From Mariniblastus sp. (GTDB lineage: Bacteria; Planctomycetota; Planctomycetia; Pirellulales; Pirellulaceae), in assembly GCA_028823415.1 (NCBI GenBank), contig JAPKBL010000015.1, positions 1-64,000 of the forward strand: a stretch of 64,000 nt of DNA. The letters are read 5' to 3'. The stretch's first letter is position 1. Each line of letters begins with the position of its first letter. Both the position numbers and the translations under genes were made by a program. The notes under the pieces are model-generated. The model was not told the DNA's origin. It made no database searches and saw only the letters and a list, made by a program, of their open reading frames with translations. Of this stretch, positions 1 to 64,000 are shown one piece after another.

Positions 1-39
1 TCGAGATATCCAGTCGAGATATCCAGTCGAGATATCCAG
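1..39. repeat. 13-bp tandem repeat, three copies
   Basis: Three perfect head-to-tail copies of TCGAGATATCCAG fill positions 1-13, 14-26 and 27-39. The array touches the window edge, so more copies may lie to the left. Each unit contains the palindrome GATATC. It sits about 100 bases upstream of the membrane-protein gene at 137. Its function is unknown. Confidence 0.9.
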
Positions 40-50
40 TTAACCGAATT

Positions 51-82
51 GAATCTTAGTAGTAGCGAATCTTAATAGTAGC
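51..82. repeat. 16-bp tandem duplication, two copies
   Basis: GAATCTTAGTAGTAGC at 51-66 is followed directly by a copy with one mismatch, GAATCTTAATAGTAGC, at 67-82. It lies between the 13-bp array and the start of the first gene. It is probably replication slippage in a non-coding upstream region. Confidence 0.8.
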
Positions 83-136
83 AACCGACTTACATTCTCA
101 GTCCTTCTGCATTCAGTTCACCCTCAAAGGACAACC

Positions 137-1321
137 GTGAGCGCTTTCATAACCCTCCGTTTCATCTTGTTCTTGACGATTGCAAGCACTCTCTTGAGCT
201 TCCAGATTGACGAGCCTTCGATCAATTTTGATACTGCGTTGCCCTCGGAGGACACTCAGGCAATTGGTCAGATTACGACGCTGGCTCAAGCCAGCGCATG
301 GCTCGGACCACTTGCTCCCATTGCTATTTCGCCGTTTTTTGGAATTACGATTTTAGCTGGAGTGTCTCAATTTGGTGGCGATTGGGAGTTGCCCAATTCG
401 TTTATCAGTGATAATCCGGTACTTCAAAACCCTTACTTATTTTGGACATTTCTGTGTTTGACTTTACTCACGTCTGTTCCAAGATTCACCAAAGTCAGCA
501 AGCCATTCGCGCAGGCGATTGACCAAGTTGAAACTTACGCAGCGATCATCACAATTATTCTAATTCGTGTCTTGACCGTCTTCCCCGCAGAACCATCGGG
601 CATCGACGAAATCACAGTGGCACACGCCTCGATATTTACTTTCTCATCGAGTGTTCTGTTTTGCCTTTTTGCAGCTTTCAATATTGTGGTTATCAACACG
701 ATCAAGTTTTTTTTTGAGGTCATGGTGTGGCTGATCCCACTCCCGTTTATCGACGGACTGCTGGAGATTACCAACAAATCAATTTGCGTCTTTCTCTTGG
801 CGGTTTACCTTTGGAGCCCGGCAGTTGCCTTGGGCTTAAATTTTTTGATGTTGGTAGTTGGCTTAATCGTATTCCGCTGGATCAACCGAAGGGTCCATTA
901 CATCAGAAATGTCATTTGGGACCAACTTGGGTGCCTACTCCGTCCGTCCTACCAAACCCCCAAGATCGCGGAACTGGTCGTTTTTCCGGATCGCCCTTTC
1001 GGACCGTTTCCCACAAAGGCTCGATTGCACCTGCGTCCTCATGAAACCGGATGGGAATTAACCCAGCGGCGATTGCTTCTCGGTAACAAAACAGTCCTTC
1101 TCGCAAGCGACTCCCATCGGCTTGAGATCTACGACGCGATTCTAGTTAACCGCGTCAAAGTAGAAGGCCCCCAACAGGCTCATCTTTTATTTTCGAAGCG
1201 CTATTCCAAGAATCTGGAAAGACTTTCTCACATGCTCGGCATCCATCTTCCGTCAGTGCAGCGAGACACGAACAAATCAGCCCAATCGCTGGAACAAAAC
1301 GGCGGGCTCAATCACCCGTAG
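137..1321 (+). CDS. Polytopic membrane protein of unknown function
   Basis: This 394-residue protein matches no family I recognise. It starts at GTG 137, five bases after an AAAGGA ribosome binding site. Residues 4-22 are a hydrophobic signal-like helix. Further hydrophobic segments lie near 50-75, 98-115, 133-150, 165-205 and 215-245. About 145 polar, Arg-rich residues follow and are probably a soluble C-terminal domain. The last 14 bases overlap the 3' end of the convergent bifunctional-nuclease gene. The membrane assignment comes directly from the sequence; no function can be given. Confidence 0.75.
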   Translation: MSAFITLRFILFLTIASTLLSFQIDEPSINFDTALPSEDTQAIGQITTLAQASAWLGPLAPIAISPFFGITILAGVSQFGGDWELPNSFISDNPVLQNPYLFWTFLCLTLLTSVPRFTKVSKPFAQAIDQVETYAAIITIILIRVLTVFPAEPSGIDEITVAHASIFTFSSSVLFCLFAAFNIVVINTIKFFFEVMVWLIPLPFIDGLLEITNKSICVFLLAVYLWSPAVALGLNFLMLVVGLIVFRWINRRVHYIRNVIWDQLGCLLRPSYQTPKIAELVVFPDRPFGPFPTKARLHLRPHETGWELTQRRLLLGNKTVLLASDSHRLEIYDAILVNRVKVEGPQQAHLLFSKRYSKNLERLSHMLGIHLPSVQRDTNKSAQSLEQNGGLNHP

Positions 1322-1718
1322 AAATCGCCTCATCGAGCACGCTTTCAGCCACATAAATCGGCAATCTAGGCGAGCAGGTCACGGCAATGGCAATCGCATC
1401 AGAGGGACGCGTGTCAATTTCAATGATCTCTCCGTCACGCTTAATCCGTAGATTCGCGAAGTACGTCGCGTCACGCAACTCATTAATCACCACGCTGTCT
1501 AATTCCCCACCCAACGAATCGACAACTTCAACGATTAGATCGTGAGTCAGCGGGCGGGGACGAGAGATATTTTTTACTCGACGATCGATACTCGTTGCTT
1601 CAAAAATACCAATTAAAATTGGGAATTCCCGAGAGCCATCGACTTCCCGAAGGAACACAATCTGGTTTTCGTTAATTTCACTGATGATAATTTTGGCAAG
1701 TTGCATCTCAATCGGCAT
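1308..1718 (-). CDS. Bifunctional nuclease family protein (DUF151)
   Basis: The protein has 136 residues, the usual length for a single-domain DUF151/BFN protein, a family linked to combined DNase and RNase activity. Characteristic stretches are an N-terminal beta hairpin ending in REFPILIGIFEA, the central LTHDLIVEVVDSLGG and the C-terminal RPSDAIAIAV, which carries the conserved Asp/Ala-rich helix. The ATG at 1718 is preceded by AAAGGA at six-base spacing, which fixes the start. It is transcribed divergently from the oxidoreductase at 1919. The family call is firm; the activity is inferred from the family. Confidence 0.88.
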   Translation of the reverse strand: MPIEMQLAKIIISEINENQIVFLREVDGSREFPILIGIFEATSIDRRVKNISRPRPLTHDLIVEVVDSLGGELDSVVINELRDATYFANLRIKRDGEIIEIDTRPSDAIAIAVTCSPRLPIYVAESVLDEAISTGD

Positions 1719-1918
1719 TTCATATCCTTTCAGAATTTCATGCTCCGCAATGACGAAACGGCTGAGATTCCTACGCCGCGATTCGCAGCCGGTTCAATAC
1801 AAACCTACTCACCGAGCTTTAAACTGTTATAACAAAGATTGGCAGTGGCGTAACATCCCTGCAGAGCGCCATCACACGACCGTTTTAGTGAACTTTAGAC
1901 ATTGGAATTGGAAAGTAA

Positions 1919-2980
1919 ATGACGAAAGTTGGAATTGCCGGAATAGGTTTCATGGGCTGGATTCACTGGCTCGCTTACCAAGAACTCTCTGGCGTCGAAG
2001 TTGTTGCGATTGCCACCCCGGAGGAGGAACGACGGGCCGGCGACTGGACTGGAATTCAGGGTAATTTCGGACCTCCAGGAGCCCAGATTGATCTCACGGG
2101 CGTCAAGACCTACGAAAACCTCCAATCCATGCTCGCGGACCCTGATCTCGAGTTGGACTGTATCGACATTTGCCTCCCGCCCGCAATGCACTGCGAAGCG
2201 ATTCAAGCAGCCGCGAAAGCAGGCAAGCATGTTTTTTGTGAAAAACCACTCGCCCTGAACCTTCAGGATTGTGACACGGCGGTAGCGACATGCAAAGAAT
2301 ACGACCGACAACTGATGGTGGGCCAGGTGCTACCGTATTTCACCGAATTTCAATTCGCAAGGGAAGTCATCGCCTCGGGAGAGTATGGGAAATTACTGGG
2401 CGGATCCTTTAAACGTGTTATTTCGGATCCGCAATGGCTCACCAAATTCTATGACCCAAACGTAATCGGAGGGCCACTCTTTGACCTCCATGTCCACGAT
2501 GCACATTTCATACGTCTACTATTTGGAATGCCGACGGGTGTTTACAGCTGCGGCCGAATTCGAGGGGAAGTCGTAGATTATTGCAATTCGATTTTCCGCT
2601 TTGAAGATTCAGAACTCGCAGTAACTTGCACTTGTGGAGTCATTAACCAGCAAGGCCGACCTTTTACGCATGGTTTTGAAATCCACCTGGAACGAGCCAC
2701 GCTACAATTCGACTTTCAAGCATTTGCCGACACGCCCGAAAGCATGCCGCTAAAGGTTCTCACCGAAGACGGCAAAGTTCATCGACCCGAACTCGGAGAT
2801 GGGGACCCGGTCTTTGCGTTTAAAAGAGAAATCGAGGAAGTCACACGAGCGATTGCTGAAAATCGCCCATCCGACATATTAAATGGGGCACTTGCCAGAG
2901 ATGGAATCCAAATTTGCCAAATGCAGTCGGAAGCCGTTAAATCAGGTCAATTTGTTTCCGCTGCCGATGTCGTTAAATGA
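1919..2980 (+). CDS. Gfo/Idh/MocA family oxidoreductase
   Basis: This is a 353-residue, probably cytoplasmic NAD(P)-dependent sugar or cyclitol dehydrogenase-type enzyme. The N-terminal Rossmann motif is VGIAGIGFMG (residues 4-13). The family hallmark E-K-P lies at residues 108-110, inside HVFCEKPLAL. The C-terminal half is the alpha/beta substrate domain, with FDLHVHDAHFIRLLFG in the expected place of the catalytic Asp/His helix. No signal peptide is present, unlike the Tat-exported relative at 60506. The substrate cannot be deduced and there are no pathway neighbours. Confidence 0.9.
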   Translation: MTKVGIAGIGFMGWIHWLAYQELSGVEVVAIATPEEERRAGDWTGIQGNFGPPGAQIDLTGVKTYENLQSMLADPDLELDCIDICLPPAMHCEAIQAAAKAGKHVFCEKPLALNLQDCDTAVATCKEYDRQLMVGQVLPYFTEFQFAREVIASGEYGKLLGGSFKRVISDPQWLTKFYDPNVIGGPLFDLHVHDAHFIRLLFGMPTGVYSCGRIRGEVVDYCNSIFRFEDSELAVTCTCGVINQQGRPFTHGFEIHLERATLQFDFQAFADTPESMPLKVLTEDGKVHRPELGDGDPVFAFKREIEEVTRAIAENRPSDILNGALARDGIQICQMQSEAVKSGQFVSAADVVK

Positions 2981-3097
2981 TGCTCACTGGAAGGACGCTA
3001 ATCCTTCTCCCTCAATTAACCCATGGTTGACTTTGGAAACCAATGGCCAGCTGACTGGAAAAATAGTTCGAGATCGCAGCTTCAAATTTCACCAGAC

Positions 3098-3799
3098 TCA
3101 ATTTCCCTTCAACTGAACCTCTCTTAACCAAGCATGTTCAATGCTGCGGTTACTTCGTTGCTTGCCGCCAACACGCTCCATTGGCTCATCTTGAGTGTCT
3201 GGATATTCGACAAACACGCCACTAAGAAACGATTCGTTCCGCTTGATACCTAGTTTCTCGAACATTTCCGGTGTCCGAAATTGACCGCCGCTGGACCAGT
3301 AGGTTCCCATGGTATGAGCGGTCAACAAGAGTAATAAATTTTGAACCATCGCAGCAGCAGCAGCCAGATGCTCGTCATCAATCGTGACCTGCTTGGGTAG
3401 GCCAATCGAATTGTCCACTCCTTCAAGCTGTTGGCTTTCTCCGCGGAATTGCGGAATCCACGTAGTAATAATCAACGCACCACACGCCGACAACATCGCC
3501 GGCAATTTGTTAGAAGCTTTGACATCGGGGAACCAATCGTGGAATCGGCTGGCAATGGATCGACAATCTTCGTGCCAAATGACATGTATTCGCCAGGGCT
3601 CCGCAATGCCGTCCTGATCTCGATTGTAATGAAATGGAGCCCAGCCGGCGGTCTGGATCGAATCGATCACTTTCCGATCGCAAATTTCAGCGGTTTCTTT
3701 AGAGAAATAAACAGGCCGAGTAACATCACCAAGAACTTTGAGTGTCTTGCGTGCCCTGATGATTTCGGAAAGGACTTGGGCATCGGCTTCTGATTGCAT
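3098..3799 (-). CDS. Nitroreductase family protein
   Basis: The frame opens at GTG 3811, but ATG 3799 has GGTGGAG six bases upstream and is the better start (233 residues). The fold is the FMN-dependent nitroreductase type: an N-terminal RKTLK-like basic FMN segment, WAPFHYNRDQDG with AEPWRIHVI (the usual PW.F.V. strand), AAAAMVQNLLLLLTAHTMG (the dimer helix) and a C-terminal region ending in RSNRSIEHAW. Members reduce nitro compounds, quinones or enones with NAD(P)H. It is convergent with the oxidoreductase upstream. The substrate is unknown. Confidence 0.85.
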   Translation of the reverse strand: MQSEADAQVLSEIIRARKTLKVLGDVTRPVYFSKETAEICDRKVIDSIQTAGWAPFHYNRDQDGIAEPWRIHVIWHEDCRSIASRFHDWFPDVKASNKLPAMLSACGALIITTWIPQFRGESQQLEGVDNSIGLPKQVTIDDEHLAAAAAMVQNLLLLLTAHTMGTYWSSGGQFRTPEMFEKLGIKRNESFLSGVFVEYPDTQDEPMERVGGKQRSNRSIEHAWLREVQLKGN

Positions 3800-4118
3800 C
3801 TCGAACTCCACCGCAATTCAAAGGGCTGCTTGATATATGTTTAAAATTTAACACCGGCAAACGCGTATTCGTTTACTGGACTTTCTCGCCAGGCTTCGCT
3901 TAAAAAGTAATCGTCGAAGCAAGACAAACAAGCCCCCTCGCTTACGATTGTCTTCAACAAATGCTAGAATCGGAGCAACGCGGTTTGGCCGATGGCAAAC
4001 ATCTGCCAGTCAATCAAGTTCATTTGCACCATTGAGCGTCAACTCTGGCACTTAATTGAATGCCGTTTTTAGGTTCAATCTTCTTCATTCGATCATACTT
4101 TTGGTTAAGGATTCCCCC
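3800..4118. other. Intergenic region between divergent genes, no gene seen
   Basis: About 320 bases separate the nitroreductase and M16 protease starts, which are divergent, so both promoters should lie here. No convincing -35/-10 pair, hairpin or small coding frame stands out. The part nearest the nitroreductase is AT-rich (around 3835-3850). Confidence 0.5.
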
Positions 4119-6914
4119 GTGAGTAAACATTCTAGTCTTCCTCGGTATTGCCAGTTCGCTTATCGAGCAGCCCTTGCATTGATTGCCGTTGCAATGATCG
4201 GTCAGACGACCGAAGCACAAGAGCCTAAGGAAATGTTCGAAGTCGAGGGAATCACAGAGTATCGACTCGACAATGGCGTCAAGCTCTTGTTGTTCCCCGA
4301 CAACTCCAAACCACAATTCACGATGAACATGACCGTCAACGTTGGCTCGCGACATGAGGGTTATGGAGAATCCGGTATGGCTCACTTACTGGAGCATATG
4401 CTGTTTCGGGGAACGGACAAGCATCCGGACATTCCCGAATTGCTAAAGAACCGGGGTGTTTTGAATATGAACGGCACCACTTCGATCGACCGGACGAACT
4501 ACTTCGAGACACTTCCGGCGCCCGATGGCGACCCAAAAGTAGCCAATGATAACTTGAAGTTTGCCATTGAAATGGAATCCGATCGCTTAATCAACAGCTG
4601 GATCAAACCAGAGCACCTTGCAAAAGAAATGACCATTGTGCGAAGTGAGTTTGAGCGCGGCGAAAACAATCCACAGAGCATTTTGATTCAGCGAATCATG
4701 ACGGCCGCCTTTCAATGGCACAATTATGGAAAATCGACCATCGGCAACCGAAGTGATATTATGCGAGTACCTGCGACGAATTTGCGGGTCTTTTATCGCA
4801 AGTATTATCAACCGGACAACATTACCCTGGTAATTGCAGGTAAGTTCGACAAAGACCTCGCACTTGATTTAGTTGAGAAAAACTTCGGATCGATTCCGCG
4901 CCCGGAGCGGAAGCTACCCAAGACTTACACCGAGGAACCAGCTCAGGATGGAGAACGTACTGTAATCCTAAGACGCTCCGGAGATGTTCAGTTTGTGGGC
5001 CTTGGCTATCACATTCCCTCTGCGTCCAGCACTGAGTACGCCTCAGCACAAGTGCTCGCACGCATTCTCTCCAACCAACCCTCGGGGCCTCTTTACAAGG
5101 CCTTGGTTGAAACCAAACTGGCAACCAGCGCTGGTGCTTTTGCCCGGATTGGATATGACCCCGGGCTCATGCTCGCGTACGCAGAAGTTCCAGTCGACAA
5201 AGACCTCGTCAAAGCAAAAGATATTCTCGTTGAGCAAATCGAGTCAATCGGCTCAGCCGGGGTTTCAGATGAGGACGTAAAAAGAGCTGTCGTTGCTATT
5301 TCCAAAGGGCGTGAACAACAGTTTGCCAACACAGAACGATTTGCGACAGCCTTGAGTGAATGGGAATCATATGGCGATTGGCGATTGTACTTCCTCCACC
5401 GAGACAGACTCGAAGCGGTCACTCAGGCGGACGTCGAGGAATTTGCCAAGAAATATATGATCCAATCCAATCGAACCGTTGGCCTTTTCTTCCCGTCCGA
5501 AGAAACGGAACGGATTGCGATCGATGCTGAGAACAACGTTAAAAAAATGGTAGCGGACTACAAAGGCCGCGAAGCAATGTCCGCCGGTGAAGCATTTAAC
5601 CCTTCCCCCATGAACATCCAAAAACGAACGACCTTCGGCGTACTCAAGTCGGGACTTAAATTTGCACTACTTCCCAAAGAGACTCGCGGAGATCGCGTGA
5701 CGCTCAGCGGAACCATCCACTACGGCGATGAAAACAGCCTCAAAGGGAAACGGGCGGCCGCTGATTTACTGCCACAGCTACTATCACGAGGCACGAAAGA
5801 ACTTGGATTTCAAGAGTATCAGGATGCTTTGAACAACCTGAAAGCGAGCCTCGGTTTCAGCGGCTCGCTGGGCACGCTGAATTTCAGCCTGCAAGCCGAA
5901 CGAAAGAACCTAATCCCGGCACTCGCGATCATGCGTCAAGCACTCCGAGAACCTAAATTGGACCCAAGCGATATGGAAATCATTCAAAGCGAAATGGTTA
6001 CCGGAATCGAATCGGGCATGTCCGATCCAATGAGCCTTGCCATCAATGAGTTCTCTCGGCGAATGGATCCGCAACCTACCGACAATGTCCGATACACCCC
6101 CACGATGAAAGAAGAAGTTCAAGCTCTGAAAGATGTAAGCATTGATGATGTGCGCAGCCTTCAAAAGAACTTTCTCAATGGTCAATTCGGAGAAGTTGCT
6201 GTTGTCGGTGATTTTGATCCTACCGCGACATTAGCCGAACTAAACAAAGTATTTGACGGTTGGAAGACCGAAATGCCCTTCAAGCGAATCGAGGAGCCAG
6301 CGAATCTGGAAATCAAAGCGGAACGGGTAAACCTTGATACACCCGATAAAGCCAATGCAATTTACATTGCCGGCGTTTCGACTGACATCAATGAAAATCA
6401 CCCGGATTATGAAGCGATGCTGATCGGTAACTACATCATGGGTGGCGGACCGTTGTCTTCACGGATCGCCGATCGAGTTCGCAAAAATGACGGACTCTCC
6501 TATACGGCAATGACTCGATTCCAAGCCGACGATCAAGACGAACGCGGGATGTACATGATGTTCTGCATTTCAAATCCCATGAATACTGAAAAAGTCGTCG
6601 CAACAGTAAAAGAAGAGGTCGATCGCATGCTTGCGAGTGGCGTCACCGGAGATGAACTAGAAAAAGCGAAGGAAAGTTTTCTGATCAACCGCCGGGGAGG
6701 ACGAGCACGTGATGGACAACTAGCCAGCGAGTTGCTGTCCAATATGAAAACGGGACGCACGATGCAATTCCAAAATGCGAGCGATGATAAAATTTCCACG
6801 CTAACCAAAGAACAAGTTGACGCCGCGATGAAAAAAGTCATCGCACCGGATCGCTTGCTGATTATCACAGCGGGAGATTTTAAGAAGGGAAAATCAGAAT
6901 CCGAAGACAAGTAA
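4119..6914 (+). CDS. Secreted M16 family zinc metalloprotease, two-domain
   Basis: This is an insulinase/PqqL-type peptidase. The frame is open from 4056, but GTG 4119 follows an AAGGA site and begins a clear signal peptide (basic start, AALALIAVAMIG core, cleavage near TEAQ), giving 931 residues. The inverted zinc motif HLLEH starts at base 4383, after GESGMA. The distal zinc ligand is expected in VRSEFERGENNP about 75 residues later. A second M16 domain follows in the C-terminal half (from about 5600) without a zinc motif, as is usual for the inactive lid half. A strong terminator follows. It probably acts in the periplasm. Confidence 0.93.
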   Translation: MSKHSSLPRYCQFAYRAALALIAVAMIGQTTEAQEPKEMFEVEGITEYRLDNGVKLLLFPDNSKPQFTMNMTVNVGSRHEGYGESGMAHLLEHMLFRGTDKHPDIPELLKNRGVLNMNGTTSIDRTNYFETLPAPDGDPKVANDNLKFAIEMESDRLINSWIKPEHLAKEMTIVRSEFERGENNPQSILIQRIMTAAFQWHNYGKSTIGNRSDIMRVPATNLRVFYRKYYQPDNITLVIAGKFDKDLALDLVEKNFGSIPRPERKLPKTYTEEPAQDGERTVILRRSGDVQFVGLGYHIPSASSTEYASAQVLARILSNQPSGPLYKALVETKLATSAGAFARIGYDPGLMLAYAEVPVDKDLVKAKDILVEQIESIGSAGVSDEDVKRAVVAISKGREQQFANTERFATALSEWESYGDWRLYFLHRDRLEAVTQADVEEFAKKYMIQSNRTVGLFFPSEETERIAIDAENNVKKMVADYKGREAMSAGEAFNPSPMNIQKRTTFGVLKSGLKFALLPKETRGDRVTLSGTIHYGDENSLKGKRAAADLLPQLLSRGTKELGFQEYQDALNNLKASLGFSGSLGTLNFSLQAERKNLIPALAIMRQALREPKLDPSDMEIIQSEMVTGIESGMSDPMSLAINEFSRRMDPQPTDNVRYTPTMKEEVQALKDVSIDDVRSLQKNFLNGQFGEVAVVGDFDPTATLAELNKVFDGWKTEMPFKRIEEPANLEIKAERVNLDTPDKANAIYIAGVSTDINENHPDYEAMLIGNYIMGGGPLSSRIADRVRKNDGLSYTAMTRFQADDQDERGMYMMFCISNPMNTEKVVATVKEEVDRMLASGVTGDELEKAKESFLINRRGGRARDGQLASELLSNMKTGRTMQFQNASDDKISTLTKEQVDAAMKKVIAPDRLLIITAGDFKKGKSESEDK

Positions 6915-6964
6915 GCTCAGATGAATTTTTAAAACAGGCGACCGCGTTTCGTGCGGCACCAAAA

Positions 6965-6995
6965 AACAAGCCGCTCAAATGAGCGGCTTGTTTCG
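6965..6995 (+). terminator. Rho-independent-type terminator after the M16 protease gene
   Basis: A perfect 12-bp stem, AACAAGCCGCTC (6965-6976) with GAGCGGCTTGTT (6981-6992), encloses the loop AAAT. A short T-rich run follows. It lies 50 bases after the stop codon. Confidence 0.85.
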
Positions 6996-7513
6996 TTTAT
7001 AATTTAATCAAACAAAATTTTGTCGTAAAACTGACCCTTGGGGGTCTCACCCCAAGGATCACCTTTACATGAAAACGCGCGGTAATCGAAGAAAACCGTC
7101 GTTTTCCAACCATCGGAGTATTCTGTTCAATGTGCTGGTAAGACGTAGTATGCCGATTCCTGACATCAAACTGTAGCTCACAAATCGGGAGTAGGCCTGA
7201 GTTAAAACTCAAATTTCATTGATTGGCAGCTAATTTAAACCGCCAATGAATTTACGAGCGAAACCGCCAAGGATTCCCTTCCAAACGATCACTGCCCATT
7301 AATTCGTACACATTTCATGATTCCCGGCAGATCGCCAATCCTAGACCTACTGGGAAACAGTTCCCAGAACCATCGATATTCCACGAAACTCGACATTGGT
7401 TACAAATCCGGCTTGTGTTAACTTCAGAACGAAGTTTATCTGAAAATCCCTAATCTTCTATCGCCGAAGTCAAACTGCTGCTTCGGATCCACTGCATTTC
7501 AAGGATGATGTTT
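6996..7513. other. Intergenic region, no gene seen
   Basis: About 520 bases lie between the M16 terminator and the cyclophilin gene. The longest open frames here have no ribosome binding site, no recognisable motif and unusual composition, so I do not call them. The promoter of the cyclophilin gene is presumably in the second half. Confidence 0.5.
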
Positions 7514-8272
7514 ATGCCTGCCAAACAGCACGGGGTTCTTGTTTTTATTTTGACGACCGTCATCGGCCTTACACTCTTGCAGTCGGGCTGTAACTTCCGC
7601 AGTTGGCATCCACCGACCCCTCTCATAAAGTCGGATTTGTTAACCAAAGAACCCATCGCTCGCAACCCAGCTCTACTCCAACCGGAACTTGCCAAGGCGA
7701 CCGCTCCTAAAACCTTTGATGCCAAATTCGAAACTACCAAAGGAGATTTTACGATAACCGTTCATCGGGACTGGGCTCCTCACGCAGCAGACCGGTTTTA
7801 TAACATGATCCAAGTCGGTTACTTCGAAAGTGATATCGCAATTTTCCGAGCCGTTGATGGATTCATGTTTCAATTTGGTATCCACGGAGACCCTGCAGTC
7901 AATTCCGCGTGGAGCGATACGACCATGCCGGATGATCCCCCCAAAGGAATCCAAAATATACCGGGGACTCTGTCGTTCGCGCAGACTGGATCTCCCAACA
8001 GTCGCTCGGTACAAATGTTTTGCAATCTCGGCATGAATTCATCTCTTGATCAACCTCAACCGGGCGGCGGAAGCCCTTTTGTGCCTTTTGCGGAGGTCAA
8101 ACAAGGTCGATCCGTTCTGAATAAAATTAACACCGAGTACGGTGAAAACTCTCCAAGAGATAATGTTCAAGGGAAATTTAAGAAACAAGGAAATGATTAT
8201 ATTTTAGATCGTTTTAAAAACATCGATCTTATTAAATCAGTCACAATTCTCGAGCTTGATAACGCGAAATAA
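7514..8272 (+). CDS. Cyclophilin-type peptidyl-prolyl isomerase, predicted lipoprotein
   Basis: Three ATGs cluster at 7505, 7508 and 7514. The site AAGGA at 7501-7505 is correctly spaced only for 7514, giving 252 residues. The N-terminus has a hydrophobic stretch ending in the lipobox LQSGC, so the protein is probably a membrane-anchored lipoprotein. The cyclophilin domain starts at FETTKGDFTITVHRDWAP. It keeps the catalytic-Arg strand (FRAVDGFMFQFG) and the GTLSFAQTG and MFCNLG segments of the active site. A pro-lipoprotein folding catalyst outside the cytoplasm is the likely role. It is convergent with scpA. Confidence 0.9.
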   Translation: MPAKQHGVLVFILTTVIGLTLLQSGCNFRSWHPPTPLIKSDLLTKEPIARNPALLQPELAKATAPKTFDAKFETTKGDFTITVHRDWAPHAADRFYNMIQVGYFESDIAIFRAVDGFMFQFGIHGDPAVNSAWSDTTMPDDPPKGIQNIPGTLSFAQTGSPNSRSVQMFCNLGMNSSLDQPQPGGGSPFVPFAEVKQGRSVLNKINTEYGENSPRDNVQGKFKKQGNDYILDRFKNIDLIKSVTILELDNAK

Positions 8273-8353
8273 AAGCACTTGCCTTAAATGAAACGCGAAG
8301 ACGATTGACGGCAGACAATTCAGCCGCCATGCAAATTCGTTTGACCAGCAAGA

Positions 8354-9169
8354 TCAATCGACCATCGAACCTGGGTCGCCCGTAGGTAGCGTCTTGCTGT
8401 GCGGATTGTAGTCGTCAATATTTGAGACATCTAGCCGCTCACTGAACCCGTCATTTGCGATAATTTGAATCTCGCTATGAAGGTCGGATTGCTGGGCTAG
8501 AACATTGTGATGCCGAGTCAATTCCAAAACCGCTAGAAAAATGCCCACCATCGCTGATTTGTGCATTCCCGCCTCAAAGAGATCTGTAAACGAAACTCTT
8601 CGATGGGAAACGATTCTTGCGTGAATCCGTTTCATGTATATATGAATTGGGGTCTCGTCGTAGGTAATATTCGCTTGCGGAATCGGGCGATTATCCCTGA
8701 GTACACGCCCAAAGGCGCTAACCAAATCCCACAGCTCGACCTCGTGAATCGGTTGGTCAGCCATGTCTACTTTTTGCGTTGGCAAATCGTCTGCAATCCG
8801 CGCATATCGCTTTTGCCACGCGGAACCCTGATCCTCCAACAACGAACTGGCATCTTTAAACCGTTTGAACAATAACAATCTCTGCACGAGATCCTTACGG
8901 GGATCAGCCACTTCCGTTTCTTCGTCTTCCTCCGTCTCGGTTCGAGGAAGCATGGCGCGTGCTTTGAGTTCAATCAAAATACTCGCAACTTCGAGAAAAT
9001 CACCGACAGTATCAATCGAAATTTCTTTCAGGACATCAATGTACTCGAGATATTTTTCAGTGACATCGGCCAGCGCGATTTTCGAAACCTCAACCTCGTG
9101 CCGACGCACAAGATACAGAAGGAGATCAACCGGTCCCCGAAAAATATCGCTTTCAATACTAAAATTCAA
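8354..9169 (-). CDS. scpA: Segregation and condensation protein A
   Basis: This is the kleisin subunit of the bacterial SMC-ScpA-ScpB condensin. At 271 residues it has normal length. The N-terminal SMC-neck-binding part shows FRGPVDLLLYLVRRHEVEVSKI and the helical DFLEVASILIELKARAMLP. The C-terminal winged-helix part contains SFTDLFEAG and FLAVLELTRHHNV. The start is a TTG at 9169 preceded by AGGAA at seven-base spacing. No scpB or smc gene lies next to it, so the condensin genes are dispersed here. Confidence 0.92.
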   Translation of the reverse strand: MNFSIESDIFRGPVDLLLYLVRRHEVEVSKIALADVTEKYLEYIDVLKEISIDTVGDFLEVASILIELKARAMLPRTETEEDEETEVADPRKDLVQRLLLFKRFKDASSLLEDQGSAWQKRYARIADDLPTQKVDMADQPIHEVELWDLVSAFGRVLRDNRPIPQANITYDETPIHIYMKRIHARIVSHRRVSFTDLFEAGMHKSAMVGIFLAVLELTRHHNVLAQQSDLHSEIQIIANDGFSERLDVSNIDDYNPHSKTLPTGDPGSMVD

Positions 9170-9635
9170 TCAACCGTTCCTGAAATTCATGCACTCGCAG
9201 TCCTCACGATATTAAATTCGAATGGCCGTATTGAAGGCAACTCCCCTCCGTCATGCCGACCGGACGAATACCGAATTAAGAATACCAACTTAAGAATAGA
9301 ATAACGACTTAAGTCAGCTTATGTTTTTTCTCTGGGAATTCATATCGGGTGTTCGTTTACAACGAACATGCCAAAATTAATTCGCGGCCGAAAAAGACGC
9401 GCGTCCAGTTTGCAGCTTAGTACCGACTGGAACGAGCGTCCGGCAAAGCTTGCTTGATCGGATTATATTGGTTGTTTTTTCAAAGCTACCCTATCAAAAT
9501 AAGCTACGAAAAATACCTATATTTACATCCCGCAAAGCACCTCTCTTGCCGATACTTCCAACTGTCAGCCTGATTTGTGACCAGGTTACACCATTCGAAG
9601 TGAATTTCGCCGCTCAAATTATTTAGGGAGGAGAA
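9170..9635. other. Intergenic region between divergent genes, with one inverted repeat
   Basis: About 465 bases separate scpA from the small gene before csrA. No gene is visible. The region contains several AATTAAGAATA/ACTTAAG-like AT-rich stretches near 9270-9312 and the inverted repeat described at 9350-9368. Promoters for both flanking genes are expected here, but none can be assigned firmly. Confidence 0.5.
9350..9368. promoter_or_regulatory. Perfect 8-bp inverted repeat, possible operator
   Basis: TGTTCGTT (9350-9357) and AACGAACA (9361-9368) are perfect inverted copies separated by TAC. The site lies in the divergent region upstream of scpA and of the gene before csrA. It could be a dimeric repressor site or a small hairpin. 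The arms are too far apart for a canonical Gram-positive LexA box. No regulator can be named. Confidence 0.4.
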
Positions 9636-9935
9636 GTGCCGAGAATGCAACAAGATCCAATACAGATCAAGAACATTCAACAATTACGACAATTTGTGTC
9701 TCACACCTTGTGCCAACAAAACGATTTCGAAGAAGGTATTTTTCAGGTCACCGAGAGAATTCTCACAAGAGGCAACCGACCATGTGGCATTTTCTTTTGC
9801 CTGCATGGACCGAGGAGCGTCAAACTTACGGCCGTTTGGGAAACCGACAAAAATTCGATTCTGTTCTATGGCTCATCCGGTGAGCGTTTTAAAAGAACGG
9901 TGCTCGCGATGGCACCAAAAATTCTATCGCAATAA
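9636..9935 (+). CDS. Small protein of unknown function upstream of csrA
   Basis: The product has 99 residues and belongs to no family I recognise. GTG 9636 follows a strong GGGAGGAG site only two to four bases away. ATG 9645 would give a looser spacing of about 13. The protein looks like a compact alpha/beta domain: a helical N-terminus (IQIKNIQQLRQFVSHTL), then short strands (CGIFFCLHGP, SVKLTAVWET, SILFYGSSG) and a basic C-terminal helix. It has three cysteines and no membrane segment. It lies 42 bases before csrA on the same strand, so co-transcription is likely. It is not FliW, the usual CsrA partner. Confidence 0.7.
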   Translation: MPRMQQDPIQIKNIQQLRQFVSHTLCQQNDFEEGIFQVTERILTRGNRPCGIFFCLHGPRSVKLTAVWETDKNSILFYGSSGERFKRTVLAMAPKILSQ

Positions 9936-9977
9936 ACTTTGCAATCATATTAACACTTAATACCAAGGATACTCGAT

Positions 9978-10190
9978 ATGCTCGTTCTTTCCAGGAAGGA
10001 AAGTGAAAAGATCATGTTGGGCGACTCGATTGTTTTGACGATCGTCCGAGTCTCGGGAGACCGAGTCCGATTGGGAATTCAAGCACCTTCTGACATGTTA
10101 ATCCTCAGAAAAGAGCTCGATCCCATGAAGACTAGTGAACCTGAAAACTCGAACAAAAGAAATGAATCGGATCAAAAGAAAGCGGCATGA
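9978..10190 (+). CDS. csrA: Carbon storage regulator CsrA
   Basis: This 70-residue RNA-binding translational regulator binds GGA motifs near ribosome binding sites. The N-terminus MLVLSRKESEKIMLGD and the segment VRLGIQAP are the conserved RNA-contacting strands, including the Leu4 and Arg-containing edge elements. The C-terminal tail from about residue 50 is hydrophilic and Lys-rich (EPENSNKRNESDQKKAA). AAGGA at nine-base spacing precedes the ATG, and an intrinsic terminator follows. It probably forms a two-gene unit with the upstream unknown gene. Confidence 0.95.
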   Translation: MLVLSRKESEKIMLGDSIVLTIVRVSGDRVRLGIQAPSDMLILRKELDPMKTSEPENSNKRNESDQKKAA

Positions 10191-10268
10191 TGCCGAATTC
10201 TTAGATTTTTTTGAAGCATTTCTGTTGAAACAAATCGTGTAGCCACAGGATTTTCCATTATAGAAAAC

Positions 10269-10301
10269 GGTAGTTGTGATCCCGCACAACTGCCTTTTTT
10301 T
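10269..10301 (+). terminator. Intrinsic terminator after csrA
   Basis: A 10-bp stem (GGTAGTTGTG, 10269-10278, with CACAACTGCC, 10285-10294; one T-G pair) encloses a six-base loop and is followed by seven T residues. It lies about 80 bases after the csrA stop. Confidence 0.9.
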
Positions 10302-10412
10302 ATGTCCCAACCCAAGCCTTAAACCAACCACAAATCTGCTTTTACCAGCCACGCTCAGTATTTGGTACATTGATTTGCCTTGGGCTACTACGTAACTATC
10401 TGGGAATCCTTC

Positions 10413-13400
10413 ATGCGACATTTTGTGATCATTGTCGGAATTGGCATCTTCACTTTGGCCTGCCTTTTTCCAATCAGGGCAACTGTTTATGGGCAGGCCG
10501 TAACCAACACGACAAACCTTCCAAATACTCAAGAGCTTCTGATTCCCCAAACGCCACCTGAAGAAGCACTAAAAATGCTGTCGCTTCCCGAAGGCTTCCA
10601 AGCGACATTATTCGCGTCGGAGCCAGACGTTAATCAACCGATCGCCATGACGACCGACGCCCGCGGTCGTCTCTGGGTAGCCGAATGCAATACGTATTCA
10701 GATCGAGCGGAAAATTTCAACACGGATTTGAATGACAGAATCCTCATCTTGGAAGATACCAACGCGGACGGGACGTTCGATAAGAAAACGGTATTCTGGG
10801 ATCAAGCAAAGAAACTGACCAGCATCGAAGTCGGCTTTGGGGGGGTTTGGCTGACAGCAGCGCCCAACCTTTTGTTTATCCCGGACGCTGACCAGGATGA
10901 TGTTCCGGACGGAGATCCGGTCGTCCTGTTAGATGGCTTTGAAGGCGATATCATTCGGCACAATATTGTTAACGGCCTCCGCTGGGGCCCCGATGGCTGG
11001 CTCTACGGAAGACATGGCATTCAGGCGACTTCGTTTGTCGGTTTCCCCGGGGCGACCGCCTCCCAGCGCACTCCAATGAATTGCGCGATATGGCGTTTCC
11101 ATCCTACCGACCGAAAGTTTGAAATTGTCGCTCAAGGGGGTACTAATCCATGGGGATTTGACTTTGATGAGCATGGTGAAATGTTCATGATTAACACAGT
11201 CATTGGACACTTATTTCACATTGTGCCAAACGCGCGTTATCAACGCATGTACGGGGCTCATTTTAATCCGCACCTTTACCAACTTATCGAACAAACCGCA
11301 GATCACTTCCACTGGAACGTAGGCGAGGAACATTGGGCCATCGGACGAAATGGAAAGATGTCCGATGGAACCGACCGAGCTGGCGGGGGCCACGCTCACA
11401 CTGGGCTCATGATTTACCAAGGAAATCAATGGCCAAAAGATTTTCACAACCAACTGTTTACTGCGAATTTTCATGGACGACGAATAAATTCCGACTCCAT
11501 ACATCGTGCTGGCAATTCTTATGTAGCCCATCATGGTAAAGATTATTTTCAGTCTGCGGACCCCTGGTTTCGAGGCGTCGAGTTAATCTACGGACGCTCC
11601 GGCGAAGTCTACCTAGCTGATTGGTCGGACATTGGCGAGTGTCATGAGAACGACGGGATTCATCGAACTTCCGGAAGAATATTCAAAATAACCTACGGCG
11701 AATCAGAACCTTCCAAACTCATTGACATCGCGCAAGCCAGTGTTGACCAACTCATCAGTAATCTTTCTCACCCGAACGAATGGGTTGTGAGAAAATCGCG
11801 ACGACGTTTGCAGGAACTTGTTGCAAAAGAAGTCAAGGGTTCCACCTCATCTTCGCCGCCCACATACCCACACGACGAGCCAGCCCTCAAAGATCACCCA
11901 TGGATGCAGAAATTCCAACGTGAGTTTCACTTGGCGGATAATACGAAAACCAAGCTTAGAATCATGTGGGCTTTTTATTCGTGTTTTCCCAATCAAGAAG
12001 CATGGCTCCTCCAACGACTATCCGACCCCAACGAACATCAGCGAGCTTGGGCGGTTCGATTGCTGACTGACGGTCGAATCTCAATTTCCGATCCAGGAAT
12101 CGAACGCATTTTACAGACCGCGCACACCGACGAATCTGGGCTAGTACGCCTCTATCTCGCCGGCTCAATCCCCCGGTTCGCACCCGAAATTGGTCACCGT
12201 CTCGCGGCAGAACTTGCCGATAAATCGCAAGATGCAAACGATCGGGTTCAAGCTAAACTGATCTGGTTCGGATACGAGCCCATCACCAGCATTTTCCCGC
12301 AACGAGCGGTCCGCTTGGCATTTGATTCCAAACTACCTGTTCTGACACAAAATATCGCAAGGCGACTCACTTTTAACATCCAATCCGCACCGCGGATCGT
12401 CGACCAGTTAACAAGCCAACTGAGGGATGAGAAACCCGAAAGAATTCGCACGATTTTACTTGGCATGACAGAATCCTTGAAGGGCTGGAACCAGGCATCT
12501 GCACCTCAGGGATGGGCCGCCACCAAAACGATTTTATACACGCATAACGACGCAAAGATCAATCGCATGCTGGAAGAGCTGGATGTTGTTTTTGGAACAG
12601 GCCGAACAATCGAAGAATTAAAGAACATTGCTAAGGATGGCGAAAATGACATTGCAACTCGCCGCCGAGCGATCACAGCTTTAGCGAATTCCCCGGACGC
12701 GCCCGAGCTTTTTATATTCTTCAGATCACAACTCAATAACAAAGCCCTTACGACGGTGGTCGTCAAAGCAATGGTTAAATGCGAAACACCAACCGCTGCG
12801 AAGGTTATTCTCAAACGATATCCTCACATGGACCCAGAAGGGAAATCGACCGCAATCAATGCGCTTGTCACCCGAAAACCTTGGGCTGAAGAATTACTTC
12901 TCGCGGTAGCAAACCAAAGCATCTCAAAATCGGCAATCTCAGCCTCACATGCGCGCCAAATCAGCAACTTCGATGATCTGAATCTTACTTCGCTGCTGGA
13001 ATCAAACTGGGGGGCGATCCGTTCCACGTCCGCGGAGAACGAGTTAAAAATAAATCAACTTAGAAAAAAATTAACCCCCACGCGAATTGCGGACGGAAAC
13101 CGAGAGCGTGGATTGAAAATTTATGAAAAGAATTGTTCTTCGTGCCATACCATGTTTGGCCGCGGGGGAAAGATTGGCCCCGACCTGACGGGATCGGATC
13201 GAAAAAACATCAATTACCTTTTAGAAAACACAATCGCCCCAAGTGCCTCTGTTGCGCAAAACTACCAAGTGACTGTAATTGTTTTGGATGACGGTCGATT
13301 TTTAAGCGGCGTGATCGTCAATGAAAACCGACGCACACTTTCGCTCCAAACAAAAGACGAGCTAGTGACAATTGATTTGACGACTGTTGACGAGCGGCGA

Positions 13401-13490
13401 CAAACGAAAGAATCACTGATGCCCGGTGGAATCCTAAATCCATTAAAAGACGCCGAACTCATTGACCTGTTTTCGTTTTTAAGTCAATAA
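10413..13490 (+). CDS. PVC-type membrane-bound dehydrogenase / HEAT / heme c (CxxCH) protein
   Basis: This large exported protein is of a type abundant in Planctomycetes and Verrucomicrobia. A TTG at 10380 is in frame, but ATG 10413 begins a normal signal peptide (MRHFVIIVGIGIF, cleavage near VYGQ), giving 1025 residues. The N-terminal half is a beta-propeller 'membrane-bound dehydrogenase' domain (LPEGFQATLFASEP, RGRLWVAECNTY, ILEDTNADGTFDK). The middle is helical and HEAT-like (WAVRLLTDGR, ATRRRAITALANSP). The C-terminus is a cytochrome c domain with CSSCH and the distal MPGGILNPL Met. It probably oxidises a sugar or alcohol in the periplasm and passes electrons to a respiratory acceptor. 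The substrate is unknown. Confidence 0.9.
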   Translation: MRHFVIIVGIGIFTLACLFPIRATVYGQAVTNTTNLPNTQELLIPQTPPEEALKMLSLPEGFQATLFASEPDVNQPIAMTTDARGRLWVAECNTYSDRAENFNTDLNDRILILEDTNADGTFDKKTVFWDQAKKLTSIEVGFGGVWLTAAPNLLFIPDADQDDVPDGDPVVLLDGFEGDIIRHNIVNGLRWGPDGWLYGRHGIQATSFVGFPGATASQRTPMNCAIWRFHPTDRKFEIVAQGGTNPWGFDFDEHGEMFMINTVIGHLFHIVPNARYQRMYGAHFNPHLYQLIEQTADHFHWNVGEEHWAIGRNGKMSDGTDRAGGGHAHTGLMIYQGNQWPKDFHNQLFTANFHGRRINSDSIHRAGNSYVAHHGKDYFQSADPWFRGVELIYGRSGEVYLADWSDIGECHENDGIHRTSGRIFKITYGESEPSKLIDIAQASVDQLISNLSHPNEWVVRKSRRRLQELVAKEVKGSTSSSPPTYPHDEPALKDHPWMQKFQREFHLADNTKTKLRIMWAFYSCFPNQEAWLLQRLSDPNEHQRAWAVRLLTDGRISISDPGIERILQTAHTDESGLVRLYLAGSIPRFAPEIGHRLAAELADKSQDANDRVQAKLIWFGYEPITSIFPQRAVRLAFDSKLPVLTQNIARRLTFNIQSAPRIVDQLTSQLRDEKPERIRTILLGMTESLKGWNQASAPQGWAATKTILYTHNDAKINRMLEELDVVFGTGRTIEELKNIAKDGENDIATRRRAITALANSPDAPELFIFFRSQLNNKALTTVVVKAMVKCETPTAAKVILKRYPHMDPEGKSTAINALVTRKPWAEELLLAVANQSISKSAISASHARQISNFDDLNLTSLLESNWGAIRSTSAENELKINQLRKKLTPTRIADGNRERGLKIYEKNCSSCHTMFGRGGKIGPDLTGSDRKNINYLLENTIAPSASVAQNYQVTVIVLDDGRFLSGVIVNENRRTLSLQTKDELVTIDLTTVDERRQTKESLMPGGILNPLKDAELIDLFSFLSQ

Positions 13491-13516
13491 GCCGAGCGCT
13501 GAGCTAGGCCCGTTTT

Positions 13517-15055
13517 CTAGAGTTCACAATACGATGTGTCATCGGTTAGACGGCGACATGGGTTTCGCCACTGATGCTCGCTTTCGATTAACTCATCGGC
13601 AATCTCCGGCCCCCACGTCCCCGCCGGGTATCCGTAGATTGGAATCGACGGGTCATTTTTCCAAGCATTGATAATTGGCTCCACAAATTCCCAGGTGTAC
13701 TCAACACTGTCACCATGGGCGTAGAGCGTGGCATCCCCCCGCATACAATCGAGCAACAAACGTTCGTAGGCCTCGGGAACGTCATTATCCGCCAAGTCGG
13801 AATAGTGAAAATCCATCCCTACGTTTTTGACTTTGAATCCATCGCCCGGCACCTTCATTCCGAAACTCAACAACAGTCCCTCGTCGGGCTGAATGCGAAT
13901 AATCAACTGATTGTGCTCCGAATGGAGCACCTCTTCCTCTCTTCGAAATAACATCTGCGGGGGCTTATTAAACGTGATACAGACCTCGGTTACTTTGGTA
14001 GGTAATCGCTTACCAGTCCGAGCGTAAAACGGAACGCCGGACCAACGCCAATTGTCAATGTAAAATTTCAGCGCTGCAAAGGTCTCTGTTTTAGAATCTT
14101 CGAGCACGCCGTACTCTTCACGGTATCCCTTAACCGGTTCCCCCCGCATTTTAGATGCCGTATATTGCCCGCGAATACTGTATTTCGCCACGTCCGACTC
14201 AGCGATCGGACGTAGTGATTGAAACAGTTTTGCTTTTTCGTTTCGGATCGCAACCGCATCCGGAGAAATCGGCGGCTCCATCGCAACATGCGCCACCACT
14301 TGCATCAGGTGGTTTTGAAGCATGTCTCGCAAAGCCCCGGAATTATCATAATATCCGCCTCGTGAGCCGACACCAATCGGCTCCGCGTTGGTAATTTCGA
14401 CATGGTGGATATAGTTTCGATTCCACAACGGCTCAAATACCCCGTTCGCAAACCGCGTAACCAAAAGGTTTTGAACCGTTTCTTTTCCAAGATAATGATC
14501 GATTCGATAAATATCTTCTTCATCGAAATACTGTTTCAAACACTTGTTGAGCAATTTTGCGGAAGCGAGATCCGTTCCAAAAGGTTTCTCAATAACAAGC
14601 CGGCGATAGCTTCCTTCGTTTCGATTCAATCCGTAATGGGCGAGGAACTTTGGGATTTTGTCATAGAGAATCGGGGGAGTCGAAAGGTAAAACATGACAT
14701 TCCCCGCCGTCTGAAATTCCCCATCCAGTGTTCCCAGCCGATCTTTGACCAACGCATAATCCCCCACCTCGCTGGTATCAATTGGTTGATAAAAAAGTCG
14801 ATCCCGAAACTCCGCAACTAACGTCTCACTCTCGGATTGAAGCTCCAGAAATTCATTGTCGAATAAAACCTGCTCTCGAAATGATTTGTCATCGAGCTTG
14901 CTTCGACTCACACCGAGGACGGCAAAATTTTCCGGCAAATAATTACGTTTGTACAAATCAAAAATTGCCGGAATCAGTTTCCGTTTTGCTAAATCACCGG
15001 ACGCGCCAAAAATAACAAATATCAATGGTTCGATCTTGGGGGTTTGTTCTCGCAT
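13517..15055 (-). CDS. zwf: Glucose-6-phosphate 1-dehydrogenase
   Basis: This enzyme catalyses the first oxidative step of the pentose phosphate pathway. The 512-residue length is typical. The NADP-binding GASGDLAKRK lies at residues 17-26, VIEKPFG at 164-170 and the active-site RIDHYLGKE at 184-192, with the catalytic dyad His at or near 249 in the following domain. The ATG at 15055 is the only good start; no strong ribosome binding site is visible. It lies downstream of gnd on the same strand, with a 213-base spacer that contains a 12-bp tandem repeat. The pair supplies NADPH and ribulose-5-phosphate. Confidence 0.97.
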   Translation of the reverse strand: MREQTPKIEPLIFVIFGASGDLAKRKLIPAIFDLYKRNYLPENFAVLGVSRSKLDDKSFREQVLFDNEFLELQSESETLVAEFRDRLFYQPIDTSEVGDYALVKDRLGTLDGEFQTAGNVMFYLSTPPILYDKIPKFLAHYGLNRNEGSYRRLVIEKPFGTDLASAKLLNKCLKQYFDEEDIYRIDHYLGKETVQNLLVTRFANGVFEPLWNRNYIHHVEITNAEPIGVGSRGGYYDNSGALRDMLQNHLMQVVAHVAMEPPISPDAVAIRNEKAKLFQSLRPIAESDVAKYSIRGQYTASKMRGEPVKGYREEYGVLEDSKTETFAALKFYIDNWRWSGVPFYARTGKRLPTKVTEVCITFNKPPQMLFRREEEVLHSEHNQLIIRIQPDEGLLLSFGMKVPGDGFKVKNVGMDFHYSDLADNDVPEAYERLLLDCMRGDATLYAHGDSVEYTWEFVEPIINAWKNDPSIPIYGYPAGTWGPEIADELIESEHQWRNPCRRLTDDTSYCEL

Positions 15056-15227
15056 CCAATAACGTCCACAAAAAAAATGGTCAAAAAATATTCACGAATC
15101 GGGAGTTTGAAAGCGTGGCCTGAATTTTTAGTTCAACTAGCCGCCCGCAAGAAAATTCAGTCGAATAGATTAGAGATCTCGGCCGGCGTCACACATCTCC
15201 GCCACGAACCTCCCCACCCCCTCGACC

Positions 15228-15263
15228 GTTCCCTCGGCCGTTCCCTCGGCAGTTCCCTCGGCA
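15228..15263. repeat. 12-bp tandem repeat in the gnd-zwf spacer
   Basis: Three tandem copies of GTTCCCTCGGC(C/A) occupy 15228-15239, 15240-15251 and 15252-15263. On the transcribed (minus) strand the unit reads TGCCGAGGGAAC, so the gnd-zwf transcript would carry three GAGGGA motifs about 170-210 bases before the zwf start. It begins six bases beyond the gnd stop codon. Confidence 0.85.
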
Positions 15264-15268
15264 GTAGG

Positions 15269-16720
15269 TCAAGCGTTATAGGTTGACGATGCGGTCGTAC
15301 CGCCCCGCCCCGTCCAGTTGGTATGAAAATACTCTCCTCGGGGACGATCGGTGCGCTCATAGGTATGAGCCCCAAAATAATCCCGCTGAGCCTGGAGTAG
15401 ATTCGCCGGCAATCGCTCGGTCCGATAACCATCGAAGTATGCAAGTGCCGCACTAATTGCGGGCATCGGGATTCCAAGGGTGGCAGCGGTCGCGACGACT
15501 CTTCGCCACGCCGATTGTGCGTTTTCAACTGCCGATTCAAAGAATGGATCTAATAACAAATTGGTTAATCCAGGGTCGCTCTCAAAAGCATCTCGGATAT
15601 TGCCTAGAAACGCGGAGCGAATTATACATCCGCCGCGCCACATCAACGCAATCGCTCCGTAATTTAGTTCCCATTCCTTTTCATCAGAAATTGCCCGCAT
15701 CAACTGATAACCCTGGGCGTAAGAAACAATTTTGGAAGCGTACAACGCTTGCTCGAGATCCTCCACCAACGCCTCGGGATCTCCATCGAATTTCGAATCC
15801 GGCCCCTTGAGAACTTTTGAAGCACTTACTCGCTCCTCTTTTAACGCCGACAGGCAACGGGCGAAAACAGCCTCACCAATTAATGTTAGCGGCTGACCGA
15901 CATCGAGTGCCGAAATTGCCGTCCATTTCCCAGTCCCTTTTTGCCCTGCTTTGTCGAGAATCACATCGACCGTCGCCGTCCCATCTTCGTCGACGTACCC
16001 AAGAATATCCCGTGTGATTTCTACCAAATAACTATCTAAAACGCCGTCATTCCATTTGGAGAATACGTCGTGCATCTGTTGGTTCGACATTCCAAGACCG
16101 TCCTTCATCATCTGATAGGTCTCGCAAATCATTTGCATATCGCCATATTCGATTCCGTTGTGAACCATTTTAACGAAATGCCCCGCGCCCCCGCGGCCAA
16201 CCCACTCACAGCACGGCTCGCCGGCGTCAGTCTTGGCGGCAATCGATTGAAAAATTGGTTTGACATGCGGCCACGCTGCGGGATTTCCGCCCGGCATGAT
16301 GCTCGGCCCCTTCAACGCCCCTTCCTCGCCACCGGAAACGCCCGTTCCGATAAAGAGTATTCCTTGGGCCCCCAAATCTTCGGTCCGACGAATGCTATCG
16401 GGAAATTCACTATTTCCTCCATCGATGAGAATGTCTCCCTCATCGAGATGCGGCAGAAGACCATCGATCACCTTATCAACGGCGGCGCCCGCTTTGACCA
16501 TGATCATGATTCGTCGGGGCCTCGCTAATTTAGAGCACATTTCCTCTAACGAATGAGACCCTATGATCGTTTTCCCGGCTGCTCGCCCGGCCAGAAATTC
16601 ATCGACTTTCGAAATCGTCCGATTGTAAACTACAACGTTGTATCCATTGCTCGCCATGTTGAGAACAAGATTTTCTCCCATGACAGCAAGACCGATCAAA
16701 CCAATATCCGCGTCAGACAA
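15269..16720 (-). CDS. gnd: 6-phosphogluconate dehydrogenase, decarboxylating
   Basis: This enzyme converts 6-phosphogluconate to ribulose-5-phosphate with NADP. The 483-residue length matches the long homodimeric family. The N-terminal Rossmann motif is GLIGLAVMG (7-15). GVSGGEEGALKGPSIMPGG carries the substrate-binding loop, and GHFVKMVHNGIEYGDMQ holds the catalytic Lys and neighbouring residues. The C-terminal all-helical domain ends in a Thr/Ser-rich tail. The start is TTG 16720 with AAGGAG at seven-base spacing. It is upstream of zwf in the same orientation. Confidence 0.96.
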   Translation of the reverse strand: MSDADIGLIGLAVMGENLVLNMASNGYNVVVYNRTISKVDEFLAGRAAGKTIIGSHSLEEMCSKLARPRRIMIMVKAGAAVDKVIDGLLPHLDEGDILIDGGNSEFPDSIRRTEDLGAQGILFIGTGVSGGEEGALKGPSIMPGGNPAAWPHVKPIFQSIAAKTDAGEPCCEWVGRGGAGHFVKMVHNGIEYGDMQMICETYQMMKDGLGMSNQQMHDVFSKWNDGVLDSYLVEITRDILGYVDEDGTATVDVILDKAGQKGTGKWTAISALDVGQPLTLIGEAVFARCLSALKEERVSASKVLKGPDSKFDGDPEALVEDLEQALYASKIVSYAQGYQLMRAISDEKEWELNYGAIALMWRGGCIIRSAFLGNIRDAFESDPGLTNLLLDPFFESAVENAQSAWRRVVATAATLGIPMPAISAALAYFDGYRTERLPANLLQAQRDYFGAHTYERTDRPRGEYFHTNWTGRGGTTASSTYNA

Positions 16721-17313
16721 TCGAATTCTCCTTGTTTCACGATGGTTGGAATGGCAACAGTCTCATTCGCTGCTGAGCAATCTTCCAATCGACGTATTTC
16801 TCAGTTAATTAGAGGGCAGAACTTTGTTCATCGTAGCCCATCTGAACGTTTTCCAACAGCGAGCTGGTTAAATTGCCCCCGTCCCACTTTTGAATTCTAT
16901 CGCCCCAGCATCCCATTCTCAAAACTACAAGTGTATGGAATTCGTTTTTCCCTAACCACAAACTACGGCAATCAACAGCAACCCTAAGGCGAGCCAACGT
17001 CCTCAAGAAACACAAAAACGACCACTACTAATTCGCGGAGAATGATTGGGCCGAACCGAAGCCTCCCAAGATGAAGATGCTTGCTGAAAATCTTAATCAC
17101 ATATCAATTTGGGAAGCCGCCATATTGGACAGCGCCATCCATTACCTTACTGAGTTAAACATTTAACGAACGAACGCTTTAATACCCCACAAAAGAATTA
17201 CTCCAACTCAATTCTTTGTGTTGAAATTTGGAAAACCGCTCTAAGTCAGCTATCGTGTCGAGGAAGAAATTACAAACCAACGGCAGCAACCCTTTAAGCC
17301 CATTGCAAACTCT
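16721..17313. other. Intergenic region between divergent genes, no gene seen
   Basis: About 590 bases separate gnd and the serine hydrolase. Several short open frames cross it on both strands, but none has a ribosome binding site or protein-like composition. No hairpin, tRNA or repeat was seen. Promoters for both flanking genes are expected. Confidence 0.5.
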
Positions 17314-18639
17314 ATGCATCCCTCCCCCTCAAGCTACCTCTCCCCCTGCGTGTCTGGAATCACAACCAACGCCCTTTTCCCAAGAGTCGTAAAACTCGGT
17401 GGCTTTTTTCAGCAGTTGAGCCAAGTTCTTTTGATCAGTTTGTGCGGTTGCATAACGCTCCATGCTCAAACTTCATTAATCTCAAACGAGAACAGCTTTA
17501 CCATTTCAGACAACGCAGCTGATCTTGGCTTCGATCTCGAGAAGTTGGCCCTTGTGGACGAGTCGTTCTTAAGACAATTGAAGTCCGGAAAAATGATCGG
17601 ATGCGTTGCCCTGGTGATTAAGGACGGCAAAGAAATTGCTTATGGGCAATGGGGCTACCAGAACCAGCGCCGTGGCAAGCAGATTCGGCGGGAGACAATC
17701 TTCCGCATTTACTCCATGAGCAAACCCATCACAAGCATTGCCGCCATGCAACTTGTTGAGCGAGGAACTCTTGATCTCGACGCTCCGGTAACCGACTATC
17801 TTCCCGAATTCAAAGACCTCGCCGTCCGTGATCAGGAATCTAAAGACGGCATTTCCCCCCTCAATCGTCCAATGACAATCCGTGACTTAATGCGTCACAC
17901 TTCCGGACTGACTTACGGTTTTTTCGGAAAAACACCGGTCGACCAAGCGTATCAAAAACAGGGAATTTTAGTCACCGATTCGAGTCTGGAAGTCACCGTC
18001 AAAAAACTCTCTAAAATCCCCTTGCTTCACCAACCTGGCGAAACCTTTCACTACAGCGTATCAACTGATGTGCTCGGGCGAGTCATCGAAGTTGTTTCAA
18101 AGATGAACTTCGATGACTACCTTCGAAAAAACATCTTCGAGCCGCTGAAAATGAATGACACATTTTTCTCGGTACCCAAAACAAAATTAGATCGGTTCTC
18201 TCTGCTTTATACTCCCAATCGCGGCAATGGATTGAAACCGGCCAACCTATTTAAAAGCGCCCGTTACTATGACACCAACAATACATTTTTTTCAGGAGGA
18301 GGCGGACTCTGCTCGACGTTAGGCGACTATGCCATTTTTTGCGAAATGCTCTTGAACCGTGGAAATCACAACGGCGTTGACATCGTCAAACCCAAAACAA
18401 TCGAGCAGGCTTTTTCAAACCAACTTGAATCCATTCCCAATCAAAAACAATTTAAATTCGGATTAGGATTTCAGATCTTCCCCGAGGGTGATTACGGTTG
18501 GGGGGGAGCAGCCGGAACGCGGTTTTGGGTTAACCCAGCACAGAATCTCACGATCATTTTCATGACGCAAATAATGCCCTACGGGAACCGCAATTTGGGT
18601 GAGTCACTCCGAGCCAAGGTCTACGACGCCATCAAATAA
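17314..18639 (+). CDS. Serine hydrolase of the beta-lactamase/class C esterase family
   Basis: A 441-residue exported enzyme. The N-terminus has a long leader with a hydrophobic core (FFQQLSQVLLISLCGC) and likely cleavage near LHAQ. The catalytic S-x-x-K is SMSK (Ser134, Lys137). The second motif is Y-S-V (Tyr247), as in EstB-type esterases rather than YAN. The C-terminal GWGGAAGTRF replaces the KTG-like box. The family includes esterases, D-aminopeptidases and transpeptidase-like proteins, so a beta-lactam role should not be assumed. No ribosome binding site is obvious, so the start is less certain than the family. Confidence 0.88.
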   Translation: MHPSPSSYLSPCVSGITTNALFPRVVKLGGFFQQLSQVLLISLCGCITLHAQTSLISNENSFTISDNAADLGFDLEKLALVDESFLRQLKSGKMIGCVALVIKDGKEIAYGQWGYQNQRRGKQIRRETIFRIYSMSKPITSIAAMQLVERGTLDLDAPVTDYLPEFKDLAVRDQESKDGISPLNRPMTIRDLMRHTSGLTYGFFGKTPVDQAYQKQGILVTDSSLEVTVKKLSKIPLLHQPGETFHYSVSTDVLGRVIEVVSKMNFDDYLRKNIFEPLKMNDTFFSVPKTKLDRFSLLYTPNRGNGLKPANLFKSARYYDTNNTFFSGGGGLCSTLGDYAIFCEMLLNRGNHNGVDIVKPKTIEQAFSNQLESIPNQKQFKFGLGFQIFPEGDYGWGGAAGTRFWVNPAQNLTIIFMTQIMPYGNRNLGESLRAKVYDAIK

Positions 18640-18683
18640 GTTGCGTTGTGTGACCTTCGCTCAACAAAAACCCATTGAAAACA

Positions 18684-18701
18684 GGCCTTTAGAAAAAGGC
18701 C
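18684..18701. terminator. Hairpin between convergent genes, probable bidirectional terminator
   Basis: GGCCTTT (18684-18690) pairs perfectly with AAAGGCC (18695-18701) around AGAA. On the minus strand it is followed by TGTTTTC and lies 10 bases beyond the stop of the M28 peptidase gene; on the plus strand it is 45 bases beyond the serine hydrolase stop. The T-tracts are short on both sides. Confidence 0.6.
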
Positions 18702-18710
18702 CCCAAAGAT

Positions 18711-20240
18711 CTATTTTTTGGACTGGGGTTTCATCTCAAAAGGGCCGTGCTCACTCGCGAGATTGACCGCGAGGTAATACAGCTTCGCCGCCGAAACCAA
18801 TTTCTTGAAATTGATATCGCCTACCTTGTCCGATGGACGGTGATAATCTGGGTGGAATCCCCCAAACAAAAATGAAACCGGAACGCCTTTTTGAAAAAAG
18901 TTGATCTGATCACTTCGGTTCCACACATCTTCTTCGTCCAATTCAAATCGAAAGCCAACGGACTCATTTGCCTTTAAGACGATGTCGTGAATGTCCGTCT
19001 CGCCCTTTTGGCTACCGACAAGATGAATACTCCCCTCGTTTTCTTCCGAGGTTTCATCTTTGGTTTCTTCATTCCTGCCAACCATGTCGATGTTGAACAT
19101 GCAGATCATGTCTTCCAGCGGTTTCGTTGGATTGTCACAATAGTGCCTAGACCCTACCAAACCGATTTCTTCCGCCGCAAACCAAATAAACAGCACGCTC
19201 CGTTTTGGGCGTGTTGGATTCATCGCAAACGCCTTGGCGATACTTAGAACCGCCGTCGAGCCGGAACCATTATCGTCTGCTCCGGGGTAAACCTGCCCAC
19301 CACGAATCCCCAAATGGTCAAGGTGTGAGCCAAGGACCACGTACTCATTCTTTAAATCGGGATCCGATCCTTCCAGCCACGCGACCACATTGGGCACCGC
19401 TGCCTGTTCCTCACGATATCTCATTCGGATCGTAATTTCTTGAGGAGTCCCGTCCTCAGCCGCTTCGGGCTGGTAAATAACGACGCCCGGTTCTTCGGCC
19501 GGATTGACCCAACGGGGCTTGCCACCAAGACCACGTATTAATGACTTCGCCGCTGCAACCTTAATGGTGCCTGAAATTCCGGTCACGCGATTGGGAACTC
19601 CCTCACGAACCAATTGCGAAATCGACTTGGGCTCACCCTTGATCACGCGAATTGCCCCCAAAGGACGCTGGCGAGCGATTTGCATTGCAGCCGATTTCGA
19701 GGCCGCATCATCGGCGAAATAAAACACAATTTTCTCGCGTAGTTGCGTTCCTTGAGGAAGCCCCGTATTGGGGCCTGAGAAATTAATAAACACGGCGGGG
19801 CCGGTCAGCTCCTGGGCATCGGAGTATCTCTCAAAACCCATATTTCCGACGGCATCGATTTTCAGTTCCTCCGGCCCGGAGATAAAACACTCTTCGAGCA
19901 TTGGCATCCGCCGCTTCATGGGCAGCATCTGAAAATAAGTTCCATTATTTCCGATCGGCTCAAGACCAAATTCAGCGAGTTTCCCCGCAACCCAGTGAGC
20001 CGCCTTCGCATATCCTGGTTGCCCCGTGCCTCTGCCTTCAAACTTAGGGCCAGCGAGAATCCCCAACCACTCTTGAGCTTCTTCGATATTAATCGAATCA
20101 TACCCGGCCTTTAAATCGGCAGGCGGCGGCGAAGGTGGAGAATACTGACCGAAACTCAAAGAGCAACTCAAACCTGCGGCCACGAAAACCCCAAGTGCAA
20201 ACAATCCAAGCCTGCCCACCAACGCAACATGCGAAACCAT
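18711..20240 (-). CDS. Secreted M28 family aminopeptidase with PA domain
   Basis: The frame is open from TTG 20282, but ATG 20240 follows AGGT at six bases and begins a clear signal peptide (MVSHVALVGRLGLFALGV..., cleavage near SFGQ), giving 509 residues. A PA-like insert lies in the first half. The zinc-peptidase core shows GSHLDHLG, PGADDNGSGS, FAAEEIGLVGSRHY and FNIDMVGRN, the expected order of the two-zinc ligands and the catalytic Glu of M28. It probably trims peptides in the periplasm or outside the cell. It is convergent with the serine hydrolase. Confidence 0.92.
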   Translation of the reverse strand: MVSHVALVGRLGLFALGVFVAAGLSCSLSFGQYSPPSPPPADLKAGYDSINIEEAQEWLGILAGPKFEGRGTGQPGYAKAAHWVAGKLAEFGLEPIGNNGTYFQMLPMKRRMPMLEECFISGPEELKIDAVGNMGFERYSDAQELTGPAVFINFSGPNTGLPQGTQLREKIVFYFADDAASKSAAMQIARQRPLGAIRVIKGEPKSISQLVREGVPNRVTGISGTIKVAAAKSLIRGLGGKPRWVNPAEEPGVVIYQPEAAEDGTPQEITIRMRYREEQAAVPNVVAWLEGSDPDLKNEYVVLGSHLDHLGIRGGQVYPGADDNGSGSTAVLSIAKAFAMNPTRPKRSVLFIWFAAEEIGLVGSRHYCDNPTKPLEDMICMFNIDMVGRNEETKDETSEENEGSIHLVGSQKGETDIHDIVLKANESVGFRFELDEEDVWNRSDQINFFQKGVPVSFLFGGFHPDYHRPSDKVGDINFKKLVSAAKLYYLAVNLASEHGPFEMKPQSKK

Positions 20241-20506
20241 ATCAGTACCTTTTGTATTTATATAAACCGCAACCAACGACAAACCAAACGCCCCACAGTA
20301 ATCCGTGGAAGCCTGTGCCTTAAGGTTAGTGGGTTAATACGAACTTTTCCAGCACCGACCATGAGGATGCCCCGATTTGGCAACTTTGGCCAAATTCCTC
20401 AATTTGACTGTTAGTATCTTAACCGGTTCAATATAAACAGAAGCAATGGTTCCCCTACCACTCCGGCGGCATTGCCAATTCATCCAGTATCTTACAATCC
20501 GGTTTC

Positions 20507-21388
20507 TTGATTGCCCCGAGATGTCTTGCGTCAATCAACCAGCGGGGCGATCCGTTGATCAACAAACTACTTAAGCGGGGCGGTCCCATCGACGCTGTAA
20601 AATTCAATCAAACGGCCTGGAACAAAATGGCTGCCGCGGGAGACAAATACTATCGCGGAATGACCTCCGAACAAATCGAATTGGCACGTAATTCAGAGTT
20701 TAAGATCCGAGTGACACCCACACGTTCGGTTCCAGAACAGTGGCTCTCATCGATTAAAGGACAATCTGTCCTCTGTCTTGCAGGCGGAGGCGGACAGCAA
20801 GGGCCCATCCTTGCTGCCGCGGGCGCCAAGGTAACCGTTTTTGACTTGAGTGAAATCCAATTGCAACGCGACCTCGAGATCGCCGAACGCGAAAACCTCA
20901 CCTTGACTACCGCTCAAGGCGATATGCGCGACCTCAGCTGTTTTGAAAATGAACAATTTGATTTGATCATCAGCCCCTGTGCCACATGTTTTTGCCCGAG
21001 CGTTGAAAAGATATGGACCGAATCGTTTCGCGTGCTTAAACCCGGCGGATCTCTGATCGTCGGATTTATCAATCCGGTTTACTACATTTTCGATGCAGCA
21101 AAGTTAGACCGAGGAAAATTCGAAGTCCGTCACAAAATACCGTATTGTGATTTTGACTTACCCGAGGAGACTAGAAAAAAATTACTTGGCCCTGACCGAC
21201 CCGTTGAATTCGGCCACAGCCTTGAGCACCTGATCGGACTACAACTCAAGGCTGGATTTGAAATGACCGGCTTCTTTGAAGACGGCTGGGGAGACAACGA
21301 CAAACTCAGTTCGATGATCAACGTCTTCATTGCGACTCAAGCAACCAAACCTAAATCTCAAAATTCAGCACTGGATCTCCAACGCTAA
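20507..21388 (+). CDS. Class I SAM-dependent methyltransferase
   Basis: The protein has up to 293 residues. The SAM-binding motif I is SVLCLAGGGGQQGP, followed by the acidic strand VTVFDLSEIQL, QGDMRDL and FDLIISP (motif IV position), then FRVLKPGGSLIVGFINP. The TTG at 20507 opens the frame without a convincing ribosome binding site; a later start such as TTG 20555 is possible, so the first 15-50 residues are uncertain. It overlaps the 3' end of mtnA by four bases, tail to tail. The substrate is unknown; the C-terminal GWGDNDKLSSMINVFIATQ is shared by small-molecule methyltransferases. Confidence 0.85.
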   Translation: MIAPRCLASINQRGDPLINKLLKRGGPIDAVKFNQTAWNKMAAAGDKYYRGMTSEQIELARNSEFKIRVTPTRSVPEQWLSSIKGQSVLCLAGGGGQQGPILAAAGAKVTVFDLSEIQLQRDLEIAERENLTLTTAQGDMRDLSCFENEQFDLIISPCATCFCPSVEKIWTESFRVLKPGGSLIVGFINPVYYIFDAAKLDRGKFEVRHKIPYCDFDLPEETRKKLLGPDRPVEFGHSLEHLIGLQLKAGFEMTGFFEDGWGDNDKLSSMINVFIATQATKPKSQNSALDLQR

Positions 21389-22452
21389 ACGACTCCCAAA
21401 ACTCTCTCAATGGTTTCACGGTTGACCGGATTAATCACACCCTTCTCTGTAATAATGGCTTGAATGTAATCTGCAGGTGTTACATCAAAAGCCGGATTGT
21501 AGACCTCTACGCCATCGGGTGCCGTTTGGCGACCAAACCCATGTGTAATTTCTTTCGAACAACGTTCCTCGATTGGAATTTGATCGCCCGATTCAATTGC
21601 GAGATCAAAGGTGCTACTGGGGGCAGCGATATAGAAAGGGATCCCGTGAACCCTCGCTAAAACCGCCAAAGAATAGGTACCAATTTTGTTTGCAGAATCT
21701 CCATTGGCAGCAATTCGGTCGGCTCCAGTAACCACCGCTTGAACCCGTCCCTCACGCATGACTTGTGCTGCCATCGAATCACAAATGAGCGTTGCCCTAA
21801 TCCCCCGCTGCATCAATTCCCAGGCGGTCAATCTCGCCCCTTGAAGCAACGGCCGAGTTTCATCGACATAGACATGCAGCGAATGCCCACGATCTTGTGC
21901 CGTAAAAAACACCGAGAGCGCGGTACCGTATTCGGCGGTCGCCAACCCGCCAGCATTACAATGAGTCAAAACTCCCTCGACCTCGCTCAGCAAGTCTGCC
22001 CCGTGCCCGCCAATCGCGTGGCACATCCGACGGTCCTCTTCATGAATGGATTTTGCTTCAGCCAACAAAGCCTCACGAAGATGCTCAGCTCCTTCGAAAT
22101 TGGCGCGCTTCGTCTCGGCCAAACGGCGCATTCTTTCGAGTGCCCAAAACAGATTGACAGCGGTTGGACGACTGGTCGCGAGATATTCAACAATCTCGTT
22201 CAATCGTGCAAAGAAGGCGTCTTCATCCTCCTGCGCCGATTGAAGCCCGAGGACGACTCCGTAGGCGGCCGCGATTCCGATTGCCGGTGCGCCACGAACG
22301 CGAAGCATTTTGATTGCCTCCCAGACCGTTTCCACATCCTCACACTCGATCCGCAATATCTCGGTTGGGAGCATCGTCTGATCGATCAGGTCAAGGCAAC
22401 CTTCGATGCCTCCCTGCCAGATCATCGTTTCCACTTTGGTCGTCTCAGTCAT
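21385..22452 (-). CDS. mtnA: S-methyl-5-thioribose-1-phosphate isomerase
   Basis: This methionine-salvage enzyme interconverts 5-methylthioribose-1-phosphate and 5-methylthioribulose-1-phosphate. The 355-residue length is standard. Signatures are MLRVRGAPAIGIAAAYG, the catalytic Cys in LTHCNAGGLAT and the catalytic Asp in VTGADRIAANGDSANKIGT, plus PSSTFD and NPAFDVTP. The protein is closely related to eIF2B-alpha subunits, but the Cys/Asp pair supports the isomerase. It is third in a likely unit der-purE-mtnA, 73 bases after purE. Other salvage genes are not nearby. Confidence 0.95.
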   Translation of the reverse strand: MTETTKVETMIWQGGIEGCLDLIDQTMLPTEILRIECEDVETVWEAIKMLRVRGAPAIGIAAAYGVVLGLQSAQEDEDAFFARLNEIVEYLATSRPTAVNLFWALERMRRLAETKRANFEGAEHLREALLAEAKSIHEEDRRMCHAIGGHGADLLSEVEGVLTHCNAGGLATAEYGTALSVFFTAQDRGHSLHVYVDETRPLLQGARLTAWELMQRGIRATLICDSMAAQVMREGRVQAVVTGADRIAANGDSANKIGTYSLAVLARVHGIPFYIAAPSSTFDLAIESGDQIPIEERCSKEITHGFGRQTAPDGVEVYNPAFDVTPADYIQAIITEKGVINPVNRETIERVLGVV

Positions 22453-22525
22453 TTTTCAATTCGTCCTATTGCGAATGCGAGCCGCATTGCCAGCAAATTT
22501 CTAAGGCAAACCGTCAACGACAGGT

Positions 22526-23041
22526 TTACCCGTTGGTCTCGCCTAATGAGGCCTTGAAGTTGGCGTTCTTTGTTTCAATTTTCCCGACGAGTTCCTGCTT
22601 GAACTTGTGGAAAGCAGCTCGCAATTCAGCGTCGCCCGTCGAGAGAATTTGAACTGCAAACAAGCCGGCATTTCGGGGACCGCCCATCCCAACCGCCATC
22701 GATGCCACAGGAACATCTCCCGGCATTTGAACTGTAGCCAACAGTGAATCCATTCCCCCAAGATCTGCGGTGGGAACAGGAATTCCGATCACGGGCAACA
22801 CCGTGTGTGCCGCAACGACCCCGGCGAGATGAGCCGCACCACCTGCCGCTGCGATAATGACACCAATGCCACGCTCTTCGGCGCTCGTTGCATATTCAGC
22901 AACCGCGTGCGGTGTGCGATGTGCACTCATCACATTGACTTCAAATTCGACACCAAATTCATCGAGGGCAACGGCGACCTTCTTAATTTTCGGCCAATCG
23001 CTATCGCTACCCATCAAAATACCAACTCTTGGAGTTCCCAT
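22526..23041 (-). CDS. purE: N5-carboxyaminoimidazole ribonucleotide mutase
   Basis: This purine biosynthesis enzyme moves the carboxyl group to form 4-carboxy-AIR. The 171-residue length fits class I PurE. The N-terminal VGILMGSDSDWPKIKK and VMSAHRTP are the substrate-binding loops, and AAAGGAAHLAGVVAAHTVLPVIGIP follows. The last part, GGMDSLLATVQMPGDVPVA, is the conserved active-site segment. GGGAGATG upstream of ATG 23041 fixes the start. purK is not adjacent, although class I PurE normally works with it. Confidence 0.96.
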   Translation of the reverse strand: MGTPRVGILMGSDSDWPKIKKVAVALDEFGVEFEVNVMSAHRTPHAVAEYATSAEERGIGVIIAAAGGAAHLAGVVAAHTVLPVIGIPVPTADLGGMDSLLATVQMPGDVPVASMAVGMGGPRNAGLFAVQILSTGDAELRAAFHKFKQELVGKIETKNANFKASLGETNG

Positions 23042-23159
23042 ATCATCTCCCGCCTGTAATGGTTGAATGAAAGCCGCTTTTAAAAAGAACAGTCTATCGA
23101 GTTCCGGCGATATGTTAAGTCCGGCCAGAGGTCAAAACATCATCGAATTGGAATCGGCT

Positions 23160-24521
23160 CTACCGGACCGATTCTCCAATTGACACATTCGGATCGGCTG
23201 AAGATCTTTTTTCTAAGACCATACGAATCGGAACTTCCCCAAATTCGAGCGAATCGCGAAGGACCCCTAATAGATAACGTACATACGTTTTCGAAAATGA
23301 ATCGGGATTGTTGCATTTCAACATAATCGTCGGGGGTTCGATCCCGATTTGTGCCGCGTAGTAAATTTTGGGCTGTTTCTTGTTGGAACCCATCGGAGGC
23401 GGGTGCTTAACAAGCGCCTCTTTAATAATTCGGTTTAGTTTTGGCGTGCCAACCCTCGTTCGGGACTGTTTGAATAACATCTGAGCGTGATTCAATAATC
23501 GTTTACAGTTCTGGCCTGTCTTTCCAGTCACAAATGCGATCGGAGCATTCCAGAGAGTCGAAAAATTGTCATGGATGTAGTCGGCCCAGCGCTCCGTCGC
23601 CATATGGTCAGCCATCAAATCCCATTTATTGACAACAAATACCACCGGCTTGTACGCTGCCTCGATGTAACTACATAACTGGCGATCTACTTTGCTGATC
23701 CGTTGACTGCAGTCAAACATCATCAGAATGACGTCTGCATGACGAATCGTCCGGTGTGCGCGATGGGTGCCGTACCAATCGATGTCGGTTCGAACACTTT
23801 TCCCGCGTCTTAGACCGGGTGTATCGATCGCAACCATCGTTTTGCCGTCCAACTCAAAGCGAACGTCCACACTATCTCGTGTCGTTCCGGCAACTTCACT
23901 GACAATCATTCGTTCGGATTGCACGAGGCTATTGACGAACGTACTCTTGCCAACATTGCGACGTCCGACCAGCGCGAACTTCATTTCAGGGCGTCGTGTT
24001 TCTCGCTGATCGACCTCTTCCTGAGTCGGCAGCCGCTTCATGATTGCAGCGATCAATTCTCCCTTGTGCCGATTATTTTTGGCGCTACAGCAGACCGGAA
24101 CTCCAAAACCGAGAGAGAAAAAGTCATTCGCCTCCAACTCCCAATTATCGCCATCGCACTTATTGGCAACAATCAGTACGGGCTTGTCTAAGCCGCGCAA
24201 ACGACTGGTCACTTTTTCATCGAGCGCGACCCTTCCGTCTCGGACATCAACGACAAACATCAAAAGATCAGCGCCCTGAATTCCAATCTCGATTTGAGCC
24301 TCGATCTCTTTATCAAGATCGTCAATATCATTAACCCCAATTCCCCCGGTATCCATGATTTCAAAATATCGTCCTTCCTCCTGGAGCAAGAACGTCATGC
24401 GATCGCGGGTCACGCCTGCCACGTCGTCGACAATGGCTAAACGGCGGCCTACCAGCCAGTTGAAGATGCTGGACTTGCCGACGTTTGGGCGGCCAATAAT
24501 TGAAACTTGAGGAAGTGCCAT
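23160..24521 (-). CDS. der: Ribosome-assembly GTPase Der (EngA)
   Basis: This double-GTPase protein is needed for 50S subunit assembly. The first G domain has GRPNVGKS (G1), DTGG (G3) and NKCD (G4). The second has GRRNVGKS, DTPG and NKWD. The C-terminal KH-like domain is present, including KIYYAAQIGIEPPT. The frame extends to GTG 24560, but ATG 24521 gives the canonical N-terminus MALPQVSIIGRPNVGKS (453 residues). Two copies of TGAGCAACCC sit directly before this ATG, and no ribosome binding site is visible. It heads the likely unit with purE and mtnA. Confidence 0.95.
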   Translation of the reverse strand: MALPQVSIIGRPNVGKSSIFNWLVGRRLAIVDDVAGVTRDRMTFLLQEEGRYFEIMDTGGIGVNDIDDLDKEIEAQIEIGIQGADLLMFVVDVRDGRVALDEKVTSRLRGLDKPVLIVANKCDGDNWELEANDFFSLGFGVPVCCSAKNNRHKGELIAAIMKRLPTQEEVDQRETRRPEMKFALVGRRNVGKSTFVNSLVQSERMIVSEVAGTTRDSVDVRFELDGKTMVAIDTPGLRRGKSVRTDIDWYGTHRAHRTIRHADVILMMFDCSQRISKVDRQLCSYIEAAYKPVVFVVNKWDLMADHMATERWADYIHDNFSTLWNAPIAFVTGKTGQNCKRLLNHAQMLFKQSRTRVGTPKLNRIIKEALVKHPPPMGSNKKQPKIYYAAQIGIEPPTIMLKCNNPDSFSKTYVRYLLGVLRDSLEFGEVPIRMVLEKRSSADPNVSIGESVR

Positions 24522-24541
24522 GGGTTGCTCAGGGTTGCTCA
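24522..24541. repeat. 10-bp tandem duplication at the der start
   Basis: GGGTTGCTCA occurs twice in tandem (24522-24531 and 24532-24541). It abuts the ATG of der on the minus strand, occupying the place where a ribosome binding site would be. Confidence 0.8.
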
Positions 24542-24721
24542 GGCTAAACTGCCTGTACACGGAAAAATAATGAACAGTGGAGATTCGTTCGGGTTTGCCT
24601 TAAGGAAGAAGACTCAAGAATCGCAAACTTCGAGTTGCGACCACAAACAGTGGAATCGCGTTTTAATCGACAAATCACAAAAATAAGCCTCAATCTCCGG
24701 AGGCCACTTTTCATCTGAGCG

Positions 24722-25759
24722 GTGATTCTTTCAAATAATGGCTGTTTGTCAATTGTTAAAGCAGAATCAGACGGTCAATCAATGCCAGAAGTTGGAAATC
24801 TTTCTAATAAACAGGGTGAAACCGCCGGTTCACCCCTCAATGAGACCCAATTGGCAAAACTACTGGGGCAACACCTCGCAAGCCTCCAGGCCGCAGGCTT
24901 GACGCATTTACCCAAATGTAGCGGTGAGCAGGCTTTTAATCTGGACCAACTTCACTCCGCTAAGCCTTCCGACACCGACCCCCCGCCTTTGCCGAATTAT
25001 TCAGCTACAGGCGATAATCCTGAAAAACCCGAATCGGCAAACACAGACCCTCCAACGGTATCCGCAGCGCTGCCGACGAGCCAAATCAAGGAATCACCCC
25101 GACCAGCCTACAACAGCCCGCCGAGCTCTAATTCTCCGACCCAGACAGCTGCGCCTGACTTTCTTGCATCTGAGGGATTGCCAACGGACCAACGTCAGGC
25201 CGCGCTGAATGTTCTTCGAGATGAGATCTCGCAATGCACGAAGTGCGTTGATTTGGCAAAATTGCGAACTCAAACTGTCTTTGGCGTCGGTTCGCCAACC
25301 GCTCGACTCGTCTTCGTCGGTGAGGCTCCTGGGGCTGACGAAGATCGAATCGGGGAACCGTTCGTCGGTGAGGCCGGTAGGCTACTCGATAAAATCCTCA
25401 CAGCCTGCAAATTGCAACGAGAAAATATTTTCATTTTGAACACAATCAAATGCCGCCCACCGGGAAATCGAAATCCATCTCAGGACGAACTTTCTAATTG
25501 TTGGGGTTATGCCGAGCGCCAACTCGAGATCATTCAGCCCGAATTCATCTGTTGTCTTGGATCGGTGGCTGCACGAACACTCCTAAAAACCACGCAATCC
25601 TTGGGAAAGCTGAGAAAACAGTTCCATTCCTATCGGGGAAGTCGTGTCTTGGTGACCTATCATCCGGCTTATTTGCTTAGAACGCCTTCTGCCAAACGAC
25701 ACGTTTGGGAGGATATGAAGATGCTTATGAAAGAAATGGGCGTCGAGTTGCCGAATTAG
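24722..25759 (+). CDS. Type-4 uracil-DNA glycosylase with long N-terminal extension
   Basis: This iron-sulfur uracil-DNA glycosylase removes deaminated cytosine from DNA. The catalytic domain occupies about residues 160-345. It has the paired cysteines CTKC, the motif I segment [24 protein letters not shown], the third cysteine in [12 protein letters not shown] and the fourth in [10 protein letters not shown] (together the 4Fe-4S ligands), and [10 protein letters not shown] (motif III). The first 150 or so residues are Pro/Ser/Thr/Asn-rich and probably disordered. GTG 24722 and ATG 24782 are both possible starts. It is divergent from der. Confidence 0.92.
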
Positions 25760-26073
25760 CCAGAAGAGAAGATAGCGTCGGTGCGAGCGAATTTGAGTTT
25801 GGTAAGCCCGTTTGGTAAGTCCAAAAGCGAATTCCGACTTTCGAATGCCCTGCGAAACGTGTCCTACATGCCAGCAACCATTCGGAAAAACCGTTATTTC
25901 CCGCGTCTTAACTGGATTTGAGCACGAAGGCTTGCCAAAAGGTTCGATTTTCTTGCTAAATTCGCATTACGCAACTAATATTAGACTGAACAAAAATTAG
26001 GCTTTAGGCAATCTAGCAAAGTTAATTCGGCTAGATTCCACAGATAAAATCAGGCAACTGATTGGAGAACCAA
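25760..26073. other. Intergenic region, no confident gene
   Basis: About 310 bases separate the glycosylase from the next gene. A short frame with a CxxCxxC motif (25812-26000) is visible but lacks a ribosome binding site and is not called. The AT-rich stretch around 25970-26050 may hold the promoter of the downstream gene. Confidence 0.5.
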
Positions 26074-27519
26074 ATGCTTGGTCGCTACGTGAGAAGTTTC
26101 GCAATTCTATTCGCCGCATTCAGTATGGTGCTGGCCTTCCAATCATCTGTGATGGCCCAGGGTGCCAACGGAGGCGGTAACGGAGGCGGCAACGGAGGCG
26201 GCAACGCTGGTGGTGGCGGTACTGGAACTGGAGGTATCGAAATCGATGCCAACGGCGTCCTGTTGAACCGAATGACCAAAGGCGATGCAACCTTGCTCAG
26301 CCGTGCCCGTTACGAAGCGGCCAAGGCGTCAATCAATAAGGACCTTCAAAAGTCTTCGAAGTTGAGGAAGATCTCGCTGACTCGGCTTGAGAAGGAAGTT
26401 GAGAAACTTGTCAACTCAGGACAAACAGTTCCTCCAGATATGAAGTACCTCGCGGGCATGACGAAAGTCAGCCACGTGTTCTTCTATCCAGAGTCAAAAG
26501 ATATTGTGATCGCAGGTCCAGCAGAAGGTTACTTCATTAATGCCGATAACCGCGTTGTCGGAATGAAGTCAGGATTAGCAACACTTCAACTTCAGGATCT
26601 AATTGTCGCACTTCGTTGCTTTGACGCAAACGGAAGCCAAACGCCAATCATTTCATGCTCAATCGATCCGACCCAAGAAGGTCTTGCCAAATTCCGCGAC
26701 ACCTACACTCGGATCGCGAAAAGTGGAAACTTCCGTCGCGGCATGGAAAATCAAGTCGTTAATGCTTACAAGCAATCGCTTGGGATGCAGCAAATCACAG
26801 TCAACGGCGTTTCAACGAAAACAAATTTCGCCCGCGTTATGGTGGAAGCGGATTATCAAATGAAGCTCATGGGCATCGGCCTGAAAGCTCCACCTGCCGG
26901 TGTAAAAATCACAAGCTTCATCGAAAAAGCTAAGCCATCAACAGTCGCCAAGAGTTCACTGCAGCGTTGGTTCTTCCAGCCTGAGTACGACTGCGTTGCA
27001 GTCAATGCTGATCGAACAGCAATGGAATTGGTTGGCAACCGCGTTAAGCTTGTCGGCGAAGACGAGAGCGTTGCCGCCGGCGGCGAGCGTAAGCGAACCG
27101 GAGGCGTGAACCGTGCCAGCTTGGCATTCTGCAATTCATTCACTCGCAACTACTCACAAATGGAAAAAAGAGACGCTCTCTGGGGCGAGTTAAGAAACGT
27201 GATCGACCTCTCAGTCGTCGCCGCTTTCATTCAGAAAATGGATCTTTACAGCCAGGCCAATTGGAACTTGGGAGTCTTTGGCGATGAGTCAAAATTTGCA
27301 GTGGAGACACTAAGTTCACCAACGATGGTTGCACCCGTTGCCAATGCCGTGTGGAAAGGGAATTACTTCATGTCCCCCATCGCAGGTGGAATCAACATCC
27401 AACCCCGCATTGCCCTTAATTCAGACCGAATTAAGGCCGACGAAGATGGCTCGATTGAAAAAGCAAAGAGCCAAATTGATCTTTCAAATCTGGCAGATGG
27501 CCAGTGGTGGTGGGACTAA
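26074..27519 (+). CDS. Secreted protein resembling the planctomycete DUF1598 family
   Basis: ATG 26074 follows GGAG at six bases; a TTG at 26062 overlaps that site and is unlikely. The 481-residue product has a signal peptide (FAILFAAFSMVLAF, cleavage near VMAQ). A low-complexity Gly/Asn linker of repeated N-G-G-G units follows, encoded by a 12-bp tandem repeat at 26167-26214. The main domain starts at GIEIDANGVLLNRMTKGD. The conserved-looking core includes DMKYLAGMTKVSHVFFYPESKDIVIAGPAEG when read in pieces, and a C-terminal RIALNSDRIKADEDG. I assign it to DUF1598 from memory of that family; no biochemical role is known. Confidence 0.75.
   Translation: MLGRYVRSFAILFAAFSMVLAFQSSVMAQGANGGGNGGGNGGGNAGGGGTGTGGIEIDANGVLLNRMTKGDATLLSRARYEAAKASINKDLQKSSKLRKISLTRLEKEVEKLVNSGQTVPPDMKYLAGMTKVSHVFFYPESKDIVIAGPAEGYFINADNRVVGMKSGLATLQLQDLIVALRCFDANGSQTPIISCSIDPTQEGLAKFRDTYTRIAKSGNFRRGMENQVVNAYKQSLGMQQITVNGVSTKTNFARVMVEADYQMKLMGIGLKAPPAGVKITSFIEKAKPSTVAKSSLQRWFFQPEYDCVAVNADRTAMELVGNRVKLVGEDESVAAGGERKRTGGVNRASLAFCNSFTRNYSQMEKRDALWGELRNVIDLSVVAAFIQKMDLYSQANWNLGVFGDESKFAVETLSSPTMVAPVANAVWKGNYFMSPIAGGINIQPRIALNSDRIKADEDGSIEKAKSQIDLSNLADGQWWWD
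26167..26214 (+). repeat. 12-bp coding tandem repeat (N-G-G-G linker)
   Basis: Four units of AACGGAGGCGG(T/C), the last one diverged to AACGCTGGTGGT, encode repeated Asn-Gly-Gly-Gly just after the signal peptide. It is a typical flexible linker and prone to copy-number change. Confidence 0.8.
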
Positions 27520-27561
27520 CTTTTAAGCGTTAGTTAGAGACGCCAAACGTAACAAAGCACG

Positions 27562-27588
27562 AAGGCGGCCTGCGGGTCGCCTTTTTTT
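27562..27588 (+). terminator. Intrinsic terminator after the DUF1598-like gene
   Basis: AAGGCGGCC (27562-27570) and GGTCGCCTT (27575-27583) form a 9-bp stem with one G-T pair and a TGCG loop, followed by a T run to 27588. It lies 43 bases after the stop codon. Confidence 0.88.
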
Positions 27589-27838
27589 ACGTTAAAAATA
27601 ACGTCAAAGCCCCAGATAACTGCCGCAAATCCCCCTCGATCCCAAATGGCTTGCGGCACCGAATCAAACCGTTAATCTTGCATTAATGGTGCAAATTTCT
27701 GCTTGGAAATATTTCATTTGCATTTTTTTTAAGTTTCCACCAAATAAGATGGACTTGCAACGAATAAAAATCGTTATCTAATCATAAGAGTAACTTCGAA
27801 CTCCCATTTTTCCCTCGGTTTTGAACCCACACTCGGCA

Positions 27839-28885
27839 ATGATCAAGATACGTGGCTCCAAAAACTCGACTACAGCGCTGATGGCTTATCCAGCGTTTGG
27901 TTATCCCACCGGCGCCTATTGGCGAATCCACGTTTCAGGAGTGATATCGCAAAGCCCCGCTGTGTTTAGCATGCGGCAACGAATGATGATCCGTATGCTC
28001 GGTGGCGTCATGCAAGCCACTCCCGACCAAATGCAGGGAGAAATGTTTCAAGAACGGATCAAACCTTTTATGGCAGAAGGCGATCATCGACAGTCGATCG
28101 TCGTCACGTTCAATGGAACAAAATATCGCCTCAAAAAGAGAACCCGTAGAAACGGCCACTTCGATGATTCGTTCGTAATCAACCGGGATGAGGTTGATTC
28201 AGTTTCGACAGAATTTGGGGGCACCGCACAAATTAAATTGGTAGTCTCGACGGAAGGCCAAACCAACGACTCCGTTGATTGTATCGCTAAGCTTTATCCC
28301 ACCCGCGGCATCAGCGTCGTTTCCGACATCGACGACACGATCAAAGATTCGATGGTAATTGATCGACGGGAATTACTGGCCAATACTTTTCTTCGAGAAT
28401 TCCGAAGCGTCGACGGAATGTCTGACGTTTATCGTCAATGGGAATCCAATGGGGCGGGGTTTCATTACGTCTCCTCAAGTCCCTGGCAGTTGTTTCAATC
28501 GCTGCAGCAAATGCATTCGATTCACCACTTTCCCAATGGCACGATGCACCTCAGGAACTTTCGCTTACGCGATCAGCTTTTAAAGCGGATTACACTGCGA
28601 CGAAAAGGAAAAGCCACCGAAATCAAGCGACTGATGGAATATATGCCAGACCGAGATTTTATTCTGGTCGGCGACTCTGGCGAAAAAGATCCCAAGATTT
28701 ATCTCAAAATGTGCCGCCTCTTCGGGGACCGTGTCAAAGGCGTGTTCATCCGTGAAATCGCCGAAAGACCGTTAGAAACTGATGTTTTCCGAAAACTTCA
28801 GGAGTCAACAGCCTCGGGATACTGCAAAAAGTTCTCAACTGCACAAGAATTAGCCAATCTGTCCTCAGAAATCTTCGCCCAATGA
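27839..28885 (+). CDS. App1-like (DUF2183) phosphatidate phosphatase family protein
   Basis: The catalytic core is the haloacid-dehalogenase-type motif D-I-D-D-T in VVSDIDDTIKDS (Asp169, Asp171 and Thr173 counted from the in-frame TTG 27821). It is followed by FHYVSSSPWQL and a C-terminal FILVGDSGEKDPKIYLKM (motif IV-like Asp). This arrangement is that of the catalytic domain of yeast App1, an actin-patch phosphatidate phosphatase. Upstream residues about 25-160 form a beta-rich domain. No signal peptide is seen. ATG 27839 and TTG 27821 are both possible starts. The true substrate in this organism is unknown. Confidence 0.85.
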   Translation: MIKIRGSKNSTTALMAYPAFGYPTGAYWRIHVSGVISQSPAVFSMRQRMMIRMLGGVMQATPDQMQGEMFQERIKPFMAEGDHRQSIVVTFNGTKYRLKKRTRRNGHFDDSFVINRDEVDSVSTEFGGTAQIKLVVSTEGQTNDSVDCIAKLYPTRGISVVSDIDDTIKDSMVIDRRELLANTFLREFRSVDGMSDVYRQWESNGAGFHYVSSSPWQLFQSLQQMHSIHHFPNGTMHLRNFRLRDQLLKRITLRRKGKATEIKRLMEYMPDRDFILVGDSGEKDPKIYLKMCRLFGDRVKGVFIREIAERPLETDVFRKLQESTASGYCKKFSTAQELANLSSEIFAQ

Positions 28886-28915
28886 CGATGGAAGATGGAT
28901 AACATCGCATTCCGT

Positions 28916-28961
28916 CTTTGGTAATCGACTCGGTAAAAACCGAGATTAGCCCTTGCCAAAG
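28916..28961 (+). promoter_or_regulatory. Structured leader upstream of rpsD
   Basis: Three nested perfect helices are present: CTTTGG (28916-28921) with CCAAAG (28956-28961), TAAT (28922-28925) with ATTA (28945-28948), and CTCGGT (28929-28934) with ACCGAG (28939-28944) around an AAAA tetraloop. It lies about 140 bases before the rpsD start. Ribosomal protein S4 is a known autoregulator in several bacteria, so a role in feedback control is plausible but inferred. Confidence 0.55.
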
Positions 28962-29102
28962 CGGAGATGATTCGCGATATTTCAGAAACTAATCGGAGTC
29001 TCGCCTCGTGCGTTGCGGGGAGTGATGGCTGCGTTCCGATGATTATTTGCCAAGGCAATAGTCGGATAAGTTCACCAATTGAAGCAATGGAGCTCATTGA
29101 AG

Positions 29103-29717
29103 ATGGCACGTTATACCGGCCCGAAAGGGCGCGTCAACCGACGCCTACAATCGCTAATTTACGAAACCTCGGGTGCCGCTAAGGCACTGGAAAAAAGAGG
29201 CAACCAGCCTCCCGGTATGCACACTCGCTTCCGCCGCCCATCCAACTATGGAATGGCGTTGATGGAAAAGCAAAAGATCAAGCATTATTACGGCCTCGGC
29301 GAGAGGCAATTGCGACGGTACTTTGGCAAGGCGACTCGGCAAAAAGGGAACACCGGTGAAAACCTGCTTCTCCTCTGCGAACAAAGACTCGACAATGTGA
29401 TTCGACGCATTGGACTTTCCAAGACTCGGTCTCAGGCACGCCAAGGCGTCGCCCATGGCCATTTCCGTGTCAATGGAGCCAAAGTCGATCGACCGTCGTT
29501 CTTGCTACGACCGGGCGACATCATCACGATTCGACCTCGCCAAAACATTCTGAAGATGTATCAGGCGATCCGCGAGCAAGGCGTCGAAGGCGAAGGTTGC
29601 GAATGGGTTTCCTTCGATTCTGGCACACTGACTGCAAACGTTCAGGGCATGCCATCGGGAAGCGATATTAGCCTTCCTGTAGATGCCAACACCGTGGTCG
29701 AATTCTTGTCTCGATAA
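29103..29717 (+). CDS. rpsD: 30S ribosomal protein S4
   Basis: This primary 16S rRNA-binding protein has 204 residues from ATG 29103, with GGAG ten bases upstream. The N-terminus MARYTGPKGRVNRRL carries no cysteines, so it is the zinc-independent form. The S4 RNA-binding domain is visible in LCEQRLDNVIRRIGLSKTRSQARQGVAHGHFRVNG and the following RPGDIITIRP when read in pieces. It stands alone rather than in an S13-S11-S4-rpoA cluster. It is preceded by a structured leader and followed by a strong terminator. Confidence 0.97.
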   Translation: MARYTGPKGRVNRRLQSLIYETSGAAKALEKRGNQPPGMHTRFRRPSNYGMALMEKQKIKHYYGLGERQLRRYFGKATRQKGNTGENLLLLCEQRLDNVIRRIGLSKTRSQARQGVAHGHFRVNGAKVDRPSFLLRPGDIITIRPRQNILKMYQAIREQGVEGEGCEWVSFDSGTLTANVQGMPSGSDISLPVDANTVVEFLSR

Positions 29718-29740
29718 TTAATCTAAGACAATTGGAACCT

Positions 29741-29769
29741 AATGGCGCGGCTCGTTCCGCGCCATTTTT
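29741..29769 (+). terminator. Intrinsic terminator after rpsD
   Basis: AATGGCGCGG (29741-29750) and CCGCGCCATT (29757-29766) form a perfect 10-bp stem with loop CTCGTT, followed by T residues. It lies 24 bases after the stop codon. Confidence 0.92.
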
Positions 29770-29779
29770 AGGCGCGGTG

Positions 29780-29797
29780 CTTACCATCGGTGGTAAG
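29780..29797 (+). promoter_or_regulatory. Small perfect hairpin in the lpdA leader
   Basis: CTTACCA (29780-29786) and TGGTAAG (29791-29797) pair perfectly around TCGG. It lies between the rpsD terminator and lpdA, about 75 bases before the lpdA start. It could be an operator or a leader hairpin. There is no T-run, so it is not a terminator. Confidence 0.4.
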
Positions 29798-29873
29798 AAC
29801 TGCTTGTCGATACCCTGCCTGCCTCGGAAGAGACGGGGACCCGTAATTCGTTTCCATTTGGTGGAGCTTTTTA

Positions 29874-31313
29874 ATGCAAACGCAACTCGTTGTTATCGGT
29901 GGTGGACCCGGGGGATATGCCGCGGCATTTTTGGCGGCCGACGAAGGCCTGCAAGTGGTTCTTGTAGAAGCCGAGGGCCGACTCGGGGGAACTTGTCTTT
30001 TGCGTGGGTGCATTCCCTCGAAAGCCCTCCTTCATGTCGCCAGAGTTGTTTCAGAAACTCAGGAAATGGAACACGACTGGGGTGTCTCGTTTGGGACGCC
30101 CACGATCGAAATTGACAAATTACGCGAACGGAAAAACAAGGTCATCGATACTCTCTCCGGAGGACTCGGCGGCCTGGCAAAAAAACGAAACGTCACGATT
30201 GTCAAAGCCTTTGCTAAATTTGAGTCCGCCAACACGCTGAGCCTCGAGGGAGATGACCCGTCGATTCCAGAAGGTGGGAAAATTCACTTTGAAAACGCCA
30301 TTATCGCGACTGGCAGCACACCCGCCTTTCCTGGTGCGTTCAACATCGGCTCCGACCGTGTGATGGATTCAACCGGCGCACTCGACCTCAAAGATATCCC
30401 GGAGACGATGCTCGTCATCGGCGGCGGGTATATCGGACTTGAAATGGGAACCGTGTACGCCAACATGGGCACCAAAGTGAGTGTCGTTGAACTACAAGAT
30501 GGATTACTCATGGGCGCGGATCGCGACCTAGTTCGGCCACTTGCTAAGAGGCTAAAATCGTTATTTGATGATCGCATCTTTCTCAACACCAAAGTCGGCA
30601 GTGTCTCAAAATCTGGGGATGATAAAGTTGAGGTCACGTTCGAAGGTCCATCAAAATTTGGTTCTGAGAAATACGATCGTGTACTCATTTCTGTTGGCAG
30701 ATCTCCAAGCACACGCAATCTCGGACTCGAAAACTTGCCCAGCATTCAAACGGATCAGCGAGGCTTCATTGTTCACGATGATAATCTGCAGACCGGCATG
30801 GAAAACATCTACGTTATCGGCGACGCCGCCGGCGAACCCATGTTGGCCCACAAAGCCAACCACGAGGGGCGACACGCGGTCGAAGTCATTCTCGGACACG
30901 CAACGACGTTCGACAAACGCGCGATCCCGGCAGTAGTGTTCACCGACCCCGAAATCGCCTGGGCCGGATTGACGGTAGAAGAAGCCAAACGAGATGGAGT
31001 CTCACATCAAGTGGTTGCCTACCCTTGGGCGGCCAGCGGTCGCGCTCAGGCACTCGGCCGCACGGAAGGGATGACGAAATGGGTAGTCGACCCCGAAACC
31101 GAGAGAATTCTTGGTTGTGGAATTGTGGGCCCCAATGCCGGTGAGCTAATCGCCGAGGCAGCCTTGGCAATCGAGATGGGTTGCGTTGTCAGAGATATCG
31201 CCGAAACCGTCCACGCCCATCCAACGCTCGGTGAAACCATGATGAATGCCGCTGAGGTTTTCTATGGAACGGCGACCGAGATTTATAAACCCAAGAAAAA
31301 GCCGGCTAAGTAA
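29874..31313 (+). CDS. lpdA: Dihydrolipoyl dehydrogenase
   Basis: This is the E3 flavoprotein of the 2-oxo acid dehydrogenase and glycine cleavage complexes, reoxidising dihydrolipoamide with NAD. At 479 residues it has normal length. The FAD-binding motif is VVIGGGPGGYAA, the redox disulfide is Cys41-Cys46 in GGTCLLRGCIPSK, the NAD-binding motif is VIGGGYIGLEMG, and the second FAD motif ends in YVIGDAAG. The catalytic His/Glu are in VHAHPTLGETMMNA. The start has GGTGGAG eight bases upstream. No E1 or E2 gene is adjacent. Confidence 0.96.
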   Translation: MQTQLVVIGGGPGGYAAAFLAADEGLQVVLVEAEGRLGGTCLLRGCIPSKALLHVARVVSETQEMEHDWGVSFGTPTIEIDKLRERKNKVIDTLSGGLGGLAKKRNVTIVKAFAKFESANTLSLEGDDPSIPEGGKIHFENAIIATGSTPAFPGAFNIGSDRVMDSTGALDLKDIPETMLVIGGGYIGLEMGTVYANMGTKVSVVELQDGLLMGADRDLVRPLAKRLKSLFDDRIFLNTKVGSVSKSGDDKVEVTFEGPSKFGSEKYDRVLISVGRSPSTRNLGLENLPSIQTDQRGFIVHDDNLQTGMENIYVIGDAAGEPMLAHKANHEGRHAVEVILGHATTFDKRAIPAVVFTDPEIAWAGLTVEEAKRDGVSHQVVAYPWAASGRAQALGRTEGMTKWVVDPETERILGCGIVGPNAGELIAEAALAIEMGCVVRDIAETVHAHPTLGETMMNAAEVFYGTATEIYKPKKKPAK

Positions 31314-31425
31314 AGACGCCTAAGATAAACACCATCCCCTAGGGCAGGTTCAATCGGCAACGAACTAGGTTATTTGTTTCCACGCGTCTTGGCCAAAAAC
31401 CGAAGAGAACGGTCAAATTTTTATC

Positions 31426-31507
31426 GCGGAAAAATCCGCAGAGGGTTAGATTCAGCGGCATTTCGCGATCTGTGGCGATAGAATGACGACACTGAATTTG
31501 ACCCTCT
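31426..31507 (+). promoter_or_regulatory. Two adjacent hairpins upstream of crcB, candidate structured leader
   Basis: First hairpin: GCGGA (31426-31430) with TCCGC (31435-31439) and an AAAA loop. Second: AGAGGGTTAGATTCAG (31440-31455) pairs along all 16 positions with CTGAATTTGACCCTCT (31492-31507), two of them G-T pairs, across a 36-base loop. It ends 63 bases before the crcB start. By eye it does not match the conserved core of the fluoride (crcB-motif) riboswitch. No T-run follows, so it is not a simple terminator of lpdA. Confidence 0.55.
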
Positions 31508-31570
31508 AACTCGGATGCCTCATCCCACCCAAAACTGAAACTTTGGTTGATTCATAAAGAGACGATCCTC

Positions 31571-31951
31571 ATGCGTACGGAAATCCAAATCCTGATGATT
31601 GGAATCGGTGGCGCATTGGGGGCAATTTCCCGCTTCGGCATTGCGGAACTCTCAAAACGATTCCTCCCAGAGTCGCTTCCCTTTGGGACACTGATCGCGA
31701 ACCTCGTCGGCTGCTTTTTGATCGGACTGATCATGGGCAGTGGGCATTCGGAAAGAAGTGAACCGATTCGCCTTGGGTTTGGAATTGGTTTTCTCGGGGC
31801 CTTGACGACATTCTCGACCTTCGGCGCCGAGACCATTGGGCATGTCAATGAAGGTAATTTATTAATCGCATTTGGAAACGTTTTTGTCAACGTGCTGCTT
31901 GGATTGACGTTCGTATTTCTAGGGATCCTAGCTGGCAAGAAAATGGCCTAG
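31571..31951 (+). CDS. crcB: Fluoride channel CrcB/Fluc
   Basis: This small dual-topology membrane protein exports fluoride passively. ATG 31571 gives 126 residues (an in-frame start at 31547 adds eight polar residues). Four transmembrane helices are evident. The family motifs are GGALGAISRFG in helix 1, FGTLIANLVGCFLIG in helix 2 and GFLGALTTFSTF in the broken helix 3 with the central sodium site and Phe box. A single gene copy implies a homodimer. The leader carries the inverted repeat listed separately. Confidence 0.95.
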   Translation: MRTEIQILMIGIGGALGAISRFGIAELSKRFLPESLPFGTLIANLVGCFLIGLIMGSGHSERSEPIRLGFGIGFLGALTTFSTFGAETIGHVNEGNLLIAFGNVFVNVLLGLTFVFLGILAGKKMA

Positions 31952-32163
31952 TGTTATTTCTCGCTTTATTCTTGCCCATTTCAATTCTCGCCCAATTTTC
32001 GGACGTTTCCATTGCGTCTTGCACGGCTGATAATCATTTCAATCCTTGCCGTTCCAACCAACTCCTTCGTTGACCTCATGCACCGTAAGATTTAGACTTG
32101 AGATCTAAATCCGACCACCAGATCTCCCTCGATTCGGGAGCTTCCGGAAAGAAAACCAGACTC

Positions 32164-32814
32164 ATGGATCCTTTACACTTTTGCATCGCCGTCGCCCCTT
32201 TGGCAGTTTATCTGTTTTTGCTGGGCGTCCTAAATCTAAAGGGCTATCCCTTCGTTACGACTGGATCGCGGGACGCTGCTGCTTTAGCAATTGGGATGGT
32301 CGGTTTCGTTATCATCGGACCGATGGAATTATTTTTCCCGGAAGGTGCAGCAAGTCGCTTCGGTGCCTGGGTCTGGATCATGCTGATCGTTTTTTACGCC
32401 CTCTGTATTTCGCTAGTCGTTTTGCTGATGAGGTCGAGAATTGTGATCTACAACGTAACCCTTGAGCAACTCCGCCCACTACTCACCAGTGTGGCCATGA
32501 AACTCGACGACCGCAGTCGCTGGAGCGGGGACAGTCTCTTTCTCCCTCAGAAGCAAGTACATTTGCACATCGAAACCAATGACTGGTTGCGAAACGTCCA
32601 ACTGACCGCCGGTGGAAATCATCAGAGCTACGAGGGTTGGGAAGCGCTCGAAAAAGAACTCTACAAAGCCCTTAAGAAAATGCCTGTCGGCCCCAACATG
32701 GTTGGCATTCCCCTGCTAGTGATTTCCGGTGGGTTGGCGATCACATCGGCCATCTGGATGCTCTCGGATCAGACCGCCGTTGCCCAAGCGCTTGAAGATC
32801 TTTTGCGAAAGTAA
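32164..32814 (+). CDS. Small membrane protein of unknown function
   Basis: The frame opens at TTG 32098, but ATG 32164 with GGAAAG upstream gives a cleaner N-terminus (216 residues); the choice is uncertain. Hydrophobic helices lie at the start (FCIAVAPLAVYLFLLGVLNL), in DAAALAIGMVGFVIIGPMELFF, in AWVWIMLIVFYALCISLVVLLM, and at the C-terminus (MVGIPLLVISGGLAITSAIWML). A soluble segment of about 85 residues between helices 3 and 4 is probably cytoplasmic. I do not recognise the family. It is convergent with the SGNH hydrolase gene, two bases apart. Confidence 0.7.
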   Translation: MDPLHFCIAVAPLAVYLFLLGVLNLKGYPFVTTGSRDAAALAIGMVGFVIIGPMELFFPEGAASRFGAWVWIMLIVFYALCISLVVLLMRSRIVIYNVTLEQLRPLLTSVAMKLDDRSRWSGDSLFLPQKQVHLHIETNDWLRNVQLTAGGNHQSYEGWEALEKELYKALKKMPVGPNMVGIPLLVISGGLAITSAIWMLSDQTAVAQALEDLLRK

Positions 32815-32815
32815 A

Positions 32816-33997
32816 TCACTGCGTTTTCAATTTGCCCTTATCTGCCAAGAGGCTTCGCAGCACAGGCTCGTAAGCGTCGGCATAGCGGACCATACCCAAA
32901 TCACTAGGATGCGAACCATCGGTAGCCCCCTCTCCGTCGCTTCCCAGTAGGTCTTTACCTGAAAGGTAGTGGATATTGTTGTCGCCAGCATCTAACAGAA
33001 TATCGTAGGCGGCTTTCAAACTCGCTCGATTCCCTTTGTGAAAATCTCGCGCGCCTCGATAAAATTTAGAATTCGTCATGGCTCGATCTTCCACCAACAA
33101 GATAGGACTTTTCGGGTGGTATGTTCTTAGTCGTTGAACAAATGGGACAGCCCGCTCGTGGACGAGTTTACTATTCATATTCGGTAAACAATCAATCGCG
33201 ATTACCGACGGATCGAGTTCACCCATTAAATCCGCAACCGGCAACTCCATTTTTCCATTTCCGGAAAATCCAAGGTTAACAACCGCGCAATTCATGCGGC
33301 GGCCTAAGATACTTGAAATACTCATCCCGGGCCGGGACGCACAGGCGCCATGCATGATCGAAGTTCCATAAAACACTATCGGTTTTTTTCGCGCCGCAAT
33401 CGGCTTTAGCTCAGAACCCTTGCGAATACCGATTTCAAGTTTCTCGACGCCGTTATACAACGGCAAATAGAGTGCAAACTGACGAGGTGCAGCTTCGGGC
33501 AAGGCATCGATCCCGTTGGCGAGGGTCGCCTCGACCATCGTCTGGGTCGGCCGCGAAACATTGACCCACCTCATTTCCCCATCATCCGCCTCGGCATATA
33601 AATCGACTCCGCTAACGCCAGTTGCGGGCATGTGATTCAGGGCTAGTTTCGAAGAAGACAACTGATACCGAACTTTGACCACAGGTGAAGCTGTAGAAAA
33701 CCTCGCCACCATGCCTGCCGAATGGCGGCTCAAACTCCATACCGCCTTCCGTAAGATCGCTTCCGATTTCTTGGGAAATCGATCGAACGGCTTCGCCGTG
33801 TCCGCCCAGCATCTTCCCTCAACTTCCCAGCCCGAAACATCAAACCAAGCCGTTGAATCCTCAACGCTGGGCTCAAAACAATCTGTAAACCCACTGGCGA
33901 CCCTGGCATTGGAAGATTGCCAGAGAGCCCCCAGTCCAAGCATTGCCGTCGACTGAAAAGTCCGCTGGAGCGCGATTCTTCGATTAATCTTTTCCAT
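32816..33997 (-). CDS. SGNH/GDSL hydrolase with N-terminal GxDLY domain
   Basis: ATG 33997 is preferred over the in-frame TTG 34045 (393 versus 409 residues). The N-terminus has a basic, hydrophobic leader (INRRIALQRTFQSTAMLGLGALW), which suggests export, perhaps Tat-like. A beta domain with GVDLYAEADDG matches the GxDLY domain. The SGNH domain follows: FYGTSIMHGA (catalytic Ser), VVNLGFSGNGKM (Gly and Asn blocks) and DGSHPSDLG (catalytic Asp/His). Enzymes of this layout are carbohydrate esterase-like, so deacylation of a polysaccharide is the best guess. Confidence 0.87.
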   Translation of the reverse strand: MEKINRRIALQRTFQSTAMLGLGALWQSSNARVASGFTDCFEPSVEDSTAWFDVSGWEVEGRCWADTAKPFDRFPKKSEAILRKAVWSLSRHSAGMVARFSTASPVVKVRYQLSSSKLALNHMPATGVSGVDLYAEADDGEMRWVNVSRPTQTMVEATLANGIDALPEAAPRQFALYLPLYNGVEKLEIGIRKGSELKPIAARKKPIVFYGTSIMHGACASRPGMSISSILGRRMNCAVVNLGFSGNGKMELPVADLMGELDPSVIAIDCLPNMNSKLVHERAVPFVQRLRTYHPKSPILLVEDRAMTNSKFYRGARDFHKGNRASLKAAYDILLDAGDNNIHYLSGKDLLGSDGEGATDGSHPSDLGMVRYADAYEPVLRSLLADKGKLKTQ

Positions 33998-34338
33998 AGC
34001 TTTGTCAAACCTCGTATTTTCGTATTGCCACCTGAAAAGTCTCAACGAGTTGCCCGGTGCCGTAAACTCTGAATCCGTTTTGAGACGATCAGGCTAAAAG
34101 TGGGGATTAAAACAGACAAATTAATTAAGTCAAAATTACGAATCAGAGAACCGTTCGCTTTTTTTCCAACCGCAACGCCATCTCTAGATTGAGCAAATTA
34201 TAACAAGTTTCAATCCGATAATGACATTGGAGCATTGTGTTTGGTTTTTAAATGTATCCACCGAAGGAACGCAGGTTGGCATGGATGGCCGCGGAAACTG
34301 GCACCGCTTTGATTGCCGGAACCCGATTGGTTTGACAG

Positions 34339-37302
34339 ATGTCTGAAGAACGAAAGATACGCAACGATATTCTCGCCGTTGGCTTACTCGCAGCCATCGT
34401 CTTCCTCGTTGCTGCGCTGGCTACTTTTGATCCAGCCGATCCCGCATTTAACGCCTCGTCTCTGCTCAATCAAATTTACCAACCCGACCAAATCTTTTTC
34501 CCGGCAAACGAGTCATTTCAAAACGCCTGCGGTCCCATCGGCGCCTGGACAGCAGACATGCTGGTCAACACCGTTGGAATCGGTGCGTACTTCTTAGTAG
34601 TGGGACTAATCGCAATGGAACTTGCGCTCTTCAAGCGGCAGGCCATTGAATCACCTTGGATCAAAACGACCGGTTGGACACTCAGCCTACTCGCACTCAC
34701 CACGCTGGCAAGCATTTCACTACCGGATCGAATGATGAGCCCTCTGATTGGTCCCGGCGGATATCTCGGTGCCATGGGAAGGGGTATCCTTGGCAGCTAT
34801 CTCGGTTTAGGCGGCAGCCTAATTATGACGTCAATGTTCCTAGTCACCGGGATGATGATGTGGACCGAATACATGGTATTTCGTGCAGGACGCCTTGTTT
34901 TCACACCCGCAATCCTGGCGGCTTCCGCGGTGCTCCCATTCGGACTCGTGCACAACCTGCTGACTTGGTTCAATGGTTCCAACGCGAAAACGCAACGTGG
35001 CTCAGAAATAGCAGAACCGCATTTAGAGCAGTTCGATGAAAATGATGCCCCGCGTACCATTAGATTCAGAACGCGAGAATTTGAATCGGAGGAAGAATCC
35101 CAGGAAGCTCACGACATTGCCGATGACAGCGGCGTCGATGAGGATGAAGTCGCGTACGAAGACGACGACAGCGAAGTCGACGACAGCGAAGTCGAGGTCG
35201 CAGCCGAGCAGGAGGAAGAACCGGCCACGATCAAAATTAGCGAGATTTCCGATGCCGAGGAATCTCTCGAGACCTCCGAGTCAGTTCGGGATCTTGAAGA
35301 ACCGGCTGCGGTCGCTCCGCTGGTTCCCAAACCGCATTTCAAGATGCCGCGGCAAAAACCGCAACAAGAACCGACTGAACGGGAATTGGTCATTAGCCAA
35401 ATTAACGAGGCGACCTCCACCGATGAGCTGTCGGATTACGAACTCCCCCAACTTGAGATGCTCGAGCGAAGCAGTGCAGTTCCTTTCGAGCGTCAAAAAC
35501 GAGACGCTCTTAAAAAAGCCGAAATCCTCGAGAAAACCTGCAAGGAGTTCGGGTACGATGTACGCGTCGTCGAAATCGAAACCGGCCCGGTTATTTCACA
35601 GTACGAAATTGAACTCGCTCCCGGGCTAAGGCTTAACAAAATCACCTCCCTGGCCGACGACTTAGCAATCGCGATGCGGGTCCCTAGCGTTAGGATCGTG
35701 GCTCCGATCCCAGGCAAGAATTCCGTCGGCGTTGAAGTTCCTAATGAAAATCGACAAATGGTTCGCCTTCGCCAAGTCATCGAACAAAGCGAAAAAGAAA
35801 TCGAGTCCATGAAGATTCCGCTGTTCCTCGGAGCAGACGCGGTAGGTGCACCTTTGGTGGCAGATCTTGCTGCACTGCCACACTTGTTGATCGCTGGCCG
35901 CACAGGTACGGGTAAGTCCGTTTGCCTTAACGCGATCATCTCATCCATCCTGATGACACGTCGTCCCGACGAAGTTCGGATGCTGTTGATCGACCCAAAA
36001 ATGGTCGAATTGAGCGGATACGGAAGACTGCCACACCTGATGCACCCAGTCGTGACCGATATGCGGAAAGCCGAAGCAATTCTGGCTTGGGCATGCGAAA
36101 AGATGGACGAGCGATATAGGCTGCTCGCCAAAGCTGGCGTCCGCCATGTAACCAGCTACAACGAACTTGGCGAAGAAGAGCTGATGGAACGCATGCAGCC
36201 CGAATCAGCTGAAGAGAAAGATGCAATTCCTGTCAACATGCCGTTTATCGTCATCGTCGCCGATGAGATGGCAGACCTGATGATGACGGCCGGTAAAGAG
36301 GTAGAGCAGCACATTATCAGAATCGCCCAGAAAAGTCGCGCCGTCGGCATTCACCTGATCTTGGCAACGCAGAAGCCAACCGTGGATGTGATTACCGGGC
36401 TGATTAAGTCGAACTTGCCAGCGAGGATCGCCTTCCAAGTCGCATCCAAAACAGACAGCCGCGTCGTTCTTGACGACAATGGCGCTGACAAATTGCTGGG
36501 CAATGGAGACATGCTCTTCCTTGGAAAGGGAACTAGTAATTTGCTTCGCGGCCAGGGGACCTATCTAAGCGATCCAGAAATCAACTCCATTACCGAATGG
36601 GTCAGCACCGGAGAACAAAACTTCGTTAACGAATTGGTCAATATCAAGGTCAAATCAGAAGACGAAGAAGGCGATGACGACACCCCGAAAAAATTAGAAA
36701 ATCGGGACGAGCTCTATCAGCAGGCGATTTCGATTGTGGTTCAAGAACAGCGAGGAAGTTGTTCGCTCCTTCAGCGGGCGATGGGGATTGGGTACGGACG
36801 CGCTGCCCGCTTGATCGATTTCATGGCAGAAGATGGGTACGTGGGCCCCTACAACGGCTCCAAAGCCCGCGAAGTCATGATGACCGAAGAACAATGGACC
36901 AATATCCAGGCCGGCGATCCGAATCCGGTCAACGATGAAGATTGGGTCGATGAAACGCAGCCACCCCAGGACAAGAAAGTCGAACTGAAACCGAAGAAAT
37001 TAGAACGCATCGAACCGGGACAAACTTCGATTTTGGCCGCCAACGTTTCGTTTTCCCCAAAACGGAAAAAGAAGCCTGTGGAAGAAATTCCAGAAGAAGA
37101 GGAAGATGTCGAATTCGAAGCCGTTGACGATTTGAATTCCGGGGACTCCGACGACGAGCACGAGGAGGCTGAGTACGAAGATGACGACGAAGCCTCCGAG
37201 GACGAAGAGTACGACGACATCGACTACGAAGAGGACGAGGAAGAAGAAGAGTACGAAGAATCCGAAGAGGACGATGAAGATTACGAAGACGTAGAGGACT
37301 AA
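34339..37302 (+). CDS. ftsK: FtsK/SpoIIIE DNA translocase with polyacidic C-terminal tail
   Basis: This 987-residue septal DNA pump clears chromosomes from the division site. Four to five transmembrane helices occupy about residues 8-215. An acidic linker follows, including a duplicated DDSEV (15-bp repeat at 35164-35193). The motor domain has Walker A GRTGTGKS (520-527) and Walker B FIVIVADEMADL. The DNA-reading gamma winged helix is around 790-855 (GYGRAARLIDFMAEDGYVGP). Unusually, about 130 more residues follow, and 50 of the last 73 are Asp or Glu with no Lys or Arg. The stop overlaps the next convergent gene by four bases. Confidence 0.95.
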   Translation: MSEERKIRNDILAVGLLAAIVFLVAALATFDPADPAFNASSLLNQIYQPDQIFFPANESFQNACGPIGAWTADMLVNTVGIGAYFLVVGLIAMELALFKRQAIESPWIKTTGWTLSLLALTTLASISLPDRMMSPLIGPGGYLGAMGRGILGSYLGLGGSLIMTSMFLVTGMMMWTEYMVFRAGRLVFTPAILAASAVLPFGLVHNLLTWFNGSNAKTQRGSEIAEPHLEQFDENDAPRTIRFRTREFESEEESQEAHDIADDSGVDEDEVAYEDDDSEVDDSEVEVAAEQEEEPATIKISEISDAEESLETSESVRDLEEPAAVAPLVPKPHFKMPRQKPQQEPTERELVISQINEATSTDELSDYELPQLEMLERSSAVPFERQKRDALKKAEILEKTCKEFGYDVRVVEIETGPVISQYEIELAPGLRLNKITSLADDLAIAMRVPSVRIVAPIPGKNSVGVEVPNENRQMVRLRQVIEQSEKEIESMKIPLFLGADAVGAPLVADLAALPHLLIAGRTGTGKSVCLNAIISSILMTRRPDEVRMLLIDPKMVELSGYGRLPHLMHPVVTDMRKAEAILAWACEKMDERYRLLAKAGVRHVTSYNELGEEELMERMQPESAEEKDAIPVNMPFIVIVADEMADLMMTAGKEVEQHIIRIAQKSRAVGIHLILATQKPTVDVITGLIKSNLPARIAFQVASKTDSRVVLDDNGADKLLGNGDMLFLGKGTSNLLRGQGTYLSDPEINSITEWVSTGEQNFVNELVNIKVKSEDEEGDDDTPKKLENRDELYQQAISIVVQEQRGSCSLLQRAMGIGYGRAARLIDFMAEDGYVGPYNGSKAREVMMTEEQWTNIQAGDPNPVNDEDWVDETQPPQDKKVELKPKKLERIEPGQTSILAANVSFSPKRKKKPVEEIPEEEEDVEFEAVDDLNSGDSDDEHEEAEYEDDDEASEDEEYDDIDYEEDEEEEEYEESEEDDEDYEDVED
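35164..35193 (+). repeat. 15-bp coding tandem duplication in the ftsK linker
   Basis: GACGACAGCGAAGTC occurs twice without a gap (35164-35178 and 35179-35193), in frame, encoding DDSEV-DDSEV within the acidic linker between the membrane and motor domains. Confidence 0.85.
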
Positions 37303-37925
37303 TCGTTTTCGTCAGCTACCTCGCCATCTAATTTGGGCTCCGAATTGGATGTCTCCGCCGCCACCGGTTGATCTGACTGAGATAACCGATCGCCTTCCGG
37401 GGAATCCCCTACGGTCGCTTGAGCGGCCGACTCCTCGCGTTGTTTCAAGAACGCTTCGATCATGGCTTTTTGTGATGCCGGATCGGGCGTCGCAATTTGC
37501 TGCAAGCCGACAAGAAAGAGATCGAAAAATGCGATCACGAGAATTCCCAGCAGGAGTCCAAGGATCATCATTATAAAAACGGTAAACACGCGGGGTTCAT
37601 TCACCCAATTAAGTGCTGACAGCATGAACCCCGTTGACGTGATCATCGCACTGACGGCCGTTCGCCGTCGATATTTTCGAATCTCAAACGATATAATTCG
37701 TTTATTCTGAGCGACCGACATTACCTCGGTGAGGTGTCGCCGGTGATTTAAGAACAAGAACACTCCGGAAGCAATGGCGATAATGCCGAGCATTAACGAG
37801 ACGCCCTTGATTCCCTCAAATGCTCCCAGTAATTTAAACGCGTGAATTACAGACACAAAGTCATTCACAATAACGTGTTTCCCAAGCAAAGAGACCGACA
37901 ACGAAAACCAAAAATTATTGACCAA
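37299..37925 (-). CDS. Membrane protein of unknown function
   Basis: The product has 208 residues with three to four hydrophobic helices: near the N-terminus (VSLMLGIIAIASGVFLFL), in AVSAMITSTGFMLSAL, and in VFTVFIMMILGLLLGILVIAFF. The last 60 residues are hydrophilic and acidic (SPEGDRLSQSDQPVAAE and on to the end). The TTG 37925 is the first start in frame and lies seven bases after the stop of the M28 gene, so the two are probably translated from one transcript; a later GTG is possible. The stop codon overlaps that of ftsK. No family is recognised. Confidence 0.65.
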   Translation of the reverse strand: MVNNFWFSLSVSLLGKHVIVNDFVSVIHAFKLLGAFEGIKGVSLMLGIIAIASGVFLFLNHRRHLTEVMSVAQNKRIISFEIRKYRRRTAVSAMITSTGFMLSALNWVNEPRVFTVFIMMILGLLLGILVIAFFDLFLVGLQQIATPDPASQKAMIEAFLKQREESAAQATVGDSPEGDRLSQSDQPVAAETSNSEPKLDGEVADEND

Positions 37926-37932
37926 AGTAAAC

Positions 37933-39030
37933 CTACTCTTTGGCTTGCTGCTTCTTTCGAAGCCACGCTAAAACAACGGATCCAACTTTCCCCAGCGACT
38001 CCGCAGAACAATTCTCTAATTTATCCTCCCGAGTGTGCCAGTATATATTCCCCACAGTAGGGTTAGGGAAATTAAAATCGATAATGTCACAAGTCGGAAT
38101 TTTAGCGATTTCGTTCAAAGGTAAATGATCGTCGCGAATGAATTTGAATTCTTTAGGCACAAACTCTTTCACGCCAATTTCACGAGCAACGTCCCATATT
38201 TCCTCAGTCAGCCCTCGCGCGAAATGCAGACTGTTGCCCTCCAAAGGTATTTGAAGATCTTTATCAGCGACCATGTCGACCAGGACAGCACACTCATAAC
38301 GCCATTTCGGAATTCCCTTCAAATACTGCTGCGCAAAAAACGTCGACCCCAAAAACATCCTGTCACGTGGCCGCTGAATGACAAACTCTTCACCATCAAA
38401 AAACAAAAAATCAACTCCATACACTCCGTCAAGTGATTCGATGTGTTGCCCCAATTCGCAAAGTAATGCGACACCGCTCCCGCCGTCATTTGCCCCAATA
38501 AATTTTGCGCGAGGGTTCCGCTTGTCCGCGTCAGCAAAGGGTCGAGTATCGTGATGGCAACAGATCAAAATTCTTCGTTGTCGCTCTGGATGCCAGCGAA
38601 TCAGCAAATTGTGTAATTTTACATTCTTTCCAGAATAAGGACTCTTAGCGATAAATTCCTGCTGACGGAACACACCACCGATCGACTGGGACTCGAAATG
38701 ATCCTGAATATATTTCTTTTGCTTTTCCATGCCCTGGGAGGCGCTAGGGCGAGGTCCGATTTTACAAATGTCGGCGAGATAACTGAACGACCTTTCACCA
38801 TCAAACTGAGATCTTTGATCCTTCGACACCAAGCGAATGGGTGGCTTCGATTCTTGTTGGGGCAACCGAATACCGTTAATTACCGGATCTCGCTCCAAGC
38901 GTTGGGTACCCTGCCTCAGAAATCCAACAGCGAACGATTCCTCTCCAAAACCGAGACAGGCGAATAGGACAACTAAACAGATTTTGGGCGAAACTGCTGT
39001 GATCGAGTGATTAGATTCGCCAACACGCAT
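37933..39030 (-). CDS. M28 family peptidase, glutaminyl-cyclase-like
   Basis: A 365-residue exported or membrane-anchored enzyme with an N-terminal hydrophobic stretch (ICLVVLFACLGF). Zinc-ligand motifs occur in order: CCHHDTRPFADAD, GANDGGSGVALL, FFDGEEF, VDMVADKD and RDDHLPLNE. The combination of DGEE-like and RDDHLPL elements, with the WHTREDKLENCS ending, is that of glutaminyl-peptide cyclotransferase-like M28 proteins rather than classical aminopeptidases. Whether it forms pyroglutamate or cleaves peptides cannot be told. It is followed by the membrane-protein gene in the same unit. Confidence 0.88.
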   Translation of the reverse strand: MRVGESNHSITAVSPKICLVVLFACLGFGEESFAVGFLRQGTQRLERDPVINGIRLPQQESKPPIRLVSKDQRSQFDGERSFSYLADICKIGPRPSASQGMEKQKKYIQDHFESQSIGGVFRQQEFIAKSPYSGKNVKLHNLLIRWHPERQRRILICCHHDTRPFADADKRNPRAKFIGANDGGSGVALLCELGQHIESLDGVYGVDFLFFDGEEFVIQRPRDRMFLGSTFFAQQYLKGIPKWRYECAVLVDMVADKDLQIPLEGNSLHFARGLTEEIWDVAREIGVKEFVPKEFKFIRDDHLPLNEIAKIPTCDIIDFNFPNPTVGNIYWHTREDKLENCSAESLGKVGSVVLAWLRKKQQAKE

Positions 39031-39322
39031 TCCAGTCCACCTTTCGATTGCTAGCGTACCAAGGATACGAGCCCTGTATTTTTGGACGCCTTAGTTCTTA
39101 TCATACGCAAGTCGGATCATCAATCCAACGCTCATTCTGGGCTAAGCGACCCCGGAATCCCAATTATTTTCATTAAACATTTGAAACTGGCTACCGAATT
39201 GGGCGTACCCAAGAGAAGCGACGCGAACTAAATCGGCATGGTTGATTTTCTTGAGAGTTCGTAGAATTCAACGTCTAAGAGAGTCATCAAATCTAGGGCC
39301 GCGATCGTAAGAGGCCTAATAG

Positions 39323-40006
39323 ATGATTCGACCGCAAATAATGGATGGAACCATGATCGACATTAAAGAAATCACCAAACTTCAAACATTGACAGTCGAC
39401 CGTTGGCACGAATATCCAGTTGACAATAAGTACGAAGGATTCCTTAAACTCGTCTGCGAGCAACATAGCTTTAATTATCTCTTATGGCATGAAGAAGACA
39501 TCGCTCGTTCAAGAGATGTCACCGATGCTGAAATCGCCCGCGTCAAACGCTCGATCGACGGATACAACCAGCAACGAAACGACTGGATTGAGAAAATTGA
39601 TGACCAAATTGCCTCAATTGTCGATTCAATGGAAACGGTAATCGATCCTACCGCACCCATGAACACCGAGACGCCCGGTTGCACCATTGATCGCTTATCG
39701 ATTCTCGCGTTAAGACTCTATCACCTTCACGAACAACTGGAACGTGACGATGTCTCGGAAGAACATTTTGAGTCCGTCAGGAAAAAAATTGCGGTCTGTC
39801 GCTTGCAACAAGATGATTTGTCGCGGTCCCTCGGGCAATTACTCGATGATATTCTCTCAGGCAAAAAACGACACCGGACTTATCGACAATTTAAAATGTA
39901 CAATGATCCAACATTGAATCCCTATTTGTACCAACCCTCGGCAATGAGTCCCGCCAAGCCCCACACGCCAACCAAGAGACCATCCGAATCTGTAACGGCG
40001 CCTTAG
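39323..40006 (+). CDS. DUF4254 family protein
   Basis: A 227-residue cytoplasmic helical protein. Family-like stretches are YLLWHEEDIARSRDV, SIDGYNQQRNDWIEKID and GCTIDRLSILALRLYH. The start has AGAGG eight bases upstream. The last 30 residues are Pro/Ser/Thr-rich and probably disordered. In other bacteria such proteins are often found near glycosyltransferase genes, and here a family 9 glycosyltransferase lies 1 kb away. The function is unknown. Confidence 0.8.
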   Translation: MIRPQIMDGTMIDIKEITKLQTLTVDRWHEYPVDNKYEGFLKLVCEQHSFNYLLWHEEDIARSRDVTDAEIARVKRSIDGYNQQRNDWIEKIDDQIASIVDSMETVIDPTAPMNTETPGCTIDRLSILALRLYHLHEQLERDDVSEEHFESVRKKIAVCRLQQDDLSRSLGQLLDDILSGKKRHRTYRQFKMYNDPTLNPYLYQPSAMSPAKPHTPTKRPSESVTAP

Positions 40007-40018
40007 TGAATTGCTTCA

Positions 40019-41014
40019 ATGAACGAACAAGTTGCTAAAGCCAGACGGTTGGGAATAATTTCTTTATCGAAATTCCTCATTTCAAAATGCACTCTCGTTT
40101 GCGGCTTATTGGCAGCGGGAATATTTTTGTTCACGTTCACCGGAAGATTTTTCTTTCTGGCCGAACTCGCGTGCCATTTCCGATTCCAAATCATGTTGGC
40201 ACTCGCTGCAACAGCGATCATGTCGCTGGTAGTGAAGCGATATAAACTTGCGAGCCTGCTGACTTTTCTAGCATTAGTTGCCACCTCCGGAACGCTGTCG
40301 ATGCACTATCCCGCAGCACAACCACCAGCGGCATCGCGGACGCTTAAAATAATGTCGTTCAATGTGCTGGTGACAAACCGCAATTACCAATCAACCATTG
40401 ACCAAATCGTTGAACATAATCCGGACATCGTGACGATTTTAGAATATTCAAAAAAATGGGATGCCGAACTACAAGCGTTAAGGGAAATCTATCCCTATGC
40501 CGTTTGTGAACCGCGACAGCACGGCTTCGGGGTTGCCATCTTCAGCAAATATCCCCTTTCCGACGTCCAAAGACTGACCCTACCCACGATAAATATCGAT
40601 AATCCATTTCTGACCGCAAGCGTGTCATTCGGCGAACAATCGATTCGCCTCGCTACCATGCATGCCTACTCTCCAACCACAAAAACGCGGCTGGCTTTTA
40701 GAAATCAACAATTCACAACCGTCGCAGAATTCCTTGGCCATCAGGACATCCCAACCGTTGTCATTGGCGATTTCAATTGCACGCCATGGTCACCGTTTTT
40801 AAAAGACTTTCAGGCGGAAACGGGGCTCCGAGACAGCCGCCGCGGCTTCGGGAATCAAGCGACGTGGCCAACCCAATGGGAGATCCTCCGCATTCCCATC
40901 GACCACGCGTTTGTGTCTCCTCATATCCATGTACACGATCGCTTTGTTGGCGATGCGACTGGTTCGGATCATCTGCCCATTATCTTGGAAGTATCCGTCG
41001 AGCCGGGAAAGTGA
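40019..41014 (+). CDS. Membrane-anchored endonuclease/exonuclease/phosphatase family protein
   Basis: A 331-residue protein. Two or three N-terminal hydrophobic helices (residues about 18-95, e.g. LVCGLLAAGIFLFTFTG) are followed by an EEP domain: LKIMSFNVLV, DIVTILEY (metal-binding Glu), VAIFSKYPL, VVIGDFNCTPWSP (catalytic Asp/Asn) and GSDHLPI (catalytic Asp/His). This catalytic face is probably extracytoplasmic, as in related proteins with this layout. The substrate may be a phosphodiester or phospholipid. It starts 13 bases after the DUF4254 gene and is probably co-transcribed. Confidence 0.87.
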   Translation: MNEQVAKARRLGIISLSKFLISKCTLVCGLLAAGIFLFTFTGRFFFLAELACHFRFQIMLALAATAIMSLVVKRYKLASLLTFLALVATSGTLSMHYPAAQPPAASRTLKIMSFNVLVTNRNYQSTIDQIVEHNPDIVTILEYSKKWDAELQALREIYPYAVCEPRQHGFGVAIFSKYPLSDVQRLTLPTINIDNPFLTASVSFGEQSIRLATMHAYSPTTKTRLAFRNQQFTTVAEFLGHQDIPTVVIGDFNCTPWSPFLKDFQAETGLRDSRRGFGNQATWPTQWEILRIPIDHAFVSPHIHVHDRFVGDATGSDHLPIILEVSVEPGK

Positions 41015-41019
41015 AAATA

Positions 41020-42075
41020 TTAAGCTACCGAACGGCATTTTAAGCCGAGTTTCTCAATCATTTCGTCACAGGCTTGAAACACATCGCGAGGATGGATGTC
41101 ACGCATCGCATCATTCTCTGCCGATCTTCTTTCTCGGCAACTCCCCGCTTGATACCACTTTTGAATTGACAAATGCTCCGAACCATACGCTCCTGATTCT
41201 TCAGGACGTGTGGTTCCATACAATCCCACGCAAGGTGTGCCCGAGGATACCGCAAGATGCAACGGTCCGGTATCACCACCGACAAAAAACGCTGACCGAT
41301 TCGTCAAGGCTGCCAATTCCGTTAAACTTGTCGCCGGGGCAATAACAGTGGCTTCCGAGTCAACCGAATGAATCGAGTTCGCCATTTCAAGCTCCTCGTC
41401 ATTGGCCCAAACAATTACACTTGGAATTTGGTAATGCTGTTTCAAATAACTTGCAACCGTCCCATACCTCTCCATCTCCCACCTTTTGGAAGCCCAGCTT
41501 CCTCCAGGATTGATAACGGCAAATGGCTCCACCAAACCGGCTTTTGAAATCCACGCCGCCATGGTGTTTACTGCCTGCTCGCATAGTGGCAAGTCTGTCC
41601 GGCGCGACTCCAAATAAGCTCCTTGCACGCCCACCGCTGCTAAGAGCTCCATCGAGCGGTCAACAACATGTGCGGACTTCGTTTCAACAAAACGGTTGTT
41701 GAGTATTGGAGACAGTTCTCGTCCCCACCGACCGCGAATACCGACCCGAGTGCGGGCACCGCTGATCCAGCCCAGCAGTGCACTCTTGGTTATCCCCTGC
41801 GGATCAATCGCTATGTCAAACTTAAATGACCGTAATTTTTTCGCCACTTGAGACCAGCATTTTGGCTTGCTCACCCATCCCTTGGGAATCATTATGATTT
41901 CATCTAAGTCGGGATGCAGCCGAAGTAATTTTTGAGACGGAGATTCGACCGCCCACGCGATAAACGCATCTGGATATTGACTCCGAATTGCCGACAAAAC
42001 AGGCAACGTCAAGATGCAATCCCCAATATGACTTAATCGGGTGATTAAAATTCGAGTCGGTTGTTTGGTTTCCAT
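41020..42075 (-). CDS. Glycosyltransferase family 9 (heptosyltransferase-like)
   Basis: The frame is open from 42138, but ATG 42075 with GAGAG just upstream gives the usual N-terminus, RILITRLSHIGDCILTLPVL (351 residues). Other GT9 features are the acceptor-side IDPQGITKSALLGWISGA, INPGGSWASKRW at the start of the nucleotide-sugar domain, and FVGGDTGPLHLAVSSGTPCVGLYG, which binds the donor. It probably adds a heptose or related sugar to a lipopolysaccharide core. It is convergent with the EEP gene, five bases apart. Confidence 0.92.
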   Translation of the reverse strand: METKQPTRILITRLSHIGDCILTLPVLSAIRSQYPDAFIAWAVESPSQKLLRLHPDLDEIIMIPKGWVSKPKCWSQVAKKLRSFKFDIAIDPQGITKSALLGWISGARTRVGIRGRWGRELSPILNNRFVETKSAHVVDRSMELLAAVGVQGAYLESRRTDLPLCEQAVNTMAAWISKAGLVEPFAVINPGGSWASKRWEMERYGTVASYLKQHYQIPSVIVWANDEELEMANSIHSVDSEATVIAPATSLTELAALTNRSAFFVGGDTGPLHLAVSSGTPCVGLYGTTRPEESGAYGSEHLSIQKWYQAGSCRERRSAENDAMRDIHPRDVFQACDEMIEKLGLKCRSVA

Positions 42076-42200
42076 ACCACTCTCATGCTTCATTGGCAGC
42101 CAAAACAAGATATTACCGCAACAACAAAAACTGGCCAAGATTGATCAGCCCGTCCGTGTGCGATGGCAAGCAAAATAAATGCTGGCTGTCATTAAGCGAT

Positions 42201-44117
42201 TCAGTCCGAAAGCTGGTTCGAAGCTTCGTTATTCTTAATTTTCACCAGAATTTTCCGCACTAAAATCGCGACGACGATCGTAAATCCGACCGCAGCGGCA
42301 CCACAATAGGCAGCCTCCCAATAATGCTGAAAGATGATGTTACCGATGCACGGAAGCACGGTGTAGACAATTCCGGTCGCACAAATTGCCGCGACAATAG
42401 AAAGTCCAACATCATCATCTGGCGTGACATCCTTATTCCGCAGGGCCACAGGCTTCCAAAACGGACCGCCCGGACGAACCTTCCGGTAAAATCGATCGAG
42501 AGTTTCGGGATTCTCCGGTCTGGTCAAGAACGTGACCAGTAACCAGAAAACAATCGTCAGCAGCGCGACGGCCAGCATTTTGACCTCTGACACGGCGGGA
42601 TCAAATCCGCCCCAGGACAATTCACCGATACGCAAAGCGTCGACGCCGGCCATTGAGGTGATGACCGATTCATAAGACAGGAAAAACACCAGCGACCCAA
42701 CCATTGAGGAGATCTCGCTCCAAGCGTTGATACGCCACCAAAACCAACGCAACATAAAAACAGCTCCTGTACCGGCACCCAGGGCCAACAGAATCTTCCA
42801 AGCTGCATCAATCGAAACATTGGCCATTTGAATTGCAGCAATCGCCCCAGCGATCAAAATAATCAACGATGCAACTCTCGAAGCCCGGGTCAGCTGCCGC
42901 TCGGTCGCCTCGGGTTTCATGAACCGCTGATAGACATCACGCACTAAATAAGATGCCCCCCAGTTCATCTGGGTGCTCAAAGTCGACATAAATGCTGCAA
43001 AAAAAGTAACTAACAATAGACCATTGAGTCCGGGCTTCCCGAGGTCCCGCATCACCATTGGAAAACCCACGCCCGAGTCGAAACTGGAGTCCGCCAATTC
43101 GCTCGTTCTCAATTCTGGATACAAAGCCAATGCCGCGAAAGCGACAATCAGCCAAGGCCATGGCCGAATACAATAATGGGCAATCTGATACCAAAGCGTT
43201 GCTAACATCGAGTGCCGCTCATCCTTGCACGCGGCCATCCGCTGAACGATATACCCACCACCCCCGGGTTCTGCCCCGGGATACCAGGTCGCCCACCACT
43301 GAACCAGTAACATAATTAAGAACACGTAAACCGGCATCCACGCGTTCTCTCCTGTCAGACTCGGGATAAAATCAAAGGCCGCCGTACCGTTTTCACCAAA
43401 ATTTTCAATGACTTTTGCTTCCATCGCCGGCGCCCCACCGCATTCCACAATCGCCAAATACGCAAGCGCAGTACACCCAAACATCGCGAAACAAAACTGC
43501 ATCGCATCCGCGATTGCGACACCCCACATCCCAGACATCATTCCATAAACTGCGACCATCACGAGCGTAAAGAAAATGATCAACCATGGCCGGTAGAGCA
43601 GGGCATCGGGCCCAAAGAGACTTAGCTCAAGGGAACTAGGGCCCACCTCGTGCAAAATGGTTTCATTAAGCACCGTGACCATTGCCGTGGTAACCCAACC
43701 AATGATGATTGGGTTAACAACCAAAGCGACATACAAAGCCCGAGTCCCACGCAAAGCTGCCGCCGGTTTTCCAGCGTACCGAATCTCCACCAATTCGACA
43801 TCCGTCATTACCTCAGCCCGTCGCCACAGGCGGGCATAAACAAACACCGTCACCATGCCCCCAAGCGCCAGCGCCCACCAGACCCAGTTGCCGGCCATTC
43901 CGTCTTGAATCGTCAATCCGACAACCGCCAGCGGTGTATCCGCCGCAAACGTCGTCGCAACCATTGAGGTCCCGGCAATCCACCAGGGTAAAGATCGTCC
44001 GGAAATGAAGTACTCGGCAATATTCTTGCCGGCTCGACTGCGGTACCAAAAACCAATCCCCAGCATCACAATGAAGTACATCAAAATAATGCTGTAATCA
44101 AGAACCGTTAATGTCAT
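42201..44117 (-). CDS. Sodium:solute symporter family protein
   Basis: A 638-residue inner-membrane transporter of the SSS family with about 13-14 transmembrane segments. The first segment, LDYSIILMYFIVMLGIGFWY, is followed by EYFISGRSLPWWIAGTSMVATTFAADTP in pieces, the conserved helix 1-2 region with the sodium site. FFAAFMSTLSTQMNWGASYLVRDVY near residue 375 is the helix 8 region. ATG 44117 has GGAG six bases upstream and is preferred over GTG 44120. The substrate could be a sugar, amino acid or other solute; context gives no hint. Confidence 0.92.
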   Translation of the reverse strand: MTLTVLDYSIILMYFIVMLGIGFWYRSRAGKNIAEYFISGRSLPWWIAGTSMVATTFAADTPLAVVGLTIQDGMAGNWVWWALALGGMVTVFVYARLWRRAEVMTDVELVEIRYAGKPAAALRGTRALYVALVVNPIIIGWVTTAMVTVLNETILHEVGPSSLELSLFGPDALLYRPWLIIFFTLVMVAVYGMMSGMWGVAIADAMQFCFAMFGCTALAYLAIVECGGAPAMEAKVIENFGENGTAAFDFIPSLTGENAWMPVYVFLIMLLVQWWATWYPGAEPGGGGYIVQRMAACKDERHSMLATLWYQIAHYCIRPWPWLIVAFAALALYPELRTSELADSSFDSGVGFPMVMRDLGKPGLNGLLLVTFFAAFMSTLSTQMNWGASYLVRDVYQRFMKPEATERQLTRASRVASLIILIAGAIAAIQMANVSIDAAWKILLALGAGTGAVFMLRWFWWRINAWSEISSMVGSLVFFLSYESVITSMAGVDALRIGELSWGGFDPAVSEVKMLAVALLTIVFWLLVTFLTRPENPETLDRFYRKVRPGGPFWKPVALRNKDVTPDDDVGLSIVAAICATGIVYTVLPCIGNIIFQHYWEAAYCGAAAVGFTIVVAILVRKILVKIKNNEASNQLSD

Positions 44118-44272
44118 CACTCACTCCAGATACTAACGCGTTTTTCTATGGGACTCGCAAACGAACATTGTCGACCAAGACAATGCGGTACTAACGTCCC
44201 GAACAACTCGGCGACAAACGGCAGTCAGGGTTGAAGCTCATTAGCTGAAATCTGCCGTTCAAAAAGGATCGA

Positions 44273-45199
44273 CTATTCTTGAGTCTCCACTCTTTTTTTT
44301 GCAATTTCGATATACTCCGGTACACAATCAATAGCAATGTATTTCCGACCGCTTCGCTTCGCTACCATCGCTGTCGTTCCTGCACCGGAAAATGGATCCA
44401 ACACGACACCTCCGGTCGGGCAGCTTGCATTCAAGCAAGTCTCAACCAGTGATTCAGGGTACACCGCAAAGTGCGCGTCTCGAAATTTTGAAAGCGAGAT
44501 CGACCAAACCGTTCGCTTATTTCTACCCTTAGGATGAAATGCCTGATCCCAGCGACCGTCATGTAGATTTGAATCCCCGGAATTTTTCCCCTTTTCCGGT
44601 GTACCACCGCGTTTACCAAAATGACGCCTCCCCCCCTTCATTTTTGAGGATTCGGAAAAAGTAACGTGCGGCTCGCGTACCGCGTCGGCATCATAAAAAT
44701 AATCTTTCTTCGAATGACTAAAAAAGAAAATGTACTCGTGGTCAACCGTCGGTCTCGTCTTCACGCTCGACGGCATCGCGTTGGGCTTGTGCCAAATACA
44801 ATCACTTCTAAGAACCCACCCCACCTCTTTCAGAGCAAGACAAACCCGCCAGGGCATCCCCAGAAGTTCACCTTTGAGGTACTTATCGCCAATCACCATC
44901 CACAAAGAACCGCTCGGCTTAACCACTCGTCTTAATTCCGAAAACAACTCGGCCATCCGTTCAACATAGGCCGCAGGTGAAATTTCTTGCCCGATTTGTT
45001 GAAGCGATCCGTAGTCCCTTTGCTGATAGTAGGGGGGACTGGTGACGACTGTATCGACGATGGATTCAGGAAGCTGTCGCACAACGTCAACAGCGTTGCC
45101 ACAAAGAAATTCGTCGATAACGTTGATTCCGACAGAAGACTTCACGGTGAACTCCATTCTCAAATTAGCAACGCTGGGAGCCTCTTGCCCCAAGTTCAT
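44273..45199 (-). CDS. Site-specific DNA methyltransferase, probable N4-cytosine type, no restriction partner seen
   Basis: A 308-residue beta-order methyltransferase. The catalytic motif IV is VTSPPYYQQRDYG, and SPPY is typical of N4-cytosine enzymes. The SAM-binding motif I comes after it, in VVLDPFSGAGTTAMVAKRSGRKYI. The target-recognition region lies between (about 160-240) and is rich in Arg, Lys and Gly. ATG 45199 and ATG 45157 are both possible. Flanking genes are a transporter and argS, and no endonuclease gene is visible, so it may be a solitary, possibly regulatory, methylase. Confidence 0.9.
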   Translation of the reverse strand: MNLGQEAPSVANLRMEFTVKSSVGINVIDEFLCGNAVDVVRQLPESIVDTVVTSPPYYQQRDYGSLQQIGQEISPAAYVERMAELFSELRRVVKPSGSLWMVIGDKYLKGELLGMPWRVCLALKEVGWVLRSDCIWHKPNAMPSSVKTRPTVDHEYIFFFSHSKKDYFYDADAVREPHVTFSESSKMKGGRRHFGKRGGTPEKGKNSGDSNLHDGRWDQAFHPKGRNKRTVWSISLSKFRDAHFAVYPESLVETCLNASCPTGGVVLDPFSGAGTTAMVAKRSGRKYIAIDCVPEYIEIAKKRVETQE

Positions 45200-45347
45200 T
45201 GCTTAACCCATGTATGTGGCTGAACCAAGGATTACTATCGTAAACTGTTTGACCAGCTTTCCAAGATACAGTGAGAGAAATCTATCCGACTAACCATGAC
45301 GCTACAACGAATTCACACGACAGGACAACCAGAATTCCACCACGCTC

Positions 45348-47303
45348 CTACATTTTGTCCAGAACCCCAATTCCGAGCAATTCCAGACCGCCTCGGATGG
45401 TGCGGGCTGTCAAATCGCAAAGTTGCAAACGACTTTTCTTTAAGTCCTCTGAATTCGCGTCCTTAACCGAGCATTGGTCAAAAAACTGTGCAAACAACTG
45501 GGACAACTCGAATAGATAATTGCATAACACATTGGGTTTGTACTCAACTAAAACTTCATCGAGCGCTTCGCCAAAGCGAATCAGCTTCAGGCCTAACTGC
45601 CGTTCGACGTCGTTTTCAAAAATGAAATCGCCAGGATTCTGGCGAATGGACTCGACATCCGCTTCGGTACGACGAAGAATCCCCTGCACTCTGGCATAGC
45701 TGTACTGGAGGTAGGTTGCGGTGTTGCCGCGCAGAGCGAGCATTTTTTCGTAGTTAAATTCGTAATCGGACGCACGATTGTGAGATAGATCCGCATACTT
45801 TAAACCGCCGATTCCAATGACATTCGCAATTTCTCGATGACGATCTTCGGTCAGATCCGAATTTTGATTGGTCGCAATTTCTAAAGCTCGGCTTTCCGCC
45901 TCGTCCAACAACCCGGAAAGCCCGACAGTGTCACCTGATCGTGTTTTATAGGGTTTGCCATCGGGTCCCATCACTGTCCCAAAGGCGACATGAGCCAATT
46001 CGACCTCATCGAACCCCCAGAGCCTCGCGACATCAAAAAGTTTTTCGAAATGCTCTGACTGCCGATGATCAACAACATACAGACATGCGTCGGCGTTCCA
46101 TTTTTCCATTCGGTATTTAATGGTTGCAAGGTCTGTCGTGGAATACAGAAAAGCACCGTCTCGTTTTTGAATGATCATCGGTGCGTTATGGTTATCGAGA
46201 AAAACGCAGACCGCGCCCTCGCTCTCTTTAGTAAACCCTTTTTCAGTCAAATCACTGACGACATTAGCGAGCTCGTTGTGATAAAAACTCTCGCCTAACT
46301 CATAGTCAAATTTGATATCCAACCGATCGTAAATTTTCTGCATATCCTCCCGGCACAGCGGCAGAAACTCCTCCCAAAGGCCTTGGTTTGTCGCATCCCC
46401 TTCATGGAGCGCCGCCGTTTCAAGCTGAGCATTTTGATTTACATTCGGATGCTCCGACGCATCTTTTGCTAACACGGCGTCGTTGGTCACTTCAGCAATC
46501 TGGGCCTTTAACTCTGAGAGCGACTCAGCCTGATCCGCAATTTTCGATTTCAGCTGTCTCAACTGTTTTTTTAATTGCTTATCCGCTTTCTTATCACCCT
46601 GCGACTCGGTCGACTCAAGAACAGCTTGCTTGCTCTTCAATTCATCCTGCATCGTTTCCAATTCCGGTAATCGCTTAACGGCCGCATGATAATCCATTAA
46701 CTTGCGGACATATTTGTACAACCGTCCCAGCTCAGCAACCGGCGCAGCTTGATAGGCCGACTCATTGAGAAAATGCTTATATCCGTAAATGATCATCCCG
46801 AACTGGGTTCCCCAATCCCCGAGGTGATTATCTGAAATCGCTGTATGGCCAACGAACCGTAAAACTTTTGAGATCGAATCGCCAATGAAAGTTGATCTGA
46901 CGTGGCCCACATGCATTGGCTTGGCAACATTCGGCGATGAGTAGTCAATCACAAACGTTTTTGGCTCACTGACTTTGGTGACGCCTAAACGATCGTCTTT
47001 TAACGCTGTGGTTAAACTACATTTTAACCAATCATTATCGATGGTTAGGTTAATAAAACCCGGCCCTGCAATCTCAATCTTTTGACATAAATCGGTTACC
47101 TGGACACCCTCGCAAAGCTCGGTCGCAATCTCGCGGGGGGGCTTGCCGAATTGTTTTCCAAGCGGCATTGCGCAATTCGCTTGGTAATCCCCAAATTTTG
47201 AATCGCCAGCCGGACGAATCATAGAAAGTAAATTAACCGGATCATCGACCATCCCAGAGAGAACTGTGGAAAATCGAGCGCGTATTTCAGATAATGGATT
47301 CAT
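45348..47303 (-). CDS. argS: Arginyl-tRNA synthetase
   Basis: A class I synthetase of 651 residues, longer than the usual 550-600. The N-terminal Add1 domain precedes SPNVAKPMHVGHVRSTFIGD, with HVGH at 131-134 as the HIGH motif. YKTRSGDTVGL replaces KMSK, as is normal for this enzyme. The C-terminal DALR anticodon domain is present (NTATYLQYSYARVQGILRR and on). An extra coiled-coil segment of about 90 residues (about 201-295), rich in Glu, Lys and Gln, interrupts the catalytic domain after the first half. No ribosome binding site is obvious before ATG 47303. Confidence 0.96.
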   Translation of the reverse strand: MNPLSEIRARFSTVLSGMVDDPVNLLSMIRPAGDSKFGDYQANCAMPLGKQFGKPPREIATELCEGVQVTDLCQKIEIAGPGFINLTIDNDWLKCSLTTALKDDRLGVTKVSEPKTFVIDYSSPNVAKPMHVGHVRSTFIGDSISKVLRFVGHTAISDNHLGDWGTQFGMIIYGYKHFLNESAYQAAPVAELGRLYKYVRKLMDYHAAVKRLPELETMQDELKSKQAVLESTESQGDKKADKQLKKQLRQLKSKIADQAESLSELKAQIAEVTNDAVLAKDASEHPNVNQNAQLETAALHEGDATNQGLWEEFLPLCREDMQKIYDRLDIKFDYELGESFYHNELANVVSDLTEKGFTKESEGAVCVFLDNHNAPMIIQKRDGAFLYSTTDLATIKYRMEKWNADACLYVVDHRQSEHFEKLFDVARLWGFDEVELAHVAFGTVMGPDGKPYKTRSGDTVGLSGLLDEAESRALEIATNQNSDLTEDRHREIANVIGIGGLKYADLSHNRASDYEFNYEKMLALRGNTATYLQYSYARVQGILRRTEADVESIRQNPGDFIFENDVERQLGLKLIRFGEALDEVLVEYKPNVLCNYLFELSQLFAQFFDQCSVKDANSEDLKKSRLQLCDLTARTIRGGLELLGIGVLDKM

Positions 47304-47567
47304 GACTTTTTAGGCAATGGAGGACTGGGGAGGCCTGGAACGAACCCCGCAATCCGATAAATCTCACAGAAAAACGCATTCTCTGCAATCGGACTATCGT
47401 GCAAGTTCAGCAAGTTCATGTGAAAAGAGACACACCATCTCCTCAGCAATGCCTCTCTCCGTTTGCCGAACTCAATCTCAAGAAGGTATGCTTATAGGGT
47501 CGGTCGCGTCGATCATCAATCCGTTACGTTCTAGTCCCCCGTCCAAATCATAGATTTTAAAAAACCG

Positions 47568-49445
47568 ATGAAATACCCATCCATTGTGTTTCTATCCGTG
47601 GCAGTTGCTTTCTTCGCTATTTCCGGGATTCAGGATTCCCAAGCAGAATCGCGAACTGAGAAACCCTCGCTACGCAAATCGCACCCGGTCTCTGTTGTCG
47701 AAGCCGATATCTACGTCAATCGTGCACAGACAACAATGAGGCTGAAGTGTTTCGCGGAAGATCTTGAATTACTTCAAGGTGTCGAGGCCCTCGAAGATGG
47801 ATTTTACGACAGCGAGGAACTACTCGATGCCACCAAGGATCACGCCGAATACCTCGCCCAACGGATCACCATTCGCGATGCCGACGGAAATCTTTTTAAG
47901 CCAAAAGTAACGGAAATCATTGACATCGAAATCCCGGACGAGGGAATTAAAGCTGGCATGCTAATGAACTATCCAATGGGATTTGAAATTGAATTCAAAT
48001 ACGATCGACCTCCAGAATTCATTACCGTTCAACAAAACATGGTAGCCGAGGGTGCTCTGCTGCCGTCCGAGCTGAAGATACTTCTGAAGCAAGCCGGCTC
48101 AGACACACCCTACATGCACATGATGAAACCGGGGGCCCCAGAGACTTTCCGTTTCGATTGGGATAAGCCGATCCTTTCCACAGACGCCTCCGAAAAAGAG
48201 TGGGAAGTTTGGTTTGAAGAGCAACGCGAAAAGAACCTCGGGATTACCAGCTACAGCAGTGTCTATTCATTCATTTACATAACGGCGTATGAAGTTCGTC
48301 ACGAAGTTCTGATTCCATTAGCGACGCTCGCTACGTTAATGGACATCGAACGAAGGGACGAGAGCTTTCTCGATGTAGATGAGCAAGAGGCCGCCGCGAG
48401 AAAAATCGAACAATTCTTCTCAATCGGCAATCCCGTTCTTATCGACTCAGTCGAGGTTCAGCCCGTTTTTGACCGCGTCGATTTTTATGGTTTGGACCTT
48501 CGCGATTTCGCGGTTCAAGCTGAAAAACGAAGAATCAGTATGGCTAACGGGCGGGTCGGAGTCATCATGTCCTACAGCACCAAAGGCGCGCCAACCGAAG
48601 TCGAAGTAACGTGGGACAAATTTAACAACGCGATCAAGTCAGTTGACACCGTTGTGTTTGCATATGACAAAATCGAAAAAACTCAGTTCTCCATGTTCCT
48701 CGAAAACAACACGTTCCAATGGATTGCTCCCGCACGCAAACCTTTGCCCGCTATTGTCGATGTTTCATCCACAGTGGATCTTGATTCACTAAAACCGTCA
48801 ATGATTCAACTTCCGCTGGTCACAACAGTTTTCATTGCGCTCGCGGTGATCCTTCTGGTCGCCAGCATGATGTTCCGACTGGATTTAAGAAAAACCTCCA
48901 TTGCGGGAGCGGTACTCGTGATCGCCGGCCTTGCTTCATTTCAGTTCCTGCCCGTGGAATTCCCTAACCCGCTTGCCGAGAAACCGAAATTTGAACTATC
49001 GAACGAAGATGCAACCCAAGTTTTCGCGCAACTGCACAAAAACATGTTCCGCGCTTTCGATTACCAAAACGAAAGCGATGTGTACGATGCTCTGGCCAAG
49101 AGTGTCGATGGCGAACTCCTCCGCCAACTTTATCTGGACATTAACCAGAGCCTCAAAGTAAAAGAGCAAGGGGGGGCCATCGCCCGGGTGAACGAGGTCA
49201 ATTTACTCGACGGTCAAAAATCAAGAAGCTCAATCAGCACCGACGACGAAATGCCGGAATTTGATTACGCCTGTAAATGGAATCTGATTGGCACCATTGA
49301 GCATTGGGGGCATATCCATGAACGAGAAAACAAATACGATGCCAACTTCAAAATCCAGCTCAAAGATGATGCTTGGAAAATCACCGAAATGCAGGTTAAT
49401 AACGAAGAGCAAGGAGTCGTAAAAACCAGCTTACGCAAGTTTTAG
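47568..49445 (+). CDS. Secreted/membrane protein of unknown function
   Basis: A 625-residue protein with a signal peptide (YPSIVFLSVAVAFFAISG, cleavage near SQAES). A large beta-rich extracytoplasmic part of about 380 residues follows. Two hydrophobic helices near residues 420-460 (LVTTVFIALAVILLVASMMF and IAGAVLVIAGLASFQF) come next, then an approximately 160-residue C-terminal domain beginning at ELSNEDATQVFAQLHKNMFRAFDY. The final part (YACKWNLIGTIEHWGH) reads like a small NTF2-like fold, but that is only an impression. It is divergent from argS. No family is recognised. Confidence 0.78.
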   Translation: MKYPSIVFLSVAVAFFAISGIQDSQAESRTEKPSLRKSHPVSVVEADIYVNRAQTTMRLKCFAEDLELLQGVEALEDGFYDSEELLDATKDHAEYLAQRITIRDADGNLFKPKVTEIIDIEIPDEGIKAGMLMNYPMGFEIEFKYDRPPEFITVQQNMVAEGALLPSELKILLKQAGSDTPYMHMMKPGAPETFRFDWDKPILSTDASEKEWEVWFEEQREKNLGITSYSSVYSFIYITAYEVRHEVLIPLATLATLMDIERRDESFLDVDEQEAAARKIEQFFSIGNPVLIDSVEVQPVFDRVDFYGLDLRDFAVQAEKRRISMANGRVGVIMSYSTKGAPTEVEVTWDKFNNAIKSVDTVVFAYDKIEKTQFSMFLENNTFQWIAPARKPLPAIVDVSSTVDLDSLKPSMIQLPLVTTVFIALAVILLVASMMFRLDLRKTSIAGAVLVIAGLASFQFLPVEFPNPLAEKPKFELSNEDATQVFAQLHKNMFRAFDYQNESDVYDALAKSVDGELLRQLYLDINQSLKVKEQGGAIARVNEVNLLDGQKSRSSISTDDEMPEFDYACKWNLIGTIEHWGHIHERENKYDANFKIQLKDDAWKITEMQVNNEEQGVVKTSLRKF

Positions 49446-49520
49446 CCGATCAAACGCGATGTCATTGCGAGAACCCCGCGTTGTTGCCACGCTCACTTTC
49501 CGCCACTTCAATGGACCAAT

Positions 49521-50903
49521 TTAAACTTCTTCGACCGAAACACGTGTCTCAATTTTCCCCTTGCTCAAGAGTGCGGGCCAGTAACTGATAATTTCAGTCG
49601 CCTTGGGTCGGCCACCGGCAAACCCGGTCACTCCGGGCGGGCCACTTGTTACCAAGGGGACAATTTCCATGCCCAGTCGATCTAGCTTGGCGCGGTCATC
49701 GCTCCTGGCACCAATGCGAAGGATAACTTCGGCTGGATTCTCGGGAGCTTCCACGATGCCCTGATGACAAACGTTGGTTCCCACAATCTCAACAAATTTT
49801 TCTTCGTCGGTGAACGTTACACCGTCCATCGCCACGCGTTCGAAAACAATATCGGCACAAAGCTTCGCCTTCTCAACAGCGTCGGGGCCTGCGACCGTTA
49901 GCTGACTGATAATCTTGTAGCCTTCGTGGAATGAGATTGAAACTTTGTAGGTATCAGTGGCGGGCCGACCGGTAATCCCACTGATCTCCACGCGATCCTC
50001 TCCGTCTTGGCGCAATTGAATTGAAGTAAAATCAGCAACGCAATCAGGCGTAATATAATTTGCTGGATCACTCATTTCGTAAACCAACTGTGAAGTGACC
50101 GTTTCAACGGAAACTCGCCCGCCGGTCCCCTTGTGTTTGGTCACTGCAAAACTACCATCTGATTTAGCTTCGATCACCGGATAACCGATGCGAGCCATGT
50201 CGGGAATCTCTTTCCAATGGACGAAATTTCCACCGGTGCATTGTGCCCCACATTCCACGATGTGCCCCGCAATCGTACCTGCAGCTAATCTGTCCATATC
50301 CTCCATCGTCCACCCAAACTCGTACATCATCGGAGCAAGAACGATGGAGGGGTCAGTTGCCCGTCCGGTAATGACGATATCCGCCCCTAGCTTGAGCGCT
50401 TCAACGATCGGCTCGGCACCAATGTAAACGTTGGCAGTTTTTACTTGATCAAGATAAGGCTTCAGCGGCTTACCGTTATCCATGTTTTGAAATTCTTCAC
50501 CGCCCTCGATCAGGGAAGCGAGATCACCGAGGATGTCATCGCCTTCGACGATTCCAATTTTCATGCCGGTCAAACCCTGTTCCCGAATCACCGCCGCAAT
50601 CGCTTCACGACAGGCCACTGGGTTTACCCCTCCCGCATTGGCAATGATTTTGATCCCCTTTTCATGACACAACGGCAAAACCCGCCGGCACATCTCGACG
50701 AAATCCGTTGCATAACCTTTTTTGGGGTCACGGCTCTTGAGCTTCTGCATGATGCTCATGGTGACCTCAGCCAGATAATCAAGCGTCAGGTAATCGAGAG
50801 GTCCCTCGTTCACCAGTCGAATCGGTCCAAGAATACTGTCGCCCCAGAACCCCTGCCCGTTTGCAATCAAAACTTTATCTTTTTGCATTTCTCGCTCTGC
50901 CAT
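49521..50903 (-). CDS. Acyclic terpene utilization AtuA family protein
   Basis: A 460-residue cytoplasmic protein of the AtuA/DUF1446 family. Recognisable stretches are VLIANGQGFWGDS, CHEKGIKIIANAGGVNP, ADIVITGRATDPSIVLAPM and GHIVECGAQCTGGNF, then the C-terminal part starting at SQLTVAGPDAVEKAKLCADI. In Pseudomonas AtuA belongs to citronellol/geraniol catabolism, but its exact step is not established. AGAGGA nine bases before ATG 50903 supports the start. It is divergent from an enoyl-CoA hydratase and SDR pair, which suggests a shared acyl-CoA degradation route. Confidence 0.9.
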   Translation of the reverse strand: MAEREMQKDKVLIANGQGFWGDSILGPIRLVNEGPLDYLTLDYLAEVTMSIMQKLKSRDPKKGYATDFVEMCRRVLPLCHEKGIKIIANAGGVNPVACREAIAAVIREQGLTGMKIGIVEGDDILGDLASLIEGGEEFQNMDNGKPLKPYLDQVKTANVYIGAEPIVEALKLGADIVITGRATDPSIVLAPMMYEFGWTMEDMDRLAAGTIAGHIVECGAQCTGGNFVHWKEIPDMARIGYPVIEAKSDGSFAVTKHKGTGGRVSVETVTSQLVYEMSDPANYITPDCVADFTSIQLRQDGEDRVEISGITGRPATDTYKVSISFHEGYKIISQLTVAGPDAVEKAKLCADIVFERVAMDGVTFTDEEKFVEIVGTNVCHQGIVEAPENPAEVILRIGARSDDRAKLDRLGMEIVPLVTSGPPGVTGFAGGRPKATEIISYWPALLSKGKIETRVSVEEV

Positions 50904-51047
50904 CGCTTGACGTCCTCTATCAATTGAGAAAACTTTTTCTCAAGTCTACCTGAACTGCGGAGTATCGACGAGACGCAGTTGCGTCACTATGTTAGTTCTC
51001 ATCAAAAGCTAAAAATAAATCTTCTCCGGCAACCCGAGAGCCACGAT

Positions 51048-51839
51048 ATGGAAACCTTTGTGAAGACATCCATCGATGATGGAATCGGACAGGTTATTTT
51101 AAACCGCCCGGAAAAACGAAATGCATTGACGCGTGATATGATCCAGCAGCTGGAATCCGGCATCGATGCCCTTTCCAAGGATCAGACGATTCGCGTTGTC
51201 GTGCTCAAGGCCGAAGGTTCTGTTTTTTGTGCGGGAATGGATCTTGGCGAAATGCAGCAACGCGCGAATTCAGAGGATGGGCAAGCGGAATGGCAAAAAG
51301 ACTCCGAGGTGTACGCGAATTGCCTTCAGGCAATTTTTGAACTCAAAGTGCCGACCATTGCCGTATTGCAGGGTCCCACCCTCGCTGGGGGAGTTGGCAT
51401 GGTACTCGCCTGCGACTTTATTCTCGCGGCAACGGAGTCCTTCTTCATGCTCCCCGAACCAGCGCGTGGAATTACCGCCGCGATCGTAACACCCTTCCTC
51501 AATTTCCGAGTGGCACCAGGGGTGGCAAATCATTTGTTGCTCAGCGGAGAACAAATGAGTGCCAACCGGGCCTCCCAAGTCGGCCTGGTTTACGATGTAG
51601 TTTCGTCGGCTGAATTGAATGCGCGAACCGACAAACTCATTAACGCCATCCTGACAGGCTCACCCTCGGCATTGGCGATCACCAAATCGCACTTGCAAGA
51701 TTGCCTTTCCTACGACCTGAGAAAACAACTCGCACAATCAATCAAGGTGTCCGCCGAAGCTCGAGAGACCGAAGACGCGCGCGAAGGCCTTGCCGCTTTT
51801 ATTGAAAAGCGTTCGCCAACTTGGAAACCTAAAAGTTAG
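51048..51839 (+). CDS. Enoyl-CoA hydratase/isomerase family protein
   Basis: A crotonase-fold enzyme of 263 residues from ATG 51048 (GAGAG eight bases upstream); the frame stays open to 50979. IGQVILNRPEKRNALTRDM is the N-terminal family signature, and GSVFCAGMDLGEM forms the first oxyanion-hole strand. The loop TLAGGVGMVLACDFILAATESFFMLPE in pieces holds the second oxyanion Gly and the catalytic-position Glu region. It probably hydrates or isomerises an enoyl-CoA. The SDR gene follows on the same strand, and the AtuA-like gene is divergent. Confidence 0.92.
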   Translation: METFVKTSIDDGIGQVILNRPEKRNALTRDMIQQLESGIDALSKDQTIRVVVLKAEGSVFCAGMDLGEMQQRANSEDGQAEWQKDSEVYANCLQAIFELKVPTIAVLQGPTLAGGVGMVLACDFILAATESFFMLPEPARGITAAIVTPFLNFRVAPGVANHLLLSGEQMSANRASQVGLVYDVVSSAELNARTDKLINAILTGSPSALAITKSHLQDCLSYDLRKQLAQSIKVSAEARETEDAREGLAAFIEKRSPTWKPKS

Positions 51840-51918
51840 CACTGCACTTCCTTTACAAATCCATCGACCAAAGCAACCAATGGCACTCGATCAACGAGAA
51901 AATTAACGGGATAACATA

Positions 51919-52671
51919 ATGCGAAATATCGATCTGACGGGAAAAACAGCAGTCGTAACCGGTGGAGGCCAAGGGATTGGGCTGGCCACCGCAACATCGC
52001 TTTTCGAAGCCGGCGCGAATGTCGTCCTCAATTACTTTCCCGATACCGAGGGCAACAATGCAAAAATTGCTGAAATGGCCAGTGCTTCCCTGGGCAATCG
52101 ATGCCTCGCATTACCTGCTGACGTGCGCGACCCAGAGCAACTGGTAAACATGTGCTCGGAGATAACTACACGCTTCGGGGGCATCGATATCCTAGTCAAC
52201 AACGCTGGAATATTACGGGACCGAAGTTTTAAAAAAATGACCCATTCTGAGTGGTCCGACGTCATCGACACAAACCTCACCGGCGTGTTTAACTGTTGCA
52301 AGGCCGCCATAGACAACCTCAACGAAGGGGGGGCCATCATCAATGTGGCTTCGCTTTCGGCAGTTACCGGTTTCTTTGGCCAAGCAAATTACGCTTCGGC
52401 CAAAGCCGGAGTCATGACCTTAACGAAGGTTTTGAGTAAAGAACTGGCAAGGCAGAACATTCGCGTCAACGCCGTCGCCCCGGGCGTCGTGGATACGGAA
52501 ATGGGAAAGTCAATTCCCGAAGAAAATCGTCAGGCGATGATCAAAATGGTACCTTTAGGAAGGTTTGCTGAACCACAGGAAATCGGTGATGTCGTGCTAT
52601 TCCTCGCGAGTGATTTGTCATCGTATGTCACAGGGCAAACAATTCATATCAACGGGGGATGGTGGGGGTGA
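51919..52671 (+). CDS. SDR family oxidoreductase (FabG-like)
   Basis: A 250-residue short-chain dehydrogenase. The NAD(P)-binding motif is AVVTGGGQGIGLA, NNAG follows, and the catalytic Ser-Tyr-Lys is in VASLSAVTGFFGQANYASAKAG. The C-terminal part (GVVDTEMGKSIPEE, FLASDLSSYVTGQTIHINGG) is typical of 3-oxoacyl-ACP or 3-hydroxyacyl-CoA reductases. Lying 79 bases after the enoyl-CoA hydratase gene, it probably acts as a 3-hydroxyacyl-CoA dehydrogenase in the same pathway rather than in fatty acid synthesis. Confidence 0.93.
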   Translation: MRNIDLTGKTAVVTGGGQGIGLATATSLFEAGANVVLNYFPDTEGNNAKIAEMASASLGNRCLALPADVRDPEQLVNMCSEITTRFGGIDILVNNAGILRDRSFKKMTHSEWSDVIDTNLTGVFNCCKAAIDNLNEGGAIINVASLSAVTGFFGQANYASAKAGVMTLTKVLSKELARQNIRVNAVAPGVVDTEMGKSIPEENRQAMIKMVPLGRFAEPQEIGDVVLFLASDLSSYVTGQTIHINGGWWG

Positions 52672-52800
52672 TCAATAGACAATTACAACGATCTTCTTTG
52701 TTTTTTGATCTCTGCCCTCCCAATGTTTTTAAAACTCGTTTTTAAAGATAGATTGTGGAAAGTTCCGTCAACTTCGGGTTAATTCAAGGCTTTAAACGTT

Positions 52801-55047
52801 ATGTGTAATCCAATCTATTTCACGATTTTAGTGCTCCTGACCGCCTCCCCCCTACTGGCTCAGGAAACGCATACGCCCAATTCAACTCCGCCGCTCACGA
52901 TTGAATCGATTTACAAGAGTGGCCGTTTTTCGACCAAGTCGTTTTCCCCCAACTGGGAAACGTCTGGTTCGAAATATGTTACCAACCGCGATTCCAAGAC
53001 GATTCCCAATTCCGTCGATTTAATTGCTGTCGACCCGGTTACCCACGAAGAGACCGTTTTGATTCCTGCTGATCAGTTGATTCCCACCGGGGCGAAGAAA
53101 CCTCTCTCCATCGCCAGCCACCAGTGGGCTCGTAATCGGGAAATCGCCTTAATTTTCACGAACACGCGGAAAGTCTGGAGACATCATTCGCGAGGGGACT
53201 ATTGGTTAATGGATCGCAAATCAGGAACCCTTCGGCAAATTGGTTCCGACCGACCTGCGACATCATTGATGTTCGCAAAGATCTCACCGGATGCAAAGAG
53301 CGTCGCCTACGTCTCCGAGGGTGACGTTTATGTCGAATCGATTGCAACCGGCATTGCACAAAAAGTGACATCGAAACGAACCCCGGAAATCATCAACGGA
53401 ACTTCCGACTGGGTCTACGAAGAAGAGTTCGATCTAAAAGACTGCTTCCGCTGGTCACCCGATAGTCAGCGAATTGCATTTTGGGAATTCGACACTTCCA
53501 AAGTCGGAGAATTCACACTCATCAACAATACCGATTCCCTGTATCCTACCCTCAAAAAATTCAAACATACGAAACCCGGCCAAACTAATTCGGCCGTTCG
53601 AATCGGCATCGTAGATCTTAAAACCCACGAAACTCTCTGGCTTGACGTTCCCGGTGACCCGCGCGAAAACTATATCGCGCGAGCACGCTGGATCAACAAC
53701 AACGAACTAAGATTACAGCATCTAAATCGCAAACAAAACCAGAATCGAGTCCTAATCGGCGATGCCTCGACGGGAAAAACGAAAGTTTTATTTACCGATT
53801 CAGACAAAGCTTGGGTAGAGACGTGCGACCACGACGTTGAATTCGACGGTGGAAAACAGATTCTCTGGGTTAGCGAAAAAGATGGATTCCGTCACGTTTA
53901 CGGAGTCAATCGAATGAGCGGTAAGATGACACCGATCATGAATGACCCATTCGATGCTTTTCAATTAGTCCGCGTGACCGATGAACAGATCTATTTTATT
54001 GCCGCTCCGGATCGCCCGACCGACCGATACCTCTACTCTGTTCCACTGGCAGGTGGCAAATCGAAACGGGTTACCCCCAATGAGTTTTCGGGCTGGAACA
54101 GCTATGACATTTCGCCGGACGGAAAGATTGCTTTTCACACCCACTCTCGCTTTGGCCAGCCCCCCACCACGCAATTGATTGAACTGCCGACTCACCAAAT
54201 CGCTCGCGAAATCATCAGCAACGAGAAAGCAAGAACCGAAATTTCAAAGCTCCCTCCTGTTGAATCAGAATTCACAAGAGTCAACGCCGACGATGGCACA
54301 CCGCTGGATGTTTGGATCATGAAACCCAAAGACTTTGATCCCGCGTTGAAATATCCGATGATTGTCTACGTTTACGGAGAACCTTGGGGCACGACCGTTA
54401 CCAATCAGTGGGGTGGTAATCGGTACCTGTGGCATCGTCTGTTAGCCGAGCAGGGCTATGTCGTCTGCAGCATCGACAATCGCGGCACCAATGTGCCACG
54501 GGGTCGAGATTTCAGGAAAACCGTTTACCGGCGAGTCGGCATCCTTCCACCCGCTGATCAAGCCACGGCAGTCAAGGCGCTCGCCCTAAAGTATCCATGG
54601 ATAGACCGGCAGCGAATTGGGGTCTGGGGATGGAGTGGGGGCGGCTCAATGACCCTCAATGCGATGTTCAAACATCCAGATCTCTATCACACTGGTGTCT
54701 CGATTGCCCCCGTACCCAACATGCTCTACTACGATTCGATTTATCAAGAGCGTTACATGGATGTTCCAGTCGATAATCCCGATGGCTATCGCGAAGGATC
54801 CCCCATTCATTTCGCAAAAAACCTAACCGGTAATTTGCTTGTGATTCACGGGACTGGAGATGACAACTGCCACTATCAAACCGTCGAATTGCTAATCAAT
54901 GAATTGGTAAAACAAAATCGTCAGTTTTCAATGATGGCTTACCCCAACCGATCACATTCGATTAACGAAGGTGAAAACACGACCGTCCACCTGCAAAATC
55001 TAATCACGAACTTCTTCCTGAATCAGATGCCGCCCGGACCAAAGTGA
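52801..55047 (+). CDS. Secreted S9 family peptidase, dipeptidyl-peptidase IV-like
   Basis: A 748-residue exported serine peptidase that should remove X-Pro dipeptides. The signal peptide is MCNPIYFTILVLLTASPLLA. The N-terminal beta-propeller carries DWVYEEEF, the Glu motif that holds the substrate amino terminus in DPP IV enzymes. The catalytic domain has Ser612 in GWSGGG, Asp688 in HGTGDDN and His719 in RSHS, in the order expected for S9B. No partner gene is adjacent; a strong terminator follows. Confidence 0.94.
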   Translation: MCNPIYFTILVLLTASPLLAQETHTPNSTPPLTIESIYKSGRFSTKSFSPNWETSGSKYVTNRDSKTIPNSVDLIAVDPVTHEETVLIPADQLIPTGAKKPLSIASHQWARNREIALIFTNTRKVWRHHSRGDYWLMDRKSGTLRQIGSDRPATSLMFAKISPDAKSVAYVSEGDVYVESIATGIAQKVTSKRTPEIINGTSDWVYEEEFDLKDCFRWSPDSQRIAFWEFDTSKVGEFTLINNTDSLYPTLKKFKHTKPGQTNSAVRIGIVDLKTHETLWLDVPGDPRENYIARARWINNNELRLQHLNRKQNQNRVLIGDASTGKTKVLFTDSDKAWVETCDHDVEFDGGKQILWVSEKDGFRHVYGVNRMSGKMTPIMNDPFDAFQLVRVTDEQIYFIAAPDRPTDRYLYSVPLAGGKSKRVTPNEFSGWNSYDISPDGKIAFHTHSRFGQPPTTQLIELPTHQIAREIISNEKARTEISKLPPVESEFTRVNADDGTPLDVWIMKPKDFDPALKYPMIVYVYGEPWGTTVTNQWGGNRYLWHRLLAEQGYVVCSIDNRGTNVPRGRDFRKTVYRRVGILPPADQATAVKALALKYPWIDRQRIGVWGWSGGGSMTLNAMFKHPDLYHTGVSIAPVPNMLYYDSIYQERYMDVPVDNPDGYREGSPIHFAKNLTGNLLVIHGTGDDNCHYQTVELLINELVKQNRQFSMMAYPNRSHSINEGENTTVHLQNLITNFFLNQMPPGPK

Positions 55048-55084
55048 GTCGCCTGCTCGTTCAAAAATCAAATGAGCTTACGAA

Positions 55085-55111
55085 AAAAGCGGGAGTCAAG
55101 CTCCCGCTTTT
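55085..55111. terminator. Bidirectional terminator between convergent genes
   Basis: AAAAGCGGGAG (55085-55095) and CTCCCGCTTTT (55101-55111) form a perfect 11-bp stem with a five-base loop. A-tract and T-tract on the two sides let it work on both strands. It lies between the S9 peptidase and the aminotransferase genes, 38 bases past one stop and 45 past the other. Confidence 0.9.
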
Positions 55112-55155
55112 CGTATGCTAAATGTCTCAACCCGCAATCGAGTCGATTGCCAGGG

Positions 55156-56355
55156 CTACCCCGCTCTTTTCAATGGCATTTCGGCCACGTCCAAAATCTG
55201 AGCTAGACAATTGACCGCGTAACCCTGCTCGGCTGCCGTTAACTCAGGGAAAATCGGAAGACTCAATACCTCTTCCGCCGCGCGATCGGTTTCAGCTAAA
55301 TCGACGTTGTGTTCCTTGAGTGTTGCAAAGCATTCCTGCTGATGCAAAGGGACTGGGTAGTAAACCTCACTACCAACCTTCATATCAGCGAGTTGCTGCC
55401 GGACAAGATCTCGGTTGCCACCAGTCATTCGAATCGTAAATTGATTCCATACATGACCGCAGTCAATGTTCGTTTGCGGCAATAACAATTGATCAGCAAG
55501 CCCTGCCTCAACCATCAACCGCTCGTAACGCGCCGCGTTTACCGCCCGCTTCGAAGAGTAATCCCCGATATGTTTCATTTTGGCATTCAGCGCCGCAGCC
55601 TGAATTGCATCCAGTCGGCTATTAATCCCAACCTCTGAGTGATAATACCGCGGCCGCATGCCATGGTTTGCCAAAAGGCGTAATTTGTCAGCAATTTCGG
55701 GATCGTTGGTCGTCAACATGCCACCGTCGCCAAAACCACCAAGGTTCTTCGTCGGGTAAAAACTAAAGCATCCAACCGAACCAAGACTGCCAGCGGATCG
55801 ACCTGAATACGTCGCCCCAATCGCTTGCGCACAATCTTCGACCACTTTGAGCCCGTGAGCTTCGGCAATCGAATTAATTGGATCCATATCAGCGCACTGT
55901 CCAAATAAATGAACAGGAATGATCGCTTTCGTCCTGGAGGTGATGAGAGATTCTATTTTCGCAACGTCGATATTAAACGTATCAGGTTCGATATCAACAA
56001 ATACGGGTGTTCCACCAAGCCGGTGGATCGCGCTGGCAGTTGCAAAGAAAGTAAAGCTTGGACAAATCACTTCGTCGCCAGGTTTAATTCCAATCGCCAT
56101 TAATGCCAGTAATAATGCATCGCTTCCGGAAGCACATCCGATTGCAAATTCAGTTTGACTGACTTCCGCAACCGTCTCTTCCAATAGCTTCACATGAGGT
56201 CCACCAATGAACCAACCTGAATCGATAATATCTGAGACCGCTTCCATAATTTCGTCTTTCAGTGGTCGATTACCACGTCCAACGTCTAAAAGCGGAGCAG
56301 ATGAAACGTCCGAAGTCTCTGTGTCGGGTTCGACACGCAGATTTTGGGTAGTCAT
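55156..56355 (-). CDS. DegT/DnrJ/EryC1/StrS family aminotransferase
   Basis: A PLP-dependent sugar aminotransferase of 399 residues. ATG 56355 follows GGAAGAGG at a good spacing; an upstream in-frame start at 56394 is less likely. The PLP lysine is Lys193 (from this start) in SFYPTKNLGGFGDGG. The preceding VVEDCAQAIGATYSGRSAG and GCASGSDALLLAL contact the cofactor. The C-terminal VHLFGQCADMD and YYPVPLHQQECF are typical. It probably aminates a nucleotide-linked keto-sugar for surface glycan synthesis, but no other glycan gene is next to it. Confidence 0.93.
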   Translation of the reverse strand: MTTQNLRVEPDTETSDVSSAPLLDVGRGNRPLKDEIMEAVSDIIDSGWFIGGPHVKLLEETVAEVSQTEFAIGCASGSDALLLALMAIGIKPGDEVICPSFTFFATASAIHRLGGTPVFVDIEPDTFNIDVAKIESLITSRTKAIIPVHLFGQCADMDPINSIAEAHGLKVVEDCAQAIGATYSGRSAGSLGSVGCFSFYPTKNLGGFGDGGMLTTNDPEIADKLRLLANHGMRPRYYHSEVGINSRLDAIQAAALNAKMKHIGDYSSKRAVNAARYERLMVEAGLADQLLLPQTNIDCGHVWNQFTIRMTGGNRDLVRQQLADMKVGSEVYYPVPLHQQECFATLKEHNVDLAETDRAAEEVLSLPIFPELTAAEQGYAVNCLAQILDVAEMPLKRAG

Positions 56356-56544
56356 AAAGCCTCTTCCTTGGGGCAAAATGAGGGCAAAATTCAAAAACGC
56401 TGTTGATGCGTACCCCTAAAAAGTAAATGCATGCTGGAATTGGGTCAATAGAATACCTGCCCTTAACCTAGAAACGGTTTTCGTTGATAATAATTGCTAG
56501 CAGGCTAGGCTCTGATTCTTGCAACCGACCGACTGGACAAAGCC

Positions 56545-57135
56545 ATGATTTTGATTATCGATAATTATGATTCTTTCACTTACAACTTGGTCCAGCGACT
56601 GGGTGAACTTGGAACCGATCATGAAATCCAAGTGTATCGGAATGATAAAATTTCAGTCGATGAAATCGAAGCACTCCAGCCCACCCATTTGATCATTTCC
56701 CCCGGACCGTGTACGCCAAATGAAGCCGGCATCTCGGTGGCATGTGTGGAGAGATTTCATGGGAAGTTACCGCTTCTGGGGGTGTGCCTGGGGCATCAAT
56801 CAATCGGGCAGGCAACCGGCGGAACGATCGTGAGAGCGGAGCAGTTGATGCATGGCAAAACCGATCAGATTCACCATAATGGGCAAGCGATATTCAATGG
56901 GATCCCCAGCCCAATGATCGCAACGCGGTACCACAGTTTGGTCATTAAACCGAGTACACTCTCAGACGAATTCCAAATTACAGCTTGGGCGACGGCACCC
57001 GATGGATCCAGAGAGATCATGGCAATTCAACATGAACAGTTTCCGACATTTGGGGTTCAATTTCATCCGGAGAGTTTTCTCACGGACCTTGGAATCGACT
57101 TACTTCGCAATTTCCTTGAGATACAGTCGCCATGA
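56545..57135 (+). CDS. Glutamine amidotransferase of anthranilate / aminodeoxychorismate synthase
   Basis: A 196-residue class I glutaminase subunit (TrpG/PabA). MILIIDNYDSFTYNLVQ is the standard N-terminus. The catalytic Cys81 is in GVCLGHQ, and His174 and Glu176 are in FHPES. Sequence alone does not separate TrpG from PabA, which often serve both pathways; the chorismate-binding partner is not here. The stop overlaps the moeA start in ATGA, so translation is probably coupled. Confidence 0.93.
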   Translation: MILIIDNYDSFTYNLVQRLGELGTDHEIQVYRNDKISVDEIEALQPTHLIISPGPCTPNEAGISVACVERFHGKLPLLGVCLGHQSIGQATGGTIVRAEQLMHGKTDQIHHNGQAIFNGIPSPMIATRYHSLVIKPSTLSDEFQITAWATAPDGSREIMAIQHEQFPTFGVQFHPESFLTDLGIDLLRNFLEIQSP

Positions 57136-58355
57136 TACCACTAGAACAGGCATTTCAATTACTAGACGAAAACGTCACCGCGTCGCCACGAACTAACTTA
57201 TCCCTTGCCTCATCGGTTGGCAGTGTTCTCGCGAGTGACATTCAGTCGGATATCAATTCGCCACCGCATGACAAGTCCATGATGGATGGTTTTGCTGTAA
57301 ACAGCAACGATGTCAACAACGGCAGCAAGCGCCTGGAAATCGTTGAAACTATTATCGCTGGCGATTGGCCCCAGCACGCGATCAAACCTGGACAAGCCTC
57401 CCGAATTATGACGGGTGCTCCCCTTCCTCAAAATGCAGACGCCGTTGTGATGGTGGAGCAAACGGAAATCGAACTTGTCGATGATGTTCAGCGCGTCAAG
57501 CTATTAATTGATTCTATCGACCCCGAAAAACACATTCTTCGCCAAGGTATTAATTTCAAAGCAGGACAAGTCGTTCTGCCCCAAGGGCATCGTGTTCGAG
57601 CCACCGACATTGGCTTGATGGCCGAGGTCGGAGCAGGCCAAATTGCCACCAGAGCAAAACCGAGCGTCGCAGTGTTACCGACCGGCAATGAACTCGTCGA
57701 TCACCAAACGACACCTCAGCGAGGCCAAATCCGAAATAGTAATGGGCCTATGTTGATTGCGCTCGCCCAACAACTCGGTCTTCAGACTACCAACCTTGGC
57801 TCAAGCATCGACGACCCGCGCCAACTGGCAAGCCTTATTGAGTCCGGCCTAAAGCATGACGTGCTACTGCTTTCCGGAGGAGTCTCCGCGGGCACCATGG
57901 ACTTAGTCCCAGGGATTTTGAAAGAACTTGGCGTCGTCGAGGTGTTTCACAAAGTCGCCGTGAAACCGGGCAAACCAATCTGGTTTGGCGTAAGTAATCG
58001 CGAGGGGAGAAAACAATATGTCTTCGGTTTACCAGGCAATCCCGTGAGTAGCCTCGTTGGCTTCCATCTTTTTGTGCGACGAGCCATTGAAAAAATGCTC
58101 GGCTCTCGCATCGATCACTTACCTACGGAATATGGCGAACTCAACATTCCGCACGAGACCCGCGGTAACCGACCGACATTCTGGCCAGGAAAACGAGTTA
58201 TCGACGATCAGACGATCCGTCGGTTTGAGCCGCTCGTTTGGCGCGGTTCGTCAGATCTCTTCGCTCTCGGTGAAGCGGAGGGGCTAATTCGATTTCCAGA
58301 AAATTCCGTTTCTCATCCCGCCGGAGAAAAAGTTCAATTTCTTCCCTTCGCTTGA
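57132..58355 (+). CDS. moeA: Molybdopterin molybdotransferase MoeA
   Basis: A 407-residue enzyme that inserts molybdate into adenylylated molybdopterin. Signatures are SPPHDKSMMDGFAVNS, AGQASRIMTGAPLP and GADAVVMVEQTE-like NADAVVMVEQTE in domain III, VLPTGNELV, and the molybdopterin-binding LLSGGVSAGTMDLVP and VFGLPGNPVSS. The C-terminal beta domain is present. It overlaps the amidotransferase gene by four bases. Other molybdenum-cofactor genes are not in the window. Confidence 0.95.
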   Translation: MIPLEQAFQLLDENVTASPRTNLSLASSVGSVLASDIQSDINSPPHDKSMMDGFAVNSNDVNNGSKRLEIVETIIAGDWPQHAIKPGQASRIMTGAPLPQNADAVVMVEQTEIELVDDVQRVKLLIDSIDPEKHILRQGINFKAGQVVLPQGHRVRATDIGLMAEVGAGQIATRAKPSVAVLPTGNELVDHQTTPQRGQIRNSNGPMLIALAQQLGLQTTNLGSSIDDPRQLASLIESGLKHDVLLLSGGVSAGTMDLVPGILKELGVVEVFHKVAVKPGKPIWFGVSNREGRKQYVFGLPGNPVSSLVGFHLFVRRAIEKMLGSRIDHLPTEYGELNIPHETRGNRPTFWPGKRVIDDQTIRRFEPLVWRGSSDLFALGEAEGLIRFPENSVSHPAGEKVQFLPFA

Positions 58356-58597
58356 CTAGCTTCCACATTTCCGGGTCGATACCAACATCACTTCGATTCC
58401 CCATCCTTCCAGTCACGGATGTCGTGCCCGCCGATGGCTCACCGGAGCCAGTTTGGATTTTAGTAGATTGGCCCATTGGAAACCCGCGGGGTTGATCAGA
58501 TTTTTTGCCAAGTTAAATCAATTAAATTAAATCGGCGTAGTTCAATTCGCCTCATCGCGATAAAATCCACCCCTGCCAGTTCAATTCGAGGATTAAT

Positions 58598-60316
58598 TTG
58601 AGCCCCAAGTCGACGACTCCCAACACTGCGTTGGATTCTGCCAAGGCAATTCAACGTCCGCCTCTCGGTAAGCGGCAGCGCGTGTTCGCACTTGCAATGG
58701 CCTCGATGGCCATCTTGTGGCTTGCCTTCCCACCGGTAGGTCTCGCTTGGCTGAGTTGGTTTGCGTTATGCCCGTTGATCTGGTTGATTGAATCGAAGGC
58801 GCTCAACGGACGAAGGCCCTATCTCCAGCTTTACACCGCCGGACTCATTTTTTGGCTGGCCACCTTTTACTTCATCCCAATTCCTCACCCTGCCCTGTGG
58901 CTGGGCTGGCTGATGGTCTCAGCCTACATGGCAATCTATACGCCACTCTCGATTGGCCTAGCTCGCTCGTTAGTTCACCGCTACAGAATTCCGTCCGTAA
59001 TCGCCGTACCTGTTGTGTGGACCGGAATTGAATGGTTCCGCAGCAATTTCGCAACCGGCATGGCGATGGTTTGTCTATCCCACACGCAGTATCGACAACC
59101 GATTCTGATTCAGGTCGCGGATATTTTCGGAGCCTACACACTGACATTCGTCATCGCTCTAGTTTCCGTTGGTCTCACAACCCTATTCAAAATTTACTTA
59201 TCCGGTAAACAAAGGAATCACCCCATTGATGGCCAAGCAGTGGCTCATGTTGCAGGTTCAAAAAAACGTCTTTGGGCGACGATGGCGGTTGCGACTGCAA
59301 CCTTCATCGCGACCCTAGTTTATGGCCAAATACGACTAACAGAGCAGGTCAACTATAAAAACGACTCTCAGTTAGCGATTGGTTTGATCCAAACGAACGA
59401 CGACGTTATTTTCCGACAAAAATCTTCCGCTGAATATGAGGACCGCTTGCAACGCAAAATCGAATTGACTCGTCAAGCTCGAGCACAGTGGACTGATTTG
59501 GAATTAATTGTTTGGCCCGAATCCGGATTCAGCCCTTACGCAGACTTGCTATCGGATGCGAGCCCGAACATAACCGTGGAACTCGCTGCCAGTCGACGAC
59601 GAGAAGTCTGGTGCGCGGCGATCGGCTATCCCAGCCCCAACCGTTCACCGGTGCCGCTACTGACCGGCGGGACGTCCATGGATCCAGAAAACAGTGAGCT
59701 ATACGGTTCCGCGTTTCTAATTGGCAACGACGGGCTCATTGAATCAAGATATTACAAAAATCACCTTGTCATGTTCGGTGAATACGTGCCGCTATCAAAT
59801 TGGTTCCCGATCATCAAAAAATTATCACCGATCGGTGGCGGTATAAACGCCGGGACTGAACCAATGGTGATAACGAAGAATGAAATAAACCTCAGCCCTA
59901 ATATTTGCTTTGAGTCAACTGTTCCGCATTTCATCAGATGGCAAGTGAATACGCTCGCCAAACAGGGGCAGGAACCGGATGTCCTGATTAACATGACCAA
60001 CGATGGGTGGTTCTTCGGAACGAGCTGCCTCGATCTCCATTTAGCCTGTAACGTTTTCCGAGCCGTAGAGATGAGAAAAACATCTTTGGTTTGTGCCAAC
60101 ACGGGACTGTCAGCTGAAATTGATCCCTGCGGGCGTCTGTTGCAAACCGGTGGAAGACGCGAGGCCAATACGATACGTGCCGACGTACGTGCCGTCCAAC
60201 GACCCAGCCTGTACCGCACGATGGGAGACATAGTCCCCATGATCATGCTAATCATTGCGACCGCGCTTGGGTCGCTCGATTACTGCCAGCGAAAGTTGTC
60301 GCTTCAACGCCAGTGA
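58598..60316 (+). CDS. lnt: Apolipoprotein N-acyltransferase
   Basis: This enzyme adds the third acyl chain to lipoproteins in the inner membrane. At 572 residues it is a little longer than the usual 500-540. Six or so N-terminal transmembrane segments are followed by a nitrilase-fold domain with the expected triad: Glu308 (VWPESGF), Lys387 (YYKNHLVMFGEYVPL) and Cys437 (NICFES). A final helix near the C-terminus (MIMLIIATALGSL) anchors it. The start is TTG 58598 after GAGGA at five-base spacing. The lipoprotein cyclophilin at 7514 would be a substrate. Confidence 0.94.
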   Translation: MSPKSTTPNTALDSAKAIQRPPLGKRQRVFALAMASMAILWLAFPPVGLAWLSWFALCPLIWLIESKALNGRRPYLQLYTAGLIFWLATFYFIPIPHPALWLGWLMVSAYMAIYTPLSIGLARSLVHRYRIPSVIAVPVVWTGIEWFRSNFATGMAMVCLSHTQYRQPILIQVADIFGAYTLTFVIALVSVGLTTLFKIYLSGKQRNHPIDGQAVAHVAGSKKRLWATMAVATATFIATLVYGQIRLTEQVNYKNDSQLAIGLIQTNDDVIFRQKSSAEYEDRLQRKIELTRQARAQWTDLELIVWPESGFSPYADLLSDASPNITVELAASRRREVWCAAIGYPSPNRSPVPLLTGGTSMDPENSELYGSAFLIGNDGLIESRYYKNHLVMFGEYVPLSNWFPIIKKLSPIGGGINAGTEPMVITKNEINLSPNICFESTVPHFIRWQVNTLAKQGQEPDVLINMTNDGWFFGTSCLDLHLACNVFRAVEMRKTSLVCANTGLSAEIDPCGRLLQTGGRREANTIRADVRAVQRPSLYRTMGDIVPMIMLIIATALGSLDYCQRKLSLQRQ

Positions 60317-60505
60317 CCATTGCCTGAGAAATCGAAAATAGCATTAAATTTCATTTCCAGCCCTGGAATTGAGGACTTAATTTGCGATTGCTGCTGCGAT
60401 GTCTTAAGTTGATTGTGGCAATTCAAATAAAATCTTCTTAAGATGAGTTGCACGCTCTCGAAAAGCGCTGAAATCAACACCCTTGATACTAACCCAGAGA
60501 TAAGC

Positions 60506-61828
60506 ATGAGCCTTAACCGCCGTCAACTTATTCAGACCGCCGCCGGATCTGTTTCCATTGCGACACTCGCCCCGAGTATGGTCTTTGGGGCGTCGACGAA
60601 AAAATCTGGAAACTTGAGGATTGCCGCCATCGGATTTGGAGGACGGGGTAAAGCAGATTTGTCAAAAATGAAATCTCATCCTGATTTCGAATTAACCGCT
60701 GCCTGCGATGTCGATCAGTCACTACATAAAATTGTTGACCCGTTGGGTACCAACATTAAAAAATACCAAGACTATCGTTTACTTTTTAAAGACTCGTCCG
60801 ATGATTTTGACGCAGTCGTAATTGCGACGCCTGACCATATGCACGCCCCCATCGCCTTGCTGGCGATGGAGCATGACAAACACGTTTATCTACAAAAACC
60901 ACTGGCGCACGATATTGGCGAATGCCGAGTGCTCGCGGAACAGGCCGCAAAAAAACCGCACCTCAAAACGCAAATGGGAATCCAAATCCATGCCCACGCT
61001 GCGTACAGAACAGCAGTATCCTGGATCCAAAACGGGCTAATTGGAACAGTGAAAGACGTCCACAGCTGGTCGGGCAAAGGCTGGGGCGGCGAAATGGAAG
61101 GAAAATCTCCTTCCACTCCTCCAGCGCACCTAGATTGGGACCTTTACTGCGGTGTTTCCGAAAAACTTCCCTACGTTAAAGGGTGGTACCATCGAAGTAA
61201 CTGGCGAAAATGGTTAGCCTTTGGCACAGGAACCCAAGGTGACATGGGATGCCACATCGTCGACCCAGTATTTACCGCATTGGAAATCAAAGAGCCAACG
61301 CAATGCACCTCGCTCGGCCCCGGTCCATTCAAACAGAATTTCGCACTTTTAAGTCACGTCGTTTATACCTTTCGGGGCACGCCTTACACGACCGACGTTC
61401 TCAATCTAAGCTGGTACAACGGATCGTTACGACCAACGAAAGTCGACGGAATCCCAGCCAATATCAAATTGCCAGATCAGGGATCGGTATTTATCGGAAC
61501 CAAAGGCAGCCTGGTACTTCCTCATATTGGATCCCCCCAGGTTTACCAAGTCGATGGTACTCCCATGCAAAAGCTACCGGAGAGCCTCGAACACGCCAAT
61601 CACTTTCACCAATGGATAGATGCCGCCAATGGAAAAATCGAGTCGACAGGCGCTCCGTTTGAATATTCCGGCCCTCTTACCGAAGCTGTGCTGATGGGTA
61701 CGGTCATCAACCGCTGGCCCAAAGAAACGTTCCAATGGGATGCGACCGCTTGCAAGTTCACAGGAAATTCCCAATCCGTTAAGGAAGCCAACGCACTACT
61801 CGCGCCAGCATATCGCACAGATTGGTAA
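60506..61828 (+). CDS. Tat-exported Gfo/Idh/MocA family oxidoreductase
   Basis: ATG 60506 follows GAGA at five bases and begins a twin-arginine signal, MSLNRRQLIQTAAGSVSIAT (440 residues); an in-frame ATG at 60443 adds 21 residues and is less likely. The Rossmann motif is RIAAIGFGGRGKADL. The E-K-P position reads Q-K-P in VYLQKPLAHDIGECR, as in many planctomycete members. The middle has AHLDWDLYCG and GCHIVDP near the catalytic site. The Tat route suggests folding with bound NAD(P) before export, as for glucose-fructose oxidoreductase. The substrate is unknown. Confidence 0.92.
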   Translation: MSLNRRQLIQTAAGSVSIATLAPSMVFGASTKKSGNLRIAAIGFGGRGKADLSKMKSHPDFELTAACDVDQSLHKIVDPLGTNIKKYQDYRLLFKDSSDDFDAVVIATPDHMHAPIALLAMEHDKHVYLQKPLAHDIGECRVLAEQAAKKPHLKTQMGIQIHAHAAYRTAVSWIQNGLIGTVKDVHSWSGKGWGGEMEGKSPSTPPAHLDWDLYCGVSEKLPYVKGWYHRSNWRKWLAFGTGTQGDMGCHIVDPVFTALEIKEPTQCTSLGPGPFKQNFALLSHVVYTFRGTPYTTDVLNLSWYNGSLRPTKVDGIPANIKLPDQGSVFIGTKGSLVLPHIGSPQVYQVDGTPMQKLPESLEHANHFHQWIDAANGKIESTGAPFEYSGPLTEAVLMGTVINRWPKETFQWDATACKFTGNSQSVKEANALLAPAYRTDW

Positions 61829-61964
61829 ACCTGATCACCACGTGAAAAACGATGCCACCGCCGTCATCTGCGGAATCTCATCACCGCGAGTGAAGACTGT
61901 CTTTCAAGGTTGATGAATGGGTTCAGTAGAAATTTAACTTATAGTTTTTCCTTCGGAATTAACA

Positions 61965-62945
61965 ATGCTGAAAAGCTACCACTTGATAATCGGCGCGATG
62001 GTCGTCGCGATTGCCGGCTTCACGCTGCCTTTGTCGGCTCAAACGAAAACCGGCGTCGCTGCCAACAATCTCACCGTTGCCAAAAATATCTCAGCAGCAA
62101 GCGGACGCCCTATTTTCGCCATTGCCGGACAAAGCACCTGACCGCCGTGTGCAGTTTTACTGAAACGTCTAAACACCGATCAGTCCATTGCACCCATCGT
62201 GGCACAGTTCGTGCCCATAAAACTGGACGTCAGCTCTCCTGAGTACGCTCAATGGCGCCGAGACCACACGCCCCAAGGCAACGGCATTCCACAACTCTTT
62301 GTTGTTCGTGCCGACGGTGAAACGCTTTACGGACGATCAGGATCACTCCAGGGCCCGGACCTTCCAAACATGCTCATCGCCGCGCTGCAAAACTCCGGAC
62401 GTATTTTGTCTGCCCGCGAGGCTCAATCGCTTATTGAAGCGGCCGATAAGTTCGTCGAGGAAAAGGAAAAAGGGAATTACGAATCTGCGATCAAGGCAAT
62501 CAGTCGAGTCCGAAAAATCGGTGAACCGGGGCAGATCCCCAGTTATTCGAAACCCGCCATGCGCGTGAACAAATTAGTCCTCGAAACTGCCGACGAAGTC
62601 CGAAGCCAACTTAAAGAACTGGCAACCCAAATCGAATCAGACCAAGTGGATATCAAACTTGGTGCTATGCTGGCCTATTTAAAGCTTCGTCAGGACTTTG
62701 GTGCACTCAAACTCGTCAAATCCGACCTCGCTGGTTTTCAAAAAAAGTACACGCTCAAAGAAAACAAACAACTCACGCGTGAAGCAAAAATCATTGAAAA
62801 CGCTAATCAAGCGAACACCAAAAGCAAAAAAACGCGAGCGATTGAATCTCTTAACGAACTGATCGATCAAACAGAATTCGAACCGGTACGTAAAGAGGCC
62901 GAAAAAAAGCTTACAGAATTGCAACAAGAAATGGGGGCGGGCTAA
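61965..62945 (+). CDS. Exported thioredoxin-fold protein with in-frame TGA, candidate selenoprotein (U-P-P-C)
   Basis: From ATG 61965 the frame gives 326 residues if TGA 62139-62141 (codon 59) is read as selenocysteine. The N-terminus is a signal peptide (LIIGAMVVAIAGFTLPLSAQ). The segment before the TGA, GRPIFAIAGQST, and the U-P-P-C that follows it match the active-site strand and helix of thioredoxin-like proteins, where C-x-x-C is expected; the second Cys (62) is kept. LLKRLNTD, FVPIKLDV and the cis-Pro loop GIPQLFVVRADGETLYG follow in order. The C-terminal 170 residues are helical and charged. There is no other stop. The alternative is a nonsense-inactivated gene. No ribosome binding site is obvious. 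Confidence 0.8.
62139..62193 (+). promoter_or_regulatory. In-frame TGA plus candidate bacterial SECIS stem-loop
   Basis: The TGA is at 62139-62141. Seven bases later a lower stem pairs GTGCAGT (62149-62155) with ATTGCAC (62187-62193), seven positions including one G-T. After a 3/2 internal loop an upper stem pairs ACTGA (62159-62163) with TCAGT (62180-62184), and CG (62166-62167) can pair with CG (62177-62178) near the apex. Apical loop distance from the TGA is about 25 bases and a G lies at the apex, in line with bacterial SECIS elements. The pairing was found by eye, without energy calculation. Confidence 0.55.
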
Positions 62946-63011
62946 CGCTTTTCGTCGTCTTTGATTATCGGCTTCCCGCAGCGTTAACTAGCCGCCGGAC
63001 TATTTCGATTT

Positions 63012-64000
63012 CTAGTCCAGTGATGACGCAGGCTTTGACCAAAATTCTTCGTCAGCGGAAATTTCCATCGGTAAGATCGAATGGTCACCTTCAAAGATAG
63101 GATCACTTAGTAGATTCTGCTCCCGCTTTTGATCCGATGCAACGACTGCTAGTTCAAACTCCAACTCGGAATCATACTGTTCGGGATCAATTCGAACATT
63201 CGTCGATGCATACTCAACGTACTCGACAGGTATACCATTAGGCTCCAATAAATCGGAACTTATCGATTCACTCTCGGGCATTATTTTAGGCTTAAACTCA
63301 ACCGGCTCAGGTCGTTCCTGAGGATGTTTGAAACTCTCGTACTGAACCGGACTTGCTTTTGAATCCATTACTTCTCGATGATCCGGGAGTATTCTGACAT
63401 CGGCGGACAGTTCATGAAAGACATCCCGAATGTGATCGTGGCAAGTAAACATCAATATCTGGTGACCTTGCCTAGAAAATTCCGAAAGAACTTCCGCGGC
63501 AGCCTGAATTCGCCGGCCATCAAAATTCACTAACACATCGTCGAGAACCATCGGCACAACGGCCCCGCGTCTAGCGTACGCCCCAACCAGAGCTAATCTC
63601 AAACTCAGGTACACCGCTTCTCGGGTTCCGCGGCTTAACTTATCGACCGAGATGGAGTCACCGTCTGCGGAATCGACCAACAAATCTTCACCGATCAATT
63701 TTGTCCAGATACGGGTGTAGGTGCCTTCGGTCAATCTGGCCAAAAACCCCGAAGCCTCTTTCAGCGTTTCCGGCTGACGTTTGGATTCATAACTCTCACG
63801 GATCACCTCTAACATGGTCGAACCGGTAGCCAGAATCTGCCATTCCTTTTTGAGTTCCGATATTTCGGTCTCCGTAGATTCAAGTTCGAATAGGGCGAGC
63901 GCCAAACCTTTATCCTCGCCGATCACCTTAAGATCTTGCTGGAGGCCAGCACATTCCTGCTGTAATTGAGTTTGTCGTTCGCGGGCACAATCAATCTTCG
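63012..64000 (-). CDS. SMC/YhaN-like ATPase, C-terminal part (runs off the window)
   Basis: The frame is open from the stop at 63012 to the right edge, so the 5' part is outside; a GTG at 63926 is internal. The visible 329 residues begin with a coiled coil (QLQQEC.., ELESTETEISELKKEW). The ATPase head follows with the ABC-type signature KLSRGTREAVYLSLRLAL, Walker B PMVLDDVLVNFD and the switch His in MFTCHDH. The P-loop must lie in the missing N-terminus. The layout resembles YhaN/RecN-like DNA repair ATPases. An acidic, Pro/Glu-rich tail of about 110 residues follows the head and is unusual. It is convergent with the thioredoxin-fold gene. Confidence 0.82.
   Translation of the reverse strand, partial: KIDCARERQTQLQQECAGLQQDLKVIGEDKGLALALFELESTETEISELKKEWQILATGSTMLEVIRESYESKRQPETLKEASGFLARLTEGTYTRIWTKLIGEDLLVDSADGDSISVDKLSRGTREAVYLSLRLALVGAYARRGAVVPMVLDDVLVNFDGRRIQAAAEVLSEFSRQGHQILMFTCHDHIRDVFHELSADVRILPDHREVMDSKASPVQYESFKHPQERPEPVEFKPKIMPESESISSDLLEPNGIPVEYVEYASTNVRIDPEQYDSELEFELAVVASDQKREQNLLSDPIFEGDHSILPMEISADEEFWSKPASSLD

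Follow-up and report, generated by a model that had tools for sequence, protein, structure and literature searches.

Thioredoxin-like selenoproteins with selenocysteine (Sec) at the first position of a UxxC active site are represented in Table 1 of PMC13188914 by Trx, a thiol:disulfide interchange protein of PF13098, DsbA-like proteins and SaoT. The sole Thioredoxin_7 entry in the accessible text of the selenoprotein inventories is the Trx7/PDZ selenoprotein (NF041199; PMC13188914, PMC9312934), which combines a CxxU motif with a PDZ domain. Planctomycete selenoproteins are known in general (PMC4807772), and the authors of deep-Sep stated that selenoproteins without Cys homologues may be missed (PMC12013277).

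The locus described here lies on contig JAPKBL010000015.1 of a Mariniblastus genome, in a stretch of 64,000 nucleotides that was analysed as a whole (the window). Its predicted product resembles the UxxC selenoproteins of PMC13188914 in its thioredoxin fold and in the placing of Sec as the first active-site residue; the entries in the accessible text of that paper differ from it in belonging to other domain families, and none of them joins Thioredoxin_7 to a helical C-terminal domain. With NF041199 it shares a Thioredoxin_7 domain, but Sec is the second active-site residue in NF041199 (CxxU, with PDZ), whereas the window protein has UxxC and a helical domain. Membership of NF041199 was rejected on this motif, and no match to the model was obtained at E values up to 10.

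By structure and also by profile, residues 28-146 were closest to AGR2/AGR3, ERp18 (TXNDC12), DsbH and bacterial disulphide-isomerase folds (Z about 12.4-12.8, rmsd 2.4-2.5 over 111-115 residues), with thioredoxins also among the closest solved folds. The AGR2/AGR3, ERp18, DsbH and isomerase structures align to the thioredoxin domain alone and leave the helical domain without a counterpart. Thioredoxin_7 is also the family of the DsbD gamma domain and of a DsbD-like protein of the same genome, which has its putative Sec at the same position; DsbD is a membrane electron carrier, whereas the window protein lacks such a membrane domain. In the chaperedoxin YbbN/CnoX, helical repeats follow the thioredoxin domain; CnoX is a cytosolic protein and is not known to contain Sec. 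A YbbN structure (3qou) was the top Foldseek hit of the whole model (E 1.8e-4), and the order of thioredoxin and helical domains is similar, but the overall superposition was poor (TM 0.26/0.30, rmsd 14.9).

No NCBIfam model matched the window protein above chance. The accessible text of the 2026 and 2022 inventories (PMC13188914, PMC9312934) lists no UxxC selenoprotein with Thioredoxin_7, and that of deep-Sep (PMC12013277) contains no matching family. The suggestion in the original prediction that the protein may be new stands on the NCBIfam and inventory comparisons and on literature searches: the family is apparently unlisted so far, and an earlier listing among the planctomycete candidates of PMC4807772 is possible.

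The gene and its TGA codon among relatives

The gene (61965-62945, forward strand) runs from ATG 61965 to TAA 62943-62945, and its sole internal stop is TGA 62139-62141, at residue 59. With this codon taken as Sec, the product has 326 residues and is found at full length in relatives. The TGA occupies the first position of a thioredoxin-fold C-x-x-C motif, giving GRPIFAIAGQST-U-P-P-C, and the resolving Cys62 is encoded at 62148-62150. The frame, coordinates and motif had been given correctly in the original prediction, which had also anticipated that gene callers would start at GTG 62199 and lose the N-terminus and the active site: in the table-11 ORF listing, the single ORF in this frame (62199-62945, forward strand, GTG start, 248 aa) lacks both, and this truncated ORF would be the product of standard gene calling. 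TGA is otherwise a normal stop in the window, where it terminates 11 of the 35 non-overlapping ORFs of at least 250 aa.

Relatives were collected in several genome sets. In a first set of 60 genomes (its own and 59 relatives), matches were found in 27 genomes at 28 places; with TGA translated as U, the first active-site residue was U at 22 places and Cys at 6 (L024, L031-L035). Six relatives were 78-83% identical over nearly the whole protein, each with exactly one internal TGA, at the same codon. An alignment of 21 rows (A1), with identity to the window protein down to 26%, had TGA in 20 rows and Cys in one at the active-site column; Cys62, Pro109 and several glycines were invariant. A scan of named genomes gave 46 loci, overlapping with those of the relative-set searches, of which 43 carried TGA and 3 Cys (L107, L117, L124). 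Their titles named Mariniblastus, Rhodopirellula, Rubripirellula, Blastopirellula, Candidatus Anammoximicrobium and unplaced Pirellulales, with Mariniblastus in two titles among the closest relatives. The Cys at codon 59 that recoding predicts for TGA-free relatives was present in L024/L107, L117, L124 and others.

Two wider samples were searched. Matches at E 1e-10 or better were obtained in 38 of 396 genomes of the order (23 with TGA, 8 Cys forms with E below 1e-20, and 7 weak ones without the stop, which were not counted as Cys forms); the query profile consisted mostly of TGA rows near Mariniblastus and may favour TGA forms. In a phylum sample of 392 genomes, its own genome and four others matched, so that outside the order 4 of 391 genomes had a match: three were Cys forms from a different family within the same class, and the fourth was a distant TGA form (L168). 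From these searches the family, met here in the genus Mariniblastus, appears to belong mainly to the Pirellulales. In a tree built from 36 Sec-form and 11 Cys-form members, at least four label changes are required; given the weakness of many backbone forks and the meeting of long branches, either Sec or Cys may have come first.

The distant L168 (genome G419, from another class of the phylum) encodes an exported-looking thioredoxin with helical repeats, scoring 67.8 bits against the family profile, and its active site also carries TGA (YTDWUGYC).

Protein fold, redox partners and putative function

The translation, read by eye, begins with a signal-peptide-like N-terminus (residues 1-25, 61965-62039) ending in PLSA/Q. 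The thioredoxin-fold domain (about residues 33-146, 62061-62402) was assigned from Pfam, the model and the fold matches: Thioredoxin_7 (PF13899) scored 32.3 bits against a cut-off of 27, and all 21 members of A1 matched it at E 0.01. Thioredoxin_2 (PF13098; 16.2 bits, below its cut-off of 27, with 13 of 21 members matching weakly at E 0.01) and DsbH (PF03190, Thioredox_DsbH; 17.5 bits, below its cut-off of 27) were rejected. In the AlphaFold2 model (mean pLDDT 87.8), residues 1-32 were disordered, residues 36-142 formed the thioredoxin fold and residues 150-325 formed helices. Pro109 (62289-62291), invariant in 21/21 rows, is presumably the cis-proline that faces the active site in thioredoxin folds.

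The C-terminal helical domain (residues 150-325, 62412-62939, from predicted models) had been described beforehand as a long charged helical region, with the nuance that, predicted alone, it forms a folded all-helical domain (mean pLDDT 94.5). When structure searches were run with this domain alone, no hit reached E 0.001 and no Z reached 8. At least one family member (in genome G383) has a C-terminal SHD1 domain (46.6 bits).

Because a U-x-x-C thioredoxin fold is combined with an invariant resolving Cys and Pro, a thiol-disulfide oxidoreductase fits the protein, and it is somewhat likely to be a thiol/selenol-disulfide reductase or isomerase of the cell envelope. A candidate electron donor is encoded in the same genome. 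Seven Thioredoxin_7 matches were found there, three of them with a TGA: the window gene, the DsbD-like protein and a small thioredoxin.

The DsbD-like membrane protein (G000:C245:15880-17709; L129 1399-3228, also L135) has DsbD_TM and Thioredoxin_7 domains, and the active site of its C-terminal thioredoxin domain starts with a TGA codon (ADWUPTC); its relatives are at L136-L147, L150, L151, L157 and L164. The NCBIfam models nearest to it, TsoB and DsbD, scored far below cut-off. At the active-site position, 30 DsbD loci had TGA (17), Cys (12) or a site not found by pattern (one). A hairpin common to 15 of the 17 TGA loci follows the DsbD TGA, its stem showing A-U to G-C exchanges and its loop containing GU; its mean shuffle z was modest (-0.63 to -0.78). 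The small thioredoxin gene, at a contig edge (G000:C205:31971-32216; L133 1333-1809), likewise has an in-frame TGA (ADWUGWC).

Sixteen of 17 TGA-form genus relatives had a DsbD match containing one TGA or more, the position of the TGA being checked where loci existed. A putative Sec-bearing donor and acceptor thus co-occur in this genome and in the genus, and the two may work together.

Gene neighbourhoods were also compared. ORFs resembling moeA, Lnt and an AAA-type protein (names read from the sequence) are common to the six closest relatives, and the moeA-like and Lnt-like ones also occur in L087. Beyond the close relatives and L087 no neighbour was widely shared, except that 16 of 47 loci have Gfo/Idh-like neighbours, whose loose cluster may mix paralogues. 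In G383 (L127, G383:C82:118500-128500, at 3103-5942), tRNA-Sec lies between MsrB/MsrA genes and the SHD1-bearing family member, and the MsrA has a hydrophobic N-terminus.

It is quite possible, if on the doubtful side, that the protein is a real selenoprotein whose main work is something other than DsbD-fed disulfide reduction: a chaperedoxin-like holdase, methionine-sulfoxide or peroxide repair, or metal(loid) handling. The large, conserved helical domain is in keeping with such a role, as is the rank of YbbN among the whole-model hits, against which stands the poor overall match. The G383 gene beside tRNA-Sec, MsrA and MsrB is in line with repair, but Msr genes adjoined the family gene in G383 alone (seen twice, as L095 and L127) and at no other locus. 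Three TGA-form genomes of other families had no TGA in their DsbD match, which also favours another role, although only the match of G044 spans the active-site domain; those of G046 and G057, likewise outside the genus, stop before it. The U-x-x-C fold with its invariant Cys and Pro speaks for disulfide exchange.

Decoding genes and the downstream hairpin

The original prediction had called for sel genes in the genome, and tRNA-Sec (67.4 bits, anticodon TCA), SelB (368.9 bits) and SelD (262.9 bits) were all found over cut-off. SelA was the part that failed to appear: none was over cut-off in this assembly (265 contigs, 92.7% complete). SelA scored above 450 bits in 22 of 27 other genus members and above 480 bits in each of the six closest relatives, and for this reason the miss is likely a gap in the assembly.

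SelD (G000:C226:213-1115; L040 96-2318) is the C-terminal portion of an ORF of 740 residues. By eye, the N-terminal half of this ORF resembles an FAD/NAD(P)-binding oxidoreductase.

The missing SelA would also agree with a species that has lost Sec decoding, its gene decaying or its product truncated. This is very unlikely given that tRNA-Sec, SelB and SelD are intact in sequence, that three TGA genes of one fold are kept in the genome, and that SelA is so common in the genus while the assembly is incomplete.

The TGA form also tracks the decoding genes among relatives. In the order sample, tRNA-Sec was found in 22 of 23 TGA-form genomes (the sole exception being G316) as against 78 of 373 others (p about 2e-13, in tests that treat related genomes as independent), and in 2 of 8 Cys-form genomes. 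Among the 20 TGA-form relatives of the 60-genome set, 18 had tRNA-Sec, 17 had SelB over cut-off and 17 had SelA above 450 bits. Gaps were seen in G003 (80% complete; without tRNA-Sec, SelB and SelA), G023 (71% complete; without tRNA-Sec and SelB, with a SelA fragment) and G002 (89% complete; without SelB and SelA). The DsbD matches of these three also carry a single TGA each (its position was read for G023 only), suggesting that contigs are missing from these assemblies and that the Sec system itself has not been lost.

A candidate SECIS hairpin was predicted within the coding sequence at 62149-62193 (forward strand), 10-54 nt from the first base of the TGA. Over codons 60-80, degenerate codons of invariant residues were identical among seven close relatives in 13 of 19 cases; elsewhere the same comparison gave 4/23 (codons 30-58), 5/18 (codons 81-100) and 14/75 (codons 201-324).

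For analysis at the family level, 38 TGA genes less than 90% identical in the post-TGA stretch were taken from 47 distinct ones. RNAalifold returned no common structure for the ungapped stack of these genes, and per-gene folding was used in its place, as follows: 45-nt windows were folded along each gene and compared with 60 permutations in which synonymous codons were exchanged between genes at the same position, leaving the proteins unchanged. By far the strongest signal was at +15..+59 (mean -13.9 vs -9.9 kcal/mol, z about -11, 0/60 permutations as low). Weaker signals occurred at +39 to +57 (z -2.8 to -4.1) and in one upstream window (-21, z -2.4). In every one of the 38 genes, an apical loop fell within +29 to +41 of the first base of the TGA, in agreement with the accessible text of PMC13188914, where the loop of bacterial SECIS elements is placed 16-37 nt from the UGA. 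This shows a family-level RNA hairpin after the TGA, where bacterial SECIS elements lie.

The mean shuffle z was -1.98 in Sec genes as against 0.06 in eight Cys homologues; in raw folding energy Sec and Cys genes did not differ significantly (p 0.19), an effect of the higher G+C content of the Cys genes. The published bSECIS rule discriminated only weakly: its geometry was found in 34/38 genes, compared with 19-27/38 at seven control offsets, and geometry with the G (strict loop) in 17/38, compared with 4-16 at control offsets.

The hairpin of the window gene itself (6-nt loop, 27 nt after the TGA, MFE -12.1) was not stronger than its shuffles (z 0.19 at +15..+59, and -0.63 to 0.54 otherwise), and the consensus G was absent from its first two loop positions. 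Twelve of its 14 pairs are kept in all seven close relatives; since they are kept by identity or one-sided change, they provide no compensatory evidence for the 62149-62193 hairpin.

The open frame on either side of the TGA would also be expected if the codon were read as another amino acid, through suppression or code reassignment. That is highly improbable: Cys stands at the position in TGA-free relatives, TGA forms track tRNA-Sec, a hairpin lies downstream, and reassignment was rejected on the TGA that ends 11/35 long ORFs of the window. In so fragmented an assembly one might suspect an error of sequencing, or a pseudogene in which the stop arose by chance, but this is scarcely credible because the same TGA recurs in dozens of separate assemblies and in several genera, which excludes an error, and the remaining frame is open and conserved.

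Proposed mechanism and meaning for the family

TGA 62139 is almost certainly recoded to Sec, as the original prediction had proposed: judged by comparison of sequences, the claim is well supported by the conserved TGA, the pairing of Sec with Cys forms, the decoding genes with tRNA-Sec co-occurrence, and the hairpin of the family. The explanation as a whole, an exported Sec protein with a redox role in the envelope whose UGA is decoded by SelB and tRNA-Sec with the hairpin, is likely; within it we infer the export, the direction of electron flow, the donor, the client and the role of the helical domain.

The proposed sequence of events is as follows. UGA 62139 would be decoded as Sec by SelB and tRNA-Sec, with help from the RNA hairpin that follows it closely within the coding sequence. 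The resulting protein would consist of an N-terminal export signal, a Sec-Pro-Pro-Cys thioredoxin fold and the helical domain. Sec59 would attack a client disulfide (or another oxidised sulfur) while the client is held by the helical domain, Cys62 would resolve the mixed bond, and a donor, plausibly DsbD, would regenerate the active site. More speculatively, and rather unlikely at present, the Pirellulales may run a selenium-based envelope relay, from the Sec DsbD to the exported Sec thioredoxin-fold family, with the helical domains selecting oxidised clients.

Selenoproteins of this phylum have received little study, and the finding adds to them a family that seems so far unlisted and that is widespread in one order. 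Standard gene calls lose its active site, the Sec codon being taken for a stop, and searches based on Cys homologues may have missed it because the family is mostly Sec, with few Cys forms. In the samples searched the Sec form was commoner than the Cys form, and the family therefore bears on why Sec is kept. The Sec DsbD of the same genome makes a selenium-based reducing chain in the envelope a testable hypothesis.
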